Source: Aminivibrio pyruvatiphilus (lineage in GTDB: Bacteria > Synergistota > Synergistia > Synergistales > Aminobacteriaceae). Taken from it: a stretch of DNA of 64,000 nt. Position 1 is the first letter of the stretch, and each line of letters opens with the position of its first letter. Position numbers and translations under genes: made by a program. The stretch lies in contig NZ_SORI01000001.1 in the NCBI RefSeq assembly GCF_004366815.1, positions 248,001 to 312,000 on the forward strand, written 5' to 3'. Below, one piece after another: positions 1 to 64,000 of the stretch. The notes beneath the pieces were generated by a model. That model ran no database searches, was not told the DNA's origin, and was given only the letters and a program-made list of their open reading frames with translations.

Positions 1-1068
1 GACGGAGCGCCGTTTCGGGGAGATCAGGTTCTTTCCGCGGCGGGCGTCTATTCCCCCCGGCCGCCGAAAGTGAAGAAAGAAGTTCTCCCCCGTGAGACTG
101 TCTCTGACGGCGTGGATTTTTCTCGGCAGGGGCTTGCCCTGGCGTCGGAAAAAACGGCCCCTCCGGCGGATCCTCCGGAAACGGTCTCCCCGGAGAAGCT
201 CCAGAACGAAGTCAACGAAATTGCCCGAAGACTGGACCTCGTCCTGAAACGTCTCGAAACCGAGCGGTCCGAACCGGCCCCTCCTCCGCCACCGTCCGAC
301 GGGGGGAAGGATATCCTGGCAAAACTTCTTGCCGCGGACGTGAGTGAAACCCATGCCCGTTCCCTGGTGGAGCGGTTCAGGGACGACCCCCAGGGGAAAG
401 ATTTTCCCCAGTGGCTCGGAAGAATGATACCCGTGGCTGCCCAGGAATCCTGGGAAGCCCTGGGAGGCCGGAAGATTATGCTCATCGGCCCCACCGGGGT
501 GGGGAAAACCACCACCATTGCCAAGCTGGCGGCCATTCATTCCCTGTGGAAAAAGAAAAAGGTCTTCCTGCTCACCGCCGACACCTACCGAATCGCAGCG
601 GTGAAGCAGGTGGAAACCTATTCCAAGATCCTGGGAATCCCCATGGACGTGGTGGACGACCCCAGGCATATCGGTCCCGTCCTGGAGAAGACCGGCGAGG
701 CGGACCTGGTTCTCCTTGACACGGCGGGACGCTCCCAGAGGGACGGGGCCCGCATCGAGGAAATGCGGGAACTTTTCCTGGCCTATCAGCCTGACGTGGT
801 CCATCTCGTTCTCGCCGCGAACATGAAATACCGGGACATGCTCGACGTGGTGAAACGAATGGGCGTGGTCCCCATCTCACGGGTCATCTTCACCAAGACT
901 GACGAGACCACCACCTACGGCGCCCTTCTCAACATTCTTCTGGATTTTGACCGTCCTGTCTCTTTCATCACCACCGGACAGAATGTTCCCAACGATATCG
1001 AGGTGGCATCGGGAATGCGGCTGGCCGAAATGCTCCTCGGGGAAGAGAGGCGAACAGGCAGTGCCTGA
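1..1068 (+). CDS. flhF: FlhF, SRP-type GTPase for flagellar placement (5' partial)
   Basis: The frame is open from base 1, so the start lies upstream and about the last 355 codons are seen. A variable acidic/proline-rich linker is followed by an SRP-type GTPase (NG) domain. Visible nucleotide motifs are GPTGVGKT (window residues 163-170), DTAGRSQRD (240-248) and TKTD (298-301). FlhF is the third SRP GTPase after Ffh and FtsY and sets the position and number of flagella together with FlhG. The next gene is FlhG, whose GTG start overlaps this stop, indicating translational coupling. The B domain and the extreme N-terminus cannot be assessed here. Confidence 0.95.
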   Translation, partial: DGAPFRGDQVLSAAGVYSPRPPKVKKEVLPRETVSDGVDFSRQGLALASEKTAPPADPPETVSPEKLQNEVNEIARRLDLVLKRLETERSEPAPPPPPSDGGKDILAKLLAADVSETHARSLVERFRDDPQGKDFPQWLGRMIPVAAQESWEALGGRKIMLIGPTGVGKTTTIAKLAAIHSLWKKKKVFLLTADTYRIAAVKQVETYSKILGIPMDVVDDPRHIGPVLEKTGEADLVLLDTAGRSQRDGARIEEMRELFLAYQPDVVHLVLAANMKYRDMLDVVKRMGVVPISRVIFTKTDETTTYGALLNILLDFDRPVSFITTGQNVPNDIEVASGMRLAEMLLGEERRTGSA

Positions 1069-1975
1069 CGTCGGGACCAGGAAGGGAGACCAGGCGAAAG
1101 ACCTGCGGCGTATCGTCGATATGCAGCGCAGGCCTGCCGGCAGACTTACCGGGCTCCGCTCCCTTGCTGTCCTGAGCGGCAAGGGAGGGGTGGGGAAAAG
1201 CAACATCTCGGTGAACCTTTCCCTGGCCATGGCCGGGAGAGGCAAACGGGTCGTCCTTCTCGACGCCGACCTCGGGATGGCGAACGTGGATCTGCTCTGC
1301 GGCCTCTCGCCCAGGTTCAACCTTGCCCACGTCATTCGGGGACAAAAGCAGGTCCGGGATATCCTTCTTCCCCTCGGGGAGAACCTTTCCGTTCTTCCCG
1401 GAGGGCCCGGGGTCCGTGAGCTGGCCGACCTCGACGAGGAGGCCCTTTTAAATCTCATTGACAGCATGTCAATCCTTGAGGGCCTGGCAGATGTTCTCGT
1501 TATCGATACCGGGGCCGGCATCCACAGGAACACTATCTCCTTCGGTGCCGCTTCCGATGCAGTGCTGCTTGTGACCACCCCGGAACCCACGTCCATCCGG
1601 GACGCCTACGGCGTGCTGAAAGCCCTGGTTTCGGCCACGGCGGGCAAGACGGAGGTGACCGTGGTGGTGAATATGGCGGCCTCTCCGGAAGAAGGGGAGG
1701 ATGTCGCTGACCGCATCAGGAGCGCCGCGTCCCAGTTCCTCGGCATCTCGCCGGCCTTCGGGGGCACTGTGCTTCGGGACGAGACTGTTCCCCTTTCGGT
1801 GAAACGGCGGACGCCGCTCCTTTCCGCCTACCCGGACAGCGACGCCTCCCGGTGCATCAGGGCAGTGGCCGGAAAGATTCTCGGCCTCGGCGGCGAGCAG
1901 GAACCTCTTCCTCCGGGCAAGGGAGTCAAGTCTTTCTTTTTCAGGCTTGCCCGCGGGCTGGGATTGGGGCAGTAG
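1061..1975 (+). CDS. flhG: FlhG, MinD-like ATPase regulating flagellar number
   Basis: Predicted 304 residues. The frame is open further upstream, but the GTG at 1061 is preferred: it overlaps the flhF stop by 8 bases, has GAAGAGAGG just upstream, and gives a normal FlhG N-terminus. A deviant Walker A motif, SGKGGVGKS, lies near residue 40, and DADLGMANVD follows near residue 70. The C-terminus is basic and aromatic (SFFFRLARGLGLG), compatible with a membrane-targeting helix of the MinD type. FlhG stimulates FlhF GTPase activity and limits flagellar number; this is known for the family, not shown here. The PilZ gene follows after 3 bases. Confidence 0.93.
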   Translation: MPDVGTRKGDQAKDLRRIVDMQRRPAGRLTGLRSLAVLSGKGGVGKSNISVNLSLAMAGRGKRVVLLDADLGMANVDLLCGLSPRFNLAHVIRGQKQVRDILLPLGENLSVLPGGPGVRELADLDEEALLNLIDSMSILEGLADVLVIDTGAGIHRNTISFGAASDAVLLVTTPEPTSIRDAYGVLKALVSATAGKTEVTVVVNMAASPEEGEDVADRIRSAASQFLGISPAFGGTVLRDETVPLSVKRRTPLLSAYPDSDASRCIRAVAGKILGLGGEQEPLPPGKGVKSFFFRLARGLGLGQ

Positions 1976-1978
1976 GCC

Positions 1979-2656
1979 ATGGAGACCATGACTCCCCGGG
2001 CGTTCCTGTCATTCCTGAACGGCAGGATAGGCTCGAAGGTCCTTCTCTTCAACGAAGCGGGGCTCTACAAGGGAACCTATCCCTCCCGGGTGGAAGATGT
2101 GAAGGGAGATCTGATCGGCCTTTCCCATCCCCTTCTCCGCGGGGCTCTTCTTCCGGTTCTCCGGAACGTGGAGCTCAAACTCAAGGTGGAGACGGATGGA
2201 GCCCTGTACCAGACCACCGTTTCCGTCGCGAGGGGAGGTCCCCAGGACGGTGTCCCCATGCTCTGGGTTGCCCCCGTATCGGATGCGGAGAGGGTCCAGC
2301 GGCGCTATTTTGTACGGGTTCCCTGTCTTCTCAAGACATCTTTTTTCCGCCTTGAGGGAGAGGGATTGAAACCCGAAACAGAAGGGTGGGTTTCCGCTGT
2401 CTCGCGGGATATCAGCCTGGGCGGGGTCGGGGTTCTGGTGCCCGAGTCCCTTTCGGGTGGTTTCGCGGAACAGGATAGGGTTCTGGTGAGACTTCCCCTG
2501 CAGGATGGGACGTTCTATCTCTCCGGAAAAGTTGCGAGAAAGCTGAGAAAAGAGGATGTCTGGGAGATTGGATTCGCTTTTGAATCCATGCCAGGGTCCG
2601 TGGAAAAACCGCTCGGCGCCTTCATCCGCCAGCAGGAGCTGGCGGGACGCCAATAA
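1979..2656 (+). CDS. YcgR-like flagellar brake, PilZ domain protein
   Basis: 225 residues, starting at ATG 1979 just after the flhG stop. The N-terminal ~100 residues form a beta-rich YcgR-N-like domain. The C-terminal PilZ domain carries RRYFVR (108-113) and DISLGG (144-149), matching the RxxxR and (D/N)xSxxG motifs that bind cyclic di-GMP. Proteins of this layout bind c-di-GMP and slow the flagellar motor. Its place between flhG and cheB fits a role in motility control. No diguanylate cyclase or phosphodiesterase is encoded in this window. Confidence 0.88.
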   Translation: METMTPRAFLSFLNGRIGSKVLLFNEAGLYKGTYPSRVEDVKGDLIGLSHPLLRGALLPVLRNVELKLKVETDGALYQTTVSVARGGPQDGVPMLWVAPVSDAERVQRRYFVRVPCLLKTSFFRLEGEGLKPETEGWVSAVSRDISLGGVGVLVPESLSGGFAEQDRVLVRLPLQDGTFYLSGKVARKLRKEDVWEIGFAFESMPGSVEKPLGAFIRQQELAGRQ

Positions 2657-2674
2657 ATCAATGAAGGGATTGCC

Positions 2675-3760
2675 ATGACAGAGTCGAGAATACGTGTGCT
2701 TGTGGTGGACGATTCGTCCTTTATGAGGAAGGTTCTGAGCGATATCCTCGGAGGAGACCCCCGCATCGAAGTGGCAGGAACTGCCAGGGACGGGGAGGAC
2801 GCCCTGAGGAAGATCGCGGAGCTCTCCCCCGACGTGGTTACCCTTGATGTGGAGATGCCGAGGAAGGACGGGCTCTCCACCCTCGAGGAGATCATGAAGC
2901 AGCGTCCCCTTCCCGTGATCATGGTGAGCAGCCTGACCCAGGAGGGGGCCCAGATTACCCTGCGCGCCCTATCTGCAGGAGCAGTGGATTTCGTGGCCAA
3001 GCCGTCGGGGCATATCTCCCTCAACATGAGGGACGTCTCGGCCGATCTCGTTGCCAAGGTCATCGCAGCCAGCACAGCCAGGGTGGGGGGCAGAGAACGG
3101 AAGGGAATACGTCCCATGGTGCCTCCCTCCGTACTGCAGCCGGCAAAACCGCGGCTCCAGCCCTCTTTTCCTCCCAGGGCCGGCCGTCCGGAGATCCTTG
3201 CCATTGCCGCTTCCACGGGGGGCCCGCGGGCCCTGCAGCAGGTCATTTCCCAGATTCCCGGAAATTTTCCCGTGCCCATTGTCATCGTTCAGCATATGCC
3301 GAAGGATTTCACCCTGTCCTTCGCGAAACGCCTCGATGCCATGTCGGAGCTTGACGTGGCAGAAGGCACGGAAGGGATGGATTTGAGACCGGGACTAGCC
3401 GTAGTCGCTCCCGGAGGGTATCATATGATAGTACGGCGGAATCAGGCGGGCCGCCTGAGCTGCGGCCTGTCGGACGCCCCGCCCCTCCTCTCTGTGAAGC
3501 CGTCGGCGAACATCATGTTTCTGAGCGTAGCCGATGAGCTTGGGGGCAGGGCAGTCGGCGTTATCCTCACGGGAATGGGACGGGACGGTGCAGACGGAGC
3601 GGCCGCCCTGAGGTCGAAAGGGGCCAGAATAATCGCCGAATCCCAGGAAACCTGCATTGTGTACGGCATGCCGAAGTCGGCGGTGGAACTTGGAGTGGTG
3701 GACGAGCTTCTCCCCCTGTATTCCATACCTGAAGCCATGATCCGAAGCGTGAGAGAATGA
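2675..3760 (+). CDS. cheB: CheB, chemoreceptor methylesterase/deamidase
   Basis: 361 residues; ATG 2675 is preceded by GAAGGGA. An N-terminal receiver domain (about 1-125) has the acidic pair VDDSS at 10-14 and a phospho-acceptor Asp at 58 (LDVEMPRKDG). A linker leads to the methylesterase domain (about 170-360), with the catalytic triad visible as Ser180 in AASTGG, His207 in VQHMPKDFT and Asp304 in GMGRDGADG. It removes methyl groups from receptor glutamates during adaptation. It lies directly upstream of cheA. The partner methyltransferase gene cheR is not in the window. Confidence 0.96.
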   Translation: MTESRIRVLVVDDSSFMRKVLSDILGGDPRIEVAGTARDGEDALRKIAELSPDVVTLDVEMPRKDGLSTLEEIMKQRPLPVIMVSSLTQEGAQITLRALSAGAVDFVAKPSGHISLNMRDVSADLVAKVIAASTARVGGRERKGIRPMVPPSVLQPAKPRLQPSFPPRAGRPEILAIAASTGGPRALQQVISQIPGNFPVPIVIVQHMPKDFTLSFAKRLDAMSELDVAEGTEGMDLRPGLAVVAPGGYHMIVRRNQAGRLSCGLSDAPPLLSVKPSANIMFLSVADELGGRAVGVILTGMGRDGADGAAALRSKGARIIAESQETCIVYGMPKSAVELGVVDELLPLYSIPEAMIRSVRE

Positions 3761-3791
3761 ACAGACTTTACGAAGCCGGAGATGATCAGCC

Positions 3792-5858
3792 ATGACGAAT
3801 ATGGATATGAGCCAGTACCTGGGGGCGTTTCTCGACGAGGCGGGAGACAATCTGAAACACCTCGACGACCTCATCCTCGCCGTAGAAAAAGACCAGACGG
3901 ACATGGACAACATCGCGGAGATCTTCCGGTCCGCCCACACCCTCAAAGGCATGTCGTCCACCATGGGATTCGAGAGGATGGCTTCCCTCACCCACGCCAT
4001 GGAGGACATGCTGGACTCGGTCCGAAGGGGGGCATACACCCTTCGGGCGAAGGATATCGATCTCCTCTTCAGGTCCCTGGACACACTCCAGTCCATGGTT
4101 GATTCCATCCGGAACGGAGGCGGGGACGGTTCGGTAGAAACTGAAGACCTCGTGTCCGCCATGAGGAATGCTCAGAAAGAGGATAAAGCGGCCGCCGGGA
4201 AACCGGAGGAAGCCCCCTCTCCCGGAGAGGAAATGGATTTCTCAGGGCAGGAACTGCAGTGGATCTCCGAGGCCTCCGGCCTGGGGCTGAACGTATATGA
4301 GGTCCGGGTTTCCCTTTCTCCGGACTGCCTCCTGAAAGCCGCCCGGGCCTATATGGTGGTGAGCAGGCTCGATGAAATGGGAGACATCATCAAGACGATT
4401 CCTCCGGTGGAAGCTCTCGAAAACGAGGAATTCGACCACGATTTCCTGGTCTATGCCGCCACCTCCCAGTCTCTTGAACAGGTCCGGGAAGCCGTTGCCA
4501 GGGTCAGCGAAGTGGTCGGCGCAGATGTCCGGGAGGTCAGCCGCGACAGGGAGCCCCTTCCCGGGGCATCCGCCGCCGCCGAACCCACGGAAGAAAAAAC
4601 TCCGGCGGCAGGAACACCCCTTGAAGAAAAGGCTCCTCCTGCCGGCGGGAGCTCTCCTTCCGCCGCCGTCCAGCCCCAGCGAAAATCCGAGTCTGCCAAA
4701 AAAGCCAACCAGACAGTCAGGGTCGACATCGGACGGCTGGACAAACTCATGAACCTTGTTGGTGAACTCGTTATCGGGCGGGCGCGGATCGAGCGCCTGG
4801 TCCAGGAGGCGCACCTCAGGGAGTTTGACGAACCCCTCTCCCAGCTCGGGAGAATTTCCGGGGACATCCAGGAGCTTGTGACCAAGCTCCGCATGGTGCC
4901 CGTGTCCTTCATTTTCGAACGGTTCCCCCGCCTCGTGCGGGACCTTTCCAAGACCCTCGGCAAGGAGATCGAGCTGGTTATGGAGGGGCAGGAGACCGAA
5001 CTCGACAGGACGGTCATCGACGAGATCGGCGACCCCATGGTGCACATCATCCGGAACTCCATCGACCACGGCATCGAAATCCCTGCGGAACGGAAAAAGG
5101 CAGGCAAGCCCGAAAAGGGTCTCATCAAGATTTCTGCCTACCAGGAAGGCAGCGGCGTCATCATCGAGGTCACTGACGACGGAAAGGGAATCGACGCGTC
5201 GAAGGTCAGGGCGAAGGCCCTGGCGAACGGCACCATCACCGAGGAAGAATCGGCGGCCATGTCCGACGAGGAAGTGGTGAACCTCATTTTCCTGCCCGGC
5301 TTCAGTATGGCGGAGAAGGTCACCGACGTCTCGGGGCGGGGTGTCGGCATGGATGCGGTGAAGACAAAGGTTGAGTCTCTCGGCGGCCAGTTTGACGTCT
5401 CCACGGAAGTAGGGGTGGGGACCAGGGTCTTCGTCCGCCTGCCCCTCACCCTTGCCATCGTTCTTGCCCTGCTCATCAAGGTCGGGGACGAAACATACGC
5501 CCTTCCCCTGGAGAACGTGGAAGAGACGATTCTCGTCAAAAAAGAAAACGTGAAGACCGTCCACGGAACCCCCGCCACCCTCCTCCGGGGAGACGTGCTC
5601 ACCCTGTGCAACCTTGCGGAAATGCTGGGCACCTCCAGGAACGGGGAGGAGGCAGGGGACGAGTATCCCGTGGTGGTCGTCAAGACGGGGAAGACGCGGA
5701 TCGGCTTCATCGTGGACGAACTGATAGGCCAGCAGGATATCGTCATCAAATCCCTCGGCCGCTTCCTGTCGAAAATCCGGGGAATTGCCGGCGCGACCAT
5801 CCTCGGGGACGGAAACGTGGCGCTCATCCTTGACGTGGCCGGTCTGTACGGCAGATAG
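3792..5858 (+). CDS. cheA: CheA, chemotaxis sensor histidine kinase
   Basis: 688 residues. The HPt domain is at the N-terminus with the phospho-accepting His49 in AHTLKG. A CheY/CheB-binding P2-like region follows, then an Ala/Pro/Glu-rich linker (about 245-305), the dimerisation helices from about 310, the HATPase with its N box (HIIRNSIDHG) and G boxes (DDGKGID, GRGVGMD), and a CheW-like regulatory domain at the C-terminus (about 550-688). It autophosphorylates in response to receptors and passes phosphate to CheY and CheB. No cheW or cheY gene lies nearby. The start at 3792 keeps the HPt domain intact. Confidence 0.96.
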   Translation: MTNMDMSQYLGAFLDEAGDNLKHLDDLILAVEKDQTDMDNIAEIFRSAHTLKGMSSTMGFERMASLTHAMEDMLDSVRRGAYTLRAKDIDLLFRSLDTLQSMVDSIRNGGGDGSVETEDLVSAMRNAQKEDKAAAGKPEEAPSPGEEMDFSGQELQWISEASGLGLNVYEVRVSLSPDCLLKAARAYMVVSRLDEMGDIIKTIPPVEALENEEFDHDFLVYAATSQSLEQVREAVARVSEVVGADVREVSRDREPLPGASAAAEPTEEKTPAAGTPLEEKAPPAGGSSPSAAVQPQRKSESAKKANQTVRVDIGRLDKLMNLVGELVIGRARIERLVQEAHLREFDEPLSQLGRISGDIQELVTKLRMVPVSFIFERFPRLVRDLSKTLGKEIELVMEGQETELDRTVIDEIGDPMVHIIRNSIDHGIEIPAERKKAGKPEKGLIKISAYQEGSGVIIEVTDDGKGIDASKVRAKALANGTITEEESAAMSDEEVVNLIFLPGFSMAEKVTDVSGRGVGMDAVKTKVESLGGQFDVSTEVGVGTRVFVRLPLTLAIVLALLIKVGDETYALPLENVEETILVKKENVKTVHGTPATLLRGDVLTLCNLAEMLGTSRNGEEAGDEYPVVVVKTGKTRIGFIVDELIGQQDIVIKSLGRFLSKIRGIAGATILGDGNVALILDVAGLYGR

Positions 5859-5877
5859 GGAAAGGAGCCGCCCTTTC

Positions 5878-6504
5878 ATGGATCTTGCAAACTTCAGCAG
5901 CCTGCAGCTCGACGCCATGCGGGAAGTGGGCAACATAGGCGCGGGAAACGCCGCCACCGCCCTCTCCATGATGCTCGCGCGCCCCGTGGACATGGATGTC
6001 CCCAAGGCGGAACTGGTGTCCATCTATGAACTGGCGGAGTACTACGGAGACCCCCTGACCATGGTGTCGGCGGTGTTCGTCCGTTCCGAGGGCGAGTTCA
6101 CCTGCAGCCTTATTTTCATCCAGGAAGAGGACGAGGGCAGAAAGCTCGTCGATCTTCTCATCAGCCACCAGATGGGCGGCATGGATCCCGCCTCGGTTCC
6201 CGAAGAGATGCGGGACAGCGCACTGACGGAAGTGGGCAACATCATCCTCAGTTCCTTCCTGAACGCCATCAACGTCCTCATCGGGGGAACCCACAGCATT
6301 TCGGTTCCCGGAATCGCTCACGACATGCTCGGTTCCATCCTCGACGTGGTGGCCTCCATCTTCGGCCAGTCCGGGGAACACGCCCTGATCGTGGACACGG
6401 CGCTGAAAGTGGAGAACGTGGAAGGGGGCATCTCGGGAAAAGTAATCATGCTTCCCGACCCCGGATCTTTGGAAATACTTCTCGGAAAGCTGCAGGTGCT
6501 CTGA
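5878..6504 (+). CDS. cheC: CheC, CheY-P phosphatase
   Basis: Predicted 208 residues from ATG 5878, which has AAAGGAG ten bases upstream; the longer open frame runs into cheA. Both phosphatase signatures of class I CheC are present: E16/N19 in AMREVGNIGAG and E118/N121 in ALTEVGNII. CheC dephosphorylates CheY-P and binds CheD, and cheD follows after 3 bases. This CheC-CheD pair is typical of Bacillus- or Thermotoga-type adaptation and differs from the enteric CheZ system. Confidence 0.95.
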   Translation: MDLANFSSLQLDAMREVGNIGAGNAATALSMMLARPVDMDVPKAELVSIYELAEYYGDPLTMVSAVFVRSEGEFTCSLIFIQEEDEGRKLVDLLISHQMGGMDPASVPEEMRDSALTEVGNIILSSFLNAINVLIGGTHSISVPGIAHDMLGSILDVVASIFGQSGEHALIVDTALKVENVEGGISGKVIMLPDPGSLEILLGKLQVL

Positions 6505-6507
6505 CGA

Positions 6508-7002
6508 ATGGAGAAGGCGCATCACGTCGGGATGGCCGATATGGTGGTCGTATCAGCTCCCGAGTCCCTTGTGACGCTCGGGCTGGGCTCGTGCATCGGA
6601 CTTGTGCTTTTTGACCAGGCGGCAAAGGTGGCGGGTATGGCTCACATTATGCTTCCCGACAGCCGCGGTGCCGGGCAGAAGGCGCTCGAAAAACCGGGAA
6701 AATTCGCCGACACGGCTGTGCCTGCCCTGATCGCGGAGGTCTGCCGGAAGGGGGCCGTCCGGTCCCGCCTGAAGGCCAAGATGGCCGGGGGGTCCCAGAT
6801 GTTTGCCCTCCCCGGGGCCCAGACCGACTTCCTCGCGGTGGGCAGCAGGAATGCCAGGGAGACGGAGGATCTGCTCAAGCAGCACGGAATTCCCGTGGCA
6901 GCCATGGATACGGGAGGAAACAAGGGAAGGACCGTGGAATTCTCCACGAAAACATGGATGCTCACGGTAAAGGTGCTGGGAAAGGGAACGGCGGAAATAT
7001 AA
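6508..7002 (+). CDS. cheD: CheD, chemoreceptor glutamine deamidase
   Basis: 164 residues. The active-site Cys29 (GLGSCIG) and His46 (GMAHIMLP) of the CheD fold are visible. CheD deamidates receptor glutamines, and its activity is modulated by CheC. The gene starts 3 bases after cheC with only a weak ribosome-binding site, suggesting coupled translation. The length is usual for the family. Confidence 0.95.
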   Translation: MEKAHHVGMADMVVVSAPESLVTLGLGSCIGLVLFDQAAKVAGMAHIMLPDSRGAGQKALEKPGKFADTAVPALIAEVCRKGAVRSRLKAKMAGGSQMFALPGAQTDFLAVGSRNARETEDLLKQHGIPVAAMDTGGNKGRTVEFSTKTWMLTVKVLGKGTAEI

Positions 7003-7026
7003 AACTTCGTCCTGACAGGAGGAGCC

Positions 7027-8190
7027 ATGGAACAGGAACGGAATGAAGTTCGGGAAGACCTGCGCGAGGAAACCGATCTCTCTTCCGCCCCCGCGCCGGA
7101 TGGCGGAGGACAGGATGCCGGTGGACAGGGGACTCCCGAAGAGACTCCCTCCCTTTCCCTGCTGGATGCCATCCCGAAGGAGACGGCGGACGAGCTGTGC
7201 TCCCTCTTCTCCTGCTCCCGGGAGGCCCTTGAAGTCATCCTCCAAAGCACCTCCGGAGATCCGGCCAGGATCCTTGCCCTGGTCAGTGCCCTGACCCCCG
7301 AGTATATCGCCGTCAAGGCCCGGTTCGACGCCCGGAAAAGGGGAGAGCTGGGGGGTGCACTGTGTTTCGTGGCCCGGGGCAACACCGGCGAGATCCTGGA
7401 CGAGAGCTTCTGGGTCAGCGGAAAGAGCCTTCCGGAAACTTTCGACATCGATGCAGGCTGGGAGTCCGTTCGAACGGCCATAGCCACCATAGGGGGCACT
7501 CCCGACCGAAATCTCTACACCCGCATGCTCAAGGCGGCCAAGGCCGTCCTTTCCCCCACTGCCGTCAACAAGCTCTACCAGCCGCAGAACTCCCGGGCCG
7601 TGAAGGATGAGATACTTTCCGCCCTCGGAGAAGCCTTCGCCGAAATCGTCCATTACGATCTTGTCTACGACCTGAGGACGGAGATCTTCAACAAGGCACG
7701 GCTTGAAGCCGGGGGAATCACCCTGGAGGACAAGCCGAAGGAGGCCCCGGCCCGGGAAGAGGAGGGCGAATCGTCGGCTCTCGGCGCCCTGGGAACGGTC
7801 CAGGTGCTCTGCAGGCCGGTCCTTGACCCTGTTCACGGCAAGGCGGTCTCCGACCTCAAAAGAGGCGATATCGTCATGGTGGGACTCGAAAAGACGGGCG
7901 GTGTTTCCGCCATAATATCAAAGGTTTTCGAACGGTCCGGGGATACTCCGGCTTTCCCCGTCCTTTCCGTGGAAAGGCTGCCGAGCGGGCAGCTTCTCGT
8001 GAAGCTCCACATCAGCACGGGCATCGAAGGGGTGCTGAGGGCCGGAACCGACCTGAAACTCAAAACGGGCGGCACGGCGTCGGGGAAGACACAGGGAAAG
8101 GACGCGCCTTTCACGGTCGGAAAGGTGTTTACGGGAACAGCGATCTTTCTGCTGCTCGCCGTTATCTTCTATTTCCTCTTCGGACGGTAG
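7027..8190 (+). CDS. Unknown tail-anchored protein of the chemotaxis operon
   Basis: 387 residues with a strong ribosome-binding site (AGGAGGAG) before ATG 7027. Family not recognised. After an acidic, low-complexity N-terminus (1-45) comes a helical stretch (about 48-90) with the pattern SREALEVILQSTSGDPARIL, which resembles UBA-like helix bundles. A mixed alpha/beta region (about 105-230) and a second beta-rich domain (about 255-345) follow. One hydrophobic segment sits at the extreme C-terminus (about 365-384) and ends in FLFGR, as in tail-anchored proteins. The position between cheD and fliA implies a role in motility. Function and topology are inference. Confidence 0.8.
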   Translation: MEQERNEVREDLREETDLSSAPAPDGGGQDAGGQGTPEETPSLSLLDAIPKETADELCSLFSCSREALEVILQSTSGDPARILALVSALTPEYIAVKARFDARKRGELGGALCFVARGNTGEILDESFWVSGKSLPETFDIDAGWESVRTAIATIGGTPDRNLYTRMLKAAKAVLSPTAVNKLYQPQNSRAVKDEILSALGEAFAEIVHYDLVYDLRTEIFNKARLEAGGITLEDKPKEAPAREEEGESSALGALGTVQVLCRPVLDPVHGKAVSDLKRGDIVMVGLEKTGGVSAIISKVFERSGDTPAFPVLSVERLPSGQLLVKLHISTGIEGVLRAGTDLKLKTGGTASGKTQGKDAPFTVGKVFTGTAIFLLLAVIFYFLFGR

Positions 8191-8201
8191 GGGGTGCCTT
8201 T

Positions 8202-8954
8202 TTGGTCCTGAAAGCCTCGGATGCCGAACTCTGGGATGAATATCTCCGCACGGGAAGTTCCCGGGCCAGGGAAAATATAGTCAAAAGGTATCTTCCCCTC
8301 GTCAAGTACGTGACTGCCAGGATGGCCGTCTCGCCTCCGTCGGGGCTGGACTATGACGATCTTCTCAGTTTCGGCGTATTCGGACTTCTTGACGCCATTG
8401 ACCGGTTCGACGTGTCCAAGGGGTTTTCCTTTCAGACCTTCGCCGTTCCCCGAATCCGGGGGGCGGTGCTTGACGAGCTCCGGAAATACGACTGGATCTC
8501 GAGGACGGGCAGGGAGAAGCTCCAGCGCCTGGGAAAAGCCATGGAGACTGTCCTCCAGGACAGGGGAACCCTTTCGGACCAGGCCCTCATGGACGCCCTG
8601 GGAATGGACGAAAAAGAATACAGGGAGACCCTTGAACTGTCCAGCAGGAGCTACATCGTCTCCCTCGACGAAGTGCTCTCCCTGGAGGACGGCGACGTCA
8701 GCAGGGAAGGAATCATACCCGACGACGGTGAAAGTGCCGCCGACCTGCTGGAGGATGAGGACGAAACGGTCCGGGTGGCGGGCGCCCTGAAAAGACTGCC
8801 TGAACGGGAAATGCAGGTCATTTCGCTGTATTATTATGAAGGACTGACACTCAAGGAAATCGGGAAGGTACTGGGAGTCACCGAATCCAGGGTTTCCCAG
8901 ATTCACGGCAAGGCCCTCGCGGCCCTTCGGGGGATTCTCGCAGCGAAAGGGTAA
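8202..8954 (+). CDS. fliA: FliA/SigD, flagellar RNA polymerase sigma factor
   Basis: 250 residues from a TTG start at 8202, with the G-rich GGTAGGGGG just upstream. Regions 2, 3 and 4 of a group 3 sigma-70 factor are present: ENIVKRYLPLVKYVTARM and the DLLSFGVFGLLDAIDRFD core-binding stretch (region 2), PRIRGAVLDELRKYDW (region 3) and ERE(M)QVISLYYYEGLTLKEIG with a C-terminal helix-turn-helix (region 4). FliA directs transcription of late flagellar and chemotaxis genes. The position at the end of the chemotaxis genes fits. No anti-sigma factor FlgM is seen next to it. Confidence 0.94.
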   Translation: MVLKASDAELWDEYLRTGSSRARENIVKRYLPLVKYVTARMAVSPPSGLDYDDLLSFGVFGLLDAIDRFDVSKGFSFQTFAVPRIRGAVLDELRKYDWISRTGREKLQRLGKAMETVLQDRGTLSDQALMDALGMDEKEYRETLELSSRSYIVSLDEVLSLEDGDVSREGIIPDDGESAADLLEDEDETVRVAGALKRLPEREMQVISLYYYEGLTLKEIGKVLGVTESRVSQIHGKALAALRGILAAKG

Positions 8955-9076
8955 GGAGAGCATCACCGGCAATATCCCGGGACTGTGGGGAGTTCCGGGA
9001 ATCGGAACAGACGAGGCGGGGCGGCGCGGCAGCACTGCGGTTCGCGGAAATGTCCCGGCGCCAGGGAGGGTAAGGG

Positions 9077-10672
9077 ATGGCAGACGACAGGTTTCATCTT
9101 GAATTCAGGGAGGACGGAGTCTATCTTTCGGCGTCCGAAGGAGCTGACTATTCCATGCCTTCGGTGGTGGGTTTTCTCAAATCGAAGGGCGTGGAAAACT
9201 ACAACGGCGACGCGGTGATGACCTTTCTCTCCCGGAAGGACGGCGTTCCCGCCAAGGTGGCGGAGAGAGACCCGGAGCAGGAAAAGGAAGCCTCCCTCGA
9301 AGTGAAGATCTCTTCCGATGCCATGGCCGCCGAACTCTGGATCGAACCTCCTTTCGGCGACAAACCCTGGCCCTCGGTGGACCAGGTCGTGGAATTCCTT
9401 TCCGCTCAGGGGGTTGTCGAGGGAGTGGACAGGGGGCTTGTTTCCGAAGTGCTGTCCGAAAAAAAAGCAAGATCCTGGACCGTTGTAGCCTCCGGGACTG
9501 CGGCCATCGACGGGGCTGAAGCCGACTTCGACTACAAGGTCCAGTTCGGGTCCGCAAAACCGAAGGAAGAAGACGAATCCGGAAGGGTAGACCTCAAGAA
9601 CCTGAGTTCGGTGACCGTGGTGATGAAAAACCAGATGCTCGCCGAGAAAATTCCGGCCACCGAGGGTATGGACGGCGTCACTGTCAAGGGCCTTGTTCTC
9701 AAGGCAAAAAAGGGCAAGGACCGGCCGCTGCCGGCAGGAGCCGGGACCTACGCTTCCGAGGACGGCATACATCTCTTTTCCCTTATCGACGGAAACCTTG
9801 TCCTGAAGGGCGGCAAGCTCCACGTGGTCCCCGTCTTTCAGGTGGACGGAGACGTGGATTACAGCGTCGGGAACATCAACTTCATCGGTGCCGTCCTGGT
9901 CAACGGGGCTGTCCGTGAGGGGTTCGAGATCGTTTCCTCCGGCGACATTGAAATCCGGGGCGTGGTGGAGGGAGCCCACCTTGCCAGCAAGGGAAGCATA
10001 TCGGTTACCGGCGGCATCCGGGGCATGAACAAGGCGAAGATCGAGGCGGACGGCAATATTACCGTCGGCTTCATCGACCAGGCCCATGTCCGGAGCGGCC
10101 AGAACATCACCGTGACCAACGCCGTTCTGCACAGCGACCTTGCGGCTCACGGCAACGTCACCGTCCTCGGCGGCCAGAAATCCCAGATCGCCGGAGGAAA
10201 AGTGCAGGCAGGTCTCGAAGTGCTCTGTCTCACCCTGGGCAGCGAAATGGGAACCAAAACGGAAGTTGTGGTCGGCGTGCTCGCCGAACTCACGGAGAGA
10301 AAGAAGCACCTCCTTTCTCTGCTCGCCGAGTCCGAGGAAAAAGGCGAGAAGATCGAGGCGAACCTCTCCTTTTTGAAGAAACTGGAAGCTTCGGGCCAGC
10401 TTGACGAAAACAAGCGGGCTCTCATGATCAGTCTCACGAAGGCCAAGTTCCAGCTCCAGAGCCAGCTTGGAAGCGCAAAGGACGAACTCCGGATCATCGA
10501 AGAGCAGATGGAGAACAGCAAGACCAAGGGATGTGTCCGGGTGAAGGGAATCTGTTACCCCGGGGTGACGGTCTCCGTCCGGGGCCTGACATACATAGTC
10601 CGGGAAAAGCAGCAGTTCTGCTCTTTCGTCTATGACGGAGGAGAAGTCAAGGTCAAACCCTTCGACTACTGA
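9077..10672 (+). CDS. FapA family protein (DUF342)
   Basis: 531 residues; ATG 9077 follows GGGAGGGTAAGGG. The N-terminal part (to about 200) has the mixed fold of DUF342 proteins. A repetitive beta-helix (about 215-370) shows regularly spaced Gly/Ile/Val such as SSGDIEIRG, SKGSISVTGG and ADGNITVG. A charged coiled coil (about 385-480) and a short beta-rich tail follow. FapA-family proteins are often encoded with flagellar or type IV pilus genes, and this one lies after fliA. Biochemical function is not established. The 122 bases before it hold nothing recognisable. Confidence 0.85.
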   Translation: MADDRFHLEFREDGVYLSASEGADYSMPSVVGFLKSKGVENYNGDAVMTFLSRKDGVPAKVAERDPEQEKEASLEVKISSDAMAAELWIEPPFGDKPWPSVDQVVEFLSAQGVVEGVDRGLVSEVLSEKKARSWTVVASGTAAIDGAEADFDYKVQFGSAKPKEEDESGRVDLKNLSSVTVVMKNQMLAEKIPATEGMDGVTVKGLVLKAKKGKDRPLPAGAGTYASEDGIHLFSLIDGNLVLKGGKLHVVPVFQVDGDVDYSVGNINFIGAVLVNGAVREGFEIVSSGDIEIRGVVEGAHLASKGSISVTGGIRGMNKAKIEADGNITVGFIDQAHVRSGQNITVTNAVLHSDLAAHGNVTVLGGQKSQIAGGKVQAGLEVLCLTLGSEMGTKTEVVVGVLAELTERKKHLLSLLAESEEKGEKIEANLSFLKKLEASGQLDENKRALMISLTKAKFQLQSQLGSAKDELRIIEEQMENSKTKGCVRVKGICYPGVTVSVRGLTYIVREKQQFCSFVYDGGEVKVKPFDY

Positions 10673-10693
10673 ACGGAAGGAAGGTGAACGACC

Positions 10694-11017
10694 GTGGTGA
10701 CGCCAGTGAATATGCAGCTCGCCCACTGGAATCTCGAGCATACCGCCCAGCAGCTCCGGGATCCGTCCGCCGCTGCGTTTCAGGCCGGCCGCCAGGGAGA
10801 GGGTGCGGCTGCGGCCGTGCACAGGGACAATTCCGTCCAGGGGGCGGAGCAGTCCGCCGAGGAAGAACGTCTCGGGGCGAAGAAAAAGAGGGACACATCG
10901 GAAAAAGACGGCAGAAGAGGCAGAAGAAACCTGTCACCCCGGAACGGGGAGGAAGGGGACGACGACGCCCGGCCCTCTTCCGGGGAGGAAAAGGGACGGC
11001 TTGATTTTTACGCGTGA
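10694..11017 (+). CDS. Small unknown protein at the end of the flagellar operon
   Basis: 107 residues from GTG 10694; a second GTG is at 10697. GGAAGG lies upstream. Only the first 35 or so residues (PVNMQLAHWNLEHTAQQLRD) look ordered. The rest is a charged, Gly/Arg/Glu-rich tail that is probably disordered. No family is recognised. It is co-directional with fapA, 21 bases downstream of it. The reading frame could be partly spurious because the tail is low complexity. Confidence 0.5.
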   Translation: MVTPVNMQLAHWNLEHTAQQLRDPSAAAFQAGRQGEGAAAAVHRDNSVQGAEQSAEEERLGAKKKRDTSEKDGRRGRRNLSPRNGEEGDDDARPSSGEEKGRLDFYA

Positions 11018-11044
11018 ACGGACATCCCTGAAGGAGGAAAAGGT

Positions 11045-11614
11045 GTGGCATCCCAGGCAGCAGGCAAAAATATCGGGTACGTGCTCGTGGACGGAACGGA
11101 AGGGACTTTTCGGGGAGCCGTCCTTGTGACGGACTTTCGGGGCATTCCTGCCGACTTCCGGTACACTGACCCCATAACCCCTTCCAAAATCGAAAAAATC
11201 CTCTACGGGAACGCCCTCGACGTCTACATCAAGGAAGAACTGATCCTCGAGAGTCTCGTGGGAGCTGTGGAGGTCCCCCCGGTGCTGTGGATCTGCAGAG
11301 ACGGGGATCTTCTGGACCCGCTGGCGAAACTGGCCAAATCAAAGACGATCCTCCTGGCCCCCACGGCGAGAGCTCCTCTCGATGCCACGGGGGATATGGA
11401 GAAGCAGAATGATCCGGGGTCCTATATCGTTCAGGCCGACGGGGTCAGCGCCCCGCTCCGCTTTACCCTGCCCGGGCAAAAGGGCAGGGAGGAGGATGCC
11501 AGGTCGGCTGCCTCCATTCTCGTGGAGGCAGCCGCTACCATGGACCTTCTGGAGCCCTTTTCCCGAATGGGGAAGGCCATGAATGCCCTGGGCGAGGAAA
11601 AGAGTGGATCTTGA
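11045..11614 (+). CDS. Unknown conserved-looking protein
   Basis: 189 residues from GTG 11045 behind an excellent ribosome-binding site (AAGGAGGAAAAG). No signal peptide or membrane segment. The first ~120 residues look like an alpha/beta domain (GYVLVDGTEGTFRGAVLVTD; DPITPSKIEKILYG); the last ~40 are helical. No family is recognised. It lies in the flagellar operon tail and overlaps the next gene by about 11 bases. Confidence 0.7.
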   Translation: MASQAAGKNIGYVLVDGTEGTFRGAVLVTDFRGIPADFRYTDPITPSKIEKILYGNALDVYIKEELILESLVGAVEVPPVLWICRDGDLLDPLAKLAKSKTILLAPTARAPLDATGDMEKQNDPGSYIVQADGVSAPLRFTLPGQKGREEDARSAASILVEAAATMDLLEPFSRMGKAMNALGEEKSGS

Positions 11615-12233
11615 CCGGCTCCGGGAGAATATCGCCAGGCTTTTTCTCGGGAAGGTATCCGTCCGTTCCTGGCACCCGGAAAGAGGCGGCGTTGAAACCA
11701 GATCTCTGAAACGGAAGACGGACGCCCATGCTCTCAGGCCGCCCCGGAGGGTGCTGGGTACGGTCCTGTACGGAGCGGCCATGGAGTCCATGGTTTCCGG
11801 AGGCGTCCTTCCTCTGCCGGAAATGGCCGAAAGGGCCCGGCCGGAAAAAATAACCCTCTCCGTCAGGCCTCCATCGGTGTACGGGTGGAGAAGAGAGGAG
11901 ACCGGCGGAAGAACACCGGGAAAAATGGAACCCCTGAAAACCGGTCCGGCAAGAAAAGGACTGCGGCTGGCGGCAGGTCTTCCCCAGGAAAGGGAAAACA
12001 GACTGCCCCACGCCCGGGGAAAAATCCGGTCACGGGAGGGGGAGATCTCCCTCGCCTTCTATTATCCGGTCATCCAGGACGGTGTGGCGAAAAGTATTCT
12101 GAACAAAGAGAAAGGAACGCTCCTTGTTTGGTATAATTCCTACAGTCGAGCTTTTTCTTCCCGGGGCCTTCTCCTTGTCCGCCTGCTGCGGCAGGGAGGG
12201 GGGCTCGAATGGAGATGGACCGAAATACAGTGA
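11604..12233 (+). CDS. Unknown basic protein overlapping the previous gene
   Basis: About 209 residues if the GTG at 11604 (GAGGAAAA just upstream) is used; an ATG at 11583 in the same frame is possible. An ordered part of about 85 residues (GTVLYGAAMESMVSGG, SVRPPSVYGW) is followed by a Lys/Arg/Gly-rich tail. Third codon positions are G/C-rich over most of the length, which supports coding, but the last ~40 codons overlap a strong promoter for the next gene and are less convincing. No family is recognised. Confidence 0.5.
   Translation: MDLDRLRENIARLFLGKVSVRSWHPERGGVETRSLKRKTDAHALRPPRRVLGTVLYGAAMESMVSGGVLPLPEMAERARPEKITLSVRPPSVYGWRREETGGRTPGKMEPLKTGPARKGLRLAAGLPQERENRLPHARGKIRSREGEISLAFYYPVIQDGVAKSILNKEKGTLLVWYNSYSRAFSSRGLLLVRLLRQGGGLEWRWTEIQ
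12129..12137 (+). promoter_or_regulatory. Extended -10 promoter for the S1-domain gene
   Basis: TGGTATAAT is a perfect extended -10 element (TGn plus TATAAT). No good -35 hexamer is present, which is usual for this promoter type. Transcription would begin near 12144, leaving a leader of about 200 bases before the S1-domain gene. It lies inside the 3' part of the preceding reading frame. Confidence 0.55.
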
Positions 12234-12344
12234 CACAGCCAAACCTGCGGAGGTGGTTTCTACCGGAAACATTCAGCACCACGGCGTTTCTTTTTTCCAG
12301 GAACATACATCCTGATCCAATACTCGTGGAGGGTAGAAAACCGC

Positions 12345-12791
12345 ATGGCAGATGAAAGAAAAGCAGAAAGCACCCCCCTCGCTCCCGGGGAAGTGGTGAC
12401 CTGTACGGTGGAACAGATCATGCCCTACGGCGCTTTTGTCCGGATGAAGACGGGGCAGAGGGCCATGATCCACATTTCGGAGCTTTCCCACAGCTTCGTG
12501 AAGAAGGTCGAGGACGTTCTCTCCCTCAGCCAGGAAGTCCAGGCGAAGGTCATCAAAATCGACGAAAAGGGGAGGATCGACCTCTCCCTCAAGAAGATGG
12601 AGGCCCCGAGACCCGCTTCCGCCTCCAGGGGCTCGTCGTCCTTCGGGCCGGCCGCGCCTGAGGACACCAGGGACTCCTTCGAGAAGAAGCTGTCCAACTA
12701 CCTCAAGGCCAGCGAGTCAAAGATCGCCGACCTGAACAACAAGCTCAACAACTCCAGGGCGGCGAAGAAGAGAGGCAAACCGGCGAAGTGA
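12345..12791 (+). CDS. S1 RNA-binding domain protein (YabR/GSP13-like)
   Basis: 148 residues. A single S1 domain spans about 12-80 (VVTCTVEQIMPYGAFVRM, MIHISELSHSFVKKVEDVLS, VKVIKIDEKGRIDLSLKKM). A Ser/Ala/Pro linker and a Lys-rich helical C-terminus follow. Small single-S1 proteins of this kind bind RNA or ribosomes and are often stress related. The stop overlaps the GTG of the next gene (GTGA). The exact role is not known from sequence. Confidence 0.88.
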   Translation: MADERKAESTPLAPGEVVTCTVEQIMPYGAFVRMKTGQRAMIHISELSHSFVKKVEDVLSLSQEVQAKVIKIDEKGRIDLSLKKMEAPRPASASRGSSSFGPAAPEDTRDSFEKKLSNYLKASESKIADLNNKLNNSRAAKKRGKPAK

Positions 12792-13399
12792 ACCGGCTGA
12801 ACGGAAAGCTTTCAGGGGGGCGGATCCGCCCCCGTTCCTTTTTTGAGCCGCCCCGAGCGGAGGACCTTCCGACCGTCTCACTCCAGATGAAGGGACGAAA
12901 GTTTGACCCTGGAATGGTCATCGGCACCGCCCGCCGGTGCGTCTTTGGTCTCCCGTCCGTCATTGTCTGCAGTCCCCTCCGGGACGGGAAGCCCTTTCCT
13001 ACCACCTTCTGGCTCACCTGCCCCCACCTTGTGAAGCTGTGCGGCGCCCTGGAATCGGAGGGAGCCGTCGCGGAACTCGAACGGCGGAGGATGGAGCGTC
13101 CTGATCTGTGGACGGAATACAACCTGTTCCATGCCAGGCTGCGCCTTCTCCTGGTGCAACCCGCCGCCGCACGCTTTCTTCGGAAATACCGCCGAGGAGT
13201 GTGGGATACCCTGCGACGCGGAGGGGCGGGAGGAATCGACTATCTCTCCCGCGCACGGGGCGGGGCGAAATGTCTCCACCTCCAGGCGGCATCGTGGCTT
13301 GCCCTCGGCTTTCATCCTGCGGGAGAGTTCCTGCACAAAGCCCTCGTTCCCCTGCACTGCGCGGCGCCGGCGGCCTCCGGATGCGTCCGCCGCTGCTGA
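12788..13399 (+). CDS. DUF501 family protein
   Basis: 203 residues, GTG start overlapping the previous stop. The DUF501 signatures are visible: a region around FGLPSVIVCSPLRDGKPFPTTF, then WLTCPHLVKLCGALESEG, then the EYNLFHARLRL region. Function of the family is unknown. The last ~35 residues are Cys/Ala-rich and not part of the conserved domain. argH follows after 30 bases. Confidence 0.82.
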   Translation: MNRLNGKLSGGRIRPRSFFEPPRAEDLPTVSLQMKGRKFDPGMVIGTARRCVFGLPSVIVCSPLRDGKPFPTTFWLTCPHLVKLCGALESEGAVAELERRRMERPDLWTEYNLFHARLRLLLVQPAAARFLRKYRRGVWDTLRRGGAGGIDYLSRARGGAKCLHLQAASWLALGFHPAGEFLHKALVPLHCAAPAASGCVRRC

Positions 13400-13429
13400 A
13401 GACATTCACCCCTGAAAGGAGACACCTCC

Positions 13430-14818
13430 ATGTGGAAGGGCAGATTTTCCGAAAATACCGCCCAGGCAGTCCAGAAATTTACCCAGTCTCTCGATCTCGA
13501 CTGGGCGCTCGCCTCCTATGACATCGACGGGAGCATAGCCCACGCCAGAATGCTCGGTTCGGTGGGCCTGATCCCTGCGGACGAAGCCCGGCAGATCGAG
13601 GACGGGCTCAGCAGGATCAGGGAAGAAATCGCCTCCGGGGCCCTCGTCCCCGCCCAGGAACTGGAAGACGTGCATATGAACATCGAAAGCCGCCTTATCG
13701 AACTCCTCGGTCCTACAGGGGCCAGGCTCCACACCGGGCGGAGCAGGAACGACCAGGTGGCGGTGACCATGCGCCTCTTCCTCCGCGACCGGCTTCACCG
13801 CATCGGTTCCGGGATGGACGCCCTTCTTGCCGTGCTGCTGGAACGGGCCGCCCGTCACAGGGACATCATCGTTCCCGGCTTCACCCATCTCCAGCAGGCT
13901 CAGCCCATCTCCATGGGGCACTACTGGATGGCCCACTTTTCCGCTTTTTCACGGGACTGCGACCGGCTGCTCTTTGCCCTTGAATCTCTCCGGGAATGCC
14001 CCCTCGGTGCGGGAGCCCTCGCCGGGTCCACCCTCCCCCTCGACCGGGAGATGACCGCCCGGGAACTCGGCTTTGCCCGTCCCACGAGAAACAGCCTCGA
14101 TACGGTGGCCCAGAGGGACTACATGGCGGATTACCACTCCTTCGCCGTCACCTTCGCCACCCACTGCAGCCGGCTCGCCGAGGACTTCGTCATCTACTCC
14201 TCCCGGGAGTTCGGATGGCTTCTTCTCCCCGACGCCTTCTGCACCGGCTCGAGCATGATGCCCCAGAAAAAGAATCCCGACGTCCTGGAACTGCTCCGGG
14301 GCAAGACAGGACAGATCCTCGGCCATTTCCTCGACCTTCTCGTGACGCTGAAGGGTCTTCCCATGACCTACGACCGGGACCTGCAGGAGGATAAGCGGGG
14401 GCTCCAGGCCTCCCTGAGGACCGTGGAGGACATGCTGGCCGTTCTGGTTCCCCTCCTGTCGGCGGTGGAAGTGGACGGGGAAAAGGCCGCTGAGGGAATG
14501 AACGACGGATTCCTCCTGGCCACCGATGTGGCCGAATACCTCGTCGCCAGGGGCGTTCCGTTCCGGCAGGCCCACGGAATGGTGGGGGGCCTGGTGAAGG
14601 AATGCATCGCCCGGAAAAAAGGGCTGTTCGATCTCACCCGGGATGAATGGAAGGCACTTCTTCCCGAAGCCGGGGAGGATTTGTTTCCTCTCCTCTCGCT
14701 CCGCTCGGCTGTGGAGCGGAGGAACACCTACGGGGGCACGGCCTTCGACCAGGTGGCGAAGCAGATTGAAGAAGGAAAGACGTTCCTGGAGAGCTTCAGG
14801 GAATCTGTCGAACGCTAG
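13430..14818 (+). CDS. argH: Argininosuccinate lyase
   Basis: 462 residues, the usual length; AAAGGAGACACC precedes ATG 13430. It cleaves argininosuccinate to arginine and fumarate, the last step of arginine synthesis. The fumarase/aspartase superfamily signature GSSMMPQKKNPD is present near residue 280, together with the N-terminal MWKGRFSE, HTGRSRNDQVA and TLPLDREMTARELGF blocks. No other arg genes are nearby, so it is a stand-alone locus at the end of this small cluster. Confidence 0.97.
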   Translation: MWKGRFSENTAQAVQKFTQSLDLDWALASYDIDGSIAHARMLGSVGLIPADEARQIEDGLSRIREEIASGALVPAQELEDVHMNIESRLIELLGPTGARLHTGRSRNDQVAVTMRLFLRDRLHRIGSGMDALLAVLLERAARHRDIIVPGFTHLQQAQPISMGHYWMAHFSAFSRDCDRLLFALESLRECPLGAGALAGSTLPLDREMTARELGFARPTRNSLDTVAQRDYMADYHSFAVTFATHCSRLAEDFVIYSSREFGWLLLPDAFCTGSSMMPQKKNPDVLELLRGKTGQILGHFLDLLVTLKGLPMTYDRDLQEDKRGLQASLRTVEDMLAVLVPLLSAVEVDGEKAAEGMNDGFLLATDVAEYLVARGVPFRQAHGMVGGLVKECIARKKGLFDLTRDEWKALLPEAGEDLFPLLSLRSAVERRNTYGGTAFDQVAKQIEEGKTFLESFRESVER

Positions 14819-14864
14819 AGATATTAGAGATAGTTCCCGTTCCGGATGAGGCTCGGCCTCTGTT

Positions 14865-15050
14865 TGTCATCCTGAACGGCCGAAGCGGTCTGTCATCCCG
14901 AGGAGCTGTTTCGGCGACGAGGGATCTCGTTTTTAGTTTTGCCGGATTCAAACCCGAGATCCCTCGCGGTCGCTAGGGATGACAACAAGAGCAACACCGA
15001 AATCCTCCCCCTCCGGGTATGCTGCGTGATCGCATTCGCTCGGGATGATA
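14865..15050. repeat. Dispersed GTCATCCTGA-type repeat patch 1
   Basis: The intergenic stretch after argH carries degenerate copies of a unit containing GTCATCC(T/C)GA...GGATCTC and its inverse GAGATCC...GGGATGACA. It belongs to the same family as the arrays at 32773-33343 and 51413-52105. No reading frame is supported here. Confidence 0.75.
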
Positions 15051-15099
15051 ACCTTGATAATAAAAAAAGACTATTTTTTAGAACAATCGGTTTTTCGGC

Positions 15100-15127
15100 T
15101 TGACGCCCTCCGATTTTTGTGTAAAAT
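15100..15127 (+). promoter_or_regulatory. Sigma-70 promoter for the tRNA operon
   Basis: TTGACG (15100-15105), a 16-base spacer and TAAAAT (15122-15127) lie 28 bases before the first tRNA. The surrounding A/T-rich bases at 15061-15120 contrast with the local composition. Confidence 0.75.
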
Positions 15128-15154
15128 AATCACTTGCGCACGCCGGAAAGAGTC

Positions 15155-15230
15155 GAGCCGTTAGCTCAGATGGCAGAGCACCGGACTTTTAATCCGGGTG
15201 TCGTGGGTTCGACTCCCACACGGCTCACCA
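15155..15230 (+). tRNA. tRNA-Lys (UUU)
   Basis: 76 bases with encoded CCA. The acceptor GAGCCGT pairs with ACGGCTC. The anticodon loop CTTTTAA reads UUU, flanked by the CCGGA/TCCGG stem. The T loop is GGTTCGACTCC. Confidence 0.96.
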
Positions 15231-15237
15231 GTTTTAC

Positions 15238-15313
15238 GGTCCCATCGTCCAGTGGCCTAGGACACAGCCCTTTCAAGGCTGTGACACGGGTTCGAATCCC
15301 GTTGGGACCGCCA
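15238..15313 (+). tRNA. tRNA-Glu (UUC)
   Basis: 76 bases with encoded CCA. The acceptor GGTCCCA pairs with TGGGACC. The anticodon loop CTTTCAA reads UUC, flanked by CAGCC/GGCTG. The T arm contains GGTTCGAATCC. Confidence 0.96.
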
Positions 15314-15327
15314 TTTTTTTATTACGT

Positions 15328-15403
15328 GCCGGTGTAGCTCAGTTGGCAGAGCAGCGCACTCGTAATGCGCAGGTCTCCAGTTCAAGTCTGGACACCGGCT
15401 CCA
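15328..15403 (+). tRNA. tRNA-Thr (CGU)
   Basis: 76 bases with encoded CCA. The acceptor GCCGGTG pairs with CACCGGC. The anticodon loop CTCGTAA reads CGU (codon ACG), flanked by GCGCA/TGCGC. The T arm contains AGTTCAAGTCT. Confidence 0.95.
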
Positions 15404-15412
15404 GTAACAGCA

Positions 15413-15444
15413 AGGGTTCCCGAAAAGCTCGGGGACCCTTTTTT
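15413..15444 (+). terminator. Rho-independent terminator of the tRNA operon
   Basis: AGGGTTCCCGA and TCGGGGACCCT form an 11-bp stem with one T-G wobble around loop AAAGC, followed by six T. Confidence 0.88.
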
Positions 15445-15627
15445 GTTTTCTGTATGTCACCCGTGTGTACCAGCCTCCACATAGCTTCCAGTATCCGTTC
15501 CTCCGGAAAACACCTCTTCAAATCAGAAGGGCATCCTCATAGTACCGTTGCATTGAAAAAGACCTGCGGCAAGCCTCTTTTCGTGCTATCATCGTCGTAT
15601 CAAAAAGTCCGCTCTTCGGAGGCTATT

Positions 15628-16278
15628 GTGCCCAGAAAAAGAATACTCCTCGTGCGCCATGGAAAGACGGAATGGAACGGTCTCTCCCGTTTTCAGGGAA
15701 AAAGCGATATTCCCCTCAATGACGAAGGAAAATGCCAGGCTGAGCTGCTGGCGGCAAGGCTGGAAGGCTGGGAGCCTGCCGCCGTCTTTTCGAGCCCCCT
15801 GTCGAGAGCCCGGGAGACGGCGGAAATTATCGCCTCCCGCAATCCCGGAGTATCTCCTGTCCTCCGTGAGAATCTGGCCGAGATGGGGTTCGGCACCTGG
15901 GAAGGCCGTTCGCTCCATGAAATAGAGTCCGCCGACCCCGAATCCTTCTGCCGGTGGAAAGAATCCCCCTTCGAGTGTCCCCCTCCCGGGGGCGAGACCT
16001 TCGAATCTGTGAAATCAAGGGTGAGATCCGCCCTGGACGAAATTCTGTCGAAGGACGGGGACAGGACGGTGGCGGTGAGCCACGGAGGAATACTCAGGAT
16101 GATGCTCGTTCTTCTGCTGGATCTGCCCCCCCGGCAGGTCTGGAGAATGAAAATCTCCAACTGCTCGGCCACCGGTATCGATGTGGGGAAAAGAGGGTCC
16201 TCCCTTGCCTTTCTGAACGACGACCTGCACACCAGGATGTCAGGGTCGGATCTGAAAAAACTGCCTTTTCCTGTTTAG
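15628..16278 (+). CDS. Histidine phosphatase (phosphoglycerate mutase/CobC-like)
   Basis: Predicted 216 residues from GTG 15628, with CGGAGG six bases upstream. The frame is open further upstream but runs through the tRNA-Thr gene, so the longer version is rejected. The catalytic motif LLVRHGKTEWN is at the N-terminus, a second arginine lies in SSPLSRARETAEI, and the second catalytic His is in VAVSHGGILRMM. Substrate cannot be set from sequence; alpha-ribazole-phosphate and phosphoglycerate are both possible, and no cobalamin genes are nearby. A possible extended -10 (TGCTATCAT) is at 15584-15592. Confidence 0.88.
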   Translation: MPRKRILLVRHGKTEWNGLSRFQGKSDIPLNDEGKCQAELLAARLEGWEPAAVFSSPLSRARETAEIIASRNPGVSPVLRENLAEMGFGTWEGRSLHEIESADPESFCRWKESPFECPPPGGETFESVKSRVRSALDEILSKDGDRTVAVSHGGILRMMLVLLLDLPPRQVWRMKISNCSATGIDVGKRGSSLAFLNDDLHTRMSGSDLKKLPFPV

Positions 16279-16338
16279 ACTTCTCTTTCTGTTGCTGATA
16301 CAATGAACCGAGTTGCGGAACAAAGGAGGCGCTGGGCA

Positions 16339-17025
16339 ATGCCCGACCGGGAGCAGAATGCGCACACCATGGAATCCCATCTCTTCCCCGGAAAAACGGA
16401 GGAGGAGGACCGTAACGTCCCCGGAAGAAGGGAACCCCGGGGTCATTCCGGCAATGAAAGAAACCTTTCCCCCGAAAGAGAAGAAGAATTGTGGCGAAGG
16501 CTCTCATCCCAGGGCGACGAGGACGCCAGGGACGAGATCATTGTCGCCTATCGGCCCCTTGTCTTCTGGCTGGCCCGGAAATTCCGGGTTCGGCCCTCCT
16601 CTTACCAGGATCTCATCCAGGAGGGAATGGTGGCGCTGATACGGGCGGTGGACAAGTTCGAACCCGAACGGCATCTCCGGTTCACCACGTATGCCTTCTA
16701 CCGGATCAAGGGACAGATGGTGAACTTTCTCCAGAGGAGCGAACTCAAGGCCCCTATTCCCGTGGACGAGGAGTACCTCATGCCTGAGGATTCCTTCACC
16801 CCCGATTCCTTTGAAACCCTCATCGCCGTTTCCGAGGAAATGCACCGTCTTCCCGCGAAGGAGGAAGAGATGGTCCAGGCCCTTCTTGTGGAAGGTCAGG
16901 ACGCGAAGGAAGTGGCCAGGAAGCGGGGCATCGACATCAGCCATGTATACCGGCTCAAGCGGAACGGTATAGCGAAGCTCCGCAGGTGGCTCGGTCCGGA
17001 GGGAGACGCCACAAACAGGGCCTGA
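16339..17025 (+). CDS. Sigma-70 family RNA polymerase sigma factor
   Basis: Predicted 228 residues from ATG 16339, nine bases after AAAGGAGG; an upstream in-frame ATG at 16303 lacks such a site. About 50 N-terminal residues are polar and probably disordered. Region 2 follows (EIIVAYRPLVFWLARKF, YQDLIQEGMVALIRAVDKFE, RFTTYAFYRIKGQMV), with only a short region 3-like linker and a C-terminal region 4 helix-turn-helix (AKEVARKRGIDISHVYRLKR). It is distinct from FliA in this window and is a SigH- or group 3-like factor. The next gene encodes a single-span membrane protein, a layout often seen for anti-sigma factors. Confidence 0.85.
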   Translation: MPDREQNAHTMESHLFPGKTEEEDRNVPGRREPRGHSGNERNLSPEREEELWRRLSSQGDEDARDEIIVAYRPLVFWLARKFRVRPSSYQDLIQEGMVALIRAVDKFEPERHLRFTTYAFYRIKGQMVNFLQRSELKAPIPVDEEYLMPEDSFTPDSFETLIAVSEEMHRLPAKEEEMVQALLVEGQDAKEVARKRGIDISHVYRLKRNGIAKLRRWLGPEGDATNRA

Positions 17026-17078
17026 GACGGGATAAGAGTAATGCGGAAAAGACTTTTATCCCCGGGGGGAACTGACAG

Positions 17079-17684
17079 ATGGAAAAAAAGATCGCCCGGA
17101 TCACCCGTTGGCTCGACAGATGCGCAAAAGCATGCTCTGCCAGGTCGTGGCAGAGCGCCCTGCTTGACATGGAATGCGCCAAGGCAGAACTTGACGAAGC
17201 CCGGAGCGAACTTTGGGCCAGGGCCGAGGGAGGTTCCCAGGCTTCTCCCGTGATACGCAAGGCGGGGCGGTTGACATTGACTGCGGCGCTGGGGCTTTTT
17301 CTCGTCCTTTCGGTTGCCGGGCCCCTGGCAGTCCAGACAGCCAGGGAGGCGGTGTCCATCGCTTCAGGCCCCTCCCTGGAGTGGGTGTCCACCGATGAAA
17401 AGGCCCTTCTTTCAGCTCTCCGGCGGAGCCTGAGCGACGCAAACCTGGCCCGTCTTTCCGCGGAACCGGGAGATAAAATCAAGCATCGGGAACCAGCAAT
17501 AACAGCTGCCGCAAGGCCTTCGGACAACAGGAGAAATCTGTCCGTCCTCCAGGGGCGGGAAAATGAAAACCTGCAGAATGGCTCCTCTTCCGGCAGGGAA
17601 TTTGATACAATAATCACTCTGGTGCAGATCGGGCAGAAGGCGCTTCGGGAAAGAGAGTCCGCGATTCGTTTCGATGCCCCGTAA
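17079..17684 (+). CDS. Single-span membrane protein, possible anti-sigma factor
   Basis: 201 residues; ATG 17079 follows GGGGGGAACTGACAG. A cytoplasmic helical N-terminus (about 1-62, charged, with Cys16 and Cys20) precedes one hydrophobic segment (about 66-90). The C-terminal ~110 residues would be periplasmic and polar. No family is recognised. The position 53 bases after a sigma-factor gene, the single span and the helical cytoplasmic part suggest an anti-sigma role, which is inference only. It is followed by bamA after 38 bases. Confidence 0.7.
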   Translation: MEKKIARITRWLDRCAKACSARSWQSALLDMECAKAELDEARSELWARAEGGSQASPVIRKAGRLTLTAALGLFLVLSVAGPLAVQTAREAVSIASGPSLEWVSTDEKALLSALRRSLSDANLARLSAEPGDKIKHREPAITAAARPSDNRRNLSVLQGRENENLQNGSSSGREFDTIITLVQIGQKALRERESAIRFDAP

Positions 17685-17722
17685 CGAAGATTTTTCTCAA
17701 TTTCCGGAAGGAGAGATCGTGC

Positions 17723-19480
17723 GTGAATGAACATCTGAAAAAAACGTGGCGGATCCTGCTGTTCCTCTTTGTGGTGCTCCTGCTGCCGAATGTTGCTGCA
17801 TCCGCTGCAGAACCGCTGGTTTCTGCCCTTGGCGTGGACGGAAACGACCACGTGGTGGCGGAACATATCCTCGGGGTCGTGGGAACCCGGGTAGGGGAAC
17901 CCCTGAGCAGGGAGCAGCTCCAGTCCGACGTGGAGGCCATTTACAATCTCGGTTTCTTCTCCTTCGTGGACATCAACCTGCAGAGCATAGCGGGCGGAAT
18001 CGGCGTAACCTACATCGTCAGGGAGAACCCGGTGGTCGAACAGATCACCTTTTCCGGCAACAACATCTACAAGGACGAGGATCTCCTGAAGGTCGTTTTC
18101 ACCATGCCCGGCACGGTTTTCAACAGGGTCTTCTTCCGGAACGACCTTGACCGGATCCAGGAGAAATACCACAAGGACGGCTACGTCATGGTCAAGATCG
18201 CCGACGTTGTCGTCGAAGGCGGCCTTATCGACGTGAAGATCGTGGAGCCGAAGGTCGGTAACATCATAATCCAGGGAAACAGGAAAACGAAAACGAAGGT
18301 CATTGCCCGGGAGATCAAGCTGAAGAAGGGGGATCCCTTCAACACTACAATCCTTAGGCATTCTCTGAACAAACTCCAGAACAAAGGTTTTTTCGATGAC
18401 GTTAGTATCGGTTTTGAACCGGGTGAGAATGAAGAAGAGACCGATATCATTCTAACGGTCTCGGAACAAAAAACTGGACGAGTTGGTCTTTCAATCAGTC
18501 ATGGAACAGAAAGCGGCTGGTCGGGCGGCTTGGCTTACACGGATTCAAACTGGAAAGGGCTGGGGCATATTGCGGAAGTGGGTTTTGAAATGGGAGATAA
18601 CGAACAGTATTGGATTTCCTATGCTGAGCCATACATGGACTCGCAGAATTTTGCCTGGAAAATAGGTTTCTCTAAACGAAAATGGGAAGACCGATACTAT
18701 TATCGCCGCGGAGTGAAGCAGCTAAAATATGACGATGATGTCAAAAATATCTACCTCGGAGCGGGGAGAAAATTCGGCCGGGATGAAAAATTCAGTTGGT
18801 TCCTTACTCTGGATTGGAAAGACGTAGACGCTTTTAATTTCAGAGAAAGAATCCACCCAGGGATCGAAGATGAACTGACGAGGGGAAAAATTTTTGCTCT
18901 CATCGGAACTGTATCCAGAAACAACACCGATCCGTACCTTAGCTATTCTAAGGGGGATATCATTGATTTTAATATTGAACAAGCTCTTGAGGCGCTCGGA
19001 GGGGAGTACAGCTACACAAAATATTGGCTCCAGGCCAGGTACTATACTCCAGTAAAGGGGCTTGGTGATCTTTTCGACAGGCAATTCGGTGACGAGGACA
19101 ATCCTGCCATTTTTGCGGCCCGGATAAGGGCAGGCTTCTCGTCTGGTGATGTTCCTACAGCAAGCCTCTATTCTCTTGGTGGTTCAAGTACGTTAAGAGG
19201 CTATGACTCAGGATATTTTCTTGGGAGTGAGATGTTTCTCGCAAACTTCGAATTACGTATTCCAATCGAAAAGGCCTTTAGCTTTGTTTTATTCTATGAT
19301 GCAGGAAATGCATGGAAAAATCCTTGGGACACAAATGGTGGTTCGTTTAGTCTTTCAGATCTCCATGATTCATGGGGAGTGGGTGTCAGGGTCAAGACTC
19401 CTTTGGGGAATTTTAGGCTTGACCATGCCACAGGTGAAGATGAATCTAGAACGCATTTTAGCTTCGGGGAAATGTTCTAG
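17723..19480 (+). CDS. bamA: BamA/Omp85 outer-membrane barrel assembly protein
   Basis: 585 residues, shorter than the ~800 of enteric BamA. A signal peptide (about 1-28) precedes roughly three POTRA domains (to about 255; E. coli has five). The C-terminal barrel includes the conserved STLRGYDSG motif and ends in a typical aromatic residue (GEMF). BamA inserts beta-barrel proteins into the outer membrane. Base composition changes sharply near 18345: the first ~620 bases are near 65% G+C, while the rest is near 45%. The following genes return to high G+C. Confidence 0.94.
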   Translation: MNEHLKKTWRILLFLFVVLLLPNVAASAAEPLVSALGVDGNDHVVAEHILGVVGTRVGEPLSREQLQSDVEAIYNLGFFSFVDINLQSIAGGIGVTYIVRENPVVEQITFSGNNIYKDEDLLKVVFTMPGTVFNRVFFRNDLDRIQEKYHKDGYVMVKIADVVVEGGLIDVKIVEPKVGNIIIQGNRKTKTKVIAREIKLKKGDPFNTTILRHSLNKLQNKGFFDDVSIGFEPGENEEETDIILTVSEQKTGRVGLSISHGTESGWSGGLAYTDSNWKGLGHIAEVGFEMGDNEQYWISYAEPYMDSQNFAWKIGFSKRKWEDRYYYRRGVKQLKYDDDVKNIYLGAGRKFGRDEKFSWFLTLDWKDVDAFNFRERIHPGIEDELTRGKIFALIGTVSRNNTDPYLSYSKGDIIDFNIEQALEALGGEYSYTKYWLQARYYTPVKGLGDLFDRQFGDEDNPAIFAARIRAGFSSGDVPTASLYSLGGSSTLRGYDSGYFLGSEMFLANFELRIPIEKAFSFVLFYDAGNAWKNPWDTNGGSFSLSDLHDSWGVGVRVKTPLGNFRLDHATGEDESRTHFSFGEMF

Positions 19481-19501
19481 GGGAGCGGAGGGCGGAACGC
19501 G

Positions 19502-20776
19502 GTGTCCCCGACAGGGACAGTAATCGGAAACAGCAGAATTTTCATGAGGGCTGTGGCGGTGCTGATCCTCGCCGCAGCCCTCCTTTTTCCGGGGCCGGCC
19601 AAGGCGTCCGTCGTCATTGAAGGAGCCCCCCCCTGGCTCAGGGAAAGGATGGAGCGGAGCGCCGCCTCGGTGTGGGCGGAAATCCGGCAGGGCGGCTCTG
19701 CCTCGGCGAATGACAGTCTCCGCCTGCTTTCTCTTGTAGCGGAGCGTGTTTTTGCAGGGTTTGATGTGGCGGATTCCTTTTACCGGGGAGAGAAGGCCGT
19801 TCTGCAACTCAGGCCCCAGGAAGGAACGGCACCCTGGAAGGTGGAGATCTTTACCCCCCAGCTGGCTTTTCCCGTGGACGGTTGGTTCCGGGAGGATGTT
19901 TCGGGACTCGGAGAAAAAATCGTAAGTCACCTGGGTCACCTTCCAGTGGATGCCCTTTCATGGGCTGACGGTTCCCTCAAAGAGCTCATCGACACGCTGT
20001 GTTCGCCCCGCCTCCCCGGCTGGAGCGCCTCCCTGCTTGTGAGGCTCGAAAAGGAGGGGCCCATCCTCAGGGTATCCTTTGTTCCCAAGCCCCCCTTTGT
20101 CCTGGCCGTGGTTCCCAGGGTCTCATCGGATACCCTTCCGGTGATGCTCCGGTCCGACCTGAACGAAAACATCCTGCGCACCCTTTCTCCGGTGGTGGGG
20201 CTGCCCATCGAATGGGTCTCCGTCCACAGGGGCAAGGTGGAAGAAATGGCCGCCGGATCGCTCCGGCAGACGAATATCGTGGGGAACACCCGGTCGGCGG
20301 TGGAGGTTTCCTTCAAGGCTGCCCAGATTGCCGCAGCCGACGCCTTCGTGGACAGTCCGAAGTACTCAGTCCGGGCCTGGGTGGCCGCCTATGCCGGATC
20401 CGACACGAAATATCCGGAGATCGGTCTCCACATGGGCCGGAAATTTCTCCCCGTATCGGGATGGGACATGGAGTTGTACGGCGAATGGATCCTGTCCGCC
20501 AATGATTTTTCCCTCGAAAGCCGGTGGGGAATCCGCTGGAGTCCCTGGAAAAATATCCTTGCCGGCGTTGAACGAGCTTTCCCCGGGAACGTCACCTGGT
20601 ACCGGATCTGGATTGAAGGCGGCGTTCGGGCTCCCTATCTCTGGTGGCGAATCAGCGAAGACGGAGATCATCACGTGGGTGCGGGGTACAGGCTGAATCA
20701 GCGGATTTCACTGGAAATTCACTATGATGGCCGTGACGAGGACAAGGTCAGCATCAGGGCGCTGAGCGACCTCTGA
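19502..20776 (+). CDS. Unknown exported, beta-rich protein between bamA and lpxD
   Basis: 424 residues from GTG 19502 with GGAGGG upstream. An in-frame ATG at 19544 starts exactly at a signal peptide ([21 protein letters not shown]) but lacks a ribosome-binding site. No family is recognised. The middle (about 40-270) is mixed alpha/beta. The last ~130 residues alternate polar and hydrophobic or aromatic residues ([34 protein letters not shown]) as in transmembrane or periplasmic beta strands. In many diderms the chaperone gene skp/ompH sits here, but this protein is far larger and not Skp-like. lpxD follows after 29 bases. Confidence 0.8.
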
Positions 20777-20805
20777 GCGACGGAGCAGAAAGACGGAGAG
20801 ATCGT

Positions 20806-21873
20806 ATGAAAAGTGAAAAGAAATCCTTGGGAGATATTGCCCGGTTACTCGGAGGAACGGTCATCGGCGACCCTGCGGCGGAATTGAACCGGGCGGCATC
20901 GCCTGCAGGGGCTCTCGCAGGCGATATCTGTGCGGTGTGGGAGGTCCGGGATCTGGAAAAAATACAGGGCGGGGTTCACATCCTTGCTTCCCCCGATGCC
21001 TTTGTCTCACGGTCCGGACTGACCGGTATTTCGGTGAAGGACCCCCGGGCAGCCTTTCCGGTCCTTCTTTCCCTTTTTCAGCCCGTTCGAAAGGGCAGAG
21101 GAGTTCATCCGTCAGCGGTGATTTCTCCCGGCGCCGTTGTGTCTCCCGATGCCTGGATTGGCCCTCTCTGCGTAGTGGAAGACGGCGCCGTGATCGGGGA
21201 AGGTGTCCGGCTCCGGGCCAATGTCTTCGTGGGAGAGGGATGCGTCCTTGGCGCAGGGACGGTGGTCGAACCCGGCGCGGTTCTCCTCGAAAAAGTCCGT
21301 ACCGGAAAGGACTGCCTCATCCACGGCGGTGCGGTCCTCGGGTGCGACGGTTTCGGAATTCTCCCCGCCGCGGAAGGGAACGGGCCCGTTAAAATCCCCC
21401 AGCTCGGCGGCGTGGTTCTCGGCGACGAGGTGGAAATAGGAGCTTGCACCACCGTGGACAGGGGGACCCTGGACGACACTGTGGTGGGCAGTTTCACCAA
21501 GGTGGACGACCACGCCCATATCGCCCATAACGCGGTTATCGGAAAGAACTGTATCGTGGTAGCCATGACGGGTATCGCCGGAAGCGCCGTTCTCGAGGAC
21601 AACGTTATCATGGCGGCAAGGAGCGGTGTGAAGGACCATGCCCGGATCGGCAGGGGAGCCACCGTGGCCGCCAACGCCGGGGCCATCAAGGATGTGCCTC
21701 CCGGGGCCGTGGTGTCCGGATTCCCCGCCCGGGACCACCGGGAGAACTTCCGGGTTCAGGCGGCCCAGCAGCGCCTCCCGGAACTGCTTCTTCGGGTCCG
21801 GAAGCTCGAACAGGCTGTGTTCTCTCCGGATGAAAGCCGCCCCGAAAAAAAGAAGAACGGGGACGGAAAGTAA
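20806..21873 (+). CDS. lpxD: LpxD, UDP-3-O-acylglucosamine N-acyltransferase
   Basis: 355 residues. The N-terminal uridine-binding domain (about 1-100) is followed by the left-handed beta-helix of hexapeptide repeats and a C-terminal helix. The catalytic-region pattern [16 protein letters not shown] is visible. It adds the second acyl chain in lipid A synthesis (third step). Its stop TAA shares a base with the ATG of lpxC. Confidence 0.95.
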
Positions 21874-22742
21874 TGGAATACCGGCGGCTGACCCGGGACA
21901 TTGTTTTTTCCGGTAAGGGGCTCCACACGGGGGAAGACTGCCGTGTGACCCTGACGCCGGGAGTTCCCGGAGAAGGGGTGACGGTGGACCGGGGGCGGGG
22001 TTCTTTTCCCCTCGAAACCTGCTCTTTCTCAGGAACCGGGCGGGGGACGGAAGTCTTCCTTCCTGCCGGGCAGTCCGTGAAGACCCCGGAGCATCTTTTC
22101 GCCGCCCTCTACGGCCTCGGCATCTGGTCCGTCCGCATTTCCGCGGAAGGGCCCGAAATTCCAGCCCTGGACGGCTGCTCCGCCGCCTTCACGGAGGCCC
22201 TTCTGGCAGGCTCAAGCCCGATAGCGGAAGGGGAGGAACAGCCGAAGCCATTCGCCCCTTCAGTGCCCCTGGCAGTGGAGGATCCGGCGCGGAATGCCGT
22301 TCTTTTCGCCTTTCCTTCCTATGAGCTGTCCCTTTCTTACGTTATCTCCTACGAGGGGACTCCCATAGGAACCCAGGCGTTCGACTTCCGCCTTTCCCAG
22401 GAAAGCTTCCGGTCCCTTCTCGCTCCTTCCCGCACCTTCGCCCTGGCGTCGGAAGTACAGGCCCTTCTCGACCGGGGGCTTGCGAAAGGAGGAAGCCTTG
22501 AAAACGCCGTGGTGGTGGGAGAAACATCCGTTTCCGCCGCCGGAGGGCTTCGGTTTCCCGACGAGTTCGTCCGCCACAAGATTCTTGACCTCCTGGGCGA
22601 CCTCTATCTTCTCGGCCGGCCTCTCCGGGCCCGGGTGGTCGCCCTGAGGGCCGGTCACGACCTGCACTGCCGCCTCGCGGAGAGGCTGATGTTTCTGTCC
22701 CGTTCCAGACATTCCCGAAAAAAGGAGACGAACCATGTTTGA
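21873..22742 (+). CDS. lpxC: LpxC, UDP-3-O-acyl-GlcNAc deacetylase
   Basis: 289 residues. This is the zinc-dependent committed step of lipid A synthesis. The metal and catalytic residues are visible in KTPEHLFAALYG (His), RHKILDLLGDLYLLG (His, Lys, Asp) and AGHDLHCRLAERL (His). The start overlaps lpxD by one base and the end overlaps fabZ by 8 bases. Confidence 0.96.
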   Translation: MEYRRLTRDIVFSGKGLHTGEDCRVTLTPGVPGEGVTVDRGRGSFPLETCSFSGTGRGTEVFLPAGQSVKTPEHLFAALYGLGIWSVRISAEGPEIPALDGCSAAFTEALLAGSSPIAEGEEQPKPFAPSVPLAVEDPARNAVLFAFPSYELSLSYVISYEGTPIGTQAFDFRLSQESFRSLLAPSRTFALASEVQALLDRGLAKGGSLENAVVVGETSVSAAGGLRFPDEFVRHKILDLLGDLYLLGRPLRARVVALRAGHDLHCRLAERLMFLSRSRHSRKKETNHV

Positions 22743-23199
22743 CATCCAGAAAATCATGAAGTTCCTTCCCCACAGGTACCCCTTCCTTCTCGTGGACAGG
22801 GTGCTTGAAATCGACGAACAGCATGCCGTGGGCATCAAGAATGTCACCATCAACGAGCCCTTCTTCCAGGGGCATTTCCCCTCGGAACCGGTCATGCCCG
22901 GTGTCCTCGTCCTCGAGGCCATGGGACAGGTGGCGGCCATGATGATGTCCGCCCGGCCCGGAAGTGAAAATCTCATCACCTTCCTCACCGGGGTGGAGAA
23001 GGCGAAGTTCAGGAAGCCGGTGAAGCCGGGCGACCAGCTCGTCACCACCGCCGAGATGGTAAGGCTCCGGGGAAAGATGGGCAAGGTCCGCACAGTGGGC
23101 CGCATCGACGGGGCTGTGGCCGCCGAGGCGGAGTTCAGCTTCGTGGCCGCCGAAACCCTGGCAGCCCCTGCGGGGAAGGAAGAGGCGGAAAAAGCATGA
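22735..23199 (+). CDS. fabZ: FabZ, 3-hydroxyacyl-ACP dehydratase
   Basis: 154 residues, hot-dog fold. The catalytic His is in GHFPSEPVMPG and the Glu in LEAMGQVAAMM; the N-terminus HRYPFLLVDRVLEID is typical. It competes with LpxA for 3-hydroxyacyl-ACP, and the lpxC-fabZ-lpxA order is common in diderms. It overlaps both neighbours. Confidence 0.96.
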   Translation: MFDIQKIMKFLPHRYPFLLVDRVLEIDEQHAVGIKNVTINEPFFQGHFPSEPVMPGVLVLEAMGQVAAMMMSARPGSENLITFLTGVEKAKFRKPVKPGDQLVTTAEMVRLRGKMGKVRTVGRIDGAVAAEAEFSFVAAETLAAPAGKEEAEKA

Positions 23200-24029
23200 G
23201 CTTTATCCATCCCACGGCTCTCGTTTCTCCGGGGGCCGAACTCGGGGAGGACGTGACCGTCGGCCCCTACTGCATCGTCCAGAACCATGTAAAAATCGGG
23301 AACGGTACGGTACTCTCCTCTTTCGTCACCCTCCTCGACTTCGTGGAGATCGGCGGCAACTGCCGCATCGCCCAGAACGCCGTAATAGGAGGCGAACCCC
23401 AGGATCACGGCTTCAAGGGGGAGGAATCCTGGGTCAGAATCGGCAGCGACGTCATTATCCGGGAAAACGTCACCATCCACAGGTCCACCGGCGAAGGCAC
23501 CGCTACCGAGGTGGGCGACGGCTGCTTCATCATGGAGGGCGTCCATCTGGGACACAACGTGGTCATCGGGAAGAACGTCACCATGGCCAACAAAGTGGGC
23601 ATGGCGGGGTTCTCCTCCGTGGGCGACGGGGCGGTCCTGGGCGGCATGGCCGGAGTCCACCAGTTCGTCCGGGTGGGGAAGCTGTGCATGATCGGCGGCC
23701 TGTCCAAGATCGTGAAGGACATCCCCCCCTTCCTCATGGCGGACGGACATCCGGCGGGCATTTTCAGCCTCAACAAGGTGGGAATGCGCCGGGCGGGGTA
23801 CGACGGTCCGGCACGGGCGGCGGTGAAATCCTTCTACGATCGCCTGTTCCACGGCGGGCTTCCTTTCCGTAAATCCCTGGAGCAGCTGGCTGCTTCGGAG
23901 GAAGGAATGAGCGGTGCCGCCCGGGAAATAGTCGAATTCTGCACCGGGTCGAAACGGGGGGTCTCCCTGTGGCACCGGCACCACAGGGGAGGAGAGGACG
24001 GGCATGACGATCAGGCTCCTGGCGCTTGA
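23196..24029 (+). CDS. lpxA: LpxA, UDP-GlcNAc O-acyltransferase
   Basis: 277 residues, left-handed beta-helix followed by a helical C-terminus. The typical segments IHPTALVSPGAELGEDV, GGEPQDHGFKGEE, VTIHRST and GHNVVIGKNVTMANKVGMAG are present, and the catalytic His falls in the last. It performs the first step of lipid A synthesis. The start overlaps the fabZ stop (ATGA), and the end overlaps kdsC by 26 bases. Confidence 0.96.
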   Translation: MSFIHPTALVSPGAELGEDVTVGPYCIVQNHVKIGNGTVLSSFVTLLDFVEIGGNCRIAQNAVIGGEPQDHGFKGEESWVRIGSDVIIRENVTIHRSTGEGTATEVGDGCFIMEGVHLGHNVVIGKNVTMANKVGMAGFSSVGDGAVLGGMAGVHQFVRVGKLCMIGGLSKIVKDIPPFLMADGHPAGIFSLNKVGMRRAGYDGPARAAVKSFYDRLFHGGLPFRKSLEQLAASEEGMSGAAREIVEFCTGSKRGVSLWHRHHRGGEDGHDDQAPGA

Positions 24030-24477
24030 CGTGGACGGCACTCTCACCGACGGGGGCGTCTACATGAACGGGCAGGGGGCCGAGTTCAAGCGGTTCGATA
24101 TCCGGGACGGCATGGGGATTGTCCGCCTCAGAAAGGCCGGAGTAGAGATCGCCCTGATCAGCGGGCGGCATTCGGCGGCCACGGAGCAGCGGGCCCGGGA
24201 TCTCGGCATCACCCGCCTCTGCAACGGCGTGGCCGACAAGATGCCGGTACTTGCCGCCCTCGTGGAGGAGCTGGGGATAACCTTCGCCGAAACGGCCTAC
24301 ATGGGTGATGACGTGAACGACGTGGAATGCCTCCGGGCGGCGGGCCTGGCCCTGGTTCCGGCCGACGGCGTGCCGGAGGCCCGGGCGGCCGCCGATTACG
24401 TGACTTGTTCCCCGGCGGGAAGAGGGGCCGTCCGCGAGGCAGCCGAACTCATCCTCGCCGGAAACGGAGGGCTGTGA
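24004..24477 (+). CDS. kdsC: KdsC, Kdo-8-phosphate phosphatase
   Basis: 157 residues, a cap-less C0-type HAD phosphatase. Motif I is LALDVDGTLTDG, motif II ALISGRHS, and motif IV YMGDDVNDVECL. The FKRFDIRDGMGI stretch is typical of KdsC, which releases Kdo from Kdo-8-phosphate. It overlaps the end of lpxA by 26 bases. Confidence 0.93.
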   Translation: MTIRLLALDVDGTLTDGGVYMNGQGAEFKRFDIRDGMGIVRLRKAGVEIALISGRHSAATEQRARDLGITRLCNGVADKMPVLAALVEELGITFAETAYMGDDVNDVECLRAAGLALVPADGVPEARAAADYVTCSPAGRGAVREAAELILAGNGGL

Positions 24478-24478
24478 C

Positions 24479-25588
24479 GTGGCGGGAAAGGGCAGGACCT
24501 TCGGTCTTCTCGACAGGTACATTCTGAAGGAGCTTTCCGGCTCCTTTCTTTTCGGCGTCACGGCCTTCACCATGGTGTTCGTGGCGGGGGACCTGCTCTT
24601 CCAGGCGGCGAACCTCATGATCGAGCAGGGGGTCTCCCTTTCGGTGGTGACGCGGCTCTTCGTCTATCGCCTCCCCGAGGTGGTGGCCATGACCCTTCCC
24701 ATGGCGAGCCTGCTGTCGTCCCTGCTCACCTTCAGCCGCCTGTCCACGAACAGCGAACTCGTGGCGCTCAAGGCGGCGGGCATCCCATTCCACCGCATTC
24801 TCCGTCCCGTCTTCCTCGCCTCCATACTGGTGGGCATCGGGGCCCTTGCGGGCAACGAAACCCTGGTCCCATTCTCCAACAGGGCGGCGGAGAACCTCAT
24901 GAAGTTCGAGGTCATGCGGGAGAAACCGTCCCTGCTCAAGGAAAAAGTCTTCCTCCGGGAGGAGAGCAGGGGGGTCCTCCAGCGGGTGATCTACCTGGAC
25001 CAGCTCAAGGCCCGGGAGGGCACCATGAAGGACGTGATCATCCAGGAGTTCGAGGGTGGGCGCCTCAGCCGCATTTCTTTGGCCGACAACGGGATCTGGG
25101 GGGACGGTGAATGGTGGCTTCAGGACGGGCAGGTCTTCGAGGTCACCCGGGAAGGGCGGGTCAACCCCCTTCTCCGGTTCCAGCGCCAGAAGCTCCAGCT
25201 GAACCTGACCCCCGCCCAGGTGGAAAAAGCCTCCCGCAAGCCCTCCGAGATGAGTTCCACGGAACTTCTCGTCCAGATTGCACTCCTCTCGAAGGAGGGC
25301 CGGAACCTTGCCCCCCTCAAGGTGATGTTCCATCTCCGGCTCGCCCTTCCATGGGCAAGCGTGGTTCTTGCCGTCCTCGGCGCCAGCCTGGGAGTCCGGT
25401 CGAGCAGGGCGGGCCCGGGGATCGGCTTCGGCCTCAGCGTCCTCATCGTGTTCGCCTATTACGTCACCATGTCCTTCAGCCGCGCTCTCGGCGAAGCGGG
25501 ATACCTGTTCCCTGCCATTGCCGCCTGGATACCAAACGTGGCATTCCTCCTCGTGGGGGGATACTTCGCCCGCCGGGCAAACGGCTGA
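24479..25588 (+). CDS. LptF/LptG family LPS export permease
   Basis: 369 residues from GTG 24479. It has the YjgP/YjgQ layout: N-terminal transmembrane helices (about 18-125), a periplasmic beta-jellyroll (about 140-270) and a further set of helices at the C-terminus (about 280-365). LptF/LptG with LptB extract LPS from the inner membrane. Only one such gene occurs in the window, so I cannot tell F from G, and no LptB is present here. Confidence 0.9.
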   Translation: MAGKGRTFGLLDRYILKELSGSFLFGVTAFTMVFVAGDLLFQAANLMIEQGVSLSVVTRLFVYRLPEVVAMTLPMASLLSSLLTFSRLSTNSELVALKAAGIPFHRILRPVFLASILVGIGALAGNETLVPFSNRAAENLMKFEVMREKPSLLKEKVFLREESRGVLQRVIYLDQLKAREGTMKDVIIQEFEGGRLSRISLADNGIWGDGEWWLQDGQVFEVTREGRVNPLLRFQRQKLQLNLTPAQVEKASRKPSEMSSTELLVQIALLSKEGRNLAPLKVMFHLRLALPWASVVLAVLGASLGVRSSRAGPGIGFGLSVLIVFAYYVTMSFSRALGEAGYLFPAIAAWIPNVAFLLVGGYFARRANG

Positions 25589-25609
25589 CACGCTGAAAGG
25601 ATTGATCTC

Positions 25610-26449
25610 ATGAAAAACATGCCAGGTCCCGCCGCTCTCATCGCCGGAAATGGAGCCCTTCCGGAGGAAACCGCCCGGCAGATGGCCGGATCGGGGATGG
25701 ACGTCACCGTCTATTCCTTTCCGGGCGGAGCGGAGGACCGGTTCCCCTTCCTTCCGGAGGACCGGGTGCTTTCTCTCCTCTCCCTTCCCGGAGGGGACGG
25801 GAAGCTGAGCCTTCAGGCCCTCCTTGCCGACCTCAGGAGCAGGGGTATACGGTCCGTCTGCATGGCGGGGCTCATCCCCAAGACGATGATGTACGGTGCC
25901 GCCGCTGACTCTTCTCTGCTCGGCATGCTCTCTTCGGACGGGAACGATGATCACAGCCTCCTGGGCCGCATCGTGGGTGCCTTTGAGAGCTTCGGCCTCC
26001 AGGTTCTCCCCTATGCGGGATTCGTAGGTGAAAGCCTGGCCACGGAAGGTTTTATTGCGGGCCGGGAACCGTCAGGGAAGGAGCGGGAGGACGTGAACTG
26101 CGGAAAGCGGATTCTGTCCGTCACCCTTCCCCTCTCCTTCGGCCAGTCCGTGGTGGTGGCCCGGGGCGCGGTGGTCGCCGTGGAAGCCATGGAAGGCACC
26201 GACGAAATGATCCGGCGGGCGGGCGCTCTTCTTTCGGGAGCGCCCGGCGTGGTGGTGAAGATGATGCGCCCCGACCAGGACATGCGGTTCGATCTCCCCA
26301 CCGTGGGGACGGGAACCCTCCGGGCCATGGCGGCAGCAGGACTGACCTGCCTTGCCGTGGAGGCCGGGCGGACCATCATCCTGGACCGCCCTGAATTCGC
26401 TTCCCGGGCTGAGAGCCTGTCCATCGCCGTGGAGGGCATCATTCCGTGA
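25610..26449 (+). CDS. lpxI: LpxI, UDP-2,3-diacylglucosamine pyrophosphatase
   Basis: 279 residues. It is the alternative to LpxH for forming lipid X. The N-terminal domain (AALIAGNGALP...) and the C-terminal catalytic domain (MMRPDQDMRFDLPTVG, then a GTLRAMAAAGLTCLAVEAG stretch) match the family. It lies directly before lpxB, whose GTG overlaps its stop, as expected for consecutive steps. Confidence 0.94.
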   Translation: MKNMPGPAALIAGNGALPEETARQMAGSGMDVTVYSFPGGAEDRFPFLPEDRVLSLLSLPGGDGKLSLQALLADLRSRGIRSVCMAGLIPKTMMYGAAADSSLLGMLSSDGNDDHSLLGRIVGAFESFGLQVLPYAGFVGESLATEGFIAGREPSGKEREDVNCGKRILSVTLPLSFGQSVVVARGAVVAVEAMEGTDEMIRRAGALLSGAPGVVVKMMRPDQDMRFDLPTVGTGTLRAMAAAGLTCLAVEAGRTIILDRPEFASRAESLSIAVEGIIP

Positions 26450-27594
26450 CACCGGCCGGGCGGGGGATTTTTTTCAGTTGCGGCGAGGTCTCCGGAGACG
26501 GGTATGCCGCCGCCGTTCTGGAAGCCCTGCGAAGGAGGGGATTTTCAGGCCCCCTCTTCGGCATGGGGGGATCCCTGGCCGCAGGGGCGGGAGCGGAGAT
26601 CGTCTCCGACTCCAGGGCCCTTCACCTCATGGGCGTGGCGGACGTCCTTCCGGCCATTCCCCGGCTTCTCCGGCTCAAACAAAGCCTCGTCGGCCTCATC
26701 CTCTCCCGGCGGCCCGGTGCCGTGCTCCTCATCGACAGCCCGGACTTCCACCTTCCCCTCGCCGCCTCGCTCCGCAGGAGCGGATGGAGGGGCCCCATCG
26801 TGTACGCCGTGCCTCCCACGGTGTGGGCCTGGCGTTCGGGGAGGGTGAAGAACCTCCGCCGGGACACGGACCTCTGCCTCCCCCTGTTCCGGTTCGAGCA
26901 CGAGTATCTTCTCAAGGCCGGGGTCAATTCGGCATGGAAAGGGCATCCCCTGGTGGACGAATTTTCCTCCCCCCTCCCGAAGGAGACTGATCCGAAACAG
27001 ATCGCCCTCCTTCCGGGGAGCAGGCGGTCCGAAGTGGTCCGCCTTCTGCCCCCTCTGAAGGAATGCGCTTCCCTTTTGAAGGACAGGGGATACCGTCCGG
27101 TGTTCTCCATCGCTCCCGGAATGCCGGAAGATCTCAGGAACCGCCTCCGGGACGAACTGAAAGGCCATGAAACCTGGGAAGGCCCCGGGCGGGATCTCCT
27201 GGCGTCGAGTGCCGCGGCGGCGGGGGCGAGCGGCACTGTGGCCGTGGAGGCCATGATGCTCGGCAGATTCATGGCCGTTCTCTACAGGGGAGGCTTTCTC
27301 TCATGGCTCGCCTGGAAGACCCTGGTGAAGACGCCCCGCATTTCCATCCCCAACCTCCTTGCGGGGGAGGAGCTGTACCCCGAGTTCATCCAGGGCAGGG
27401 CCACGGGCAGGAACGCCTTCTCGGCCCTTCTGGGCTTCCTGGAGGACGAGCGAATCGCGGAGCATGTCCGGGCGGGCCTCCTGTCGGCCAGAAGTGGCAT
27501 GGGATTCCCCGGGGCCGTGGATTTCTGGGCTGAGCACCTTGAAGCCCTGGTTTCGGGACAATCGGCCTTCCAGGGGAAAGGCGGTGACCCATGA
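26446..27594 (+). CDS. lpxB: LpxB, lipid-A-disaccharide synthase
   Basis: 382 residues from GTG 26446, overlapping lpxI (GTGA). GT19 GT-B fold; characteristic segments are FFSCGEVSGDGYAAAV, LIDSPDFHLPLA, YAVPPTVWAWRSGRV, LLPGSRRSEVVRLLPP and ASGTVAVEAMM. It condenses UDP-diacyl-GlcN with lipid X. The next gene, an LpxB-like paralogue, begins within its stop (ATGA). Confidence 0.94.
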   Translation: MTPAGRGIFFSCGEVSGDGYAAAVLEALRRRGFSGPLFGMGGSLAAGAGAEIVSDSRALHLMGVADVLPAIPRLLRLKQSLVGLILSRRPGAVLLIDSPDFHLPLAASLRRSGWRGPIVYAVPPTVWAWRSGRVKNLRRDTDLCLPLFRFEHEYLLKAGVNSAWKGHPLVDEFSSPLPKETDPKQIALLPGSRRSEVVRLLPPLKECASLLKDRGYRPVFSIAPGMPEDLRNRLRDELKGHETWEGPGRDLLASSAAAAGASGTVAVEAMMLGRFMAVLYRGGFLSWLAWKTLVKTPRISIPNLLAGEELYPEFIQGRATGRNAFSALLGFLEDERIAEHVRAGLLSARSGMGFPGAVDFWAEHLEALVSGQSAFQGKGGDP

Positions 27595-28691
27595 AGTCCA
27601 TTCTTCTCCTTGCCAACGGCCCGGGAGAGCTCTGGGGGTGGGTCCGGCCCGTGGCGGCGGAACTGAAGCGCCGTTCCCGGAAGGTCTCCCTCCTTCTCCT
27701 TCCCTGCCAGTTCGCCTCCGGCGAGGAGCGAAGAGTGGCGGAAAGCCTCGTCCCTGACGAACTCCGGGGGCCTTCGGGTCTCGCGGGAACGCTGAGGGAC
27801 GCACTGTCCCTGGGCCGGACGGCGGAGGCTGTCCTTCAGCTCGGGGGTGACCTGGTCTGGGGGCGGATAGCCGCCGGGGCTGGACGGGCCCCTCTTTTGT
27901 GCTATGCTTACGGCAGAAAAAACGGCCTGTCCCGGTGCGACAGGGTTTTCACTGCCTTTCCTGCCATGGCGGAAGCCATGGGGGAAAGGGTACGGGTTGC
28001 CGGAGACCTGGTCAGGGATTCACTTGCCCTTGACGGACCCTTTCCTTCGGGTGAAGGTGAAGACCGGTCAGTCCTGTTTTTTCCCGGCAGCCGGGCCGCC
28101 ATCCGGGAGTTTTCCTTCCCCTTTCTCAAGGAAATGCTCCCTTTCCTGAAGAAGAACGCTCCGGAATGGCGTTTCCGCATCGTCCTCTCCCCTTTTTCCA
28201 CGCAAGGCGAGGAGGCAGTGTGGCAATCCGCAGGCTTTTCCACTGCCAGGGGAGCCGAAGCTTTCCGGGGAGCGGGGTTTGCCGTCACCCAGCCGGGGAC
28301 CAATACCCTGGAACTCATGCACAGGGGAATTCCCTTCTGCGTGCTCGTTCCATTCGCTTCTCTCCGGAAGGTGCCCCTTCCGGGGCTTCCCGGGCTGATC
28401 GCCTCCCTTCCGGGAATCGGGCCGAGGTTTCGTGAGGCGGCGCTCAGGCGCCGGAGGAGAAAAATGGAGCTTCTGGCCTGGCCGAACCGCCTCGCCGGAA
28501 GGATGATGGCGGAAGAATGTATAGGGGACTATTCCCCCGAAACGGCGGCGGAGGCGGTGATTCCCTGGCTTCGGGACCGTTCCAGGCGGGACACCCTCCG
28601 GGACGCTCTCGGGGAAACGGCCGCATCCGCACCCTCCGGCGCCGCCGCGAGGATCGCCGACGAAACAGAAAGGATGACTGTCCGGGTATGA
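27591..28691 (+). CDS. LpxB-like GT-B glycosyltransferase paralogue
   Basis: 366 residues. The N-terminus (ILLLANGPGELWGWVRPVA) and the central FFPGSRAAIREFSFPFLKEM resemble the LLPGSR block of LpxB, and GFAVTQPGTNTLELMHRGIPF matches the donor-binding end of the GT-B fold. It lacks the full LpxB signatures, so the acceptor or donor probably differs. It starts in the lpxB stop and ends in the msbA start (ATGA at both), so it is part of the same translationally coupled chain. Biochemical function is unknown. Confidence 0.75.
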   Translation: MKSILLLANGPGELWGWVRPVAAELKRRSRKVSLLLLPCQFASGEERRVAESLVPDELRGPSGLAGTLRDALSLGRTAEAVLQLGGDLVWGRIAAGAGRAPLLCYAYGRKNGLSRCDRVFTAFPAMAEAMGERVRVAGDLVRDSLALDGPFPSGEGEDRSVLFFPGSRAAIREFSFPFLKEMLPFLKKNAPEWRFRIVLSPFSTQGEEAVWQSAGFSTARGAEAFRGAGFAVTQPGTNTLELMHRGIPFCVLVPFASLRKVPLPGLPGLIASLPGIGPRFREAALRRRRRKMELLAWPNRLAGRMMAEECIGDYSPETAAEAVIPWLRDRSRRDTLRDALGETAASAPSGAAARIADETERMTVRV

Positions 28692-30466
28692 GCCTGATGA
28701 CAACGCAGCAGGGCGGCGAAAGCCCGGGAAAAAAATCCGTCTACCTTCGGCTCCTTGCCAGCGCACGCCCCTACCGGAAACGTTTTTTCTGGGCGGTGGG
28801 GTGCATGCTCCTCGCTTCGGCATGCAACGTGGTCCCTCCCTGGCTTCTCAAAAACGTGGTGGACGACGTCCTCATCGCCCGGAACCTGGCCATGCTCAAC
28901 GCCCTCCCCTTTCTCCTGGTGGGCCTCTTCGCAGGAAAGGGCATCGCCTCCTACGGCCACCAGTACCTGATGAACTGGGTCGGACAGAACGTGGTCATGG
29001 ACCTCCGCCTGCGGCTCTACGACCACCTCCAGAGAATGTCCCTCCGGTATCTCCACGGAAACCGCCTCGGGGAGATCATGTCCCGGATCACCAACGATGT
29101 GACCATCCTCCAGAACCTGGTCACCTCAGTGGTGGTCAACCTTGTGGTCCAGTCGGTCACTTTCCTCGGCATGGTGGGGTTTCTCTTCTATATCAACTGG
29201 AAGCTCACCCTTATCACCTTCGCCATCCTGCCCCTCACGGTGCTGATCCTCGACCGGGCGTCGAAGAAGCTCCGGATCGTGGGGCACGCCATCCAGAGCG
29301 AACTCGCGGGACTCTCCGCCGTGGTGCAGGAGGCCTTTTCGGCGGTGCGGGTCGTCCGGTCCTTCGCCACGGAGGACCTGGAACTTTCCCGATTCCGCAG
29401 AAGCAACCGGGAAAACTTCAGGGCGGTGATGCACGGCGTCCAGGTGCAGGCGGCCCTCGCCGCCATCATCGAGCTGGTCCTCATCGCCGCCCTGGCCCTC
29501 ATTCTCTGGCTCGGCGGAAGGGAAGTGGTGGGAGGCGGCCAGACACCCGGAGAGCTCATCGCCTTCCTGGGGTACCTCGGTTTCCTTGTCCAGCCCATCC
29601 GGGTCTTCACCTCCGTGGTCAGCTCCATGCAGCTCGGCCTTGCCGCCGCGGAGCGCATCTTCAGCCTCCTGGACATTCCCGGGGAGGTCGAATCCCCGGT
29701 GAACCCCGTCCCCCTGGGGGTGCTGGAAGGGCGTGTCACCTTCCGGAACGTCACCTTCTCCTACGCGGAGGGGCAGCCGGTCCTCAGGGATATCTCCCTT
29801 GAAATCGTCCCGGGGGAAAAGGTGGCCCTGGTGGGCCCGACGGGCTCGGGCAAATCCACCCTGGCCGACCTCATCCCCCGGTTCTACGATCCAGACAGCG
29901 GAACCGTCCTTGTGGACGGCGCGGACCTCCGGCGGGTCAACCTCCGGGAACTTCGGAAGCAGATCGGCATCGTCCCCCAGGAATCCCTCCTGATGAAGGG
30001 GACCATCGCCTTCAACATCTCCTACGGCCTGCCGGAACTTTCTTCTGAACAGATACGGGAGGCCGCGGACATCGCGGGGATCCTCTCTTTCATTGAATCC
30101 CTCCCCGAAGGGTTCGAAACCGAGGTGGGAGAGCGGGGCGTCACCCTGAGCGGAGGGCAGAGGCAGCGCATCGCCATAGCCCGGGCGGTGGTCCGCGACC
30201 CGAGGATCCTCATCCTCGACGAGGCCACCTCCTCCCTGGACCTCGAAGTGGAACGTCAGGTCCAGGAGGCCATGAACCGGGCCATGAAGGGACGGACCTC
30301 CCTCGTCATCGCCCACCGCCTTTCCACCGTACGGAATGCCGACCGTATCGTGGTCCTCGACGGCGGGCGCATTGTCGAGCAGGGACGGCACGAGGAGCTT
30401 CTCACAGGCGGAGGAATGTACGGCAGGCTCTACCACCTCCAGTTCGACCGGGGAACGGGACAATGA
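28688..30466 (+). CDS. msbA: MsbA-like lipid A flippase, ABC transporter
   Basis: Predicted 592 residues from ATG 28688, overlapping the previous stop. Six transmembrane helices (about 25-320) are followed by an ABC nucleotide-binding domain: Walker A GPTGSGKST, Q-loop QIGIVPQESLLMKG, signature TLSGGQRQRIAIA, Walker B ILILDEATSS and switch AHRLST. Exporter half-transporters of this type flip lipid A across the inner membrane. The context between lpxB and lpxK supports MsbA rather than a drug exporter. An in-frame start upstream at 28517 lies inside the previous gene and is rejected. Confidence 0.92.
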   Translation: MSLMTTQQGGESPGKKSVYLRLLASARPYRKRFFWAVGCMLLASACNVVPPWLLKNVVDDVLIARNLAMLNALPFLLVGLFAGKGIASYGHQYLMNWVGQNVVMDLRLRLYDHLQRMSLRYLHGNRLGEIMSRITNDVTILQNLVTSVVVNLVVQSVTFLGMVGFLFYINWKLTLITFAILPLTVLILDRASKKLRIVGHAIQSELAGLSAVVQEAFSAVRVVRSFATEDLELSRFRRSNRENFRAVMHGVQVQAALAAIIELVLIAALALILWLGGREVVGGGQTPGELIAFLGYLGFLVQPIRVFTSVVSSMQLGLAAAERIFSLLDIPGEVESPVNPVPLGVLEGRVTFRNVTFSYAEGQPVLRDISLEIVPGEKVALVGPTGSGKSTLADLIPRFYDPDSGTVLVDGADLRRVNLRELRKQIGIVPQESLLMKGTIAFNISYGLPELSSEQIREAADIAGILSFIESLPEGFETEVGERGVTLSGGQRQRIAIARAVVRDPRILILDEATSSLDLEVERQVQEAMNRAMKGRTSLVIAHRLSTVRNADRIVVLDGGRIVEQGRHEELLTGGGMYGRLYHLQFDRGTGQ

Positions 30467-32745
30467 GCCTCCTCAAGAGCTACCTTTCCTTCGCCCGGGG
30501 AGAAGCGCCCCTCTCCCCCTGGGGGATCACCTACCCCTTCGGGCTCGTGGCAAGAGCAGTGGTAACCCTCCGGAACTTCGCCTACGACCACGGCTTCGTT
30601 CCTCCCGTGGAGCCCTCCCTCCCCGTGATCAGCGTGGGGAACATCACCCTGGGCGGGACGAACAAGACCCCCTTCGTGGAAATGCTCTGCCGCATGCTCC
30701 TCGAGGCGGGTATCCCCGTGGGGATTGTCAGCAGGGGGTACGGCGGAACGACCGAGGACCCTGTGGTCCTCTCCTCGAACACCCTTCATGGAAGCGACGG
30801 CTTCTGCGCGGACGACATCGCCGCCCTCCGGGGGCTCGTGGGCGACGAACCGCTCCTGCTGGCCTCCCGGCTGCGGGGCGTTCCCGTGGCTGTTTCCAAG
30901 GACCGGCTCCGGGACATCGAAGCCCTCTCGGACAGGAATGTGAAGCTCATCGTCGCCGATGACGCCTTCCAGCACCGGCGGATGGCCAGGGATGTGGATA
31001 TCGCCCTGGTGGACGCCTGCTGCCCCTTCGGGAACGGGTGGGTGGCCCCCGCGGGTATCCTCAGGGAGCCCCCCGCCGAGCTGTCCCGGGCCTCCCTGGT
31101 GGTGATCACCAAGTCGGACCAGGTTCCGGAGGAAAAGCTGCGGACCCTGGCGGATGAAATCCGCCGGTTGGTGCCGGAGGAAAAGGTATTCTACTCCAGG
31201 CTCTCGGTTCCCACCTGGCGGCGGTGGAACGGGTGCTGGAGCGGAGAGCGATGCGCCGCCCCCCGCACCGTCCTCGCCTTTTCCGCCATCGGAAGCCCTG
31301 AAAGCTTCCGGAGATCCCTGGAGCAGCAGGGAATCGCCATTCTCCGGGAACACAGGTTCAAGGACCACCACCGGTACGGCCGGGAGGACATGGAAATGCT
31401 GGAGGAGGCCTTCGCCGGGAGCGGGGCGGAAGCCATGACCTGCACCGAGAAGGATATCTACAATCTCCCCACCGACTGGAAACCCTCCCGGGACATCCTC
31501 GTCCCCCTCATCTCCACGGAGCTCGACGACGAACCCCGCTTCAGGAAGGCCCTCGCGGAAGCTCTGCGGCCGAGGATCGTGGTGGCGTCCAACGGCTACG
31601 GCGAAGACTCCATGGGAGCACTCCTTGCGCGGAAGCTCAGGGAGCGGTTCCCCGCTGCGGCGGTCTCCTCCTTCCCCATCGTGGGCAAGGGGGAGCATTA
31701 CCTCAAAGAAGGCATTCCCGTGGACTCCGTGCCCGAGGATTCCCCCAGCGGCGGGGTCATCAAGTACCGCCTGTCCGACCTCTGGAGGGACCTTCGGTCG
31801 GGTCTTCTCCGCTCCATCGCCCGGCAGATGGGGGCGTGGAAGCGGCTCCGGGGGGCCATCCGCACCCCCGTCTGCGTGGGGGACGTCTACCTCCTGCTCC
31901 ACGCCCTGTGGGGCCAGGGACAGCTTCCTGTCCTTGTGGCCACCGCCAAGACGGTCTACCTCAGCGGGCACTGGCGGCTCGAGCGGTTTATTATCAAGCA
32001 CAGGAGCCGCATCGCCTGGACCCGGGACAGGGACACCGCGGAGGAACTTCTCCGGTCCGGCGCCGCCGCCCGGTTCGACGGCAATCCTATAATGGACCTG
32101 ACCTGTGATAATACTATCGAGAAGGTCTCATGGGGCAAAAAGGGCGGTTTCCGGATCCTGCTCCTGCCCGGCAGCCGCCGGAGGGCCTACGAGGACGTCC
32201 GCCTCCTTCTCGACGCCGTGGAACTGCTGAGTGAACGGATGGCCTGCTCGTACCTCATGGTGATCGCCCCCACCCTCGACATGGAGGAGCTGCTGGCCTC
32301 CTGCCGGGGCTGGACCTCCTTCGAGGAGGACGGACGGATGGGAATACGGAAAGGAAAGACCTCCATCTCCTTCTTCTTCGGTCCCCTTCCCGCCGTTACC
32401 GAGGGAGCCCACCTGCTCATCGGCCTGGGCGGCACGGCGAACCAGGTCTGCGCCGGCATGGGGGTCCCCGTGGTGTCCATAGAGGAGAAGGGGAAGTTCG
32501 TGCAGAAAAAGCTCCTCGGCGAATCGGAGCTTCTCGTCCCGGCCACGGCCCGGGACCTTGCCTGCGGCGCGGAGAGAATACTCACCCACAATGAACTCCG
32601 CCTCCGGATGGCCAGGGAGGGCCGGGATCGCCTCGGCGGCCCCGGCGCCCTCGACATGGTGGTGGAGCACACTGCGTCTGCCATGGGATGGGGACTGCGG
32701 TGCGAAGTGTATTCAATGCTGTCGGAGCAATGGGGCCGCGAATGA
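30463..32745 (+). CDS. lpxK: LpxK fused to an LpxB-like domain
   Basis: 760 residues, about twice the usual length of LpxK. Residues ~1-350 are tetraacyldisaccharide 4'-kinase: PVISVGNITLGGTNKTPFVE at the P-loop, GIVSRGYGG, VKLIVADDAFQHRRMARDVD and the EHRFKDHHRYGREDM stretch. The P-loop reads GGTNKTP where GGTGKTP or GGNGKTP is usual. Residues ~365-760 are a second domain beginning PRIVVASNGYGEDSMGALLA and carrying LLLPGSRRRAYEDVRLLL and LLIGLGGTANQVCAGMGVPV, like LpxB-related GT-B proteins. No internal stop or ribosome-binding site suggests two genes. The fusion appears genuine in this sequence. Confidence 0.9.
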   Translation: MSLLKSYLSFARGEAPLSPWGITYPFGLVARAVVTLRNFAYDHGFVPPVEPSLPVISVGNITLGGTNKTPFVEMLCRMLLEAGIPVGIVSRGYGGTTEDPVVLSSNTLHGSDGFCADDIAALRGLVGDEPLLLASRLRGVPVAVSKDRLRDIEALSDRNVKLIVADDAFQHRRMARDVDIALVDACCPFGNGWVAPAGILREPPAELSRASLVVITKSDQVPEEKLRTLADEIRRLVPEEKVFYSRLSVPTWRRWNGCWSGERCAAPRTVLAFSAIGSPESFRRSLEQQGIAILREHRFKDHHRYGREDMEMLEEAFAGSGAEAMTCTEKDIYNLPTDWKPSRDILVPLISTELDDEPRFRKALAEALRPRIVVASNGYGEDSMGALLARKLRERFPAAAVSSFPIVGKGEHYLKEGIPVDSVPEDSPSGGVIKYRLSDLWRDLRSGLLRSIARQMGAWKRLRGAIRTPVCVGDVYLLLHALWGQGQLPVLVATAKTVYLSGHWRLERFIIKHRSRIAWTRDRDTAEELLRSGAAARFDGNPIMDLTCDNTIEKVSWGKKGGFRILLLPGSRRRAYEDVRLLLDAVELLSERMACSYLMVIAPTLDMEELLASCRGWTSFEEDGRMGIRKGKTSISFFFGPLPAVTEGAHLLIGLGGTANQVCAGMGVPVVSIEEKGKFVQKKLLGESELLVPATARDLACGAERILTHNELRLRMAREGRDRLGGPGALDMVVEHTASAMGWGLRCEVYSMLSEQWGRE

Positions 32746-32772
32746 TTTTGTTGTCCTGAAGCATTTGTTTCT

Positions 32773-33343
32773 GTCATTCTGAGGTGTTTGTTTCTGTCAT
32801 CCTGAGGCCGGCCTCTTGGCCGAAGGATCTCGGGCCTGATTTTGTGATTCCTCAAAACCAGATTCTTCGCTCCGCTCAGAATGACAGCACGGTTTGTCAT
32901 CCCGAGCAACGCGAGGGATCTCGGGGTTGGTATGTCATACTGAGGCAGTTTCACCGCCGATCGCGTCCCCGGAGGGGAAGGATCTCGAGCTTGATTTTGT
33001 GACTCCTCAAAACCAGATTCTTCGCTCCGCTCAGAATGACAGCACGGCTTGTCTGGTTTGTCATCCTGAACGGAGTGAAGGATCTGTTCCTAGGGCTTCA
33101 AAAAACCAGATTCTTCCCCTCCGGGGATGCTTCGCGATCGTCGCCTGAAACCGCTCCTCGGGATGACAGAAAGGCTTGTCATCCCGAGCAACGCGAGGGA
33201 TCTCAGGCTTGATTCTGTCGTTCTTGAGGTTGTTTTTTTGTCATCCTGAACGGAGTGAAGGATCTGTTCCTGGGGCTTCAAAAAACCAGATTCTTCCCCT
33301 GCGGGGATGCTTCGCGATCGTCGCTTTGCTCCTCAGAATGACA
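32773..33343. repeat. Dispersed GTCATCCTGA-type repeat array 2
   Basis: About 570 bases between lpxK and kdsA made of direct and inverted copies of one unit family. Clear direct repeats are the TCATCCTGAACGGAGTGAAG blocks at 33061 and 33241 (period 180) and the CTCAAAACCAGATTC blocks at 32851 and 33005 (period 154). No credible reading frame is present. The array separates the lipid A operon from the Kdo operon. Confidence 0.88.
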
Positions 33344-33393
33344 TAATTACGGACAATTAAAGGATGAGTACTAACACTAGGAGATGATTGTTC

Positions 33394-34302
33394 ATGAGCG
33401 ATAACGCGAAAATTCCTACCTTCACCCCTGTCCGGGTGGAAGACCCCTCCGGCGATGGGCGCTGGAATTTCACCATAGGGGAAGGTAGCCTCGCCCTGAT
33501 CGCCGGGCCCTGTGCCCTGGAAACCCCCGAACTGGGACTGGAGATCGCCGAGACGGTGCGGGACCTCTGCAGGCCCCTGGGGATCAACTACATCTTCAAG
33601 GCCTCCTTCGACAAGGCCAACCGCACGTCCCTGAAAGGATTCCGGGGCCCGGGCATGGAAGAAGGGCTCGTGCACCTGGCCCGTATCGGCCGGAAGGCGG
33701 GCGTTCCCGTGCTCACCGACATTCATGAATCATGGCAGGCCGATTCCGCCGCCCGCTCCGTGGATATCCTCCAGATACCGGCCTTTCTCTGCCGCCAGAC
33801 GGACCTGCTCCTCGCCGCGGCCCGCACCGGCAGACCCCTCAACGTGAAGAAGGCCCAGTTCCTTGCCCCCTGGGACATGAAGAATGTCCTGGAGAAGTGC
33901 CGGGAGGGCGGAGCCCCTTCGGTGATGCTCTGCGAGCGGGGGACCACCATGGGGTACGGCCAGCTGGTGGTGGACATGCGGTCCCTTCCGGTCATGCGCT
34001 CCTTCGGGTGCCCCGTGGTCTTCGACGGAACCCACAGCGTCCAGATGCCCGGAGCGGCCGGCAACGCCAGCGGAGGCGACCGGAGATTCATCCTTCCCCT
34101 GGCCAGGGCTGCTCTTGCCGCCGGGGTGGACGCCCTTTTTCTTGAAACCCACCCCTGCCCGGAAAAGGCCCTCAGCGACGGCCCCAACCTCGTCCCCCTC
34201 GGGAAGATGAAGTTCCTCCTGGAGCAGCTTGCCGAGCTCCATGCCCTGGTGAGGGACAGGCTCGGCATGCCCTCTCTCGAGTGGGCGGAGGAGGACCGCT
34301 GA
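33394..34302 (+). CDS. kdsA: KdsA, Kdo-8-phosphate synthase
   Basis: Predicted 302 residues from ATG 33394, nine bases after AGGAGA; an in-frame TTG at 33388 is less likely. TIM-barrel aldolase that condenses arabinose-5-phosphate and phosphoenolpyruvate. Motifs: IAGPCALETPE, FKASFDKANRTS, LTDIHE, KKAQFLAPWDM, FDGTHSVQMPG. A weak promoter (TTACGG, 16 bases, TACTAA) may lie at 33347-33374. It is the first gene of the Kdo operon; kdsD follows after one base. Confidence 0.95.
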   Translation: MSDNAKIPTFTPVRVEDPSGDGRWNFTIGEGSLALIAGPCALETPELGLEIAETVRDLCRPLGINYIFKASFDKANRTSLKGFRGPGMEEGLVHLARIGRKAGVPVLTDIHESWQADSAARSVDILQIPAFLCRQTDLLLAAARTGRPLNVKKAQFLAPWDMKNVLEKCREGGAPSVMLCERGTTMGYGQLVVDMRSLPVMRSFGCPVVFDGTHSVQMPGAAGNASGGDRRFILPLARAALAAGVDALFLETHPCPEKALSDGPNLVPLGKMKFLLEQLAELHALVRDRLGMPSLEWAEEDR

Positions 34303-34303
34303 T

Positions 34304-35359
34304 ATGTTCTGCCTTCCCTGGGAACGGGAGGGGCGATGCCTCTCCGACGAACAGCTTCTCGAGGCCGGAAAGGGGATTCTCCGGTCCGAGGCGGCCGAGA
34401 TCCAGCGGGCAGCGGACAGGATGGACATGGAACTCGTCCGTGCCGCACGGATTATCCACTCCTGCAGGGGGCGCCTCGTGGTGGCGGGCATGGGAAAGTC
34501 GGGGATCATCGGCAGGAAAATCGCCGCGACCCTCGCCTCCCTCGGCACGCCCTCCTTTTTCCTGCATGCCGCTGAAGGCTCCCACGGCGACCTGGGGATG
34601 GTCTGCCGGGACGACGCGGCCCTCATCCTGAGCAACAGCGGGACCACGGCGGAGGTCCTCTCCATCCTTCCTCACTTCCGCAGGCTCGGGGCGCCCATCA
34701 TCGCCATAACCGGAGGGCTGAAATCGCCCCTGGCCCAGAACGCCGACGTGGTCCTCGATTCCTCGGTGCTCTCCGAGGCCGGCATCCTGGCGAAGATCAC
34801 CCCTGCCGACGGCCCGGGACAGGACGAGGATGCCCTGAACCTGGCCCCTCTCTGCAGCACCACCCTCCAGCTCGCTCTCGGGGACGCTCTCGCGGGGATG
34901 GTGACGGAACTCCGGGGGCTCCGCCCCGAGGATTTCGCCCTCTTCCACCCCGGCGGAGCCCTCGGCCGGAAACTGCTGACCAGGATCCGGGACGTGATGG
35001 CCACAGGGGACAAGCTTCCCGTCGTGGGACTTTCCGTGAAGGTGAGCGACGCCCTCTTCGAGATGACCAGCAAGGGGTACGGGGCCACCATCATCGTTGA
35101 CGACCGGGGGGACCTGGCCGGGATCTTCACCGACGGCGACCTCCGGCGGCTCATCGCCCGGAAGGGCGTGGAATGCCTCTCCGAGGCTGTGTCGGGGGTC
35201 ATGATTGCCACTCCCCTGGTGATCGCTCCTGACAGGCTTGCCGTGGAAGCGGTCCGCATCATGGAGCAGCGGGAAATCTCCGCCATTATCGTGGTGGAAG
35301 GGAAACGGCCCGTGGGCATCCTCCACCTCCACGAACTTCTCAAGGCGGGGGTGGCCTGA
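34304..35359 (+). CDS. kdsD: KdsD, arabinose-5-phosphate isomerase
   Basis: 351 residues. An SIS domain (about 45-190; VAGMGKSGIIGRKIA, LSNSGTTAEVL) is followed by two CBS domains (about 220-350). It supplies arabinose-5-phosphate to KdsA, so substrate and product genes are adjacent. A short extra segment follows the SIS core (AKITPADGPGQDEDALN), which is slightly unusual. Between its stop and the proposed waaA start there is one base. Confidence 0.94.
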   Translation: MFCLPWEREGRCLSDEQLLEAGKGILRSEAAEIQRAADRMDMELVRAARIIHSCRGRLVVAGMGKSGIIGRKIAATLASLGTPSFFLHAAEGSHGDLGMVCRDDAALILSNSGTTAEVLSILPHFRRLGAPIIAITGGLKSPLAQNADVVLDSSVLSEAGILAKITPADGPGQDEDALNLAPLCSTTLQLALGDALAGMVTELRGLRPEDFALFHPGGALGRKLLTRIRDVMATGDKLPVVGLSVKVSDALFEMTSKGYGATIIVDDRGDLAGIFTDGDLRRLIARKGVECLSEAVSGVMIATPLVIAPDRLAVEAVRIMEQREISAIIVVEGKRPVGILHLHELLKAGVA

Positions 35360-35360
35360 C

Positions 35361-36626
35361 CTGAACCCCCTGCTGTACCGGGCCCTCGTCTCGGCGGCCT
35401 ACCCGTTCCTTTATCCCTGGCTGGCGAAGAAATACGCCGTCGGACTGGAGGAGCGGCGGGCTCTGTATCCAAAGGACAAGGCGGAAAGGCTCCCTGAACG
35501 GCCTCTCTGGGTCCATGCGGTCTCGGTGGGGGAGGTGCAGTCCGCCTGGCCCCTCCTGGATCTGCTCGCCAGGGAAAACCCCGGGGAAATAGTTCTCCTG
35601 TCCACCACCACCGCCACGGGCCGGGAAACGGCCTTTCGTCTCGCTGACGGACTCTTCGGAGAACACCTCTACTACCCCTGGGACGTTCCCCGGATCGTCC
35701 GGCGGTCTCTCGACCGGATCCGCCCGAAGGGGTATATTGTGATGGAGACGGAAATCTGGCCCGTCATGCTCATGGAGCTGAAGAAGCGGTCCATCCCCGC
35801 TTTTCTTGCGAACGGACGCTTCTCCGAGAGGACGGCCCGGAACGTCAGGAAGCGTCCCGCTTTCTGGAGACAGGCCTACGATCTCTTCTCCCTGCTGCTG
35901 GTGCGCTCCGCCGCCGACCGGGATTTTCTGGCGGACCTGGGGGTGCCGGAGGAAAAGCTGCGGGTCACAGGCGACTGCAAGGTGGACGCCCTGCTGCTCC
36001 GGAAGCGGGCGACCGATCTTTCCCCGGTCCGGAAAGTTGTGGCTGGGAAGGGCCCCGTCTTCGTGGCGGGAAGCACCCACCAGGGGGAGGAATCGATTGC
36101 CCTCGCCGCGTTCCGGAAAGTGCGGGAGCGGATCCCCCAAGCCCGCCTGGTCATTGCTCCCCGCCATCCGGAGAGAAGCGGGGACGTGCTGGAAGCAGCC
36201 TCCCGGACGGCGGAAGCCGCCCTTCTGTCACAAACCGAAGGACCCGGCGGGGCATCATGGGACATCCTCGTGATCGACCGCATCGGGGTGCTCTTCGACC
36301 TCTACGGCGTGTCCGACGGCGCCTTCATCGGCGGAAGCCTGGTGGACAAGGGCGGGCAGAACATCATGGAACCCGCCGCCTTTGGTATACCCTTTTCCCA
36401 CGGCCCCTTCATGCGGGATTTCGTGGAATCGGCCGGGGAGCTGGGAAAACTGGGGGCGGCAACCCTCGTTCAAACAGATGCTGAAATGGCCGCCCACTGG
36501 GAGCGGTGCCTGGACCAGAATGAACAGGAGAAGGCGCGCCTCGGCTCCGCAGCCTACTTTCAGGCCGTGGGGGGAGCGGCGAAGGCCACTCTCGACGAAA
36601 TCCGCAGGGAGATGACAAAGAAATGA
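35361..36626 (+). CDS. waaA: WaaA, Kdo transferase, probable CTG start
   Basis: About 421 residues if translation begins at CTG 35361. The homologous N-terminus (NPLLYRALVSAAYPFLYPW) begins exactly there; no ATG, GTG or TTG occurs in frame near it, the nearest being a TTG 41 codons upstream inside kdsD. A G-rich GGGGGTGG lies about six bases before it. Motifs of the GT30 family are present: LWVHAVSVGEVQSAWPLL, ETEIWPVMLMELKKR, LANGRFSERT, AGSTHQGEE, IGGSLVDKGGQNIMEPAA. It transfers Kdo to lipid IVA at the inner membrane. Its stop overlaps the next start (ATGA). Confidence 0.92.
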   Translation: MNPLLYRALVSAAYPFLYPWLAKKYAVGLEERRALYPKDKAERLPERPLWVHAVSVGEVQSAWPLLDLLARENPGEIVLLSTTTATGRETAFRLADGLFGEHLYYPWDVPRIVRRSLDRIRPKGYIVMETEIWPVMLMELKKRSIPAFLANGRFSERTARNVRKRPAFWRQAYDLFSLLLVRSAADRDFLADLGVPEEKLRVTGDCKVDALLLRKRATDLSPVRKVVAGKGPVFVAGSTHQGEESIALAAFRKVRERIPQARLVIAPRHPERSGDVLEAASRTAEAALLSQTEGPGGASWDILVIDRIGVLFDLYGVSDGAFIGGSLVDKGGQNIMEPAAFGIPFSHGPFMRDFVESAGELGKLGAATLVQTDAEMAAHWERCLDQNEQEKARLGSAAYFQAVGGAAKATLDEIRREMTKK

Positions 36627-37834
36627 CCATCAATGAACAGCTTCTGAATGAATTCTACGAAGGCCTCGACGAACGGTCCAGGGAAGCCCTGGACCAGGCG
36701 GCGGAGAAAATGACCGCCGCCAAGAAGCGGGGAGGAAAAATCGTCGTGGCCACTGGGAGCGGCCCCAACATCCACGAGGGGGTGACCACCCTCATCGCGG
36801 AGCTCATGGACAAGGGCATCGTGGACGGGGTCACCACCAGCTCCGCCGTGGTGGGGCACGAGATGGGGGGCGCCCTGGACCTGGTGAAGATGTGCAAAGC
36901 CTCCGCCCTCGGTTTCGATGAACGGTACATGCCCAGAGGCGACGTCTTCGAATTCACCCAAATGCCGGAAGAACTGCTGGCAGCCCTGCGGAACGAGATG
37001 GTCCTGGACGATGACCTTCTTGCACGGGGGGAGAAGGCCGAGGGACGGCTTGTGATCAAGGCCGCCGGCAACATGGCCTATCCCGTGGGCCTCCGGAACG
37101 AGAACCTGGCAGGGGAGATCCTCGTCTTCTGCAGAACTCTGGGCCTTCCCTTCGAGACCGTGGCCGGATGGGGCGCCGACCGGCGGACCATGATCGGCAT
37201 GGGTGCGGAAAAGAACATCCCCGTGCTGGTGAGCATCCCCCAGCTCGTGGGCAGCGGCCATATCGGCATGGCCATCGGCGACAGCATCCCGGTCTTCGAG
37301 CGGTCGAAACGAATCGCCGCCATGCTGGCAAGTGCGGACGTGATCATCGAATCGGCGGTGGTCCTCAGCCAGGAGATCCACGACGGCCCCTTCGAGTGCT
37401 ACACGGGCCATGGGATCTGGTCCTGGTGGAAGGGGTACCCCACCTACTCACTGAAGGACAAGACCCTGGTCCGGATCGACCTGGACGAAAACCTCAGGAA
37501 GGCTCGGGACCTGGAGACCGGCAGCTCCCTCATCCAGGAGGCCATCAACCGGGGACTGCCAAAGACGAAGATATCGAAGATCCCCTTCCGGATGGAGATG
37601 TCCGCCTTCGCCCGCCACGAGGGGAGCATTCCCGTCATCGGGGACATCGGGCAGGTGTGGCCCGTCCTGGCATGGAAGGTCGCCGGCGCCCTCGGGATAC
37701 CCCTTGATTTTATGAGCTACGCCCAGCACACCCCCGAAGGGAAGGCTATGAGGGAATGGATCGTGAAGGAAGTGAAGCCCGTGGACAGGGAGAAGATTCT
37801 GGCCCGGGCGAGGAACTGCGGAGCATCGTTATGA
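36623..37834 (+). CDS. Unknown 403-residue protein in the Kdo operon
   Basis: 403 residues, no signal peptide or membrane segment. Family not recognised with confidence. It has the look of a Rossmann-like enzyme: VVATGSGPNIHEGVTTLIAE near the N-terminus, TTSSAVVGHEMGGALDLVK, VAGWGADRRTMIGMG and the unusual FECYTGHGIWSWWKGYPTY. Several conserved-looking His, Asp and Gly clusters suggest catalysis. A remote resemblance to deoxyhypusine-synthase-like proteins occurred to me but is not supported by clear motifs. It is coupled on both sides (ATGA overlaps with waaA and kdsB), so it is very likely co-translated with Kdo synthesis and transfer genes. Confidence 0.85.
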   Translation: MTINEQLLNEFYEGLDERSREALDQAAEKMTAAKKRGGKIVVATGSGPNIHEGVTTLIAELMDKGIVDGVTTSSAVVGHEMGGALDLVKMCKASALGFDERYMPRGDVFEFTQMPEELLAALRNEMVLDDDLLARGEKAEGRLVIKAAGNMAYPVGLRNENLAGEILVFCRTLGLPFETVAGWGADRRTMIGMGAEKNIPVLVSIPQLVGSGHIGMAIGDSIPVFERSKRIAAMLASADVIIESAVVLSQEIHDGPFECYTGHGIWSWWKGYPTYSLKDKTLVRIDLDENLRKARDLETGSSLIQEAINRGLPKTKISKIPFRMEMSAFARHEGSIPVIGDIGQVWPVLAWKVAGALGIPLDFMSYAQHTPEGKAMREWIVKEVKPVDREKILARARNCGASL

Positions 37835-38568
37835 AGGTGCTCGGCGTCATCCCGGCCCGGTACGCCTCCACGCGCCTGCCCGGCAAGCCCCTGGCGGACA
37901 TCTGCGGCAAGACCCTCGTCCGCAGGGTTTACGAACGGGCTTCCCTTTCACCGATACTCCACCGCCTCGTGGTCGCCACGGACGACGAGCGTATCGCCCA
38001 TGAAGTAAGGAGCTTCGGGGGAAACTGCGTTCTCACGTCCCCGGACCACCCCAACGGCACCTGCCGTGCGGCGGAAGCGGCCGAAAAGGAAGACGCCGAC
38101 GTGGTGATCAACATCCAGGGAGACGAACCCTTCCTGGACCCCGTTATGATCGACGAAACGGCATCCCTTCTTTCGGAGGACGGCTCCGCCCTCTCGTCCA
38201 CCCTCTGCGAACCTCTGGCCGACCCGGAATCCATCCGGAACCCTAACGTGGTGAAGGTGGTCATGGACAGGTTCGGCAGCGCCCTGTACTTCAGCCGGTC
38301 CGTTATCCCCTATCCAAGGGTGGAAACGGGCGTTCCAGTCTACAGGCATATCGGCATCTACGGCTTCCGCCGGGAGTTTTTGTTCACTTACGCCTCCCTG
38401 CCCCCCACGCCCCTTTCGGCGGCGGAATCTCTCGAACAGCTCCGGATCCTGGAGCACGGCTATTCCATGAAGGTGGCCGTCACCCGGGGGCGGTGCGGCC
38501 CGAGCGTGGACACGCCCGAGGACCTGGAGAACGTGCGGACAATCTTCCGGGGGATGGAAAAGGAGTGA
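37831..38568 (+). CDS. kdsB: KdsB, CMP-Kdo synthetase
   Basis: 245 residues from ATG 37831, overlapping the previous stop; a frame open from 37756 lies inside the neighbour and is rejected. Motifs are IPARYASTRLPGKPL, INIQGDEPFLDP, YFSRSVIPYPR and YRHIGIYGFRREFL. It activates Kdo with CTP for WaaA. The length is usual. Confidence 0.96.
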   Translation: MKVLGVIPARYASTRLPGKPLADICGKTLVRRVYERASLSPILHRLVVATDDERIAHEVRSFGGNCVLTSPDHPNGTCRAAEAAEKEDADVVINIQGDEPFLDPVMIDETASLLSEDGSALSSTLCEPLADPESIRNPNVVKVVMDRFGSALYFSRSVIPYPRVETGVPVYRHIGIYGFRREFLFTYASLPPTPLSAAESLEQLRILEHGYSMKVAVTRGRCGPSVDTPEDLENVRTIFRGMEKE

Positions 38569-38572
38569 TACC

Positions 38573-39751
38573 GTGACGGCCTGTCCCGCCCTGGTCTTTC
38601 TTCTGAGCGACGGCATCCGGGGACACCTCTTCCAGGGAAGAGGTGTCGCAGGATGGCTCTCCCGCTTTACCGGGGCTGACGTGGTGGAGATGGACGTTCC
38701 GCGCCCCACAGGATGGGAGCGGACCCGCCTCTTCAAGTGGAAGGCCCGGTTTCTTCCTTTTGCTGACGGTTCCGGGGCTGCCCGGTGGATTCAAGAGGCA
38801 GGCGCGTCCTCCCTTCTGGAGAGGGCAGGGCACGAACTGGCCGCAAGGAACTGCGGTGAGAACTCCGCCCTCTTTCTTTCGGCAGGGAGCGGCGCTGCGC
38901 CCTTCGCCCTCGCCCTCGCCAGGGTGACAGGGCAGAAGTGTTGCACCCTCATGACTCCGTCGGTGTTGGGGACGGCTCCCTTCGATTTTGCCGTTGTCCC
39001 CGAACACGACCATCCGGAGAAAAGGGAGAATATCCTGGCTACCCTCGGAGCGCCCAACGCCATCTTCCCCGACGAACTCGAGCGGCAGGGATGGGAACTC
39101 GCCCAGAAATACCCTCCCAGGGAATCGGGCGTGCGTGAGAACCGGTGGGGAGTCCTCGTGGGGGGCGACGACGCGAATTACCGCGTATCCTCCGAATGGG
39201 TGCGCCGGACACTGGGGCCGATACTCGAGGCCGGGGCACAGGCGGACGCTGACCTCTACATCACCACCTCCAGGCGAACCTCCCCCGGGGCCGAGGCCGA
39301 ACTGCTCAGGCTGACGGAAGGCAACCCTGCTGTCAGGATGGTCCTTCTTGCGTCAAAGGATTCCTTCAATCCCGTTCCGGGCATGCTCGGACTCTGCTCC
39401 CGCATTTTCGTCACCGAGGACTCCGTCTCCATGGTCTCCGAGGCCGTCACCGCCGGCAGGGAGGTCTTCCTCCTCAGGACGGAGCGGCAGAGCCGCGGCA
39501 GGACGGCCTTTCAGGATGCAACGTATTTCCTGGTACAGAAGAATATTCTTCCTGGGAGCTGCCTCTGGGGTATTCCACGGTTCGATGCCCTTTTCTCCAG
39601 CCTTGCCTCCAGGGGATTTCTGAAAGAAGTCCACTATGATAGACTGTATACGTCAATAGGGACATCGGTGTCCCTTCACCCGGATGGCCCTGTCCTCAAC
39701 GAAGCGAAGCGTGCTGCTGAGTGGATCATAGAGAGATGGAGCAAAGAATAG
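38573..39751 (+). CDS. ELM1/GtrOC1-like GT-B protein
   Basis: 392 residues from GTG 38573 with AAAGGAG upstream. It matches the DUF1022 (mitochondrial fission ELM1) family: LLSDGIRGHLFQGRGVAGWL at the N-terminus, VVPEHDHPE, GVLVGGDDANY and IFVTEDSVSMVSEAV at the donor site. Bacterial members are thought to act as glycosyltransferases on LPS core. Its place after kdsB supports that. Donor and acceptor are unknown. Confidence 0.8.
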   Translation: MTACPALVFLLSDGIRGHLFQGRGVAGWLSRFTGADVVEMDVPRPTGWERTRLFKWKARFLPFADGSGAARWIQEAGASSLLERAGHELAARNCGENSALFLSAGSGAAPFALALARVTGQKCCTLMTPSVLGTAPFDFAVVPEHDHPEKRENILATLGAPNAIFPDELERQGWELAQKYPPRESGVRENRWGVLVGGDDANYRVSSEWVRRTLGPILEAGAQADADLYITTSRRTSPGAEAELLRLTEGNPAVRMVLLASKDSFNPVPGMLGLCSRIFVTEDSVSMVSEAVTAGREVFLLRTERQSRGRTAFQDATYFLVQKNILPGSCLWGIPRFDALFSSLASRGFLKEVHYDRLYTSIGTSVSLHPDGPVLNEAKRAAEWIIERWSKE

Positions 39752-39796
39752 GACACCTGAAATATCCCGATTATTTCGCAAGGAGGGAATTTCGGG

Positions 39797-40284
39797 GTGG
39801 AACCTTTCGAAGAACTGGGCTTGTCACAATGGTCACTGTTCATGCCTCTGGTATCTGATATAGCCCATCAGCACCCCTATGCCGACGGTGCTTCCATTGG
39901 CGACGCTTCCCCAGGGACTTCCGGATCTTTGCCGCATCTGTTGCAAGAATGGACGGCGGAGGAGTAATCCCGAACCTCGGCAGTGCAGTTCTGCTTCCTG
40001 AAGTGTTTCTCAAGGCCCTGTCTATAGCCCGGAACCTGGGAAACAACTTCAGAAACATTATTACGGCCAATATGGACATGATCCAGCATTACCGGCCCCT
40101 GACCGACGTTGTGACCCGTCCGGTCATTTCTGGAGGACAGGGATACTTATTTTCGGGTCATCACGAAATCATGATTCTCCTCCTTGCGGCCGCTGTTTGC
40201 GAGGAAGCATTTTGTGAAGAGATGAGCCCCGTATTCCGGGGGTCCGGGATGATTCTTTCCTCGGAAAGGAAACTGAACAAATGA
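39797..40284 (+). pseudogene. Frameshifted gene upstream of hldE, family unknown
   Basis: A strong ribosome-binding site (AAGGAGGG, 39780-39787) and GTG 39797 open a frame (EPFEELGLSQWSLFMPLV...) that ends at a TAA at 39965. A second frame, shifted by one base near the CCCC run at about 39913, continues with FRIFAASVARMDGGGV to a TGA at 40282 that overlaps the hldE start. Joined, they give about 162 residues that read as one protein, including SGGQGYLFSGHHEIM. The simplest reading is a single-base deletion in a recently active gene; a sequencing error or programmed -1 shift is possible. Function unknown. Confidence 0.6.
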
Positions 40285-41711
40285 TGCAGAATCCTGAAAG
40301 GTTCAAAAACCTCAACATCCTTGTCCTCGGGGATGTGATGCTTGACCGGTATGTTTCAGGGGATGTTCTCAGGGTCTCCCCGGAGGCTCCGGTCCCGGTC
40401 CTGTCGGTTCGGAGCAGAAGGGAAGTGCTTGGTGGTGCGGGGAACGTGGCTGCCAACCTTGCCGCCCTGGGATGTTCAGTGAATCTGCTGGGTGCCTTAG
40501 GTAATGACTATGAGGGAAAGAGGATAACGAAACTGCTTGATGAAAAGGGAATCAGGAACTACCTTGTCGAGACAGATGACCGGCCGACAACCACAAAAAC
40601 GAGGATTATCGGAGGAAACCAACAGATAGTCCGGTTTGATGAAGAAACAGCCGAAGTCGTTTCTCCGGGTACAGAAGAGAGGATTTCCGCGGCAATGCTC
40701 CGTTTGCTCGAGTCTGCTAATGGTGTTCTGCTCTCCGATTACGGCAAAGGAGTGCTGAAAGGAAACCTGTGCAAAACTGTGATATCCGGGGCTCTTCGAC
40801 GGGGGGTGCCGGTTTTTGTCGATCCAAAGGGCCGTGACTGGGAACGATATCGCGGTGCGACGTGCGTCACCCCCAACGAAGCGGAGTTCTTTGCTGTTTC
40901 CGGAGAATCAACTGACGAACGTGGAGATTTTTCGCGGAATGCCCTGGAAATAAAAAGCAGGTTTGATATTAATAATTTGCTCGTCACCAGGGGCGCGAAA
41001 GGAATCGCCTTTTTCCCGGAGGAGGGGGATCCCTGTTTTGCTCCCGCCCCCAGGGTTAGGGAAGTATACGACGTCTCGGGAGCAGGCGACACGGTTGTTG
41101 CGGTTCTCGCGGCATCAGTGGTTTCAGGATATTCCTGGGACTATGGAGTATCTCTCGCCAACAGGGCGGCGGGAATCGTCATAACACGGGCGGGTACTTC
41201 ACCTGTGTCTATTGAAGATTTGTCCGGTCCGGCAGATGAGGACACGAAGATTTGTACCTGGGCTGAAGCTGAAAGAAGGGTAGCGCTCTGGAAAAAGAAC
41301 GGGGCTTCCGTTGTTTTTACGAACGGGTGTTTCGATCTTCTTCATCCTGGTCATATAAAGGTGCTTCGCCAGGCCGCACAGGAAGGTGACAGGCTCGTTG
41401 TCGGGCTGAACTCCGACGCGTCGATACGCCGCCTCAAGGGACCTGACCGCCCGGTTCTCCCCCAGGCTGACCGTGCCTCCATTCTGGCTGCCCTTGATTG
41501 CGTGGATCTTGTTGTTGTGTTCGATGAAGATACACCAGAGAAATTAATTCGTGCCCTTATACCCTCCGTTCTTGTCAAAGGAGGAGACTACACCCCGGAA
41601 AGCGTCGTAGGAAGGCAAATTGTCGAAGAGGGGGGCGGCAGAGTTGTTATCGTTCCCCTGATGGAAGGAAAAAGCACGTCCAAAATTCTCCTATCCTTTA
41701 AGAAACGGTGA
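40281..41711 (+). CDS. hldE: HldE, bifunctional heptose kinase/adenylyltransferase
   Basis: 476 residues. The N-terminal ribokinase-fold domain (about 1-315) has GGAGNVAANLAALG and the catalytic VSGAGDTVVAVLA. The C-terminal nucleotidyltransferase domain (about 340-476) has FTNGCFDLLHPGHIKVLRQA. It makes ADP-heptose for the LPS core. Partner genes gmhA, gmhB and hldD are absent from the window. From here to about 46277 the DNA is more A+T rich than upstream. Confidence 0.95.
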   Translation: MMQNPERFKNLNILVLGDVMLDRYVSGDVLRVSPEAPVPVLSVRSRREVLGGAGNVAANLAALGCSVNLLGALGNDYEGKRITKLLDEKGIRNYLVETDDRPTTTKTRIIGGNQQIVRFDEETAEVVSPGTEERISAAMLRLLESANGVLLSDYGKGVLKGNLCKTVISGALRRGVPVFVDPKGRDWERYRGATCVTPNEAEFFAVSGESTDERGDFSRNALEIKSRFDINNLLVTRGAKGIAFFPEEGDPCFAPAPRVREVYDVSGAGDTVVAVLAASVVSGYSWDYGVSLANRAAGIVITRAGTSPVSIEDLSGPADEDTKICTWAEAERRVALWKKNGASVVFTNGCFDLLHPGHIKVLRQAAQEGDRLVVGLNSDASIRRLKGPDRPVLPQADRASILAALDCVDLVVVFDEDTPEKLIRALIPSVLVKGGDYTPESVVGRQIVEEGGGRVVIVPLMEGKSTSKILLSFKKR

Positions 41712-41754
41712 AAGCGGCTTGGATAAAATATCCTCCGACGGGAGTGAATCAAGG

Positions 41755-42774
41755 GTGAAAATCATCCATATCCTTCCAGAACTCGAGGAAGGAGGAGTCG
41801 AACGCCATGTTCTCTGGCTGACGGAAGAACTTTCCTTCCGGGGACATGATGTGACCGTTATTTCGTCCGGAGGGAAAATGGTTTCCCGGCTGGCATCGGG
41901 AGTGAATCACCTTGCCTTGCCGGTGGACGTAAAAAATCCGCTGACGGCTTTCTTCTGCGCGAGGAAGATAGCACGCTTAGCGGCAAGGGAGAATGTTCAG
42001 CTTCTTCATGCCCATTCGAGAGTCCCGGCGTGGGTAGCTTACTGGGCATCGAGGATGGCTAAAATTCCTTTTGTAGTCACTGCTCACGGCGTATTCAGCA
42101 ATAAGACGGCATGGATTTATCGTCCCTACAGGAAAGCTGAAAGGGTGATCTGTGTCAGTTCTGCTGTGAAAAGAACCATGGAGCCATGTTTCGGTAATAA
42201 TACAACAGTTATTCTCAACGGAATGCCGGAGAAGGACCTTTCATGGAAGGGTTCCAAGGATGGAATGTTCCGCTTTCTCTTTATCGGTCGCCTTTCTCCC
42301 GTAAAGGGGATTCAGGATATAGTGGAGATTCTTCCTCTGCTGCAAGGCGACTGGACGCTTGACGTAGTGGGAAACGGCCCGCTTTTCAGCACACTATCGG
42401 CGAAAATAAAAGAACTTGCTCTGAACGATCGGGTTTTCCTCCATGGTTTCCGGGATGATACGGACCGCTGGCTTTCGGAGTGCTCTTGCCTGCTTTTTCC
42501 CTCCTACACGGAAGGGATGCCCCTGACACTGGCCAGGGCGGTCCAGATGGGTGTGCCTGTACTTGCTTCATCCATCCCCCCTGTCATCGAGATGGCTGAA
42601 ACTGAAGAAGGATTATTGCCGCCGGGGGAAAAAGATCTTTGGAGAAGGGCGTTACAGGGGGTACTGGAGGGAAATAAAAGTTTCCCCCGCTTCTCTTCGG
42701 AGAAAATCCCTACGATCAAAAAAATGACTGACGAAGTTGAAGCAGTGTATGCCGAGGTGTCTTGCAGCAGGTGA
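41755..42774 (+). CDS. GT4 family glycosyltransferase (core/O-antigen)
   Basis: Predicted 339 residues from GTG 41755, ten bases after GGGAG; an in-frame TTG at 41719 (351 residues) is an alternative. GT-B fold: the N-terminal IIHILPELEEGGVERHVLWL and C-terminal FIGRLSPVKGIQDIVEILP and FPSYTEGMPLTLARAVQMGVP (donor-binding) are visible. It probably adds a sugar to the LPS core at the cytoplasmic face. Donor and acceptor cannot be set from sequence. It follows hldE closely. Confidence 0.85.
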   Translation: MKIIHILPELEEGGVERHVLWLTEELSFRGHDVTVISSGGKMVSRLASGVNHLALPVDVKNPLTAFFCARKIARLAARENVQLLHAHSRVPAWVAYWASRMAKIPFVVTAHGVFSNKTAWIYRPYRKAERVICVSSAVKRTMEPCFGNNTTVILNGMPEKDLSWKGSKDGMFRFLFIGRLSPVKGIQDIVEILPLLQGDWTLDVVGNGPLFSTLSAKIKELALNDRVFLHGFRDDTDRWLSECSCLLFPSYTEGMPLTLARAVQMGVPVLASSIPPVIEMAETEEGLLPPGEKDLWRRALQGVLEGNKSFPRFSSEKIPTIKKMTDEVEAVYAEVSCSR

Positions 42775-42831
42775 AATCGCGGAATAACCGTGTCGCAAGA
42801 AGACAAGTCGAAGGAGAGAGGAGTAAGCCGT

Positions 42832-43920
42832 TTGAAGGTGCTCCATTACGTTAACGAATCCGTTCTTTCCTGGTCGGTTCCCTTCCTTCAGCTCTTGAGG
42901 GCCCTTGAGGACAAAAGTATAAACAATGTCGTGCTTTGTTCTCCCGGGGGAAGATTATCGAATGAAGTTGAAAAAATCGGAGTGGAGTGTGTTGTTGCCA
43001 AAGCCCTCTTTCCGTGGTGTCCCCGTTTGTGTAAGAAAATTGGAAAGATAATTGGTGACGTCCAGCCTGACATTATCGTCACCCGTCTTTCGTCCGCTGC
43101 CCTTATCGGCGGGTATTGGGGCAAAAGACTAGGAATCCCCGTAATAGGTGCTCTCGACAAGTTCTCTAAACCCAGGTATTATCGTCACGTTCAAACTGTG
43201 CTGGCAGTGTCGTCATTGTTGGCATCATTTGCGAAGAATGCCGGAATGCCTGATGTGGTTGCAATACCGAACGGAATCGAAACGAACTTCTACCGGCCAC
43301 CGGAATCCCATGAAGCGAAAAATCGTCTTCGGGAACAATGGTCCGTCGGCAGTGATGAAAGAATTGTCCTTGCCGCTGGGCGTTTCGTGGAATGGAAAGG
43401 ATTCGATGTTCTCCTGAACGCCTTTGCTAATGTACATAGGCGTTTCCTTTCTTCTGGGAAGGATTTTCCGGTCCGACTTTTTCTTGCGGGGGACGGGGAA
43501 GAAAAAGACAACTATAGAAATTTAGTAAAAAGCTTGGGTATCGAAAATCTCGTTATATTTCCCGGTTTTGTCAGGGATATACGTCCGTTTCTTCAAATGT
43601 CGGATATTTTTGTCCTTCCGTCAAAAGAACCGGAGCCCTTCGGTTTGGTTCTCCTGGAAGCGATGGCTGCTGGAAAACCGTCTATTGCCACCTCCTGCGG
43701 CGGACCTCAGGATATGATAGAACACGGCCGAAACGGATGGTTGGTACCCTGCAACGAAAAGGATGCTCTTGCTGATGCTTTATCTGAAGCCCTTCTTTCT
43801 TCTGATCTTCTCTCCATCGGCGAACGGGCAATGTCCAAGGCTTCTGAATTCGATGTCACCCGTGTTGCTGAGCGGCTACTTTGCCTTTTTGAAAATATGA
43901 TTTTGAATTATCCGAAATAG
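42832..43920 (+). CDS. GT4 family glycosyltransferase (core/O-antigen)
   Basis: Predicted 362 residues from TTG 42832, eight bases after AGAGGAG and giving the typical KVLHYVNES start; an in-frame GTG at 42790 is the alternative. Motifs include AAGRFVEWKGFDVLLNAFA, LFLAGDGEE and SKEPEPFGLVLLEAMAAG with the EX7E-type donor site. Acts on lipid-linked or LPS sugars; substrate unknown. Base composition is A+T rich like its neighbours. Confidence 0.85.
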   Translation: MKVLHYVNESVLSWSVPFLQLLRALEDKSINNVVLCSPGGRLSNEVEKIGVECVVAKALFPWCPRLCKKIGKIIGDVQPDIIVTRLSSAALIGGYWGKRLGIPVIGALDKFSKPRYYRHVQTVLAVSSLLASFAKNAGMPDVVAIPNGIETNFYRPPESHEAKNRLREQWSVGSDERIVLAAGRFVEWKGFDVLLNAFANVHRRFLSSGKDFPVRLFLAGDGEEKDNYRNLVKSLGIENLVIFPGFVRDIRPFLQMSDIFVLPSKEPEPFGLVLLEAMAAGKPSIATSCGGPQDMIEHGRNGWLVPCNEKDALADALSEALLSSDLLSIGERAMSKASEFDVTRVAERLLCLFENMILNYPK

Positions 43921-44034
43921 TTTTCCTCCTGTGTTTTGCCGCGGGATACTGACTGGCCTTCTTGGCCAGCAATTCCCAGCAATAATAGGTTCCGATGCAT
44001 GTTCAGAAGAAGTTTACGGAAGGTCGGTTTTATT

Positions 44035-45264
44035 ATGAACTTCAGGATTTTCAAGCCGGATTTCTGGCAATCGGTCACCCTGGTGGAATTCGGTTTTCTA
44101 TGGTCGGTGTTGTTTGCGGTCTGGGGTCCTGTTCCCAGGTATCTTGGGTGGCTTCTGGCCATTATCGGCCTCCTTTCCGGGAAGCTCCGGGGAAATGGGC
44201 GGACAGGTGTGCTTCATCCTTTCCTGAAGGCGGGGTTGTTGTTTGTTCTTCTTTGGGGGCTGCCGTCCAGCTTTTTCAGAAAACCGGACTTATTTACTTT
44301 TTTGAAGGGGTATTCTTTAGCCTTGGAGTTTGCTTTTTCCCTGTGGCTTGCTGCAAGAGTCTTTTCAAAAGAATCTCTGCAGAGATTCTGGGTCGTTCTT
44401 TCCGCTTCGGTCGTTCTTGCCATCATTCAGACACTTTACGCTTTCTTCTTTGAGAATCATTTTGCCGGACTCTTCAGCAACATCAATACGCTTGGATTTT
44501 ACGGGGTTATTCTGCTCCCCCTCTTTCTTTCAAGGACTTTCGAGAAAGGAAGCGTAATATCGTGGCTGGTTTCGGCAGGTATTCTGTTCGTTATCTGCTT
44601 AAGTTCCAGCTCGTCTGCCTGGATTGCGGGAGCGTTCAGCCTTGTCCTTCTTTCGATAATGGGGGGGGCGAAGTATCTTTTCAAGATGTTTTTTCTTTTT
44701 TCCCTCTTTGCTGTTATCTTTGCCGGTGTATGGGGCGGCCTGGAAAGATTAAATCCGGAACTGAAGCAGACTTTTGCCAGATACATGGACCGTGAACTGG
44801 AACAGCTTCTTTCTTTTGGGAATCCGTCAAAATTCACGACAAACCGGTCGTTCATATGGCAGGGAGCGGCTAATCTTATCGAAAAATACCCCCTTTCCGG
44901 CTGGGGATGGGGGGCTTTTAACGATCCTTTCGCCAAAATAAACAGTTCCTGGTGGGATGTGAAGAAAACCCGCCTGAGAGCCCAGAATGTTGATGATGCC
45001 CACAATATGTACCTGAATCTGTCCGTTTACGGCGGAATCCCGACAACTTTGTCTGTGCTTGCTCTATTTCTGTTTTCCGCATATAGGGCTTATGTATTTT
45101 CCAGAAAAAAAGCAGGGGATCAGTGGTTCTGGATTGCAGTATCCGCGTCAATTTTATCCATTCTCTTTTATAGCCTTGCAGGAGATGTTTTTTCCATACG
45201 ATATAAATTCGCCTGTATCTTCTGGTACTACATGGGTTTTGCCGGAAGATCGGATGTGGAGTGA
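44035..45264 (+). CDS. O-antigen ligase/polymerase-like membrane protein
   Basis: About 409 residues from ATG 44035 (GGAAGG eleven bases upstream); ATG 43999 and TTG 43936 in frame are alternatives. Around ten to twelve hydrophobic segments and a large periplasmic loop (about 240-330) fit the Wzy_C/WaaL superfamily. The loop carries NRSFIWQGAANLIEKYPLSG and WGWGAFNDPF, with the conserved Arg and a later His (DDAHNMYLNL) typical of ligases. WaaL transfers O-antigen to lipid A core; Wzy polymerises. I cannot separate the two here. Confidence 0.82.
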   Translation: MNFRIFKPDFWQSVTLVEFGFLWSVLFAVWGPVPRYLGWLLAIIGLLSGKLRGNGRTGVLHPFLKAGLLFVLLWGLPSSFFRKPDLFTFLKGYSLALEFAFSLWLAARVFSKESLQRFWVVLSASVVLAIIQTLYAFFFENHFAGLFSNINTLGFYGVILLPLFLSRTFEKGSVISWLVSAGILFVICLSSSSSAWIAGAFSLVLLSIMGGAKYLFKMFFLFSLFAVIFAGVWGGLERLNPELKQTFARYMDRELEQLLSFGNPSKFTTNRSFIWQGAANLIEKYPLSGWGWGAFNDPFAKINSSWWDVKKTRLRAQNVDDAHNMYLNLSVYGGIPTTLSVLALFLFSAYRAYVFSRKKAGDQWFWIAVSASILSILFYSLAGDVFSIRYKFACIFWYYMGFAGRSDVE

Positions 45265-46277
45265 TTCCCATGCTGTTCTCGCAACCGTACCTTGCGCTCC
45301 TTGGGAAGGGAGAAGGGGAGAAAATCCTCTTCATCCGCTACAGTGCCCTGGGAGACATCCTTATCGCGACTCCTTTCGCAAGGGCCTTGAAAGAGAGATA
45401 CCCCAAGTCTGAATTGATATGGCTTGCGGCCTGCCCTTATGAGCGGATTCTCGAGGGACAGCCCTATATAGACGGGATCTTGCCCTGGGACAGAAGGCTG
45501 GACAATAAGGCTTTTTTTCAGCTTCTCCGCAGAATAAGAACAATGCGCTTCACCAGGATTGTTTCTCTCCAGGCCACGGACAGGGGAGCGTTGATGGCTC
45601 TCTTTTCCGGTGTTCCCCAGCGTTTTTGCACGGCCGGAAAATGGGAGTTTCTTTATAACGGAGGGAAATCATCGTCCTTCTGGGAAACGTATGACATTCC
45701 CGTCCCTGAGGGTCCGGGGAGCGGTTTTGTAACTACCGAAAAAATGATAAAAAGTGCCTCGGATATTCTTGGGGAAGTTAAACCTCCTTTTTTGCTTGCC
45801 GCCATAGGGGCGAGCAAGGAAGTAAAACAGTGGCCTGCACGGAATTGGGTTGAGTTTTGCAGAAATGCCTGTGACAATGGAATTCCTGTGGTTCTTGCCG
45901 GAGACGGGGCCGAAGAACTGGAGAAAGCGGAGGAAATCTGCGGATCTGTCTCCAGCGATCTTCTGTACGACCTTGTGGGGCGGATTCCTCTTTCCGTTCT
46001 CGGAGGCGTTGTGGGGATGGCATCTCTCGTCCTTGCGGGCGATACAGGGATTCTCAACATGGCACGGATCATGGGCGTTCCCTCCATGGCTCTTCTGGGG
46101 CCGACTCCTCTTCCAGTCGGCGTCGGCCTTATGGATCCGGAACAGGTTTTCAGCGCCGATTGCAGTTATCTTGGGTGCGGTAAAAACCATTGCAGGAAAG
46201 CCTGCCTTGAATCCGTTGAAGCTGAAAATGTATTTCAGGCAGTCGCCACGGCATGGAAAAGCAAATTTTCTCAGTAA
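45261..46277 (+). CDS. GT9 family heptosyltransferase-like protein
   Basis: 338 residues from GTG 45261, overlapping the previous stop. GT9 signatures: ILFIRYSALGDILIATPFARAL, AAIGASKEVKQWPARNWVEF, LAGDTGILNMARIMGVP (donor site) and LLGPTPL. It resembles WaaF/WaaC heptosyltransferases and fits with hldE five genes upstream. The exact acceptor is unknown. A C-terminal Cys cluster (SYLGCGKNHCRKACLE) is common in this family. Confidence 0.87.
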   Translation: MIPMLFSQPYLALLGKGEGEKILFIRYSALGDILIATPFARALKERYPKSELIWLAACPYERILEGQPYIDGILPWDRRLDNKAFFQLLRRIRTMRFTRIVSLQATDRGALMALFSGVPQRFCTAGKWEFLYNGGKSSSFWETYDIPVPEGPGSGFVTTEKMIKSASDILGEVKPPFLLAAIGASKEVKQWPARNWVEFCRNACDNGIPVVLAGDGAEELEKAEEICGSVSSDLLYDLVGRIPLSVLGGVVGMASLVLAGDTGILNMARIMGVPSMALLGPTPLPVGVGLMDPEQVFSADCSYLGCGKNHCRKACLESVEAENVFQAVATAWKSKFSQ

Positions 46278-46306
46278 TTTTACGTAAAATAGTTCTTAGG
46301 TCCTAT

Positions 46307-46334
46307 TTGCAGAAATGCGGTCCTCGTCTACAAT
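46307..46334 (+). promoter_or_regulatory. Promoter of the porin gene
   Basis: TTGCAG (46307-46312), 16 bases, TACAAT (46329-46334). Transcription from here would give a leader of about 265 bases to the porin ATG. A second TTGACA at 46363 lacks a matching -10. Confidence 0.6.
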
Positions 46335-46340
46335 GCATCA

Positions 46341-46607
46341 GGAAACGGTGTATTGGCGTACTTTGACAATATAACCTTGGATTCATCAGCTTCTACGCTT
46401 CCGTGAAGAAATCCCGACGGCGCGAAAGGAGGTGCAAACCCCCGGCCAACAAGGACGAGCGGGAGCTGAAGGCGGAAAAAATCTGTTTTGCGAAGCGGAA
46501 GGGAAAAGGGAAAAGGAAACGAGGAAACTTCGTCCCGGACCCCCGAAGCGGAAAAAGCAGAAACCGCGAAATAAAAAAAACACACAAACCAAGGGGGTTA
46601 ACACACA
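46341..46607 (+). other. Long purine-rich 5' leader of the porin mRNA
   Basis: No supported gene. The region is rich in A and G and contains runs such as GGGAAAAGGGAAAAGG. AAAGGAGGTG at 46426-46435 looks like a ribosome-binding site without a start codon at the right distance. The real ribosome-binding site is probably AAGGGGG shortly before ATG 46608. A frame from GTG 46403 gives a highly basic peptide that runs into the porin gene out of frame and is not believed. Confidence 0.5.
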
Positions 46608-48128
46608 ATGAAAAAGATTCTTGCGCTTGTTGCAGTAATCGCGCTCGTGGCCTTCGCAGCTCCTGCGTTTGCCGCCGCCAATCCTTTCATGGATGTTCCT
46701 ATGAACCACTGGGCATACGACGCAATCGGCCAGCTTGCCGCCCGTGGCGTGCTTTCCGGCTATCCCGATGGCACCTACAAGGGCAACCAGCCCATGACCC
46801 GGTACGAAGTTGCTTCCGCAGTCGCCCGCGCTCTGGCAGTCGTCGACATGACCAAGGCCAGCAAGCAGGACGTCGAAATGCTGAAGAAACTCGTTGTCGA
46901 ATTCAAGGACGAACTTGACGCCCTCGGCGTGAAGGTCGACAAGCTCGACGGCAGGGTCGCAGCACTTGAAGCCGGTGTCGGCGGATGGAAATTCTGGGGC
47001 CAGTTCCGTATGGATGCCAAGTGGGCAAGCGAAAAAGATGGCCTTTACACCACTGGCGATACGGACTTCAACCTGAACCGCTTCCGGATTTTCGGGCAGA
47101 AAAAAGTTGATGATAACATCTCTGTAACTTTCCGTATCGGCAAGAGTGGTGTGAATACCGTAGCATGGGAACGTTACTTTGTCACCGCCAAGATGCCTTG
47201 GGACGTTACAATGCATGCTGGTCTGTATCTCACCGACTGGGAAGGCGACGACAGGCTGTACCACGGTTCCGAAAACGATGCCAAGTTCACTGATCGGAGC
47301 ATGACCGGGTTCTGGTTTACGAAGGATTTCGGCATGGGAATGTTCCAGGTGTTTGCTGCTCACTTCGACGAGGATCTTAACACCTCTCCGACACAAAAAT
47401 GGTTCTATGATAACAATCTTGGACAGTATATTCTGAAGACAACTCACGAAAAAGAAGGCTATGAGTTCGGCGCAAGGTTCCGTGTGAACTTTAATGAGAA
47501 CTTCTGGCTTTCCGGAAACTACATCAAGAGAACCTTTGATGATTCTCCTTTCCTTGGAGAATCCTATGGCAGACCTGACCCTTCGCCCAATCCGTCCGGT
47601 ACTGTGGGTGTAACCGAAGACAAGCAGGCCTGGTGGGTAGCTCTCGGCGGTAAGTTCAACAGCGGTTGGACCGCAACGTTTGCTTACTATGATGTTGATA
47701 ACGGCGGCACGAATAACAGTGGCAACGCTTACCAGGGAATCGTCAACATCGACCAGAGTGTCCTTAAGTTTACGTCCCTCTGGCTCGAGTACATGAAGAT
47801 CGATGATGCCACCTTCAACGTCTGGACTGCCGGTACGTGGGATACTTACGGAACGGTTACCGGTACATCGCTCGGAAACTACGACGATATTCTCTTTGTT
47901 CGTGCCGACCAGAAGTGGAACGACAAGTGGGCCACCTTCCTTCGCTATTTCCATGGAAGCGCCAGAAATCCAGCTGCTGACAATACGAAGAACTACACAT
48001 TTGGCGTGAAGTACTGGTACGCTCCTGCAATGTCCTTTGAGCTTGCCTATGACAAGATCGAGTCTGCTGGTACTGTTGCAGGTGCAGACGACCACGTTAT
48101 TCGCCTCCGCACCATAGTTGATTTCTAG
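46608..48128 (+). CDS. SLH-domain outer-membrane porin
   Basis: 506 residues. Signal peptide (1-22, ending APAFA), one SLH domain (about 24-75; NPFMDVPMNHWAYDAIGQLA, GYPDGTYKG, MTRYEVASAVARAL), a coiled coil (about 84-123) and a beta-barrel (about 125-506) ending in a Phe (RLRTIVDF). The SLH domain is expected to bind peptidoglycan-linked polymer and tie the outer membrane to the wall, as in the OmpM/SlpA-type proteins of Negativicutes and Deinococcus-Thermus. Codon use is more A/T-tolerant than neighbours, as in highly expressed genes. Own promoter and terminator. Confidence 0.92.
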   Translation: MKKILALVAVIALVAFAAPAFAAANPFMDVPMNHWAYDAIGQLAARGVLSGYPDGTYKGNQPMTRYEVASAVARALAVVDMTKASKQDVEMLKKLVVEFKDELDALGVKVDKLDGRVAALEAGVGGWKFWGQFRMDAKWASEKDGLYTTGDTDFNLNRFRIFGQKKVDDNISVTFRIGKSGVNTVAWERYFVTAKMPWDVTMHAGLYLTDWEGDDRLYHGSENDAKFTDRSMTGFWFTKDFGMGMFQVFAAHFDEDLNTSPTQKWFYDNNLGQYILKTTHEKEGYEFGARFRVNFNENFWLSGNYIKRTFDDSPFLGESYGRPDPSPNPSGTVGVTEDKQAWWVALGGKFNSGWTATFAYYDVDNGGTNNSGNAYQGIVNIDQSVLKFTSLWLEYMKIDDATFNVWTAGTWDTYGTVTGTSLGNYDDILFVRADQKWNDKWATFLRYFHGSARNPAADNTKNYTFGVKYWYAPAMSFELAYDKIESAGTVAGADDHVIRLRTIVDF

Positions 48129-48140
48129 GTCAAGCGAAAT

Positions 48141-48170
48141 AAAAAGGAACCCGAAAGGGTTCCTTTTTTT
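48141..48170 (+). terminator. Rho-independent terminator after the porin gene
   Basis: AAAAAGGAACCC and GGGTTCCTTTTT pair perfectly around a GAAA loop, ending in a run of T. It lies 13 bases after the porin stop. Confidence 0.95.
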
Positions 48171-48182
48171 GTTGCCATTCTG

Positions 48183-48188
48183 TATAAT
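48183..48188 (+). promoter_or_regulatory. Possible -10 box before the coiled-coil exported protein
   Basis: A perfect TATAAT lies 36 bases before the start of the next gene. No convincing -35 is visible, since the upstream region is the porin terminator. Confidence 0.4.
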
Positions 48189-48224
48189 CAACATCTAAGA
48201 ATTATTGATTTGGGGGCGGCGCAA

Positions 48225-48974
48225 ATGAAAATTCACAAGTATCTAATGACGGTTATTTGGGTTTTAGCAGTTTGTTTTGCACCTTCGCCGGTGACGGGTG
48301 ATGAGAAAGTACTCAACAGATGGAGCCAGAAGCAGGATTTCTACGATAAGTTCGGCAGCGAGCTCGAGGTTCGGGCGACCTATTATTCAGCCGAATATAT
48401 CGAAGCTCTTGTACAGGTGGAAGCCCAGAAGAACCTATGGACTTCGGACGAAACGGAGCAATACAAGTACCAGTTGCTGAAATCCCTTTCCCTTGACGAA
48501 TACATCCCCATCCATATCGCATTTGACAACAGGGGGCCCGCCATGCATATGTCCCCTTTTGACAAGTTGGCCACACTCTGGATCGGTAAAAACAAGGTAT
48601 CTCCGGTCGACTACGACAAACGGTTTAACTTTCGTCTTCAGGGAAAACGTGATGGTCTCGTCTTCTTTCCCAGATACAACGAAAAAGGGAAGCCGTACCT
48701 CGAGAATGCCAAAACGATCCGTTTTTCTCTGAGCAATGCGATTAGCAGTACGACTATGGACAGGTCTGCTGTTGACTTTTTCTGGGACGTTCACCGCGAC
48801 AACCCCGAAGGTCTCTACAAGGGCCGTGCGGCAGCCAGACTCGAACTCGATCGCCTCATCAAGAGAATCGAAAAGCTCAACGCAGAAAAACGGGACCTGG
48901 AAAGCAAGCTGAATGAACTGAACAATGAGTTATCTTCCGTAAACAAACGGGTAGAGGAGCTCCAGAAGCAGTAA
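48225..48974 (+). CDS. Unknown exported coiled-coil protein
   Basis: Predicted 249 residues from ATG 48225 with GGGGGCGG upstream; an in-frame TTG at 48210 is an alternative. A signal peptide (about 1-25, cleavage near PVTG) precedes a mixed region (to about 205). A leucine-zipper-like coiled coil closes the protein (about 205-249; LIKRIEKLNAEKRDLESKL, LNNELSSVNKRVEEL). No family recognised. The position right behind the porin and the periplasmic location suggest an envelope role. Confidence 0.8.
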   Translation: MKIHKYLMTVIWVLAVCFAPSPVTGDEKVLNRWSQKQDFYDKFGSELEVRATYYSAEYIEALVQVEAQKNLWTSDETEQYKYQLLKSLSLDEYIPIHIAFDNRGPAMHMSPFDKLATLWIGKNKVSPVDYDKRFNFRLQGKRDGLVFFPRYNEKGKPYLENAKTIRFSLSNAISSTTMDRSAVDFFWDVHRDNPEGLYKGRAAARLELDRLIKRIEKLNAEKRDLESKLNELNNELSSVNKRVEELQKQ

Positions 48975-48991
48975 AACAAGCTGAAAGTGAA

Positions 48992-49021
48992 AGAGGGTCC
49001 GGTTTCGGGCCCTCTTTTTTT
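48992..49021 (+). terminator. Rho-independent terminator
   Basis: AGAGGGTCC and GGGCCCTCT pair, with one T-G wobble, around GGTTTC and are followed by seven T. Confidence 0.92.
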
Positions 49022-49085
49022 GTGCCTGCTGTGGTAGGATAATTCCTGTCTTTATTCAGCGGGTTCAGGAGGGAAGAAGGGAATC

Positions 49086-50048
49086 ATGATGAAGCGCATT
49101 GCGGTACTGACGAGCGGGGGAGATTCGCCGGGAATGAACGCGGCCGTACGGGCGGTGGTCCGGACAGCCCTGTATCATGGCATGGAGACCATCGGGGTGA
49201 TGCGGGGCTTTGAAGGGCTCATGGACGGCGACTGCATGACCCTGGACCGTGCCGCCGTAGGGGGCATTATCCACCGGGGGGGTACCATCCTCCGGACGGC
49301 CCGGAGCGAACGGTTCAAGACCGAAGCAGGGCAGCGGGCAGCCCTTGTGCAGATGGAGAACCGCAAGGTGGACGCCCTGGTGGTGATCGGCGGCGACGGC
49401 TCCTTCCGGGGGGCCCTTGAACTGGAGAAGAAAGGACTGCCAGTTATCGGCATACCGGGCACCATCGACAACGACATCGCGGGGACGGACGTGACCATCG
49501 GCTACGATACGGCGGTGAACACGGCCCTTTCGGCGGTGCAGAAGCTCCGGGACACGGCGAGCAGCCATGACCGGCTGTTCATCGTAGAGGTCATGGGGCG
49601 GGACGCCGGTTTCCTTGCCCTTGAAGTGGCCGTTTCCAGCGGTGCGGAGTACGTGGTGGTGCCCGAGATCCAGCTTGACATAGCAAAAATGTGCGACCAT
49701 CTCCACTACTCCCGGAAGCGGGGAAAGACCCATTCCCTCATCATCCTGGCCGAGGGGGTCATGTCGGCCCACGAGCTGAAGAACCGCCTCCAGGACACGG
49801 GCGGGTATGACGCCCGGGTGACGGTGCTCGGCTATATCCAGCGGGGAGGGAGCCCGTCCTCTTTCGATACCGTGCTGGCGTCCCGGATGGGGGCCTTCGC
49901 GGTGGAGTCCCTGCTTGAGGGGAAATCGGGATCCATGGTGTGCTCCATCTGCGGGCAGATGACCCTCTGCCCCCTGGAGGACGCATGGAAATCGCCGAAG
50001 CATCTCAATCCTGAACTGCTGGCCCTCGTGGAAAAGCTGAGCGTGTGA
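49086..50048 (+). CDS. pfkA: ATP-dependent 6-phosphofructokinase
   Basis: 320 residues, the usual bacterial PfkA length. Motifs: LTSGGDSPGMNAAVRAVV (nucleotide binding), GGDGSFRGA, GIPGTIDNDIAGTD (catalytic Asp), MGRDAGFLAL and GYIQRGGSPSSFD. Commits fructose-6-phosphate to glycolysis. The Gly in GGDGS favours ATP over pyrophosphate as donor. An alternative start at ATG 49089 differs by one residue. Confidence 0.96.
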   Translation: MMKRIAVLTSGGDSPGMNAAVRAVVRTALYHGMETIGVMRGFEGLMDGDCMTLDRAAVGGIIHRGGTILRTARSERFKTEAGQRAALVQMENRKVDALVVIGGDGSFRGALELEKKGLPVIGIPGTIDNDIAGTDVTIGYDTAVNTALSAVQKLRDTASSHDRLFIVEVMGRDAGFLALEVAVSSGAEYVVVPEIQLDIAKMCDHLHYSRKRGKTHSLIILAEGVMSAHELKNRLQDTGGYDARVTVLGYIQRGGSPSSFDTVLASRMGAFAVESLLEGKSGSMVCSICGQMTLCPLEDAWKSPKHLNPELLALVEKLSV

Positions 50049-50049
50049 G

Positions 50050-50907
50050 ATGGATATCCGCGGCTCCGTCGAAAAGCTGATAGCCGCTGACCGTGGGGGG
50101 AGAAAGGTCTCTTCTCTCTTCCGCCCCGGTTTTCTGGACGACGCCCTCGGATTGCTGGAGGGTTCGTCCAGAGTTGCCGTGGTGACGGGCTTTTTTGTTC
50201 CGGCCTGCGGCGCCCCGGAGACCGACGGGCCGGGCGGGGCCGTGATGCTTGGACGGTCTCTTGTGCGGAGCGGAAAAGAAACGGTGCTGTGTACCGACAG
50301 GCTGTGCCTCGAGGCGGTGAAGGCCTGCTCAGCATCGGTCGGGGGGCCGGTGGTTCGGGAGGCGGCCGGTGTGGAGGAGATTCTCGCTTTCCGGCCCGAC
50401 CTGCTGGTCTTCATCGAGCGGCTGGGGCGGGCGGAAGACGGGCTGTACTATAACATGCGGGGCGAGGACGTCTCCGCGACCACCGCTCCCCTGGACGGAG
50501 CGGCTCTCTCCGGGAACGGCCTGAAGGTCCTGGCGGTGGGCGACGGGGGGAATGAGGCCGGCATGGGCCTGTTCAGGGAAAAACTGGCGGAGCTCCTCCC
50601 CGGCTATGCTCCCTGCCTCTCCGTGGTGGGGGCGGACACGGCCCTTCCGGTGGATGTCTCTGACTGGGGAGGATATGCCCTTGCCTCCCTGCTTTCTCTG
50701 GAGTGCGGGGAATGGATCGGCCCGGAGGACCGGGAAACGGGCACCATGCTGGACGCCCTGATTTCTGCCGGTGCGGTGGACGGTGTGACCCGGCGCCGTG
50801 AACCCACCGTGGACGGCTTCCCGGAAGAGGAGCACCGGCATGTCATCAGGGAGCTGAAGGAGCTTGTTACATTCCGTCTCCGGAGCTCCGGGAAAGGGCT
50901 TTCCTGA
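50050..50907 (+). CDS. DUF4392 protein (D-glutamate-cyclase-like)
   Basis: 285 residues starting one base after the pfkA stop. The conserved features of DUF4392 are visible: VVTGFFVPACGAPETDGPGG, FIERLGRAEDGLYYNMRGED and AVGDGGNEAGMG. The C-terminal domain of human D-glutamate cyclase belongs to this family. Whether this protein uses D-glutamate is unknown; there are no neighbouring D-amino-acid genes. Its end overlaps the minus-strand ECF gene by 41 bases. Confidence 0.85.
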   Translation: MDIRGSVEKLIAADRGGRKVSSLFRPGFLDDALGLLEGSSRVAVVTGFFVPACGAPETDGPGGAVMLGRSLVRSGKETVLCTDRLCLEAVKACSASVGGPVVREAAGVEEILAFRPDLLVFIERLGRAEDGLYYNMRGEDVSATTAPLDGAALSGNGLKVLAVGDGGNEAGMGLFREKLAELLPGYAPCLSVVGADTALPVDVSDWGGYALASLLSLECGEWIGPEDRETGTMLDALISAGAVDGVTRRREPTVDGFPEEEHRHVIRELKELVTFRLRSSGKGLS

Positions 50908-51358
50908 GGGGTTTCAGCGCCGCCAGGGCAAGGGCGGCCCCCATGCCGCACTGTACCAGGTCTGTGACCAGTTCCACCGGTGCGGCGGCCCATCCGTAGA
51001 GCACTCCGGCCATGGTGGTATAGCCTGCGATCATGACGGCGGCTCCGGCGGCGATGCCGAGGAGAGGTGACCGTTTCCCGAGCTTTCCTGTGACGTAGCC
51101 TTCGGCACCCTTGATGATCAGGGTGAAGGGAGCCCAGAGCGGATAGCCGAGGACAAGATCCGCCAGGGACGCGCCGATGCCCCCGGCTGCCGCTCCCCAA
51201 GCCGGGCCGAGGAGCAGGGCGGCAAGGTAGATGATCCCCTCCCCGAAGTTGAAGTAGAGCCGGAAGCCGGGCACGGGGATGCTGAGCATGGTGGCTCCGG
51301 TGACGGCGGCGATGAGGAGCCCGCGAAGGGCGACTTTTTTCGAGAGTGTTGCGTTCAT
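50867..51358 (-). CDS. ECF transporter S component
   Basis: 163 residues on the minus strand from ATG (plus 51356-51358), with a strong ribosome-binding site AAAAAAGGAGG eight to ten bases upstream. A longer frame to 51490 runs into the repeat array and is rejected. About five to six transmembrane helices fit an S component: LRGLLIAAVTGATM, GEGIIYLAALLLGPAWGAAA, LGYPLWAPFTLIIKGAEGY. These subunits give vitamin-transporter specificity; the ligand is unknown. No ECF A/A'/T module is nearby. It is convergent with the DUF4392 gene. Confidence 0.83.
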   Translation of the reverse strand: MNATLSKKVALRGLLIAAVTGATMLSIPVPGFRLYFNFGEGIIYLAALLLGPAWGAAAGGIGASLADLVLGYPLWAPFTLIIKGAEGYVTGKLGKRSPLLGIAAGAAVMIAGYTTMAGVLYGWAAAPVELVTDLVQCGMGAALALAALKPLRKALSRSSGDGM

Positions 51359-51412
51359 GGGATGATGCCTCCTTTTTTGAGTCTGGTTGAGGAACGTCAT
51401 GTCTTCGTTTCT

Positions 51413-52105
51413 GTCATCCCGATGAGGTTCCTCAAGAGCGAGATCCTTCGCTCCGCTCAGGATGACAGGCAAGGGCAACCCCGCGATCACTCTGTTAGGG
51501 ATGACAACGGTTTGGTGTCATCCTGAGGGTAGGCTTCACCGCCCGAAGGATCTCGCTTTTGATCATGGCCCCATTCAAACCCGAGATCCTTCGTCGCTGC
51601 GCTCCTCAGGATGACAAGCAAGGGCAAAACCGAGATTCCTCCCCTCCGGGGATGCTCCGCGATCGCTTCGCTCGGGATGACAACAAGAGCAAGACCGAGA
51701 TCCCTCCCCTGCAGGGATGCTTCGCGATCGCTTCGCTCAGAATGACAGGCAAGGGCAACCCCGCGATCACTCCGTTAGGGATGACAACGGTTTGGTGTCT
51801 TCCTGAGGGTAGGCTTCACCGCCCGAAGGATCTCGCTTTTGATCATGGCCCCATTCAAACCCGAGATCCTTCGTCGCTGCGCTCCTCAGGATGACAAGCA
51901 AGGGCAAAACCGAGATTCCTCCCCTCTGGGGATGCTCCGCGATCGCTTCGCTCAGGATGACAGGCAAGGGCAACCCCGCGATCACTCCGTTAGGGATGAC
52001 AACGGTTTGGTGTCTTCCTGAGGGTAGGCTTCACCGCCCGAAGGATCTCGTTTTTGACTCTGGGTTCCTCAAGAGCGAGATCCTTCGCTCCGCTCAGGAT
52101 GACAG
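51413..52105. repeat. Dispersed GTCATCCTGA-type repeat array 3 (tandem, nested)
   Basis: The largest array, about 690 bases. GAGATCCTTCG...CTCAGGATGACA units occur at 51440, 51583, 51863 and 52077. A longer unit beginning GGCAAGGGCAACCCCGCG repeats at 51468, 51748 and 51963 (periods 280 and 215, differing by one ~65-base sub-unit). The outermost copies (51432-51467 and 52069-52104) are identical. Inverted pairing between units would give strong RNA or DNA hairpins. No reading frame in it is credible. Confidence 0.92.
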
Positions 52106-52296
52106 CAGGGGAGAATCCTCCCTCGCTGAAACCCGTTCCTTCTTGCCTTCTACATGATATTCGTGGTAGAGTGCTTCGGGGAAGATCCAGGCGGCGCGGT
52201 TTTTTCGTTTTTCTGGACTGGTTTTCGCGGCCGTTCCGGATAAAGGCATCTTCTTTTTCTTCGTGCACTTGTGTTTTTTCGGGGGCGGTGGGTATA

Positions 52297-52731
52297 ATGT
52301 CGAGGAACGGAAGATTTTTTCTTCTTCTGATGTCCTGTGTTATTATTTTGCTGCTGTTTTTCTCTTTTTGGGCTGTGCGCTCGAACAAGGCTGCGGGATC
52401 CTTCGAGATTCACAACGTTCTCATGTGTGACGAAGTGGACGACCGGATGCAGCCTCTCGGTGCGGGATCGGTGTTCAGCTACGGTGCCAGGCAGTTGTGC
52501 CTCTGGTTCGATTATTCCCGGGCTTCCGGCGGAGACGGGGTTAGGGTCCGCTGGTATTTCCGGGGGCGGCCGATTCATTCCGAAGTGCTCAGGCTGACGC
52601 CTGGCGACGGGGCCAAGGCATATTGCCTTCTTCTCGAGGATGGCTCCCCTCTTCCCAAGGGTTCGTATTCTGTTCGCATTTCAATGTATGACAGGGTTTT
52701 TTCGGATGTGCCCTTTGTAATTTCCGAGTGA
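52297..52731 (+). CDS. Small membrane-anchored protein, DUF2914-like outer domain
   Basis: 144 residues from ATG 52297 (GTG 52288 in frame is an alternative). One N-terminal transmembrane helix (about 7-27) is followed by a ~110-residue extracytoplasmic beta-rich domain (CDEVDDRMQPLGAGSVFSYG, VRWYFRGRPIHSEVLRL, GSYSVRISMYDRVFSDVPF) that resembles DUF2914 or other Ig-like folds. The longer open frame upstream is in the repeat array and is rejected. The 170 bases to rho hold no gene. Confidence 0.72.
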   Translation: MSRNGRFFLLLMSCVIILLLFFSFWAVRSNKAAGSFEIHNVLMCDEVDDRMQPLGAGSVFSYGARQLCLWFDYSRASGGDGVRVRWYFRGRPIHSEVLRLTPGDGAKAYCLLLEDGSPLPKGSYSVRISMYDRVFSDVPFVISE

Positions 52732-52900
52732 GCTTTGCCGCTATTCATTTTGCCGCGTTCCGGCGGCTTCGGGCATTCATTGCCGGGTTCCGGGACGGGG
52801 GTTTCAGGAAGGGGATGCTTTTTTTCGTGTTGTCAATTCTTTCCATTTCCCGCGCAGTATTCCAGAGTCCTCCGGGGCCGGGGAACCGGTAATTCCGATC

Positions 52901-54277
52901 ATGTCCGACACCATACTCGAAAACGAATTGAACGGGCAGGAAGCGGAGCCGGTCGAACAGGACCTTCCGGCGGTCACCGCCGGACAGGATTCTGAAGGCG
53001 AAGCGACGCTCAAGCCCGCGCCCAAACCGCGGTACACCTTCGGGCAGCTTGCCGCCCTCCTCAATCCCGAGCTTCGCAAAATTGCGAAAGAGCTCGGCCT
53101 TACAGGTTTTTCCTCTCTCCGCAAGGACGACCTCATCATAGCCATCCTCAAAGCCCAGGCCGAGGAGCTGAATTACAGGTTCGGTGGCGGAACCCTCGAA
53201 ATTCTCCAGGAAGGGTACGGTTTCCTGAGGCCGAAGGGGCTGCTTCCCAGCGATCATGACGTGTACGTGTCCGCTTCCCAGATCCGCCGGTTCGGTCTCC
53301 GGAACGGCGACGTCATCTGGGGCCTGGTCCGCCCTCCCAGGGATTCCGAGCACTACGAGGCCCTGCTGCGGGTGGAGATGGTCAATTTTTCCGATCCCGA
53401 GGCTGCGAGACGCAGACCCCACTTCAGCGCCATCACCCCCATATTTCCCGATGAACGGCTTGCCCTGGAGACAGATCCCAGGGAGATTTCCACCCGGCTC
53501 GTGGACCTTTTCGCTCCCATAGGAAAGGGCCAGAGGGCGCTGCTCGTGTCGCCCCCCAAGGCGGGAAAGACCACCCTGCTGAAGAAGATCGCCAACGCCG
53601 TCACGGTGAACTACCCGGACATCATCCTCATGGTGCTCCTCATCGACGAGCGGCCGGAAGAGGTGACGGACATGTCCCGTTCCGTGGACGGCGAGATCAT
53701 CGCCTCCACCTTCGACCGTCCCGCCGACGAGCACCTCCGGGTGGCCAACCTCGCCCTCGAGAAGGCGAAGCGCCTCGTGGAAGTGGGGAAGGACGTGGTC
53801 CTTCTCCTTGACTCCATCACCCGTCTCGCCCGGGCGTCGAACCTGGTGGTTCCCCCGTCGGGGCGGACCCTCTCGGGCGGCATGGACCCGGCGGCCCTGT
53901 ATTTCCCCAAGCGCTTTTTCGGCGCCGCCAGGAACATCGAGGAGGGAGGCAGCCTGACCATCATCGGCACTGCTCTTGTGGATACGGGCAGCCGCATGGA
54001 CGAGGTCATCTACGAGGAATTCAAGGGTACGGGCAACATGGAGCTCCACCTGTCCCGGAAACTCTCCGAGCAGCGGATTTTCCCCGCCATCGACATCACG
54101 AAGTCCGGTACCCGGAGGGAGGAGCTTCTCCTCGGGGAGGACGAGCTGAGCCGTGTCTGGCTTCTGCGGAGGCGCATCGTGAACGTGGACGAATCAGGGG
54201 CGCTGAACCTGATCATCGATAAACTGAAACAGTCCGGCACCAACAGGGATTTCCTGCTGACCATCAAGAAATCGTAA
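52901..54277 (+). CDS. rho: Rho, transcription termination factor
   Basis: 458 residues. An acidic N-terminal extension (about 1-45), the Rho N-domain ([20 protein letters not shown]...), the cold-shock-like RNA-binding domain ([13 protein letters not shown]) and the RecA-type motor follow. The motor has Walker [16 protein letters not shown], Walker [17 protein letters not shown] and the R-loop stretch [20 protein letters not shown]. It acts as a hexameric RNA translocase. The start lacks a strong ribosome-binding site. Confidence 0.97.
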
Positions 54278-54329
54278 GACGGAGGCGGGATTGACCCCAA
54301 AAATTGAAAGTGCAGAGGAGGTTGAGGAG

Positions 54330-56216
54330 ATGAAGAAAAAAAGAACTTCTCCTTCATCCTATGGAGTCCGCGGCGATCGCCCAAAGGAGCATTTCCCCGC
54401 AAAGGGCGGTTCCGGCGGACTGAAAACAGGGCGTTTCGGTTTTATGCTTGTTATTTTATGCATGGTCGGTGCCGCAGTGCTTCTCGCCGTGGGGGCGGGA
54501 AACAGGACGGCAGGAGTGGCCTGGGGCGGTCTCTCCGATTCCGATGGCCCGGAGGAATTTGTCCTTCCCTCTTCGGGATTTATCGTGGTTGATATGTCCA
54601 GCGTGTACCTGACTGACGACGGCAGGGAACTGAGCCACCGCTCCCTGAAGCCCCGGGGCTCCTCCGGAAAGAATGCGGCCGCCCCGTCGGGCGCCCCTGT
54701 GTGGAGCTTCCCCGAAAGGGTTGTGGTCAGTGCGGGAGGCGACGGCGTTTCCGGCTCCCTGTCCGCCAATTCAGGCACCTCCCGCCTTTCAGGCTTCCGC
54801 CTGAAGATGCCGGAGCAGCTTCCTGTGGAGGGAGAGGCCTTCGGGCTGTCCGCCGAATCCCTTTCCAGCACGGGGATGTCCCGGCTTTCGGGATTCCGGA
54901 TCCCCCTGCCCGAAACCCTTCCTGTGGAGGGAACTCTCTTCGGAACCGGTGGAGCGGATATGGCGAATTCGGCCGAGTTTCGCCTCGGAGCCTTTGCGGT
55001 GAACACTCCTGCGTCCGAAGCGGCCCCGACTGCGTCAGGGACCGCCCCCCCTGACCTTGGAAGCCTGATGCCCGGCAAAATGGAATCGGACTACGATTTC
55101 GTCGTGCTGAGCACTGCTTCTGACGGAAGGAGCCTTCCGGCCGAAGAGGACCCGGAACTGGCGGCAGAGGAGGAGGACGTGGTGCTCACGGAGGTGAAGC
55201 CTCTCTGGAAGGAGCATATCGTGAAGGCCGGCGAGACCATGTCCGACATCGCCGTTTCCTATAATGTTCCCATGAGCGACATCGTGAAAGCCAACGAGCT
55301 GAAGGATCCCAACAGGCTCTCAGAGAAGCAGCTTCTTCTCATTCCCGACAGCAGCGACGCCGTGGATGCCACCCTGGAAGAAGTGATGACCCGGAAGGCC
55401 CGGGTTCTTGCCGCCCAGGAGAAAGTCGTTCCCGTGAAGGTGACCGCCTACGTGGTGGCCCAGGGCGACAGCCTGTGGTCCATCGCCAACTCCCAGAATC
55501 TCGAAATCGACACCCTTTTCGGATGCAACGACCTTAAGAATCCCGACCTTCTGAAACCCGGGGTGACCCTGCGGATTCCCAACCAGGACGGCATTTTCTA
55601 TACCGTGAAGAAGGGCGACACCCTGGAGAAGATCGCGAAGACCTACGGCATTCCCGTGGACAGGATCCGGAAGGGGAATGCCGCCGATTCCCTGAACCCT
55701 CTTCAGGAAGGCCGCGAAGTGTTCCTGCCCGGTGCCAGGCCGGAAGCCGCCGATTCTTCCCCGGCCCCGAAGGGCGGAAGCGGAAAAAGTTCTCCCAGGA
55801 GCGGCGGGAGCACTGTTTCTTCTCCTGCCTCCAGGAGCTACCGGTGGCCGGTGGTGGGGAAGATAAGCAGCCCCTTCGGATGGAGGCGGCACCCGGTGAC
55901 CCGCAGAAGGGACTTCCATACGGGCATCGACATCAGGGCCCCCAGGGGCAGGGTAATCAAGGCGGCGAAAGCGGGCCGGGTGGAGTATGCCGGCTGGATG
56001 GGCGGTTACGGCAGGGTTGTGGTTATCCGGCACAACGACGGCTATTCTACCCTTTATGCCCACTGCAACTCACTGTCGGTGCGGAACGGACAGTCGGTGT
56101 CCCAGGGACAGACCATCGCGTCGGTGGGAACGTCGGGCAGGACCACCGGACCTCATCTTCACTTCGAGATACGGCAGGGAAAGAGCCCCATGAACCCTCT
56201 GAAGCTGTTAAGATAG
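54330..56216 (+). CDS. LysM/M23 peptidoglycan endopeptidase
   Basis: 628 residues from ATG 54330, with GAGGAGG eight bases upstream; the in-frame TTG at 54291 lacks this. One transmembrane helix (about 36-55) is followed by a low-complexity region with a duplicated ~22-residue unit (SRLSGFR...LPVEG...FG). Three LysM domains follow (about 300-345, 365-415, 425-475), then a C-terminal M23 domain: FGWRRHPVTRRRDFHTGID (Zn His and Asp) and TTGPHLHFEIRQG (HxH). It is expected to cut peptide cross-bridges in the periplasm. All metal ligands are present, so it is probably active. Confidence 0.92.
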   Translation: MKKKRTSPSSYGVRGDRPKEHFPAKGGSGGLKTGRFGFMLVILCMVGAAVLLAVGAGNRTAGVAWGGLSDSDGPEEFVLPSSGFIVVDMSSVYLTDDGRELSHRSLKPRGSSGKNAAAPSGAPVWSFPERVVVSAGGDGVSGSLSANSGTSRLSGFRLKMPEQLPVEGEAFGLSAESLSSTGMSRLSGFRIPLPETLPVEGTLFGTGGADMANSAEFRLGAFAVNTPASEAAPTASGTAPPDLGSLMPGKMESDYDFVVLSTASDGRSLPAEEDPELAAEEEDVVLTEVKPLWKEHIVKAGETMSDIAVSYNVPMSDIVKANELKDPNRLSEKQLLLIPDSSDAVDATLEEVMTRKARVLAAQEKVVPVKVTAYVVAQGDSLWSIANSQNLEIDTLFGCNDLKNPDLLKPGVTLRIPNQDGIFYTVKKGDTLEKIAKTYGIPVDRIRKGNAADSLNPLQEGREVFLPGARPEAADSSPAPKGGSGKSSPRSGGSTVSSPASRSYRWPVVGKISSPFGWRRHPVTRRRDFHTGIDIRAPRGRVIKAAKAGRVEYAGWMGGYGRVVVIRHNDGYSTLYAHCNSLSVRNGQSVSQGQTIASVGTSGRTTGPHLHFEIRQGKSPMNPLKLLR

Positions 56217-56257
56217 GCAATAGTGACCATGACATACCGTGACAATTTCGCTATTCT

Positions 56258-56289
56258 GGACCGGGGAATTCCCTGGTCCATGTTTTTTT
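56258..56289 (+). terminator. Rho-independent terminator before pyrG
   Basis: GGACCGGGG and CCCTGGTCC pair around AATT, with one G-T wobble, and are followed by seven T. Confidence 0.88.
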
Positions 56290-56315
56290 GAAGCTGTCTG
56301 ACGAAAATTTCTTGA

Positions 56316-57950
<1,635 letters not shown>

Positions 57951-57952
57951 GC

Positions 57953-58951
57953 ATGAAAAAATCGGTTCTCGGTCTTGTGCTCGCACTTTTTGCGGTGTGT
58001 GCCGCCGGTATCGGGGCATATGCGGAAGAGCAGCAGTCCACGGTATTCCTCATGGGCAGGGTTGAGCGCCTTCTGTACGGAAGCGAACGGACCGGAGGCC
58101 TTATCGAGCGGCTGAACGGCGTGGAAAAGGAAATGTTCGGCCGGGAGCTTCCCGGAAGCATCGCCGAGCGGCAGAATGCCCTTCTGAACTTTATCGAAAA
58201 GGGAGCCCCCGAACAGCCCTCCGTGTTGTTCAAACTCGCGGTGGCCGAGTGGGCCGTGGGGCAGAAGATCAACTCCCTTTCGCCCGCGGTCAGGAGGGTG
58301 GAAGCCCTGGAAGTGGATCTGGAAGGAACGCCCCAGGTGGACCGGCCGGTGTCCATGCGCCTTGAGAGGATTCTCAGCCTTCTGCTCTCCGACACCGTCA
58401 CCATGCAGGACGCCGAGGTTCCCGCCGGAACTGTGGTCCGGGGAGCCCTCAGCAAAACCCTCTCCCCCAGGACAGCCAAAAAAGGCGACCTGGTGGACAT
58501 CACCCTCGAGAGCGATCTCGCCGTGGGGACAAACCTCGTGGCCCCGCGAGGGAGCCGGATGCAGGCCACGGTCACCGAGGTGACCAAGCCCCGGAGTTTC
58601 GGCAGGCCTGCGGAGGTCAAGATCTCAGTCGAGAAGCTCTTCCCCCTCGGGCCTGAAGAGATATTCCTGACGGTGGGAGAAAACACCAAGAAGGCCACGG
58701 AAGCCGAGTCCGCACAGATGGCCGCCGCCGGAACCAGCGTGGTGGGTGCCATTCTCCTGGGGCCCATCGGTCTTGCGGGGGGATTCCTCGTCCGGGGCGA
58801 CCTCAAGGAAATTCCCGAGGGAGCGGTGGTCTTCGCCGAGACCGCAGATATCGTCAGGGTGTCGGCTTACCCCGTGCCCCTGGGACTTCAGGGAATGCTG
58901 AAGAAGGAAGAACCGAAACCTGAGGAGAAGAAAGCACCGGATTCAAAGTAA
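57953..58951 (+). CDS. Unknown exported protein A
   Basis: 332 residues from ATG 57953, with GGGAGGG overlapping the pyrG end; a frame open further upstream lies inside pyrG. A signal peptide (about 1-22) is followed by a helical region (about 30-155), a beta-rich domain (about 160-265), a Gly-rich hydrophobic patch (VVGAILLGPIGLAGGFLV, 264-281) and a Lys/Glu/Pro tail. No family recognised. First of three exported proteins upstream of lptC. Confidence 0.8.
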   Translation: MKKSVLGLVLALFAVCAAGIGAYAEEQQSTVFLMGRVERLLYGSERTGGLIERLNGVEKEMFGRELPGSIAERQNALLNFIEKGAPEQPSVLFKLAVAEWAVGQKINSLSPAVRRVEALEVDLEGTPQVDRPVSMRLERILSLLLSDTVTMQDAEVPAGTVVRGALSKTLSPRTAKKGDLVDITLESDLAVGTNLVAPRGSRMQATVTEVTKPRSFGRPAEVKISVEKLFPLGPEEIFLTVGENTKKATEAESAQMAAAGTSVVGAILLGPIGLAGGFLVRGDLKEIPEGAVVFAETADIVRVSAYPVPLGLQGMLKKEEPKPEEKKAPDSK

Positions 58952-58963
58952 GGAGGTACGCAC

Positions 58964-59398
58964 ATGAATACACTGAAAAAGAAAGCCCTTGCCCTTGTGT
59001 TGGCTTCAGCTCTCGCCCTGGGCGGGACAGCCTGGGCGTTCAACCTGGGGGACCTCATCGGCGTCGTGGGCGGCGGGTTCGTCGTCTCCGCCATTGCAGG
59101 GCCCATCAATGACTTCATCAACACCATCACCCTGAACAGGGGGGCGAAGGTGGAGGGACACACCAAGGTCGTTCCCATCGTTTCCATCGGATCGGGCACC
59201 CATATCGGCGCGGCCCAGGTTGCCGGGCCCCGGGGCGACTCCATCAACGGAACGAAGGCCGTGGCCCAGATCGAGGCCACGTTCCAGAACCGCCTGAGGG
59301 TGAAAATCCTCGTGCCCATCGACTCGGAGAACCCCATCCAGAGGTTCCGGCGGGTCCAGGGCGTGGGCGTTTCGGCCATTATCGACCTGCGGCTTTAG
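58964..59398 (+). CDS. Unknown small exported protein B
   Basis: 144 residues; AAGGAGG before ATG 58964. A signal peptide (about 1-25) leads to FNLGDLIGVVGGGFVVSAIA, which could be a short hydrophobic helix, and then a beta-rich region (LNRGAKVEGHTKVVPIVSIG, ATFQNRLRVKILVPID). No family recognised. It lies 12 bases after exported protein A and 15 before C. Confidence 0.75.
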   Translation: MNTLKKKALALVLASALALGGTAWAFNLGDLIGVVGGGFVVSAIAGPINDFINTITLNRGAKVEGHTKVVPIVSIGSGTHIGAAQVAGPRGDSINGTKAVAQIEATFQNRLRVKILVPIDSENPIQRFRRVQGVGVSAIIDLRL

Positions 59399-59413
59399 GA
59401 GGCAGATTTTTCT

Positions 59414-60511
59414 GTGGTATTTTCCGGTATAGCAAAAATCAGGAAAAGGATCCTTCCCCTTCTGGCGGTTCTGCTGCTCTCCGCCGTTCCTGCGGCCGGG
59501 AGCGAGGCCATCAGGGAGGCGACGGAAATCCTCGAGCGCTGGACCTCTTTTCACTGGGGACGGGACTGCCTCGTCTGGATAGTCCATTACCCGGAGGAAC
59601 TTGTTGACCCGTGGGTGGAGTCCGAAGCAGCCCGGGGCGGGATGTCCGAAGGGGAAAAGGAAGAATACAGGAGGGCTTTTGTCTCCGAACTCCGGATTTC
59701 CGAGACGGAACCCTTCCTTGTCACCATTTACGCCTTCGGCCCCCGCCCCCTGGACTTCGGAGGATTTGCGTCGGCCATCAGCCTGGTGAACAAAAACGGG
59801 GATAAGGCGGCTCCCCTGAGCTACGAACGGAAATTCGACCAGCCCGTGAGCGGGATCGTCCAGGGGCTGGTCTTCTTTCCGAAACAGACGGACAAGGAAT
59901 TTTCCGTCGCCATGAGGCGCCTCGGCGTGGTGGAGGAACAACTCTTCAGCTTCCGCCGCGATGCGGGGGGAAACACCCCAGTGGCTTCCGTTCCCGAGGT
60001 GAGGGAGAAGGAAGTGGTGGTTGTGGAACTTCCCCCGGCCCCCCGGAAGGAGCCGCCGAAACCGAAACCCGTGAAGGAGCCTGAACCGCAGCAGGTGCTG
60101 CCCCCTCCGCCGGTACCTGCCCGGCCCATAGAGCTGGCGGAGCTGCAGCCCCAGCCTGCTCCGGAGCCCGTCAGACCCGATCCGCCAGAGGAACCGAAAA
60201 AGAACGTGATCTTCATCAGCCGGGACAAGACGCTGGAGCTTTTCATCGGCCACTGGATAGAAGGAAATACCGAGGCCATGTACGGTCTTCTCTCTTCGGC
60301 CACGAAGACGCTGCTGAACGAGGAGGAATTCCGAAGACAGGTGGCCTCCACGGGGCTCCGGGTATCCCTCCGGGACGGCTACAAGGTCCAGTGGCTCGAC
60401 GGCGACCGGGCCAAGGTAGTCACCGCCCAGAAGATGCTGGTCTTCCGGACTCTGCGGAGCAAAAGCCTGTCCATGGTCAAAGAAGACAAAATCTGGAAAG
60501 TGACGTGGTAG
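59414..60511 (+). CDS. Unknown exported protein C with NTF2-like end
   Basis: 365 residues from GTG 59414. A signal-like helix (about 8-29) precedes an alpha/beta domain (about 32-180). A proline-rich linker follows (about 190-260; PPAPRKEPPKPKPVKEPEPQ). A C-terminal ~95 residues (LELFIGHWIEGNTEAMYGLL ... MVKEDKIWKVTW) look like an NTF2-like fold. No overall family recognised. The stop precedes lptC by 4 bases. Confidence 0.75.
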   Translation: MVFSGIAKIRKRILPLLAVLLLSAVPAAGSEAIREATEILERWTSFHWGRDCLVWIVHYPEELVDPWVESEAARGGMSEGEKEEYRRAFVSELRISETEPFLVTIYAFGPRPLDFGGFASAISLVNKNGDKAAPLSYERKFDQPVSGIVQGLVFFPKQTDKEFSVAMRRLGVVEEQLFSFRRDAGGNTPVASVPEVREKEVVVVELPPAPRKEPPKPKPVKEPEPQQVLPPPPVPARPIELAELQPQPAPEPVRPDPPEEPKKNVIFISRDKTLELFIGHWIEGNTEAMYGLLSSATKTLLNEEEFRRQVASTGLRVSLRDGYKVQWLDGDRAKVVTAQKMLVFRTLRSKSLSMVKEDKIWKVTW

Positions 60512-60515
60512 AATC

Positions 60516-61097
60516 GTGTCGGATGCGCCGGTGAGAGAAACCAGCCCATGGAGAAAAAGGATACTCATCCTTCTGCTGATTCTGGGCATTGGGGGATACT
60601 TTGCGTTCGAGGTCATACAAGATGCTGCCCGTGACCTGAGCGAGGGGCGGATCCCCGCGGGAATACCCGATTCCATTCTCGAGAACATCACCATGGACCG
60701 GGAAATGAACGGTGACCTCTGGAAGGCGAATGTCGGAAAGGTCGAACGGGGAAAGGACTGGGCAAACCTGTTTTCCATCGATGTGGAAGTGCTGAGGGGA
60801 AACGGCCAGATCTGGACCCTGAAAGCGCCCAAGGGGCGGTACTTCGAGAAGAATATGCGGGCCGACATAACCGAGCCGAAGGGAACCATGACGGACGGCG
60901 GGATTCTTTTTCACTACAGGGCGCCCCTGGCCTCGTGGGACCAGAAGTCCAACAGCGTGGTTTTTTCCAGGGGGTTTGAAGCCTCGGGAGACCTCGGGCT
61001 GTTCGAAGCAGGACACATGACGCTTGTTCCCGGCGGAATTATGGAAGCCGACAAGGGAGCCACTCTGAAATGGTTCGACCAGGAGGGAAAACAATGA
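60516..61097 (+). CDS. lptC: LptC, LPS transport bridge component
   Basis: 193 residues from GTG 60516. One N-terminal transmembrane helix (about 14-33) is followed by a periplasmic beta-jellyroll typical of LptC (WANLFSIDVEVLRGNGQIWT, APKGRYFEKNMRADITEPKG). It carries LPS from the inner membrane to LptA and LptD. Its stop overlaps the lptD start (ATGA). Similarity to LptC is moderate, but the context supports it. Confidence 0.82.
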   Translation: MSDAPVRETSPWRKRILILLLILGIGGYFAFEVIQDAARDLSEGRIPAGIPDSILENITMDREMNGDLWKANVGKVERGKDWANLFSIDVEVLRGNGQIWTLKAPKGRYFEKNMRADITEPKGTMTDGGILFHYRAPLASWDQKSNSVVFSRGFEASGDLGLFEAGHMTLVPGGIMEADKGATLKWFDQEGKQ

Positions 61098-63031
61098 AAC
61101 GAGGCTTTATCTTCATTTTTCTGTTCGCGGCCCTTTTCTTTGCCTGTGCCTTCCCGTCCGTGAGCCGGGCCGAGCCGAAGGGCGACATTACACTCGACGG
61201 AGACCGCGTAATCTTCGACCAGGCCAGCGGAATGGCCGAAGCCGAGGGGACGGTTCGTCTCAGACAGGACAACGTAAGGATTTTCTCCCACCGCATGGAG
61301 TATGACACGGTGAACCAGTTCGCCGTGGCAACCTCAAGGCCGGGAGAAGTGGTGACGGTGCTGTACGGCGGCAACCGCTTTACGGGAAAGACCCTTGAAT
61401 ACGACATGGATGCCGGGGAAGGCGTCCTCACCGATGCAACAGGAGATCTCCCTGCCGGGACAAGGGGTGGGACGGTCTATATCAGGGGGAAGAACCTCGA
61501 AGTGGTTCCCCTGAACTCAGCCCTCGAGAAGAAGTGGATTACGAAGCGTCACACCCGCCGGGTCAAGGACGAGGACCAGCAGGTCGCCAGATGGACCGAC
61601 GCGTCCATGACCACCTGCCCCCTGCCGAAGACCCACTACCGCCTCATGACCAAACGCCTGGTGGTTATCCCCGGCGTCCGGGTCATCGCGAAGAACCCAA
61701 GGGTCTATATCGCCGAGAAGTTCCTCTTCTCCTACCCGTTCGACTACGTGGTGCCGCTCCACGGAGAGAAGGACTACCTGCTGGGCATATTCATTCCGAG
61801 CGTGGTGTACGATTCCGACAAGGGAGTCGGCTATGCCCTCACGGGGCCCTATGCCTGGGATACGGGGGAGGTGAACATGGCCTTCCGCTACTGGAGCAAC
61901 ATCGACTTCGAGGCCCGTGCGGGCCTGAGGCAGCGTTTCGGCAGGAATTTTTCCGTGTTCGCCAACATGGACTACTCCTGGGAGGAACTGGAAGAGGACG
62001 AGAGCGGTAAGAGCATCGGCGAGAAGAAGCACAGGCCGTCCTGGGGTTTTGATTACTCCCGGCAGGGATGGAATGCCAAAGTACTCTGGTCCCAGAGGGA
62101 GAACCTGGACATCGAGAAGCGGAACCAGGAGATCGACGGCGTCCAGCAGACGAGGAACTACCGGAATATGCTCCACCGGGAGCCTGAAATCACCATTTCG
62201 AGCCCGTGGTTTTCAGTGGGAGGAATGAAGGATTTCTCCTGGAGGGTCACGGGGCTGTGGGGAGAGTACGAAACGTCCAGGACGCGGCCGGGTGAGGCCC
62301 GAATAGGCACCAGGTCCGTCTGGGACGTGCAGGCCCAGTATATCGTCAAAACCGGGGACATCCGTCCTTTCTGGAGGGGGCAGTACCGGAAGTTTTCCTA
62401 TTCCGGTTTCGACAACCCCACCGGCAGGCTCCAGGATCACCAGGAGACAACGAGCATGTGGCTGGGGTTCCGGACGCGGCTCGGCATGTTCGACTTCGCC
62501 AACGCATGGCACATCCAGAATGTCACGGGCCGCTCCCCCCTGGGGTGGGACCGGGCCGGCGACAGCGAAGTCTTCTACACGGAGCTGGGTTTTCCCGTGG
62601 GGCGCGACCTGTATCTTTCGGCCATGTCCACCTACAACATCAAAACCCACAACGTGAGCGAAGTGGCCTACCGGCTCATCCTGGACCACGACTGCAGCCG
62701 GTGGGAATTCATCTTCCGGGATGACCATCTCGCGAGCAACGATGACTGGATGACCCTCCGGTTCATGGTGAAAGCCTTCCCGGAGACGCCCCTGGCCTTC
62801 GGCGACAAAAAGCTCTCGAACCCCTTCCCCAACCAGGGCGAATTCAAGGGAAAAAAGCCTGAGGGGGTGCCTTCCCGCAGGCCGATCATGGAGGACGACT
62901 GGGGCGACGACGGCCTGACCTACAAATCCGACCCCACACAGCTGAAAGAGACAGGGGAGAACCCTGTCCCTTCAACCGGCGCCGATTCGGAAGAGGCTTC
63001 AGGCGAGGACGGAAATCTCCTTAATCCGTAA
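61094..63031 (+). CDS. lptD: LptD/OstA-like LPS-assembly outer-membrane protein
   Basis: 645 residues from ATG 61094, with AGGAGG seven bases upstream; a frame open from 61070 is rejected. A signal peptide (about 1-25) precedes an LptA-like jellyroll (about 28-140; ITLDGDRVIFDQASGMAEAE) and a beta-barrel (about 180-590). The mature protein has few Cys (SMTTCPLPKTHYR and LILDHDCSRWEF), so at most one disulfide of the LptD type. A disordered tail (about 590-645) is odd. It overlaps greA tail to tail by 33 bases. Confidence 0.87.
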   Translation: MKRGFIFIFLFAALFFACAFPSVSRAEPKGDITLDGDRVIFDQASGMAEAEGTVRLRQDNVRIFSHRMEYDTVNQFAVATSRPGEVVTVLYGGNRFTGKTLEYDMDAGEGVLTDATGDLPAGTRGGTVYIRGKNLEVVPLNSALEKKWITKRHTRRVKDEDQQVARWTDASMTTCPLPKTHYRLMTKRLVVIPGVRVIAKNPRVYIAEKFLFSYPFDYVVPLHGEKDYLLGIFIPSVVYDSDKGVGYALTGPYAWDTGEVNMAFRYWSNIDFEARAGLRQRFGRNFSVFANMDYSWEELEEDESGKSIGEKKHRPSWGFDYSRQGWNAKVLWSQRENLDIEKRNQEIDGVQQTRNYRNMLHREPEITISSPWFSVGGMKDFSWRVTGLWGEYETSRTRPGEARIGTRSVWDVQAQYIVKTGDIRPFWRGQYRKFSYSGFDNPTGRLQDHQETTSMWLGFRTRLGMFDFANAWHIQNVTGRSPLGWDRAGDSEVFYTELGFPVGRDLYLSAMSTYNIKTHNVSEVAYRLILDHDCSRWEFIFRDDHLASNDDWMTLRFMVKAFPETPLAFGDKKLSNPFPNQGEFKGKKPEGVPSRRPIMEDDWGDDGLTYKSDPTQLKETGENPVPSTGADSEEASGEDGNLLNP

Positions 63032-63493
63032 GTGCCTCACGCCCCGGGGAACCTTGACGTGCACCTCGTCGCCCACCTTCTTGTTGAGAAGGGCCTGTCC
63101 CACGGGGCTGGACGATGATATCTTGCTCGCCTTCGGGTCCGACTCTTCGGAGCCCACGATAGTGTAGGAGAATTCGGCGGAGTTGTTGATGTCCTGGATG
63201 GTGACCGTGGTTCCGAGGGTTACGCTGCTGTTGTCGATGGTGGAGGAGTCGAGGATCTTCGCCTTGCTGAGCTGGAATTCGAGGTATGATATGCGCGTCT
63301 CGAGTTTTGCCTGCTCTTCTTTCGCCGCGGCGTATTCGGCGTTCTCGCTGAGGTCCCCGAAGGACCTGGCCTCTTCGAGCTGGCGGGATATTTCCGCTCG
63401 TCCCGTGCTTCGGAGCTCCACGAGCTCCGCCATGAGCTTTTCGTATCCCTTCCGGGTCATGGTGGAGGGGCTGTCGCTGGTGTGATTGCTCAA
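62999..63493 (-). CDS. greA: GreA, transcript cleavage factor
   Basis: 164 residues on the minus strand from TTG (plus 63491-63493), with GGGAGGT eight bases upstream. The in-frame ATG at plus 63538 lies in the -10 box of the promoter and cannot be the start. The N-terminal coiled coil (MTRKGYEKLMAELVELRSTG, LEEARSFGDLSENAEYAAAK with its acidic tip) and the C-terminal FKBP-like domain (YTIVGSEESDPKASKISSSS, PVGQALLNKKVGDEV) are typical. It rescues backtracked RNA polymerase. Confidence 0.95.
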   Translation of the reverse strand: MSNHTSDSPSTMTRKGYEKLMAELVELRSTGRAEISRQLEEARSFGDLSENAEYAAAKEEQAKLETRISYLEFQLSKAKILDSSTIDNSSVTLGTTVTIQDINNSAEFSYTIVGSEESDPKASKISSSSPVGQALLNKKVGDEVHVKVPRGVRHLRIKEISVLA

Positions 63494-63536
63494 ACTTTCT
63501 ACCTCCCGGTAACGTCCTCTGAGCGAGGCAAGGTTC

Positions 63537-63565
63537 ATATTACGTTTGATATGGAATTCTAACAA
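63537..63565 (-). promoter_or_regulatory. Sigma-70 promoter of greA
   Basis: On the minus strand: TTGTTA (plus 63560-63565), 17 bases, TAATAT (plus 63537-63542). Predicted start of transcription is near 63530, giving a leader of about 37 bases to the TTG start. Confidence 0.75.
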
Positions 63566-63645
63566 AGAATTTTCTGTTCGGCAATATGGAAGGAAAGATT
63601 CCTCCTTCCCGCCGGAACTGAAACGGAGAAAGGTAAGGTGTTCCA

Positions 63646-64000
63646 ATGGCGCGAGATTCAAGGAGCCGCAAGAAGAAAGCCTCCCCCTCGAAAAAAGACG
63701 GGAAGCTGCGGTATATACCCCTGGGCGGCCTGGGGGAAGTGGGTAAAAATATGTACGCCCTCGAGTACGAGGACTCCATCCTCGTGGTCGACTGCGGGCT
63801 CATGTTCCCCGACGACGAGATGTTCGGAATCGACTTTGTCATACCAGACATCGCCTATCTTGAAGAAAGAAAAGAGAAGATTGTGGGCATCGTGATCACT
63901 CACGGCCACGAGGACCATATCGGCGGCCTGCCCTTCATCCTGCCGAAGATTCCGTCCCCCCTCTACGGGACGAAACTCACCCTGGGCATGGTGGGAAACA
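63646..64000 (+). CDS. rnj: Ribonuclease J (3' partial)
   Basis: 118 codons of the N-terminus are seen, from ATG 63646 preceded by AAAGGTAAGG. A basic leader is followed by the metallo-beta-lactamase domain: [39 protein letters not shown] and the metal-binding [13 protein letters not shown]. RNase J is a 5'-3' exonuclease and endonuclease acting in mRNA turnover. The gene runs off the window. Confidence 0.95.

Follow-up and report, generated by a model that had tools for sequence, protein, structure and literature searches.

BamA is essential, and it is commonly regarded as a vertically inherited marker for the diderm cell envelope and as a stable target for antibiotics. Recombination at its gene is already known from Legionella and Treponema pallidum. 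In Legionella pneumophila, bamA is a hotspot of homologous recombination, as are other outer-membrane and lipopolysaccharide genes, and selection at the cell surface has been proposed (PMC5507463). In T. pallidum, variation in BamA is confined to the barrel, and mosaic outer-membrane protein profiles have been explained by recombination (PMC6016234). Polymorphism in the surface loops of BamA governs sensitivity to CdiA-EC93 and to lectin-like bacteriocins, making receptor use of this kind a plausible selective force for barrel exchange (PMC5371414, PMC6240691). Here, we describe a bamA gene of Aminivibrio pyruvatiphilus (Synergistota) in which the proposed exchange is more diverged and more complete than in these cases. 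The locus resembles that of Legionella in that bamA sequence would have been replaced by homologous recombination, but exchange there is mostly within one species, whereas the pieces compared here are saturated at synonymous sites, differ in G+C and comprise the barrel part only (PMC5507463). With T. pallidum it shares barrel-limited variation and mosaicism through recombination; the treponemal strains, however, differ by few substitutions, which lie mostly in loops, whereas here the whole barrel, strands included, varies across species (PMC6016234). Unlike the bacteriocin and CdiA cases, the locus yielded no such toxin or receptor use, and the loops of two of the species compared below, G000 and G002, hardly differ. 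The open-access literature that we searched held no report of whole-barrel BamA exchange between species, which is not proof of absence.

The window, the whole stretch of DNA analysed, spans 64,000 nucleotides of the source genome (G000), a 3.35-Mb draft in 62 contigs; gene rankings given below cover its contig C1 only. The features that matter here are as follows.

17723..19480, + strand: bamA, encoding 585 aa with three POTRA domains and an Omp85 barrel, a C-terminal F and an LRGY motif in the L6 region
17723..18328, + strand: native part, comprising the signal peptide, POTRA 1, POTRA 2 and the first half of POTRA 3, with GC3 of 0.79 and codon use like that of the host
18317..18386, + strand: left joint zone, at the conserved POTRA 3 motif KGDPFN..ILRHSLNKLQNKGFF, from the 2-unit support intervals of three fits and the alignment
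18329..19457, + strand: tract read as replaced, comprising the latter half of POTRA 3 and almost all of the barrel; GC3 0.42, saturation at synonymous sites against each sibling, codon misfit -0.35
19364..19550, + strand: right joint zone, round the bamA stop codon and the short gap before orf424, from 2-unit support intervals
19502..20773, + strand: orf424, native flank between bamA and lpxD, kept across Synergistota, with no family match

The open frame carries the POTRA and Omp85 build, on the strand and at the coordinates that an earlier note on this DNA gave for bamA. PF01103 (Omp85) matches residues 276-583 (E 6.6e-37), PF07244 (POTRA) matches three stretches ahead of the barrel, and the top hits in the PDB are proteins of the BamA type; proteobacterial BamA, in comparison, has five POTRA domains. 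The curated BamA equivalog TIGR03303 scores 245.9 bits, below its cut-off of 297.15, probably because its profile (741 positions) was made for longer proteins. This is the sole Omp85 match in G000, and a recombining paralogue within the genome was rejected as a source of the barrel on that ground. Downstream, bamA adjoins the lpx genes, in the order orf424, lpxD, lpxC, fabZ, lpxA, kdsC and an lptF/G-type permease (names from sequence). The first of these, orf424, is present in most Synergistota genomes examined (53) and lacks any Pfam or NCBIfam match. Upstream, orf201 (17079-17681) lies beside bamA in many relatives, evolves fast and likewise has no family match. In another genome, of genus g16, a POTRA-like gene (G044:C20:18739-19458, within locus L111) stands directly upstream of bamA, sharing 39% identity with the N-terminal region of BamA.

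The composition of bamA changes abruptly within the gene. GC3 per 50 codons runs 0.62, 0.82, 0.86, 0.82, 0.48, 0.44, 0.48, 0.44, 0.48, 0.40, 0.32, 0.50, with a drop from 0.82 (codons 151-200) to 0.48 (codons 201-250), low values (0.32-0.50) up to the end and a return to about 0.71 in orf424; the 5' part stands at 0.79 against 0.42-0.44 past about 18344, with recovery at the stop codon. A two-breakpoint fit left free over the neighbourhood places the tract at 18344-19457 (GC3 0.42 inside versus 0.74 outside, LLR 69.8), with support intervals of 18326-18386 on the left and 19445-19550 on the right. The earlier note had put the break at about 18345, within one codon of this fit, and in the third POTRA region, where the left joint zone indeed falls. 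Overall G+C is 55-56% before the step, 44.7% within the tract and 60.5% after it, in flanking genes of 59.5-62.8%, in keeping with the note's near 45% up to the stop and its G+C-rich next gene; its figure of about 65% for the 5' part was overstated. The different codon use that it described is also found: of 232 gene windows, none fits host codon usage as poorly as the barrel (about -0.35 versus a median of +0.35). After trimming of starts, the GC3 step inside bamA is the largest in any of 198 plausible C1 genes (LLR 35.1, runner-up 26.3), and several of the next-ranked steps are mis-called frames. Five genes that stood above bamA in the untrimmed ranking were false upstream extensions or wrong frames, and a genome-wide mosaic drawn from other large GC3 steps was accordingly rejected. 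The next-worst codon fit on C1 belongs to a lipopolysaccharide block at 40281-46274 of the window (HldE-like, two GT4 glycosyltransferases, O-antigen ligase, heptosyltransferase), another surface locus; this is no more than suggestive.

The step is not common to all close relatives. Within one genus, the three sibling species G000, G002 and G022 have barrel GC3 below that of their flanks (by -0.30, -0.17 and -0.13, respectively), and all others of 57 genomes lie between -0.06 and +0.13. The upper value is that of G039, a fourth congener with bamA; its unusually high barrel GC3 suggests that the codon use of barrels may also vary for other reasons. The step is missing in G039, G018, G026, G009, G014 and other genera, including g18, g14 and most of g9. 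Codon selection, acting through slow translation of the barrel or expression level, might make such a step without foreign DNA, and a weaker contrast of this kind does occur in some g9 genomes (G035: POTRA 0.76, barrel 0.59). Against it stand the relatives that lack the step and the TolC-like outer-membrane proteins of the same species, which show neither low GC3 (0.67-0.78) nor saturation (four-fold differences 0.14-0.46); nor would selection on codons produce the saturated divergence between siblings described below. We regard this explanation as extremely unlikely, agreeing with the note that codon selection alone is insufficient. The TolC-like proteins also led us to reject a wider surface-protein effect. 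One TolC-like gene (L153 on G000:C3 versus L152 on G002:C10) has a four-fold difference of 0.14 against 0.23 for the median gene and more than 0.35 for others, a hint of patchy exchange between G000 and G002. LptD (PF04453) went undetected in G000, G002, G022 and G039; since these genomes have lpx genes and the profile found LptD in just 2 of the 14 controls, they probably carry a divergent form.

Divergence at synonymous sites marks out the same part of the gene. Across the flanks (orf424 to lpxA), four-fold sites differ by 0.30 between G000 and G002, 0.26 between G000 and G022 and 0.31 between G002 and G022, and the corresponding barrel values are 0.65, 0.71 and 0.65 (z 8.0, 9.4 and 7.2). 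Differences of 65-71% amount to saturation, for which the model expectation is 0.69-0.75. Of thirteen other close pairs, 11 have |z| below 2 and the remaining two reach 2.6 and 3.2, so that no other close pair among the 57 Synergistota genomes has a comparable barrel excess; in G000, bamA is the most diverged orthologue against both siblings (rank 1 of 95 with G002, 1 of 21 with G022). Fits to synonymous differences return 18329-19457 for both G000-G002 (LLR 42.5) and G000-G022 (LLR 54.9), compared with 4-12.5 in six permutations of each series. One signal is the GC3 of G000 by itself and the other is synonymous difference between species, and their agreement on one 1.1-kb tract supports replacement by recombination. 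The joints are sharp and divergence differs on either side of them, the pattern by which intragenic homologous recombination is recognised. In the G002-G022 fit the left end lies further upstream, at 17921-18206, and the G002 tract may thus have its own left joint.

Protein divergence is less even. Between G000 and G022, POTRA is 94% identical, the barrel 69% and flanking genes 82-96%, whereas the barrels of G000 and G002 are 87% identical, about as their flanks give. Barrels usually diverge less than their flanks, the ratio of barrel to flank amino-acid divergence being about 0.4 for G002-G039 and G039-G018, but it is about 1.1 for G000-G002 and above 2 for pairs with G022. The flank-protein tree unites G000, G002 and G022 (100/100) with G039 next, and the POTRA tree also recovers the trio (92/90), with G000 and G022 together (99/93). 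The barrel tree instead places G022 outside its own genus, g1, and three others (g9, g18 and g14); forcing the trio together costs 22 log units (AU p 0.044) and forcing G000 with G022 costs 24 (AU p 0.033), both modest. Separate trees of the two parts, which the note had suggested, thus conflict for G022, and the G000 barrel protein stays with its genus (G002, G039), grouping with G002 (89/83) on a longer end branch (0.12 versus 0.034 for G002). The clearest phylogenetic misplacement is therefore that of the sibling G022, and the case for G000 consists of composition, synonymous saturation and the raised barrel/flank ratio.

The place of G000 within its genus and its long end branch are what would be expected if the gene had been inherited vertically, with mutation raised or codon selection relaxed in the barrel part only, and the nearly identical predicted loops of G000 and G002 fit as well. 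Such a history would require the synonymous rate to rise about fourfold between sharp limits, at codons 203-208 and the stop codon, a local rise unseen in other genera. It would also have to accommodate the G022 barrel, which is about as close to that of the outside genus g5 (61-62% identical) as the barrels of its congeners are to g5 (62-65%), unlike a mere long branch. We judge it very improbable. A single ancient import of an AT-rich barrel into the ancestor of the trio, ameliorating at different speeds and not replaced again in either G000 or G002, would account for the lowered barrel GC3 shared by all three siblings and seen in no other genome below -0.06, and for the sister relationship of the G000 and G002 barrel proteins. 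With the flank divergence and several AT-shifted ancestral compositions, however, a two-lineage amelioration model predicts a four-fold difference of 0.32-0.34 against the observed 0.65, and the G022 barrel is just 69-70% identical to the other two, leaving this history improbable.

We propose that the barrel was replaced by homologous recombination from a related, lower-G+C lineage of Synergistota, a reading that we hold to be very likely; because all three sibling pairs are saturated, barrels would have been replaced in at least two of G000, G002 and G022 since their split. In G000, a 1.1-kb stretch of bamA that starts midway through the last POTRA and ends near the stop codon would have been swapped for the matching piece of a donor. 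Identity for strand exchange would come, on the left, from the conserved second motif in POTRA 3 and, on the right, from the conserved 3' end. The barrel and last half-POTRA would move as one unit, so that BamA stays full-length. A closer AT-rich barrel, sought in 183 genomes of the class, was not found. Since the G000 barrel groups with its own genus, its source would be an AT-richer relative outside the sampled genomes; the earlier note's idea of a barrel from another lineage is supported as to replacement and, for G000, set aside as to a remote lineage.

The note had also invoked phage or colicin selection on surface loops. We assigned loops by hand from motifs and parity, an AlphaFold model from three sequences having given a pLDDT of 29.5. 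Between G000 and G022, the predicted loops are 59% identical and the rest of the barrel 73%, with identity lowest in L4 (26%) and L7 (56%, plus six gapped positions); the difference outside the loops points to exchange of whole barrels. Between G000 and G002, the predicted loops are 90% identical (L3 100%, L4 83%) and the rest 87%, so phage or colicin selection finds no direct support. A search for PF05860 (TPS/CdiA domain) gave no match anywhere, controls included, and is hence uninformative. Any selective advantage may lie in varying an essential protein that is exposed at the surface. A broader scheme, which we consider doubtful, would make the barrel a freely exchanged module across the genus: a pool of deeply diverged alleles, kept diverse by phages or contact toxins, would pass between species and between genera by way of a joint that recurs within the last POTRA, on a vertically inherited POTRA part.

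Thus, an essential surface machine seems to have been exchanged piecewise between lineages, with the siblings G002 and G022 carrying other divergent barrels. Natural exchange of a whole barrel between lineages, with a joint tolerated in the last POTRA, would mean that barrel and POTRA are separable modules. It would caution against the use of full-length BamA in species trees, and it raises the possibility of a pressure from surface recognition in Synergistota.
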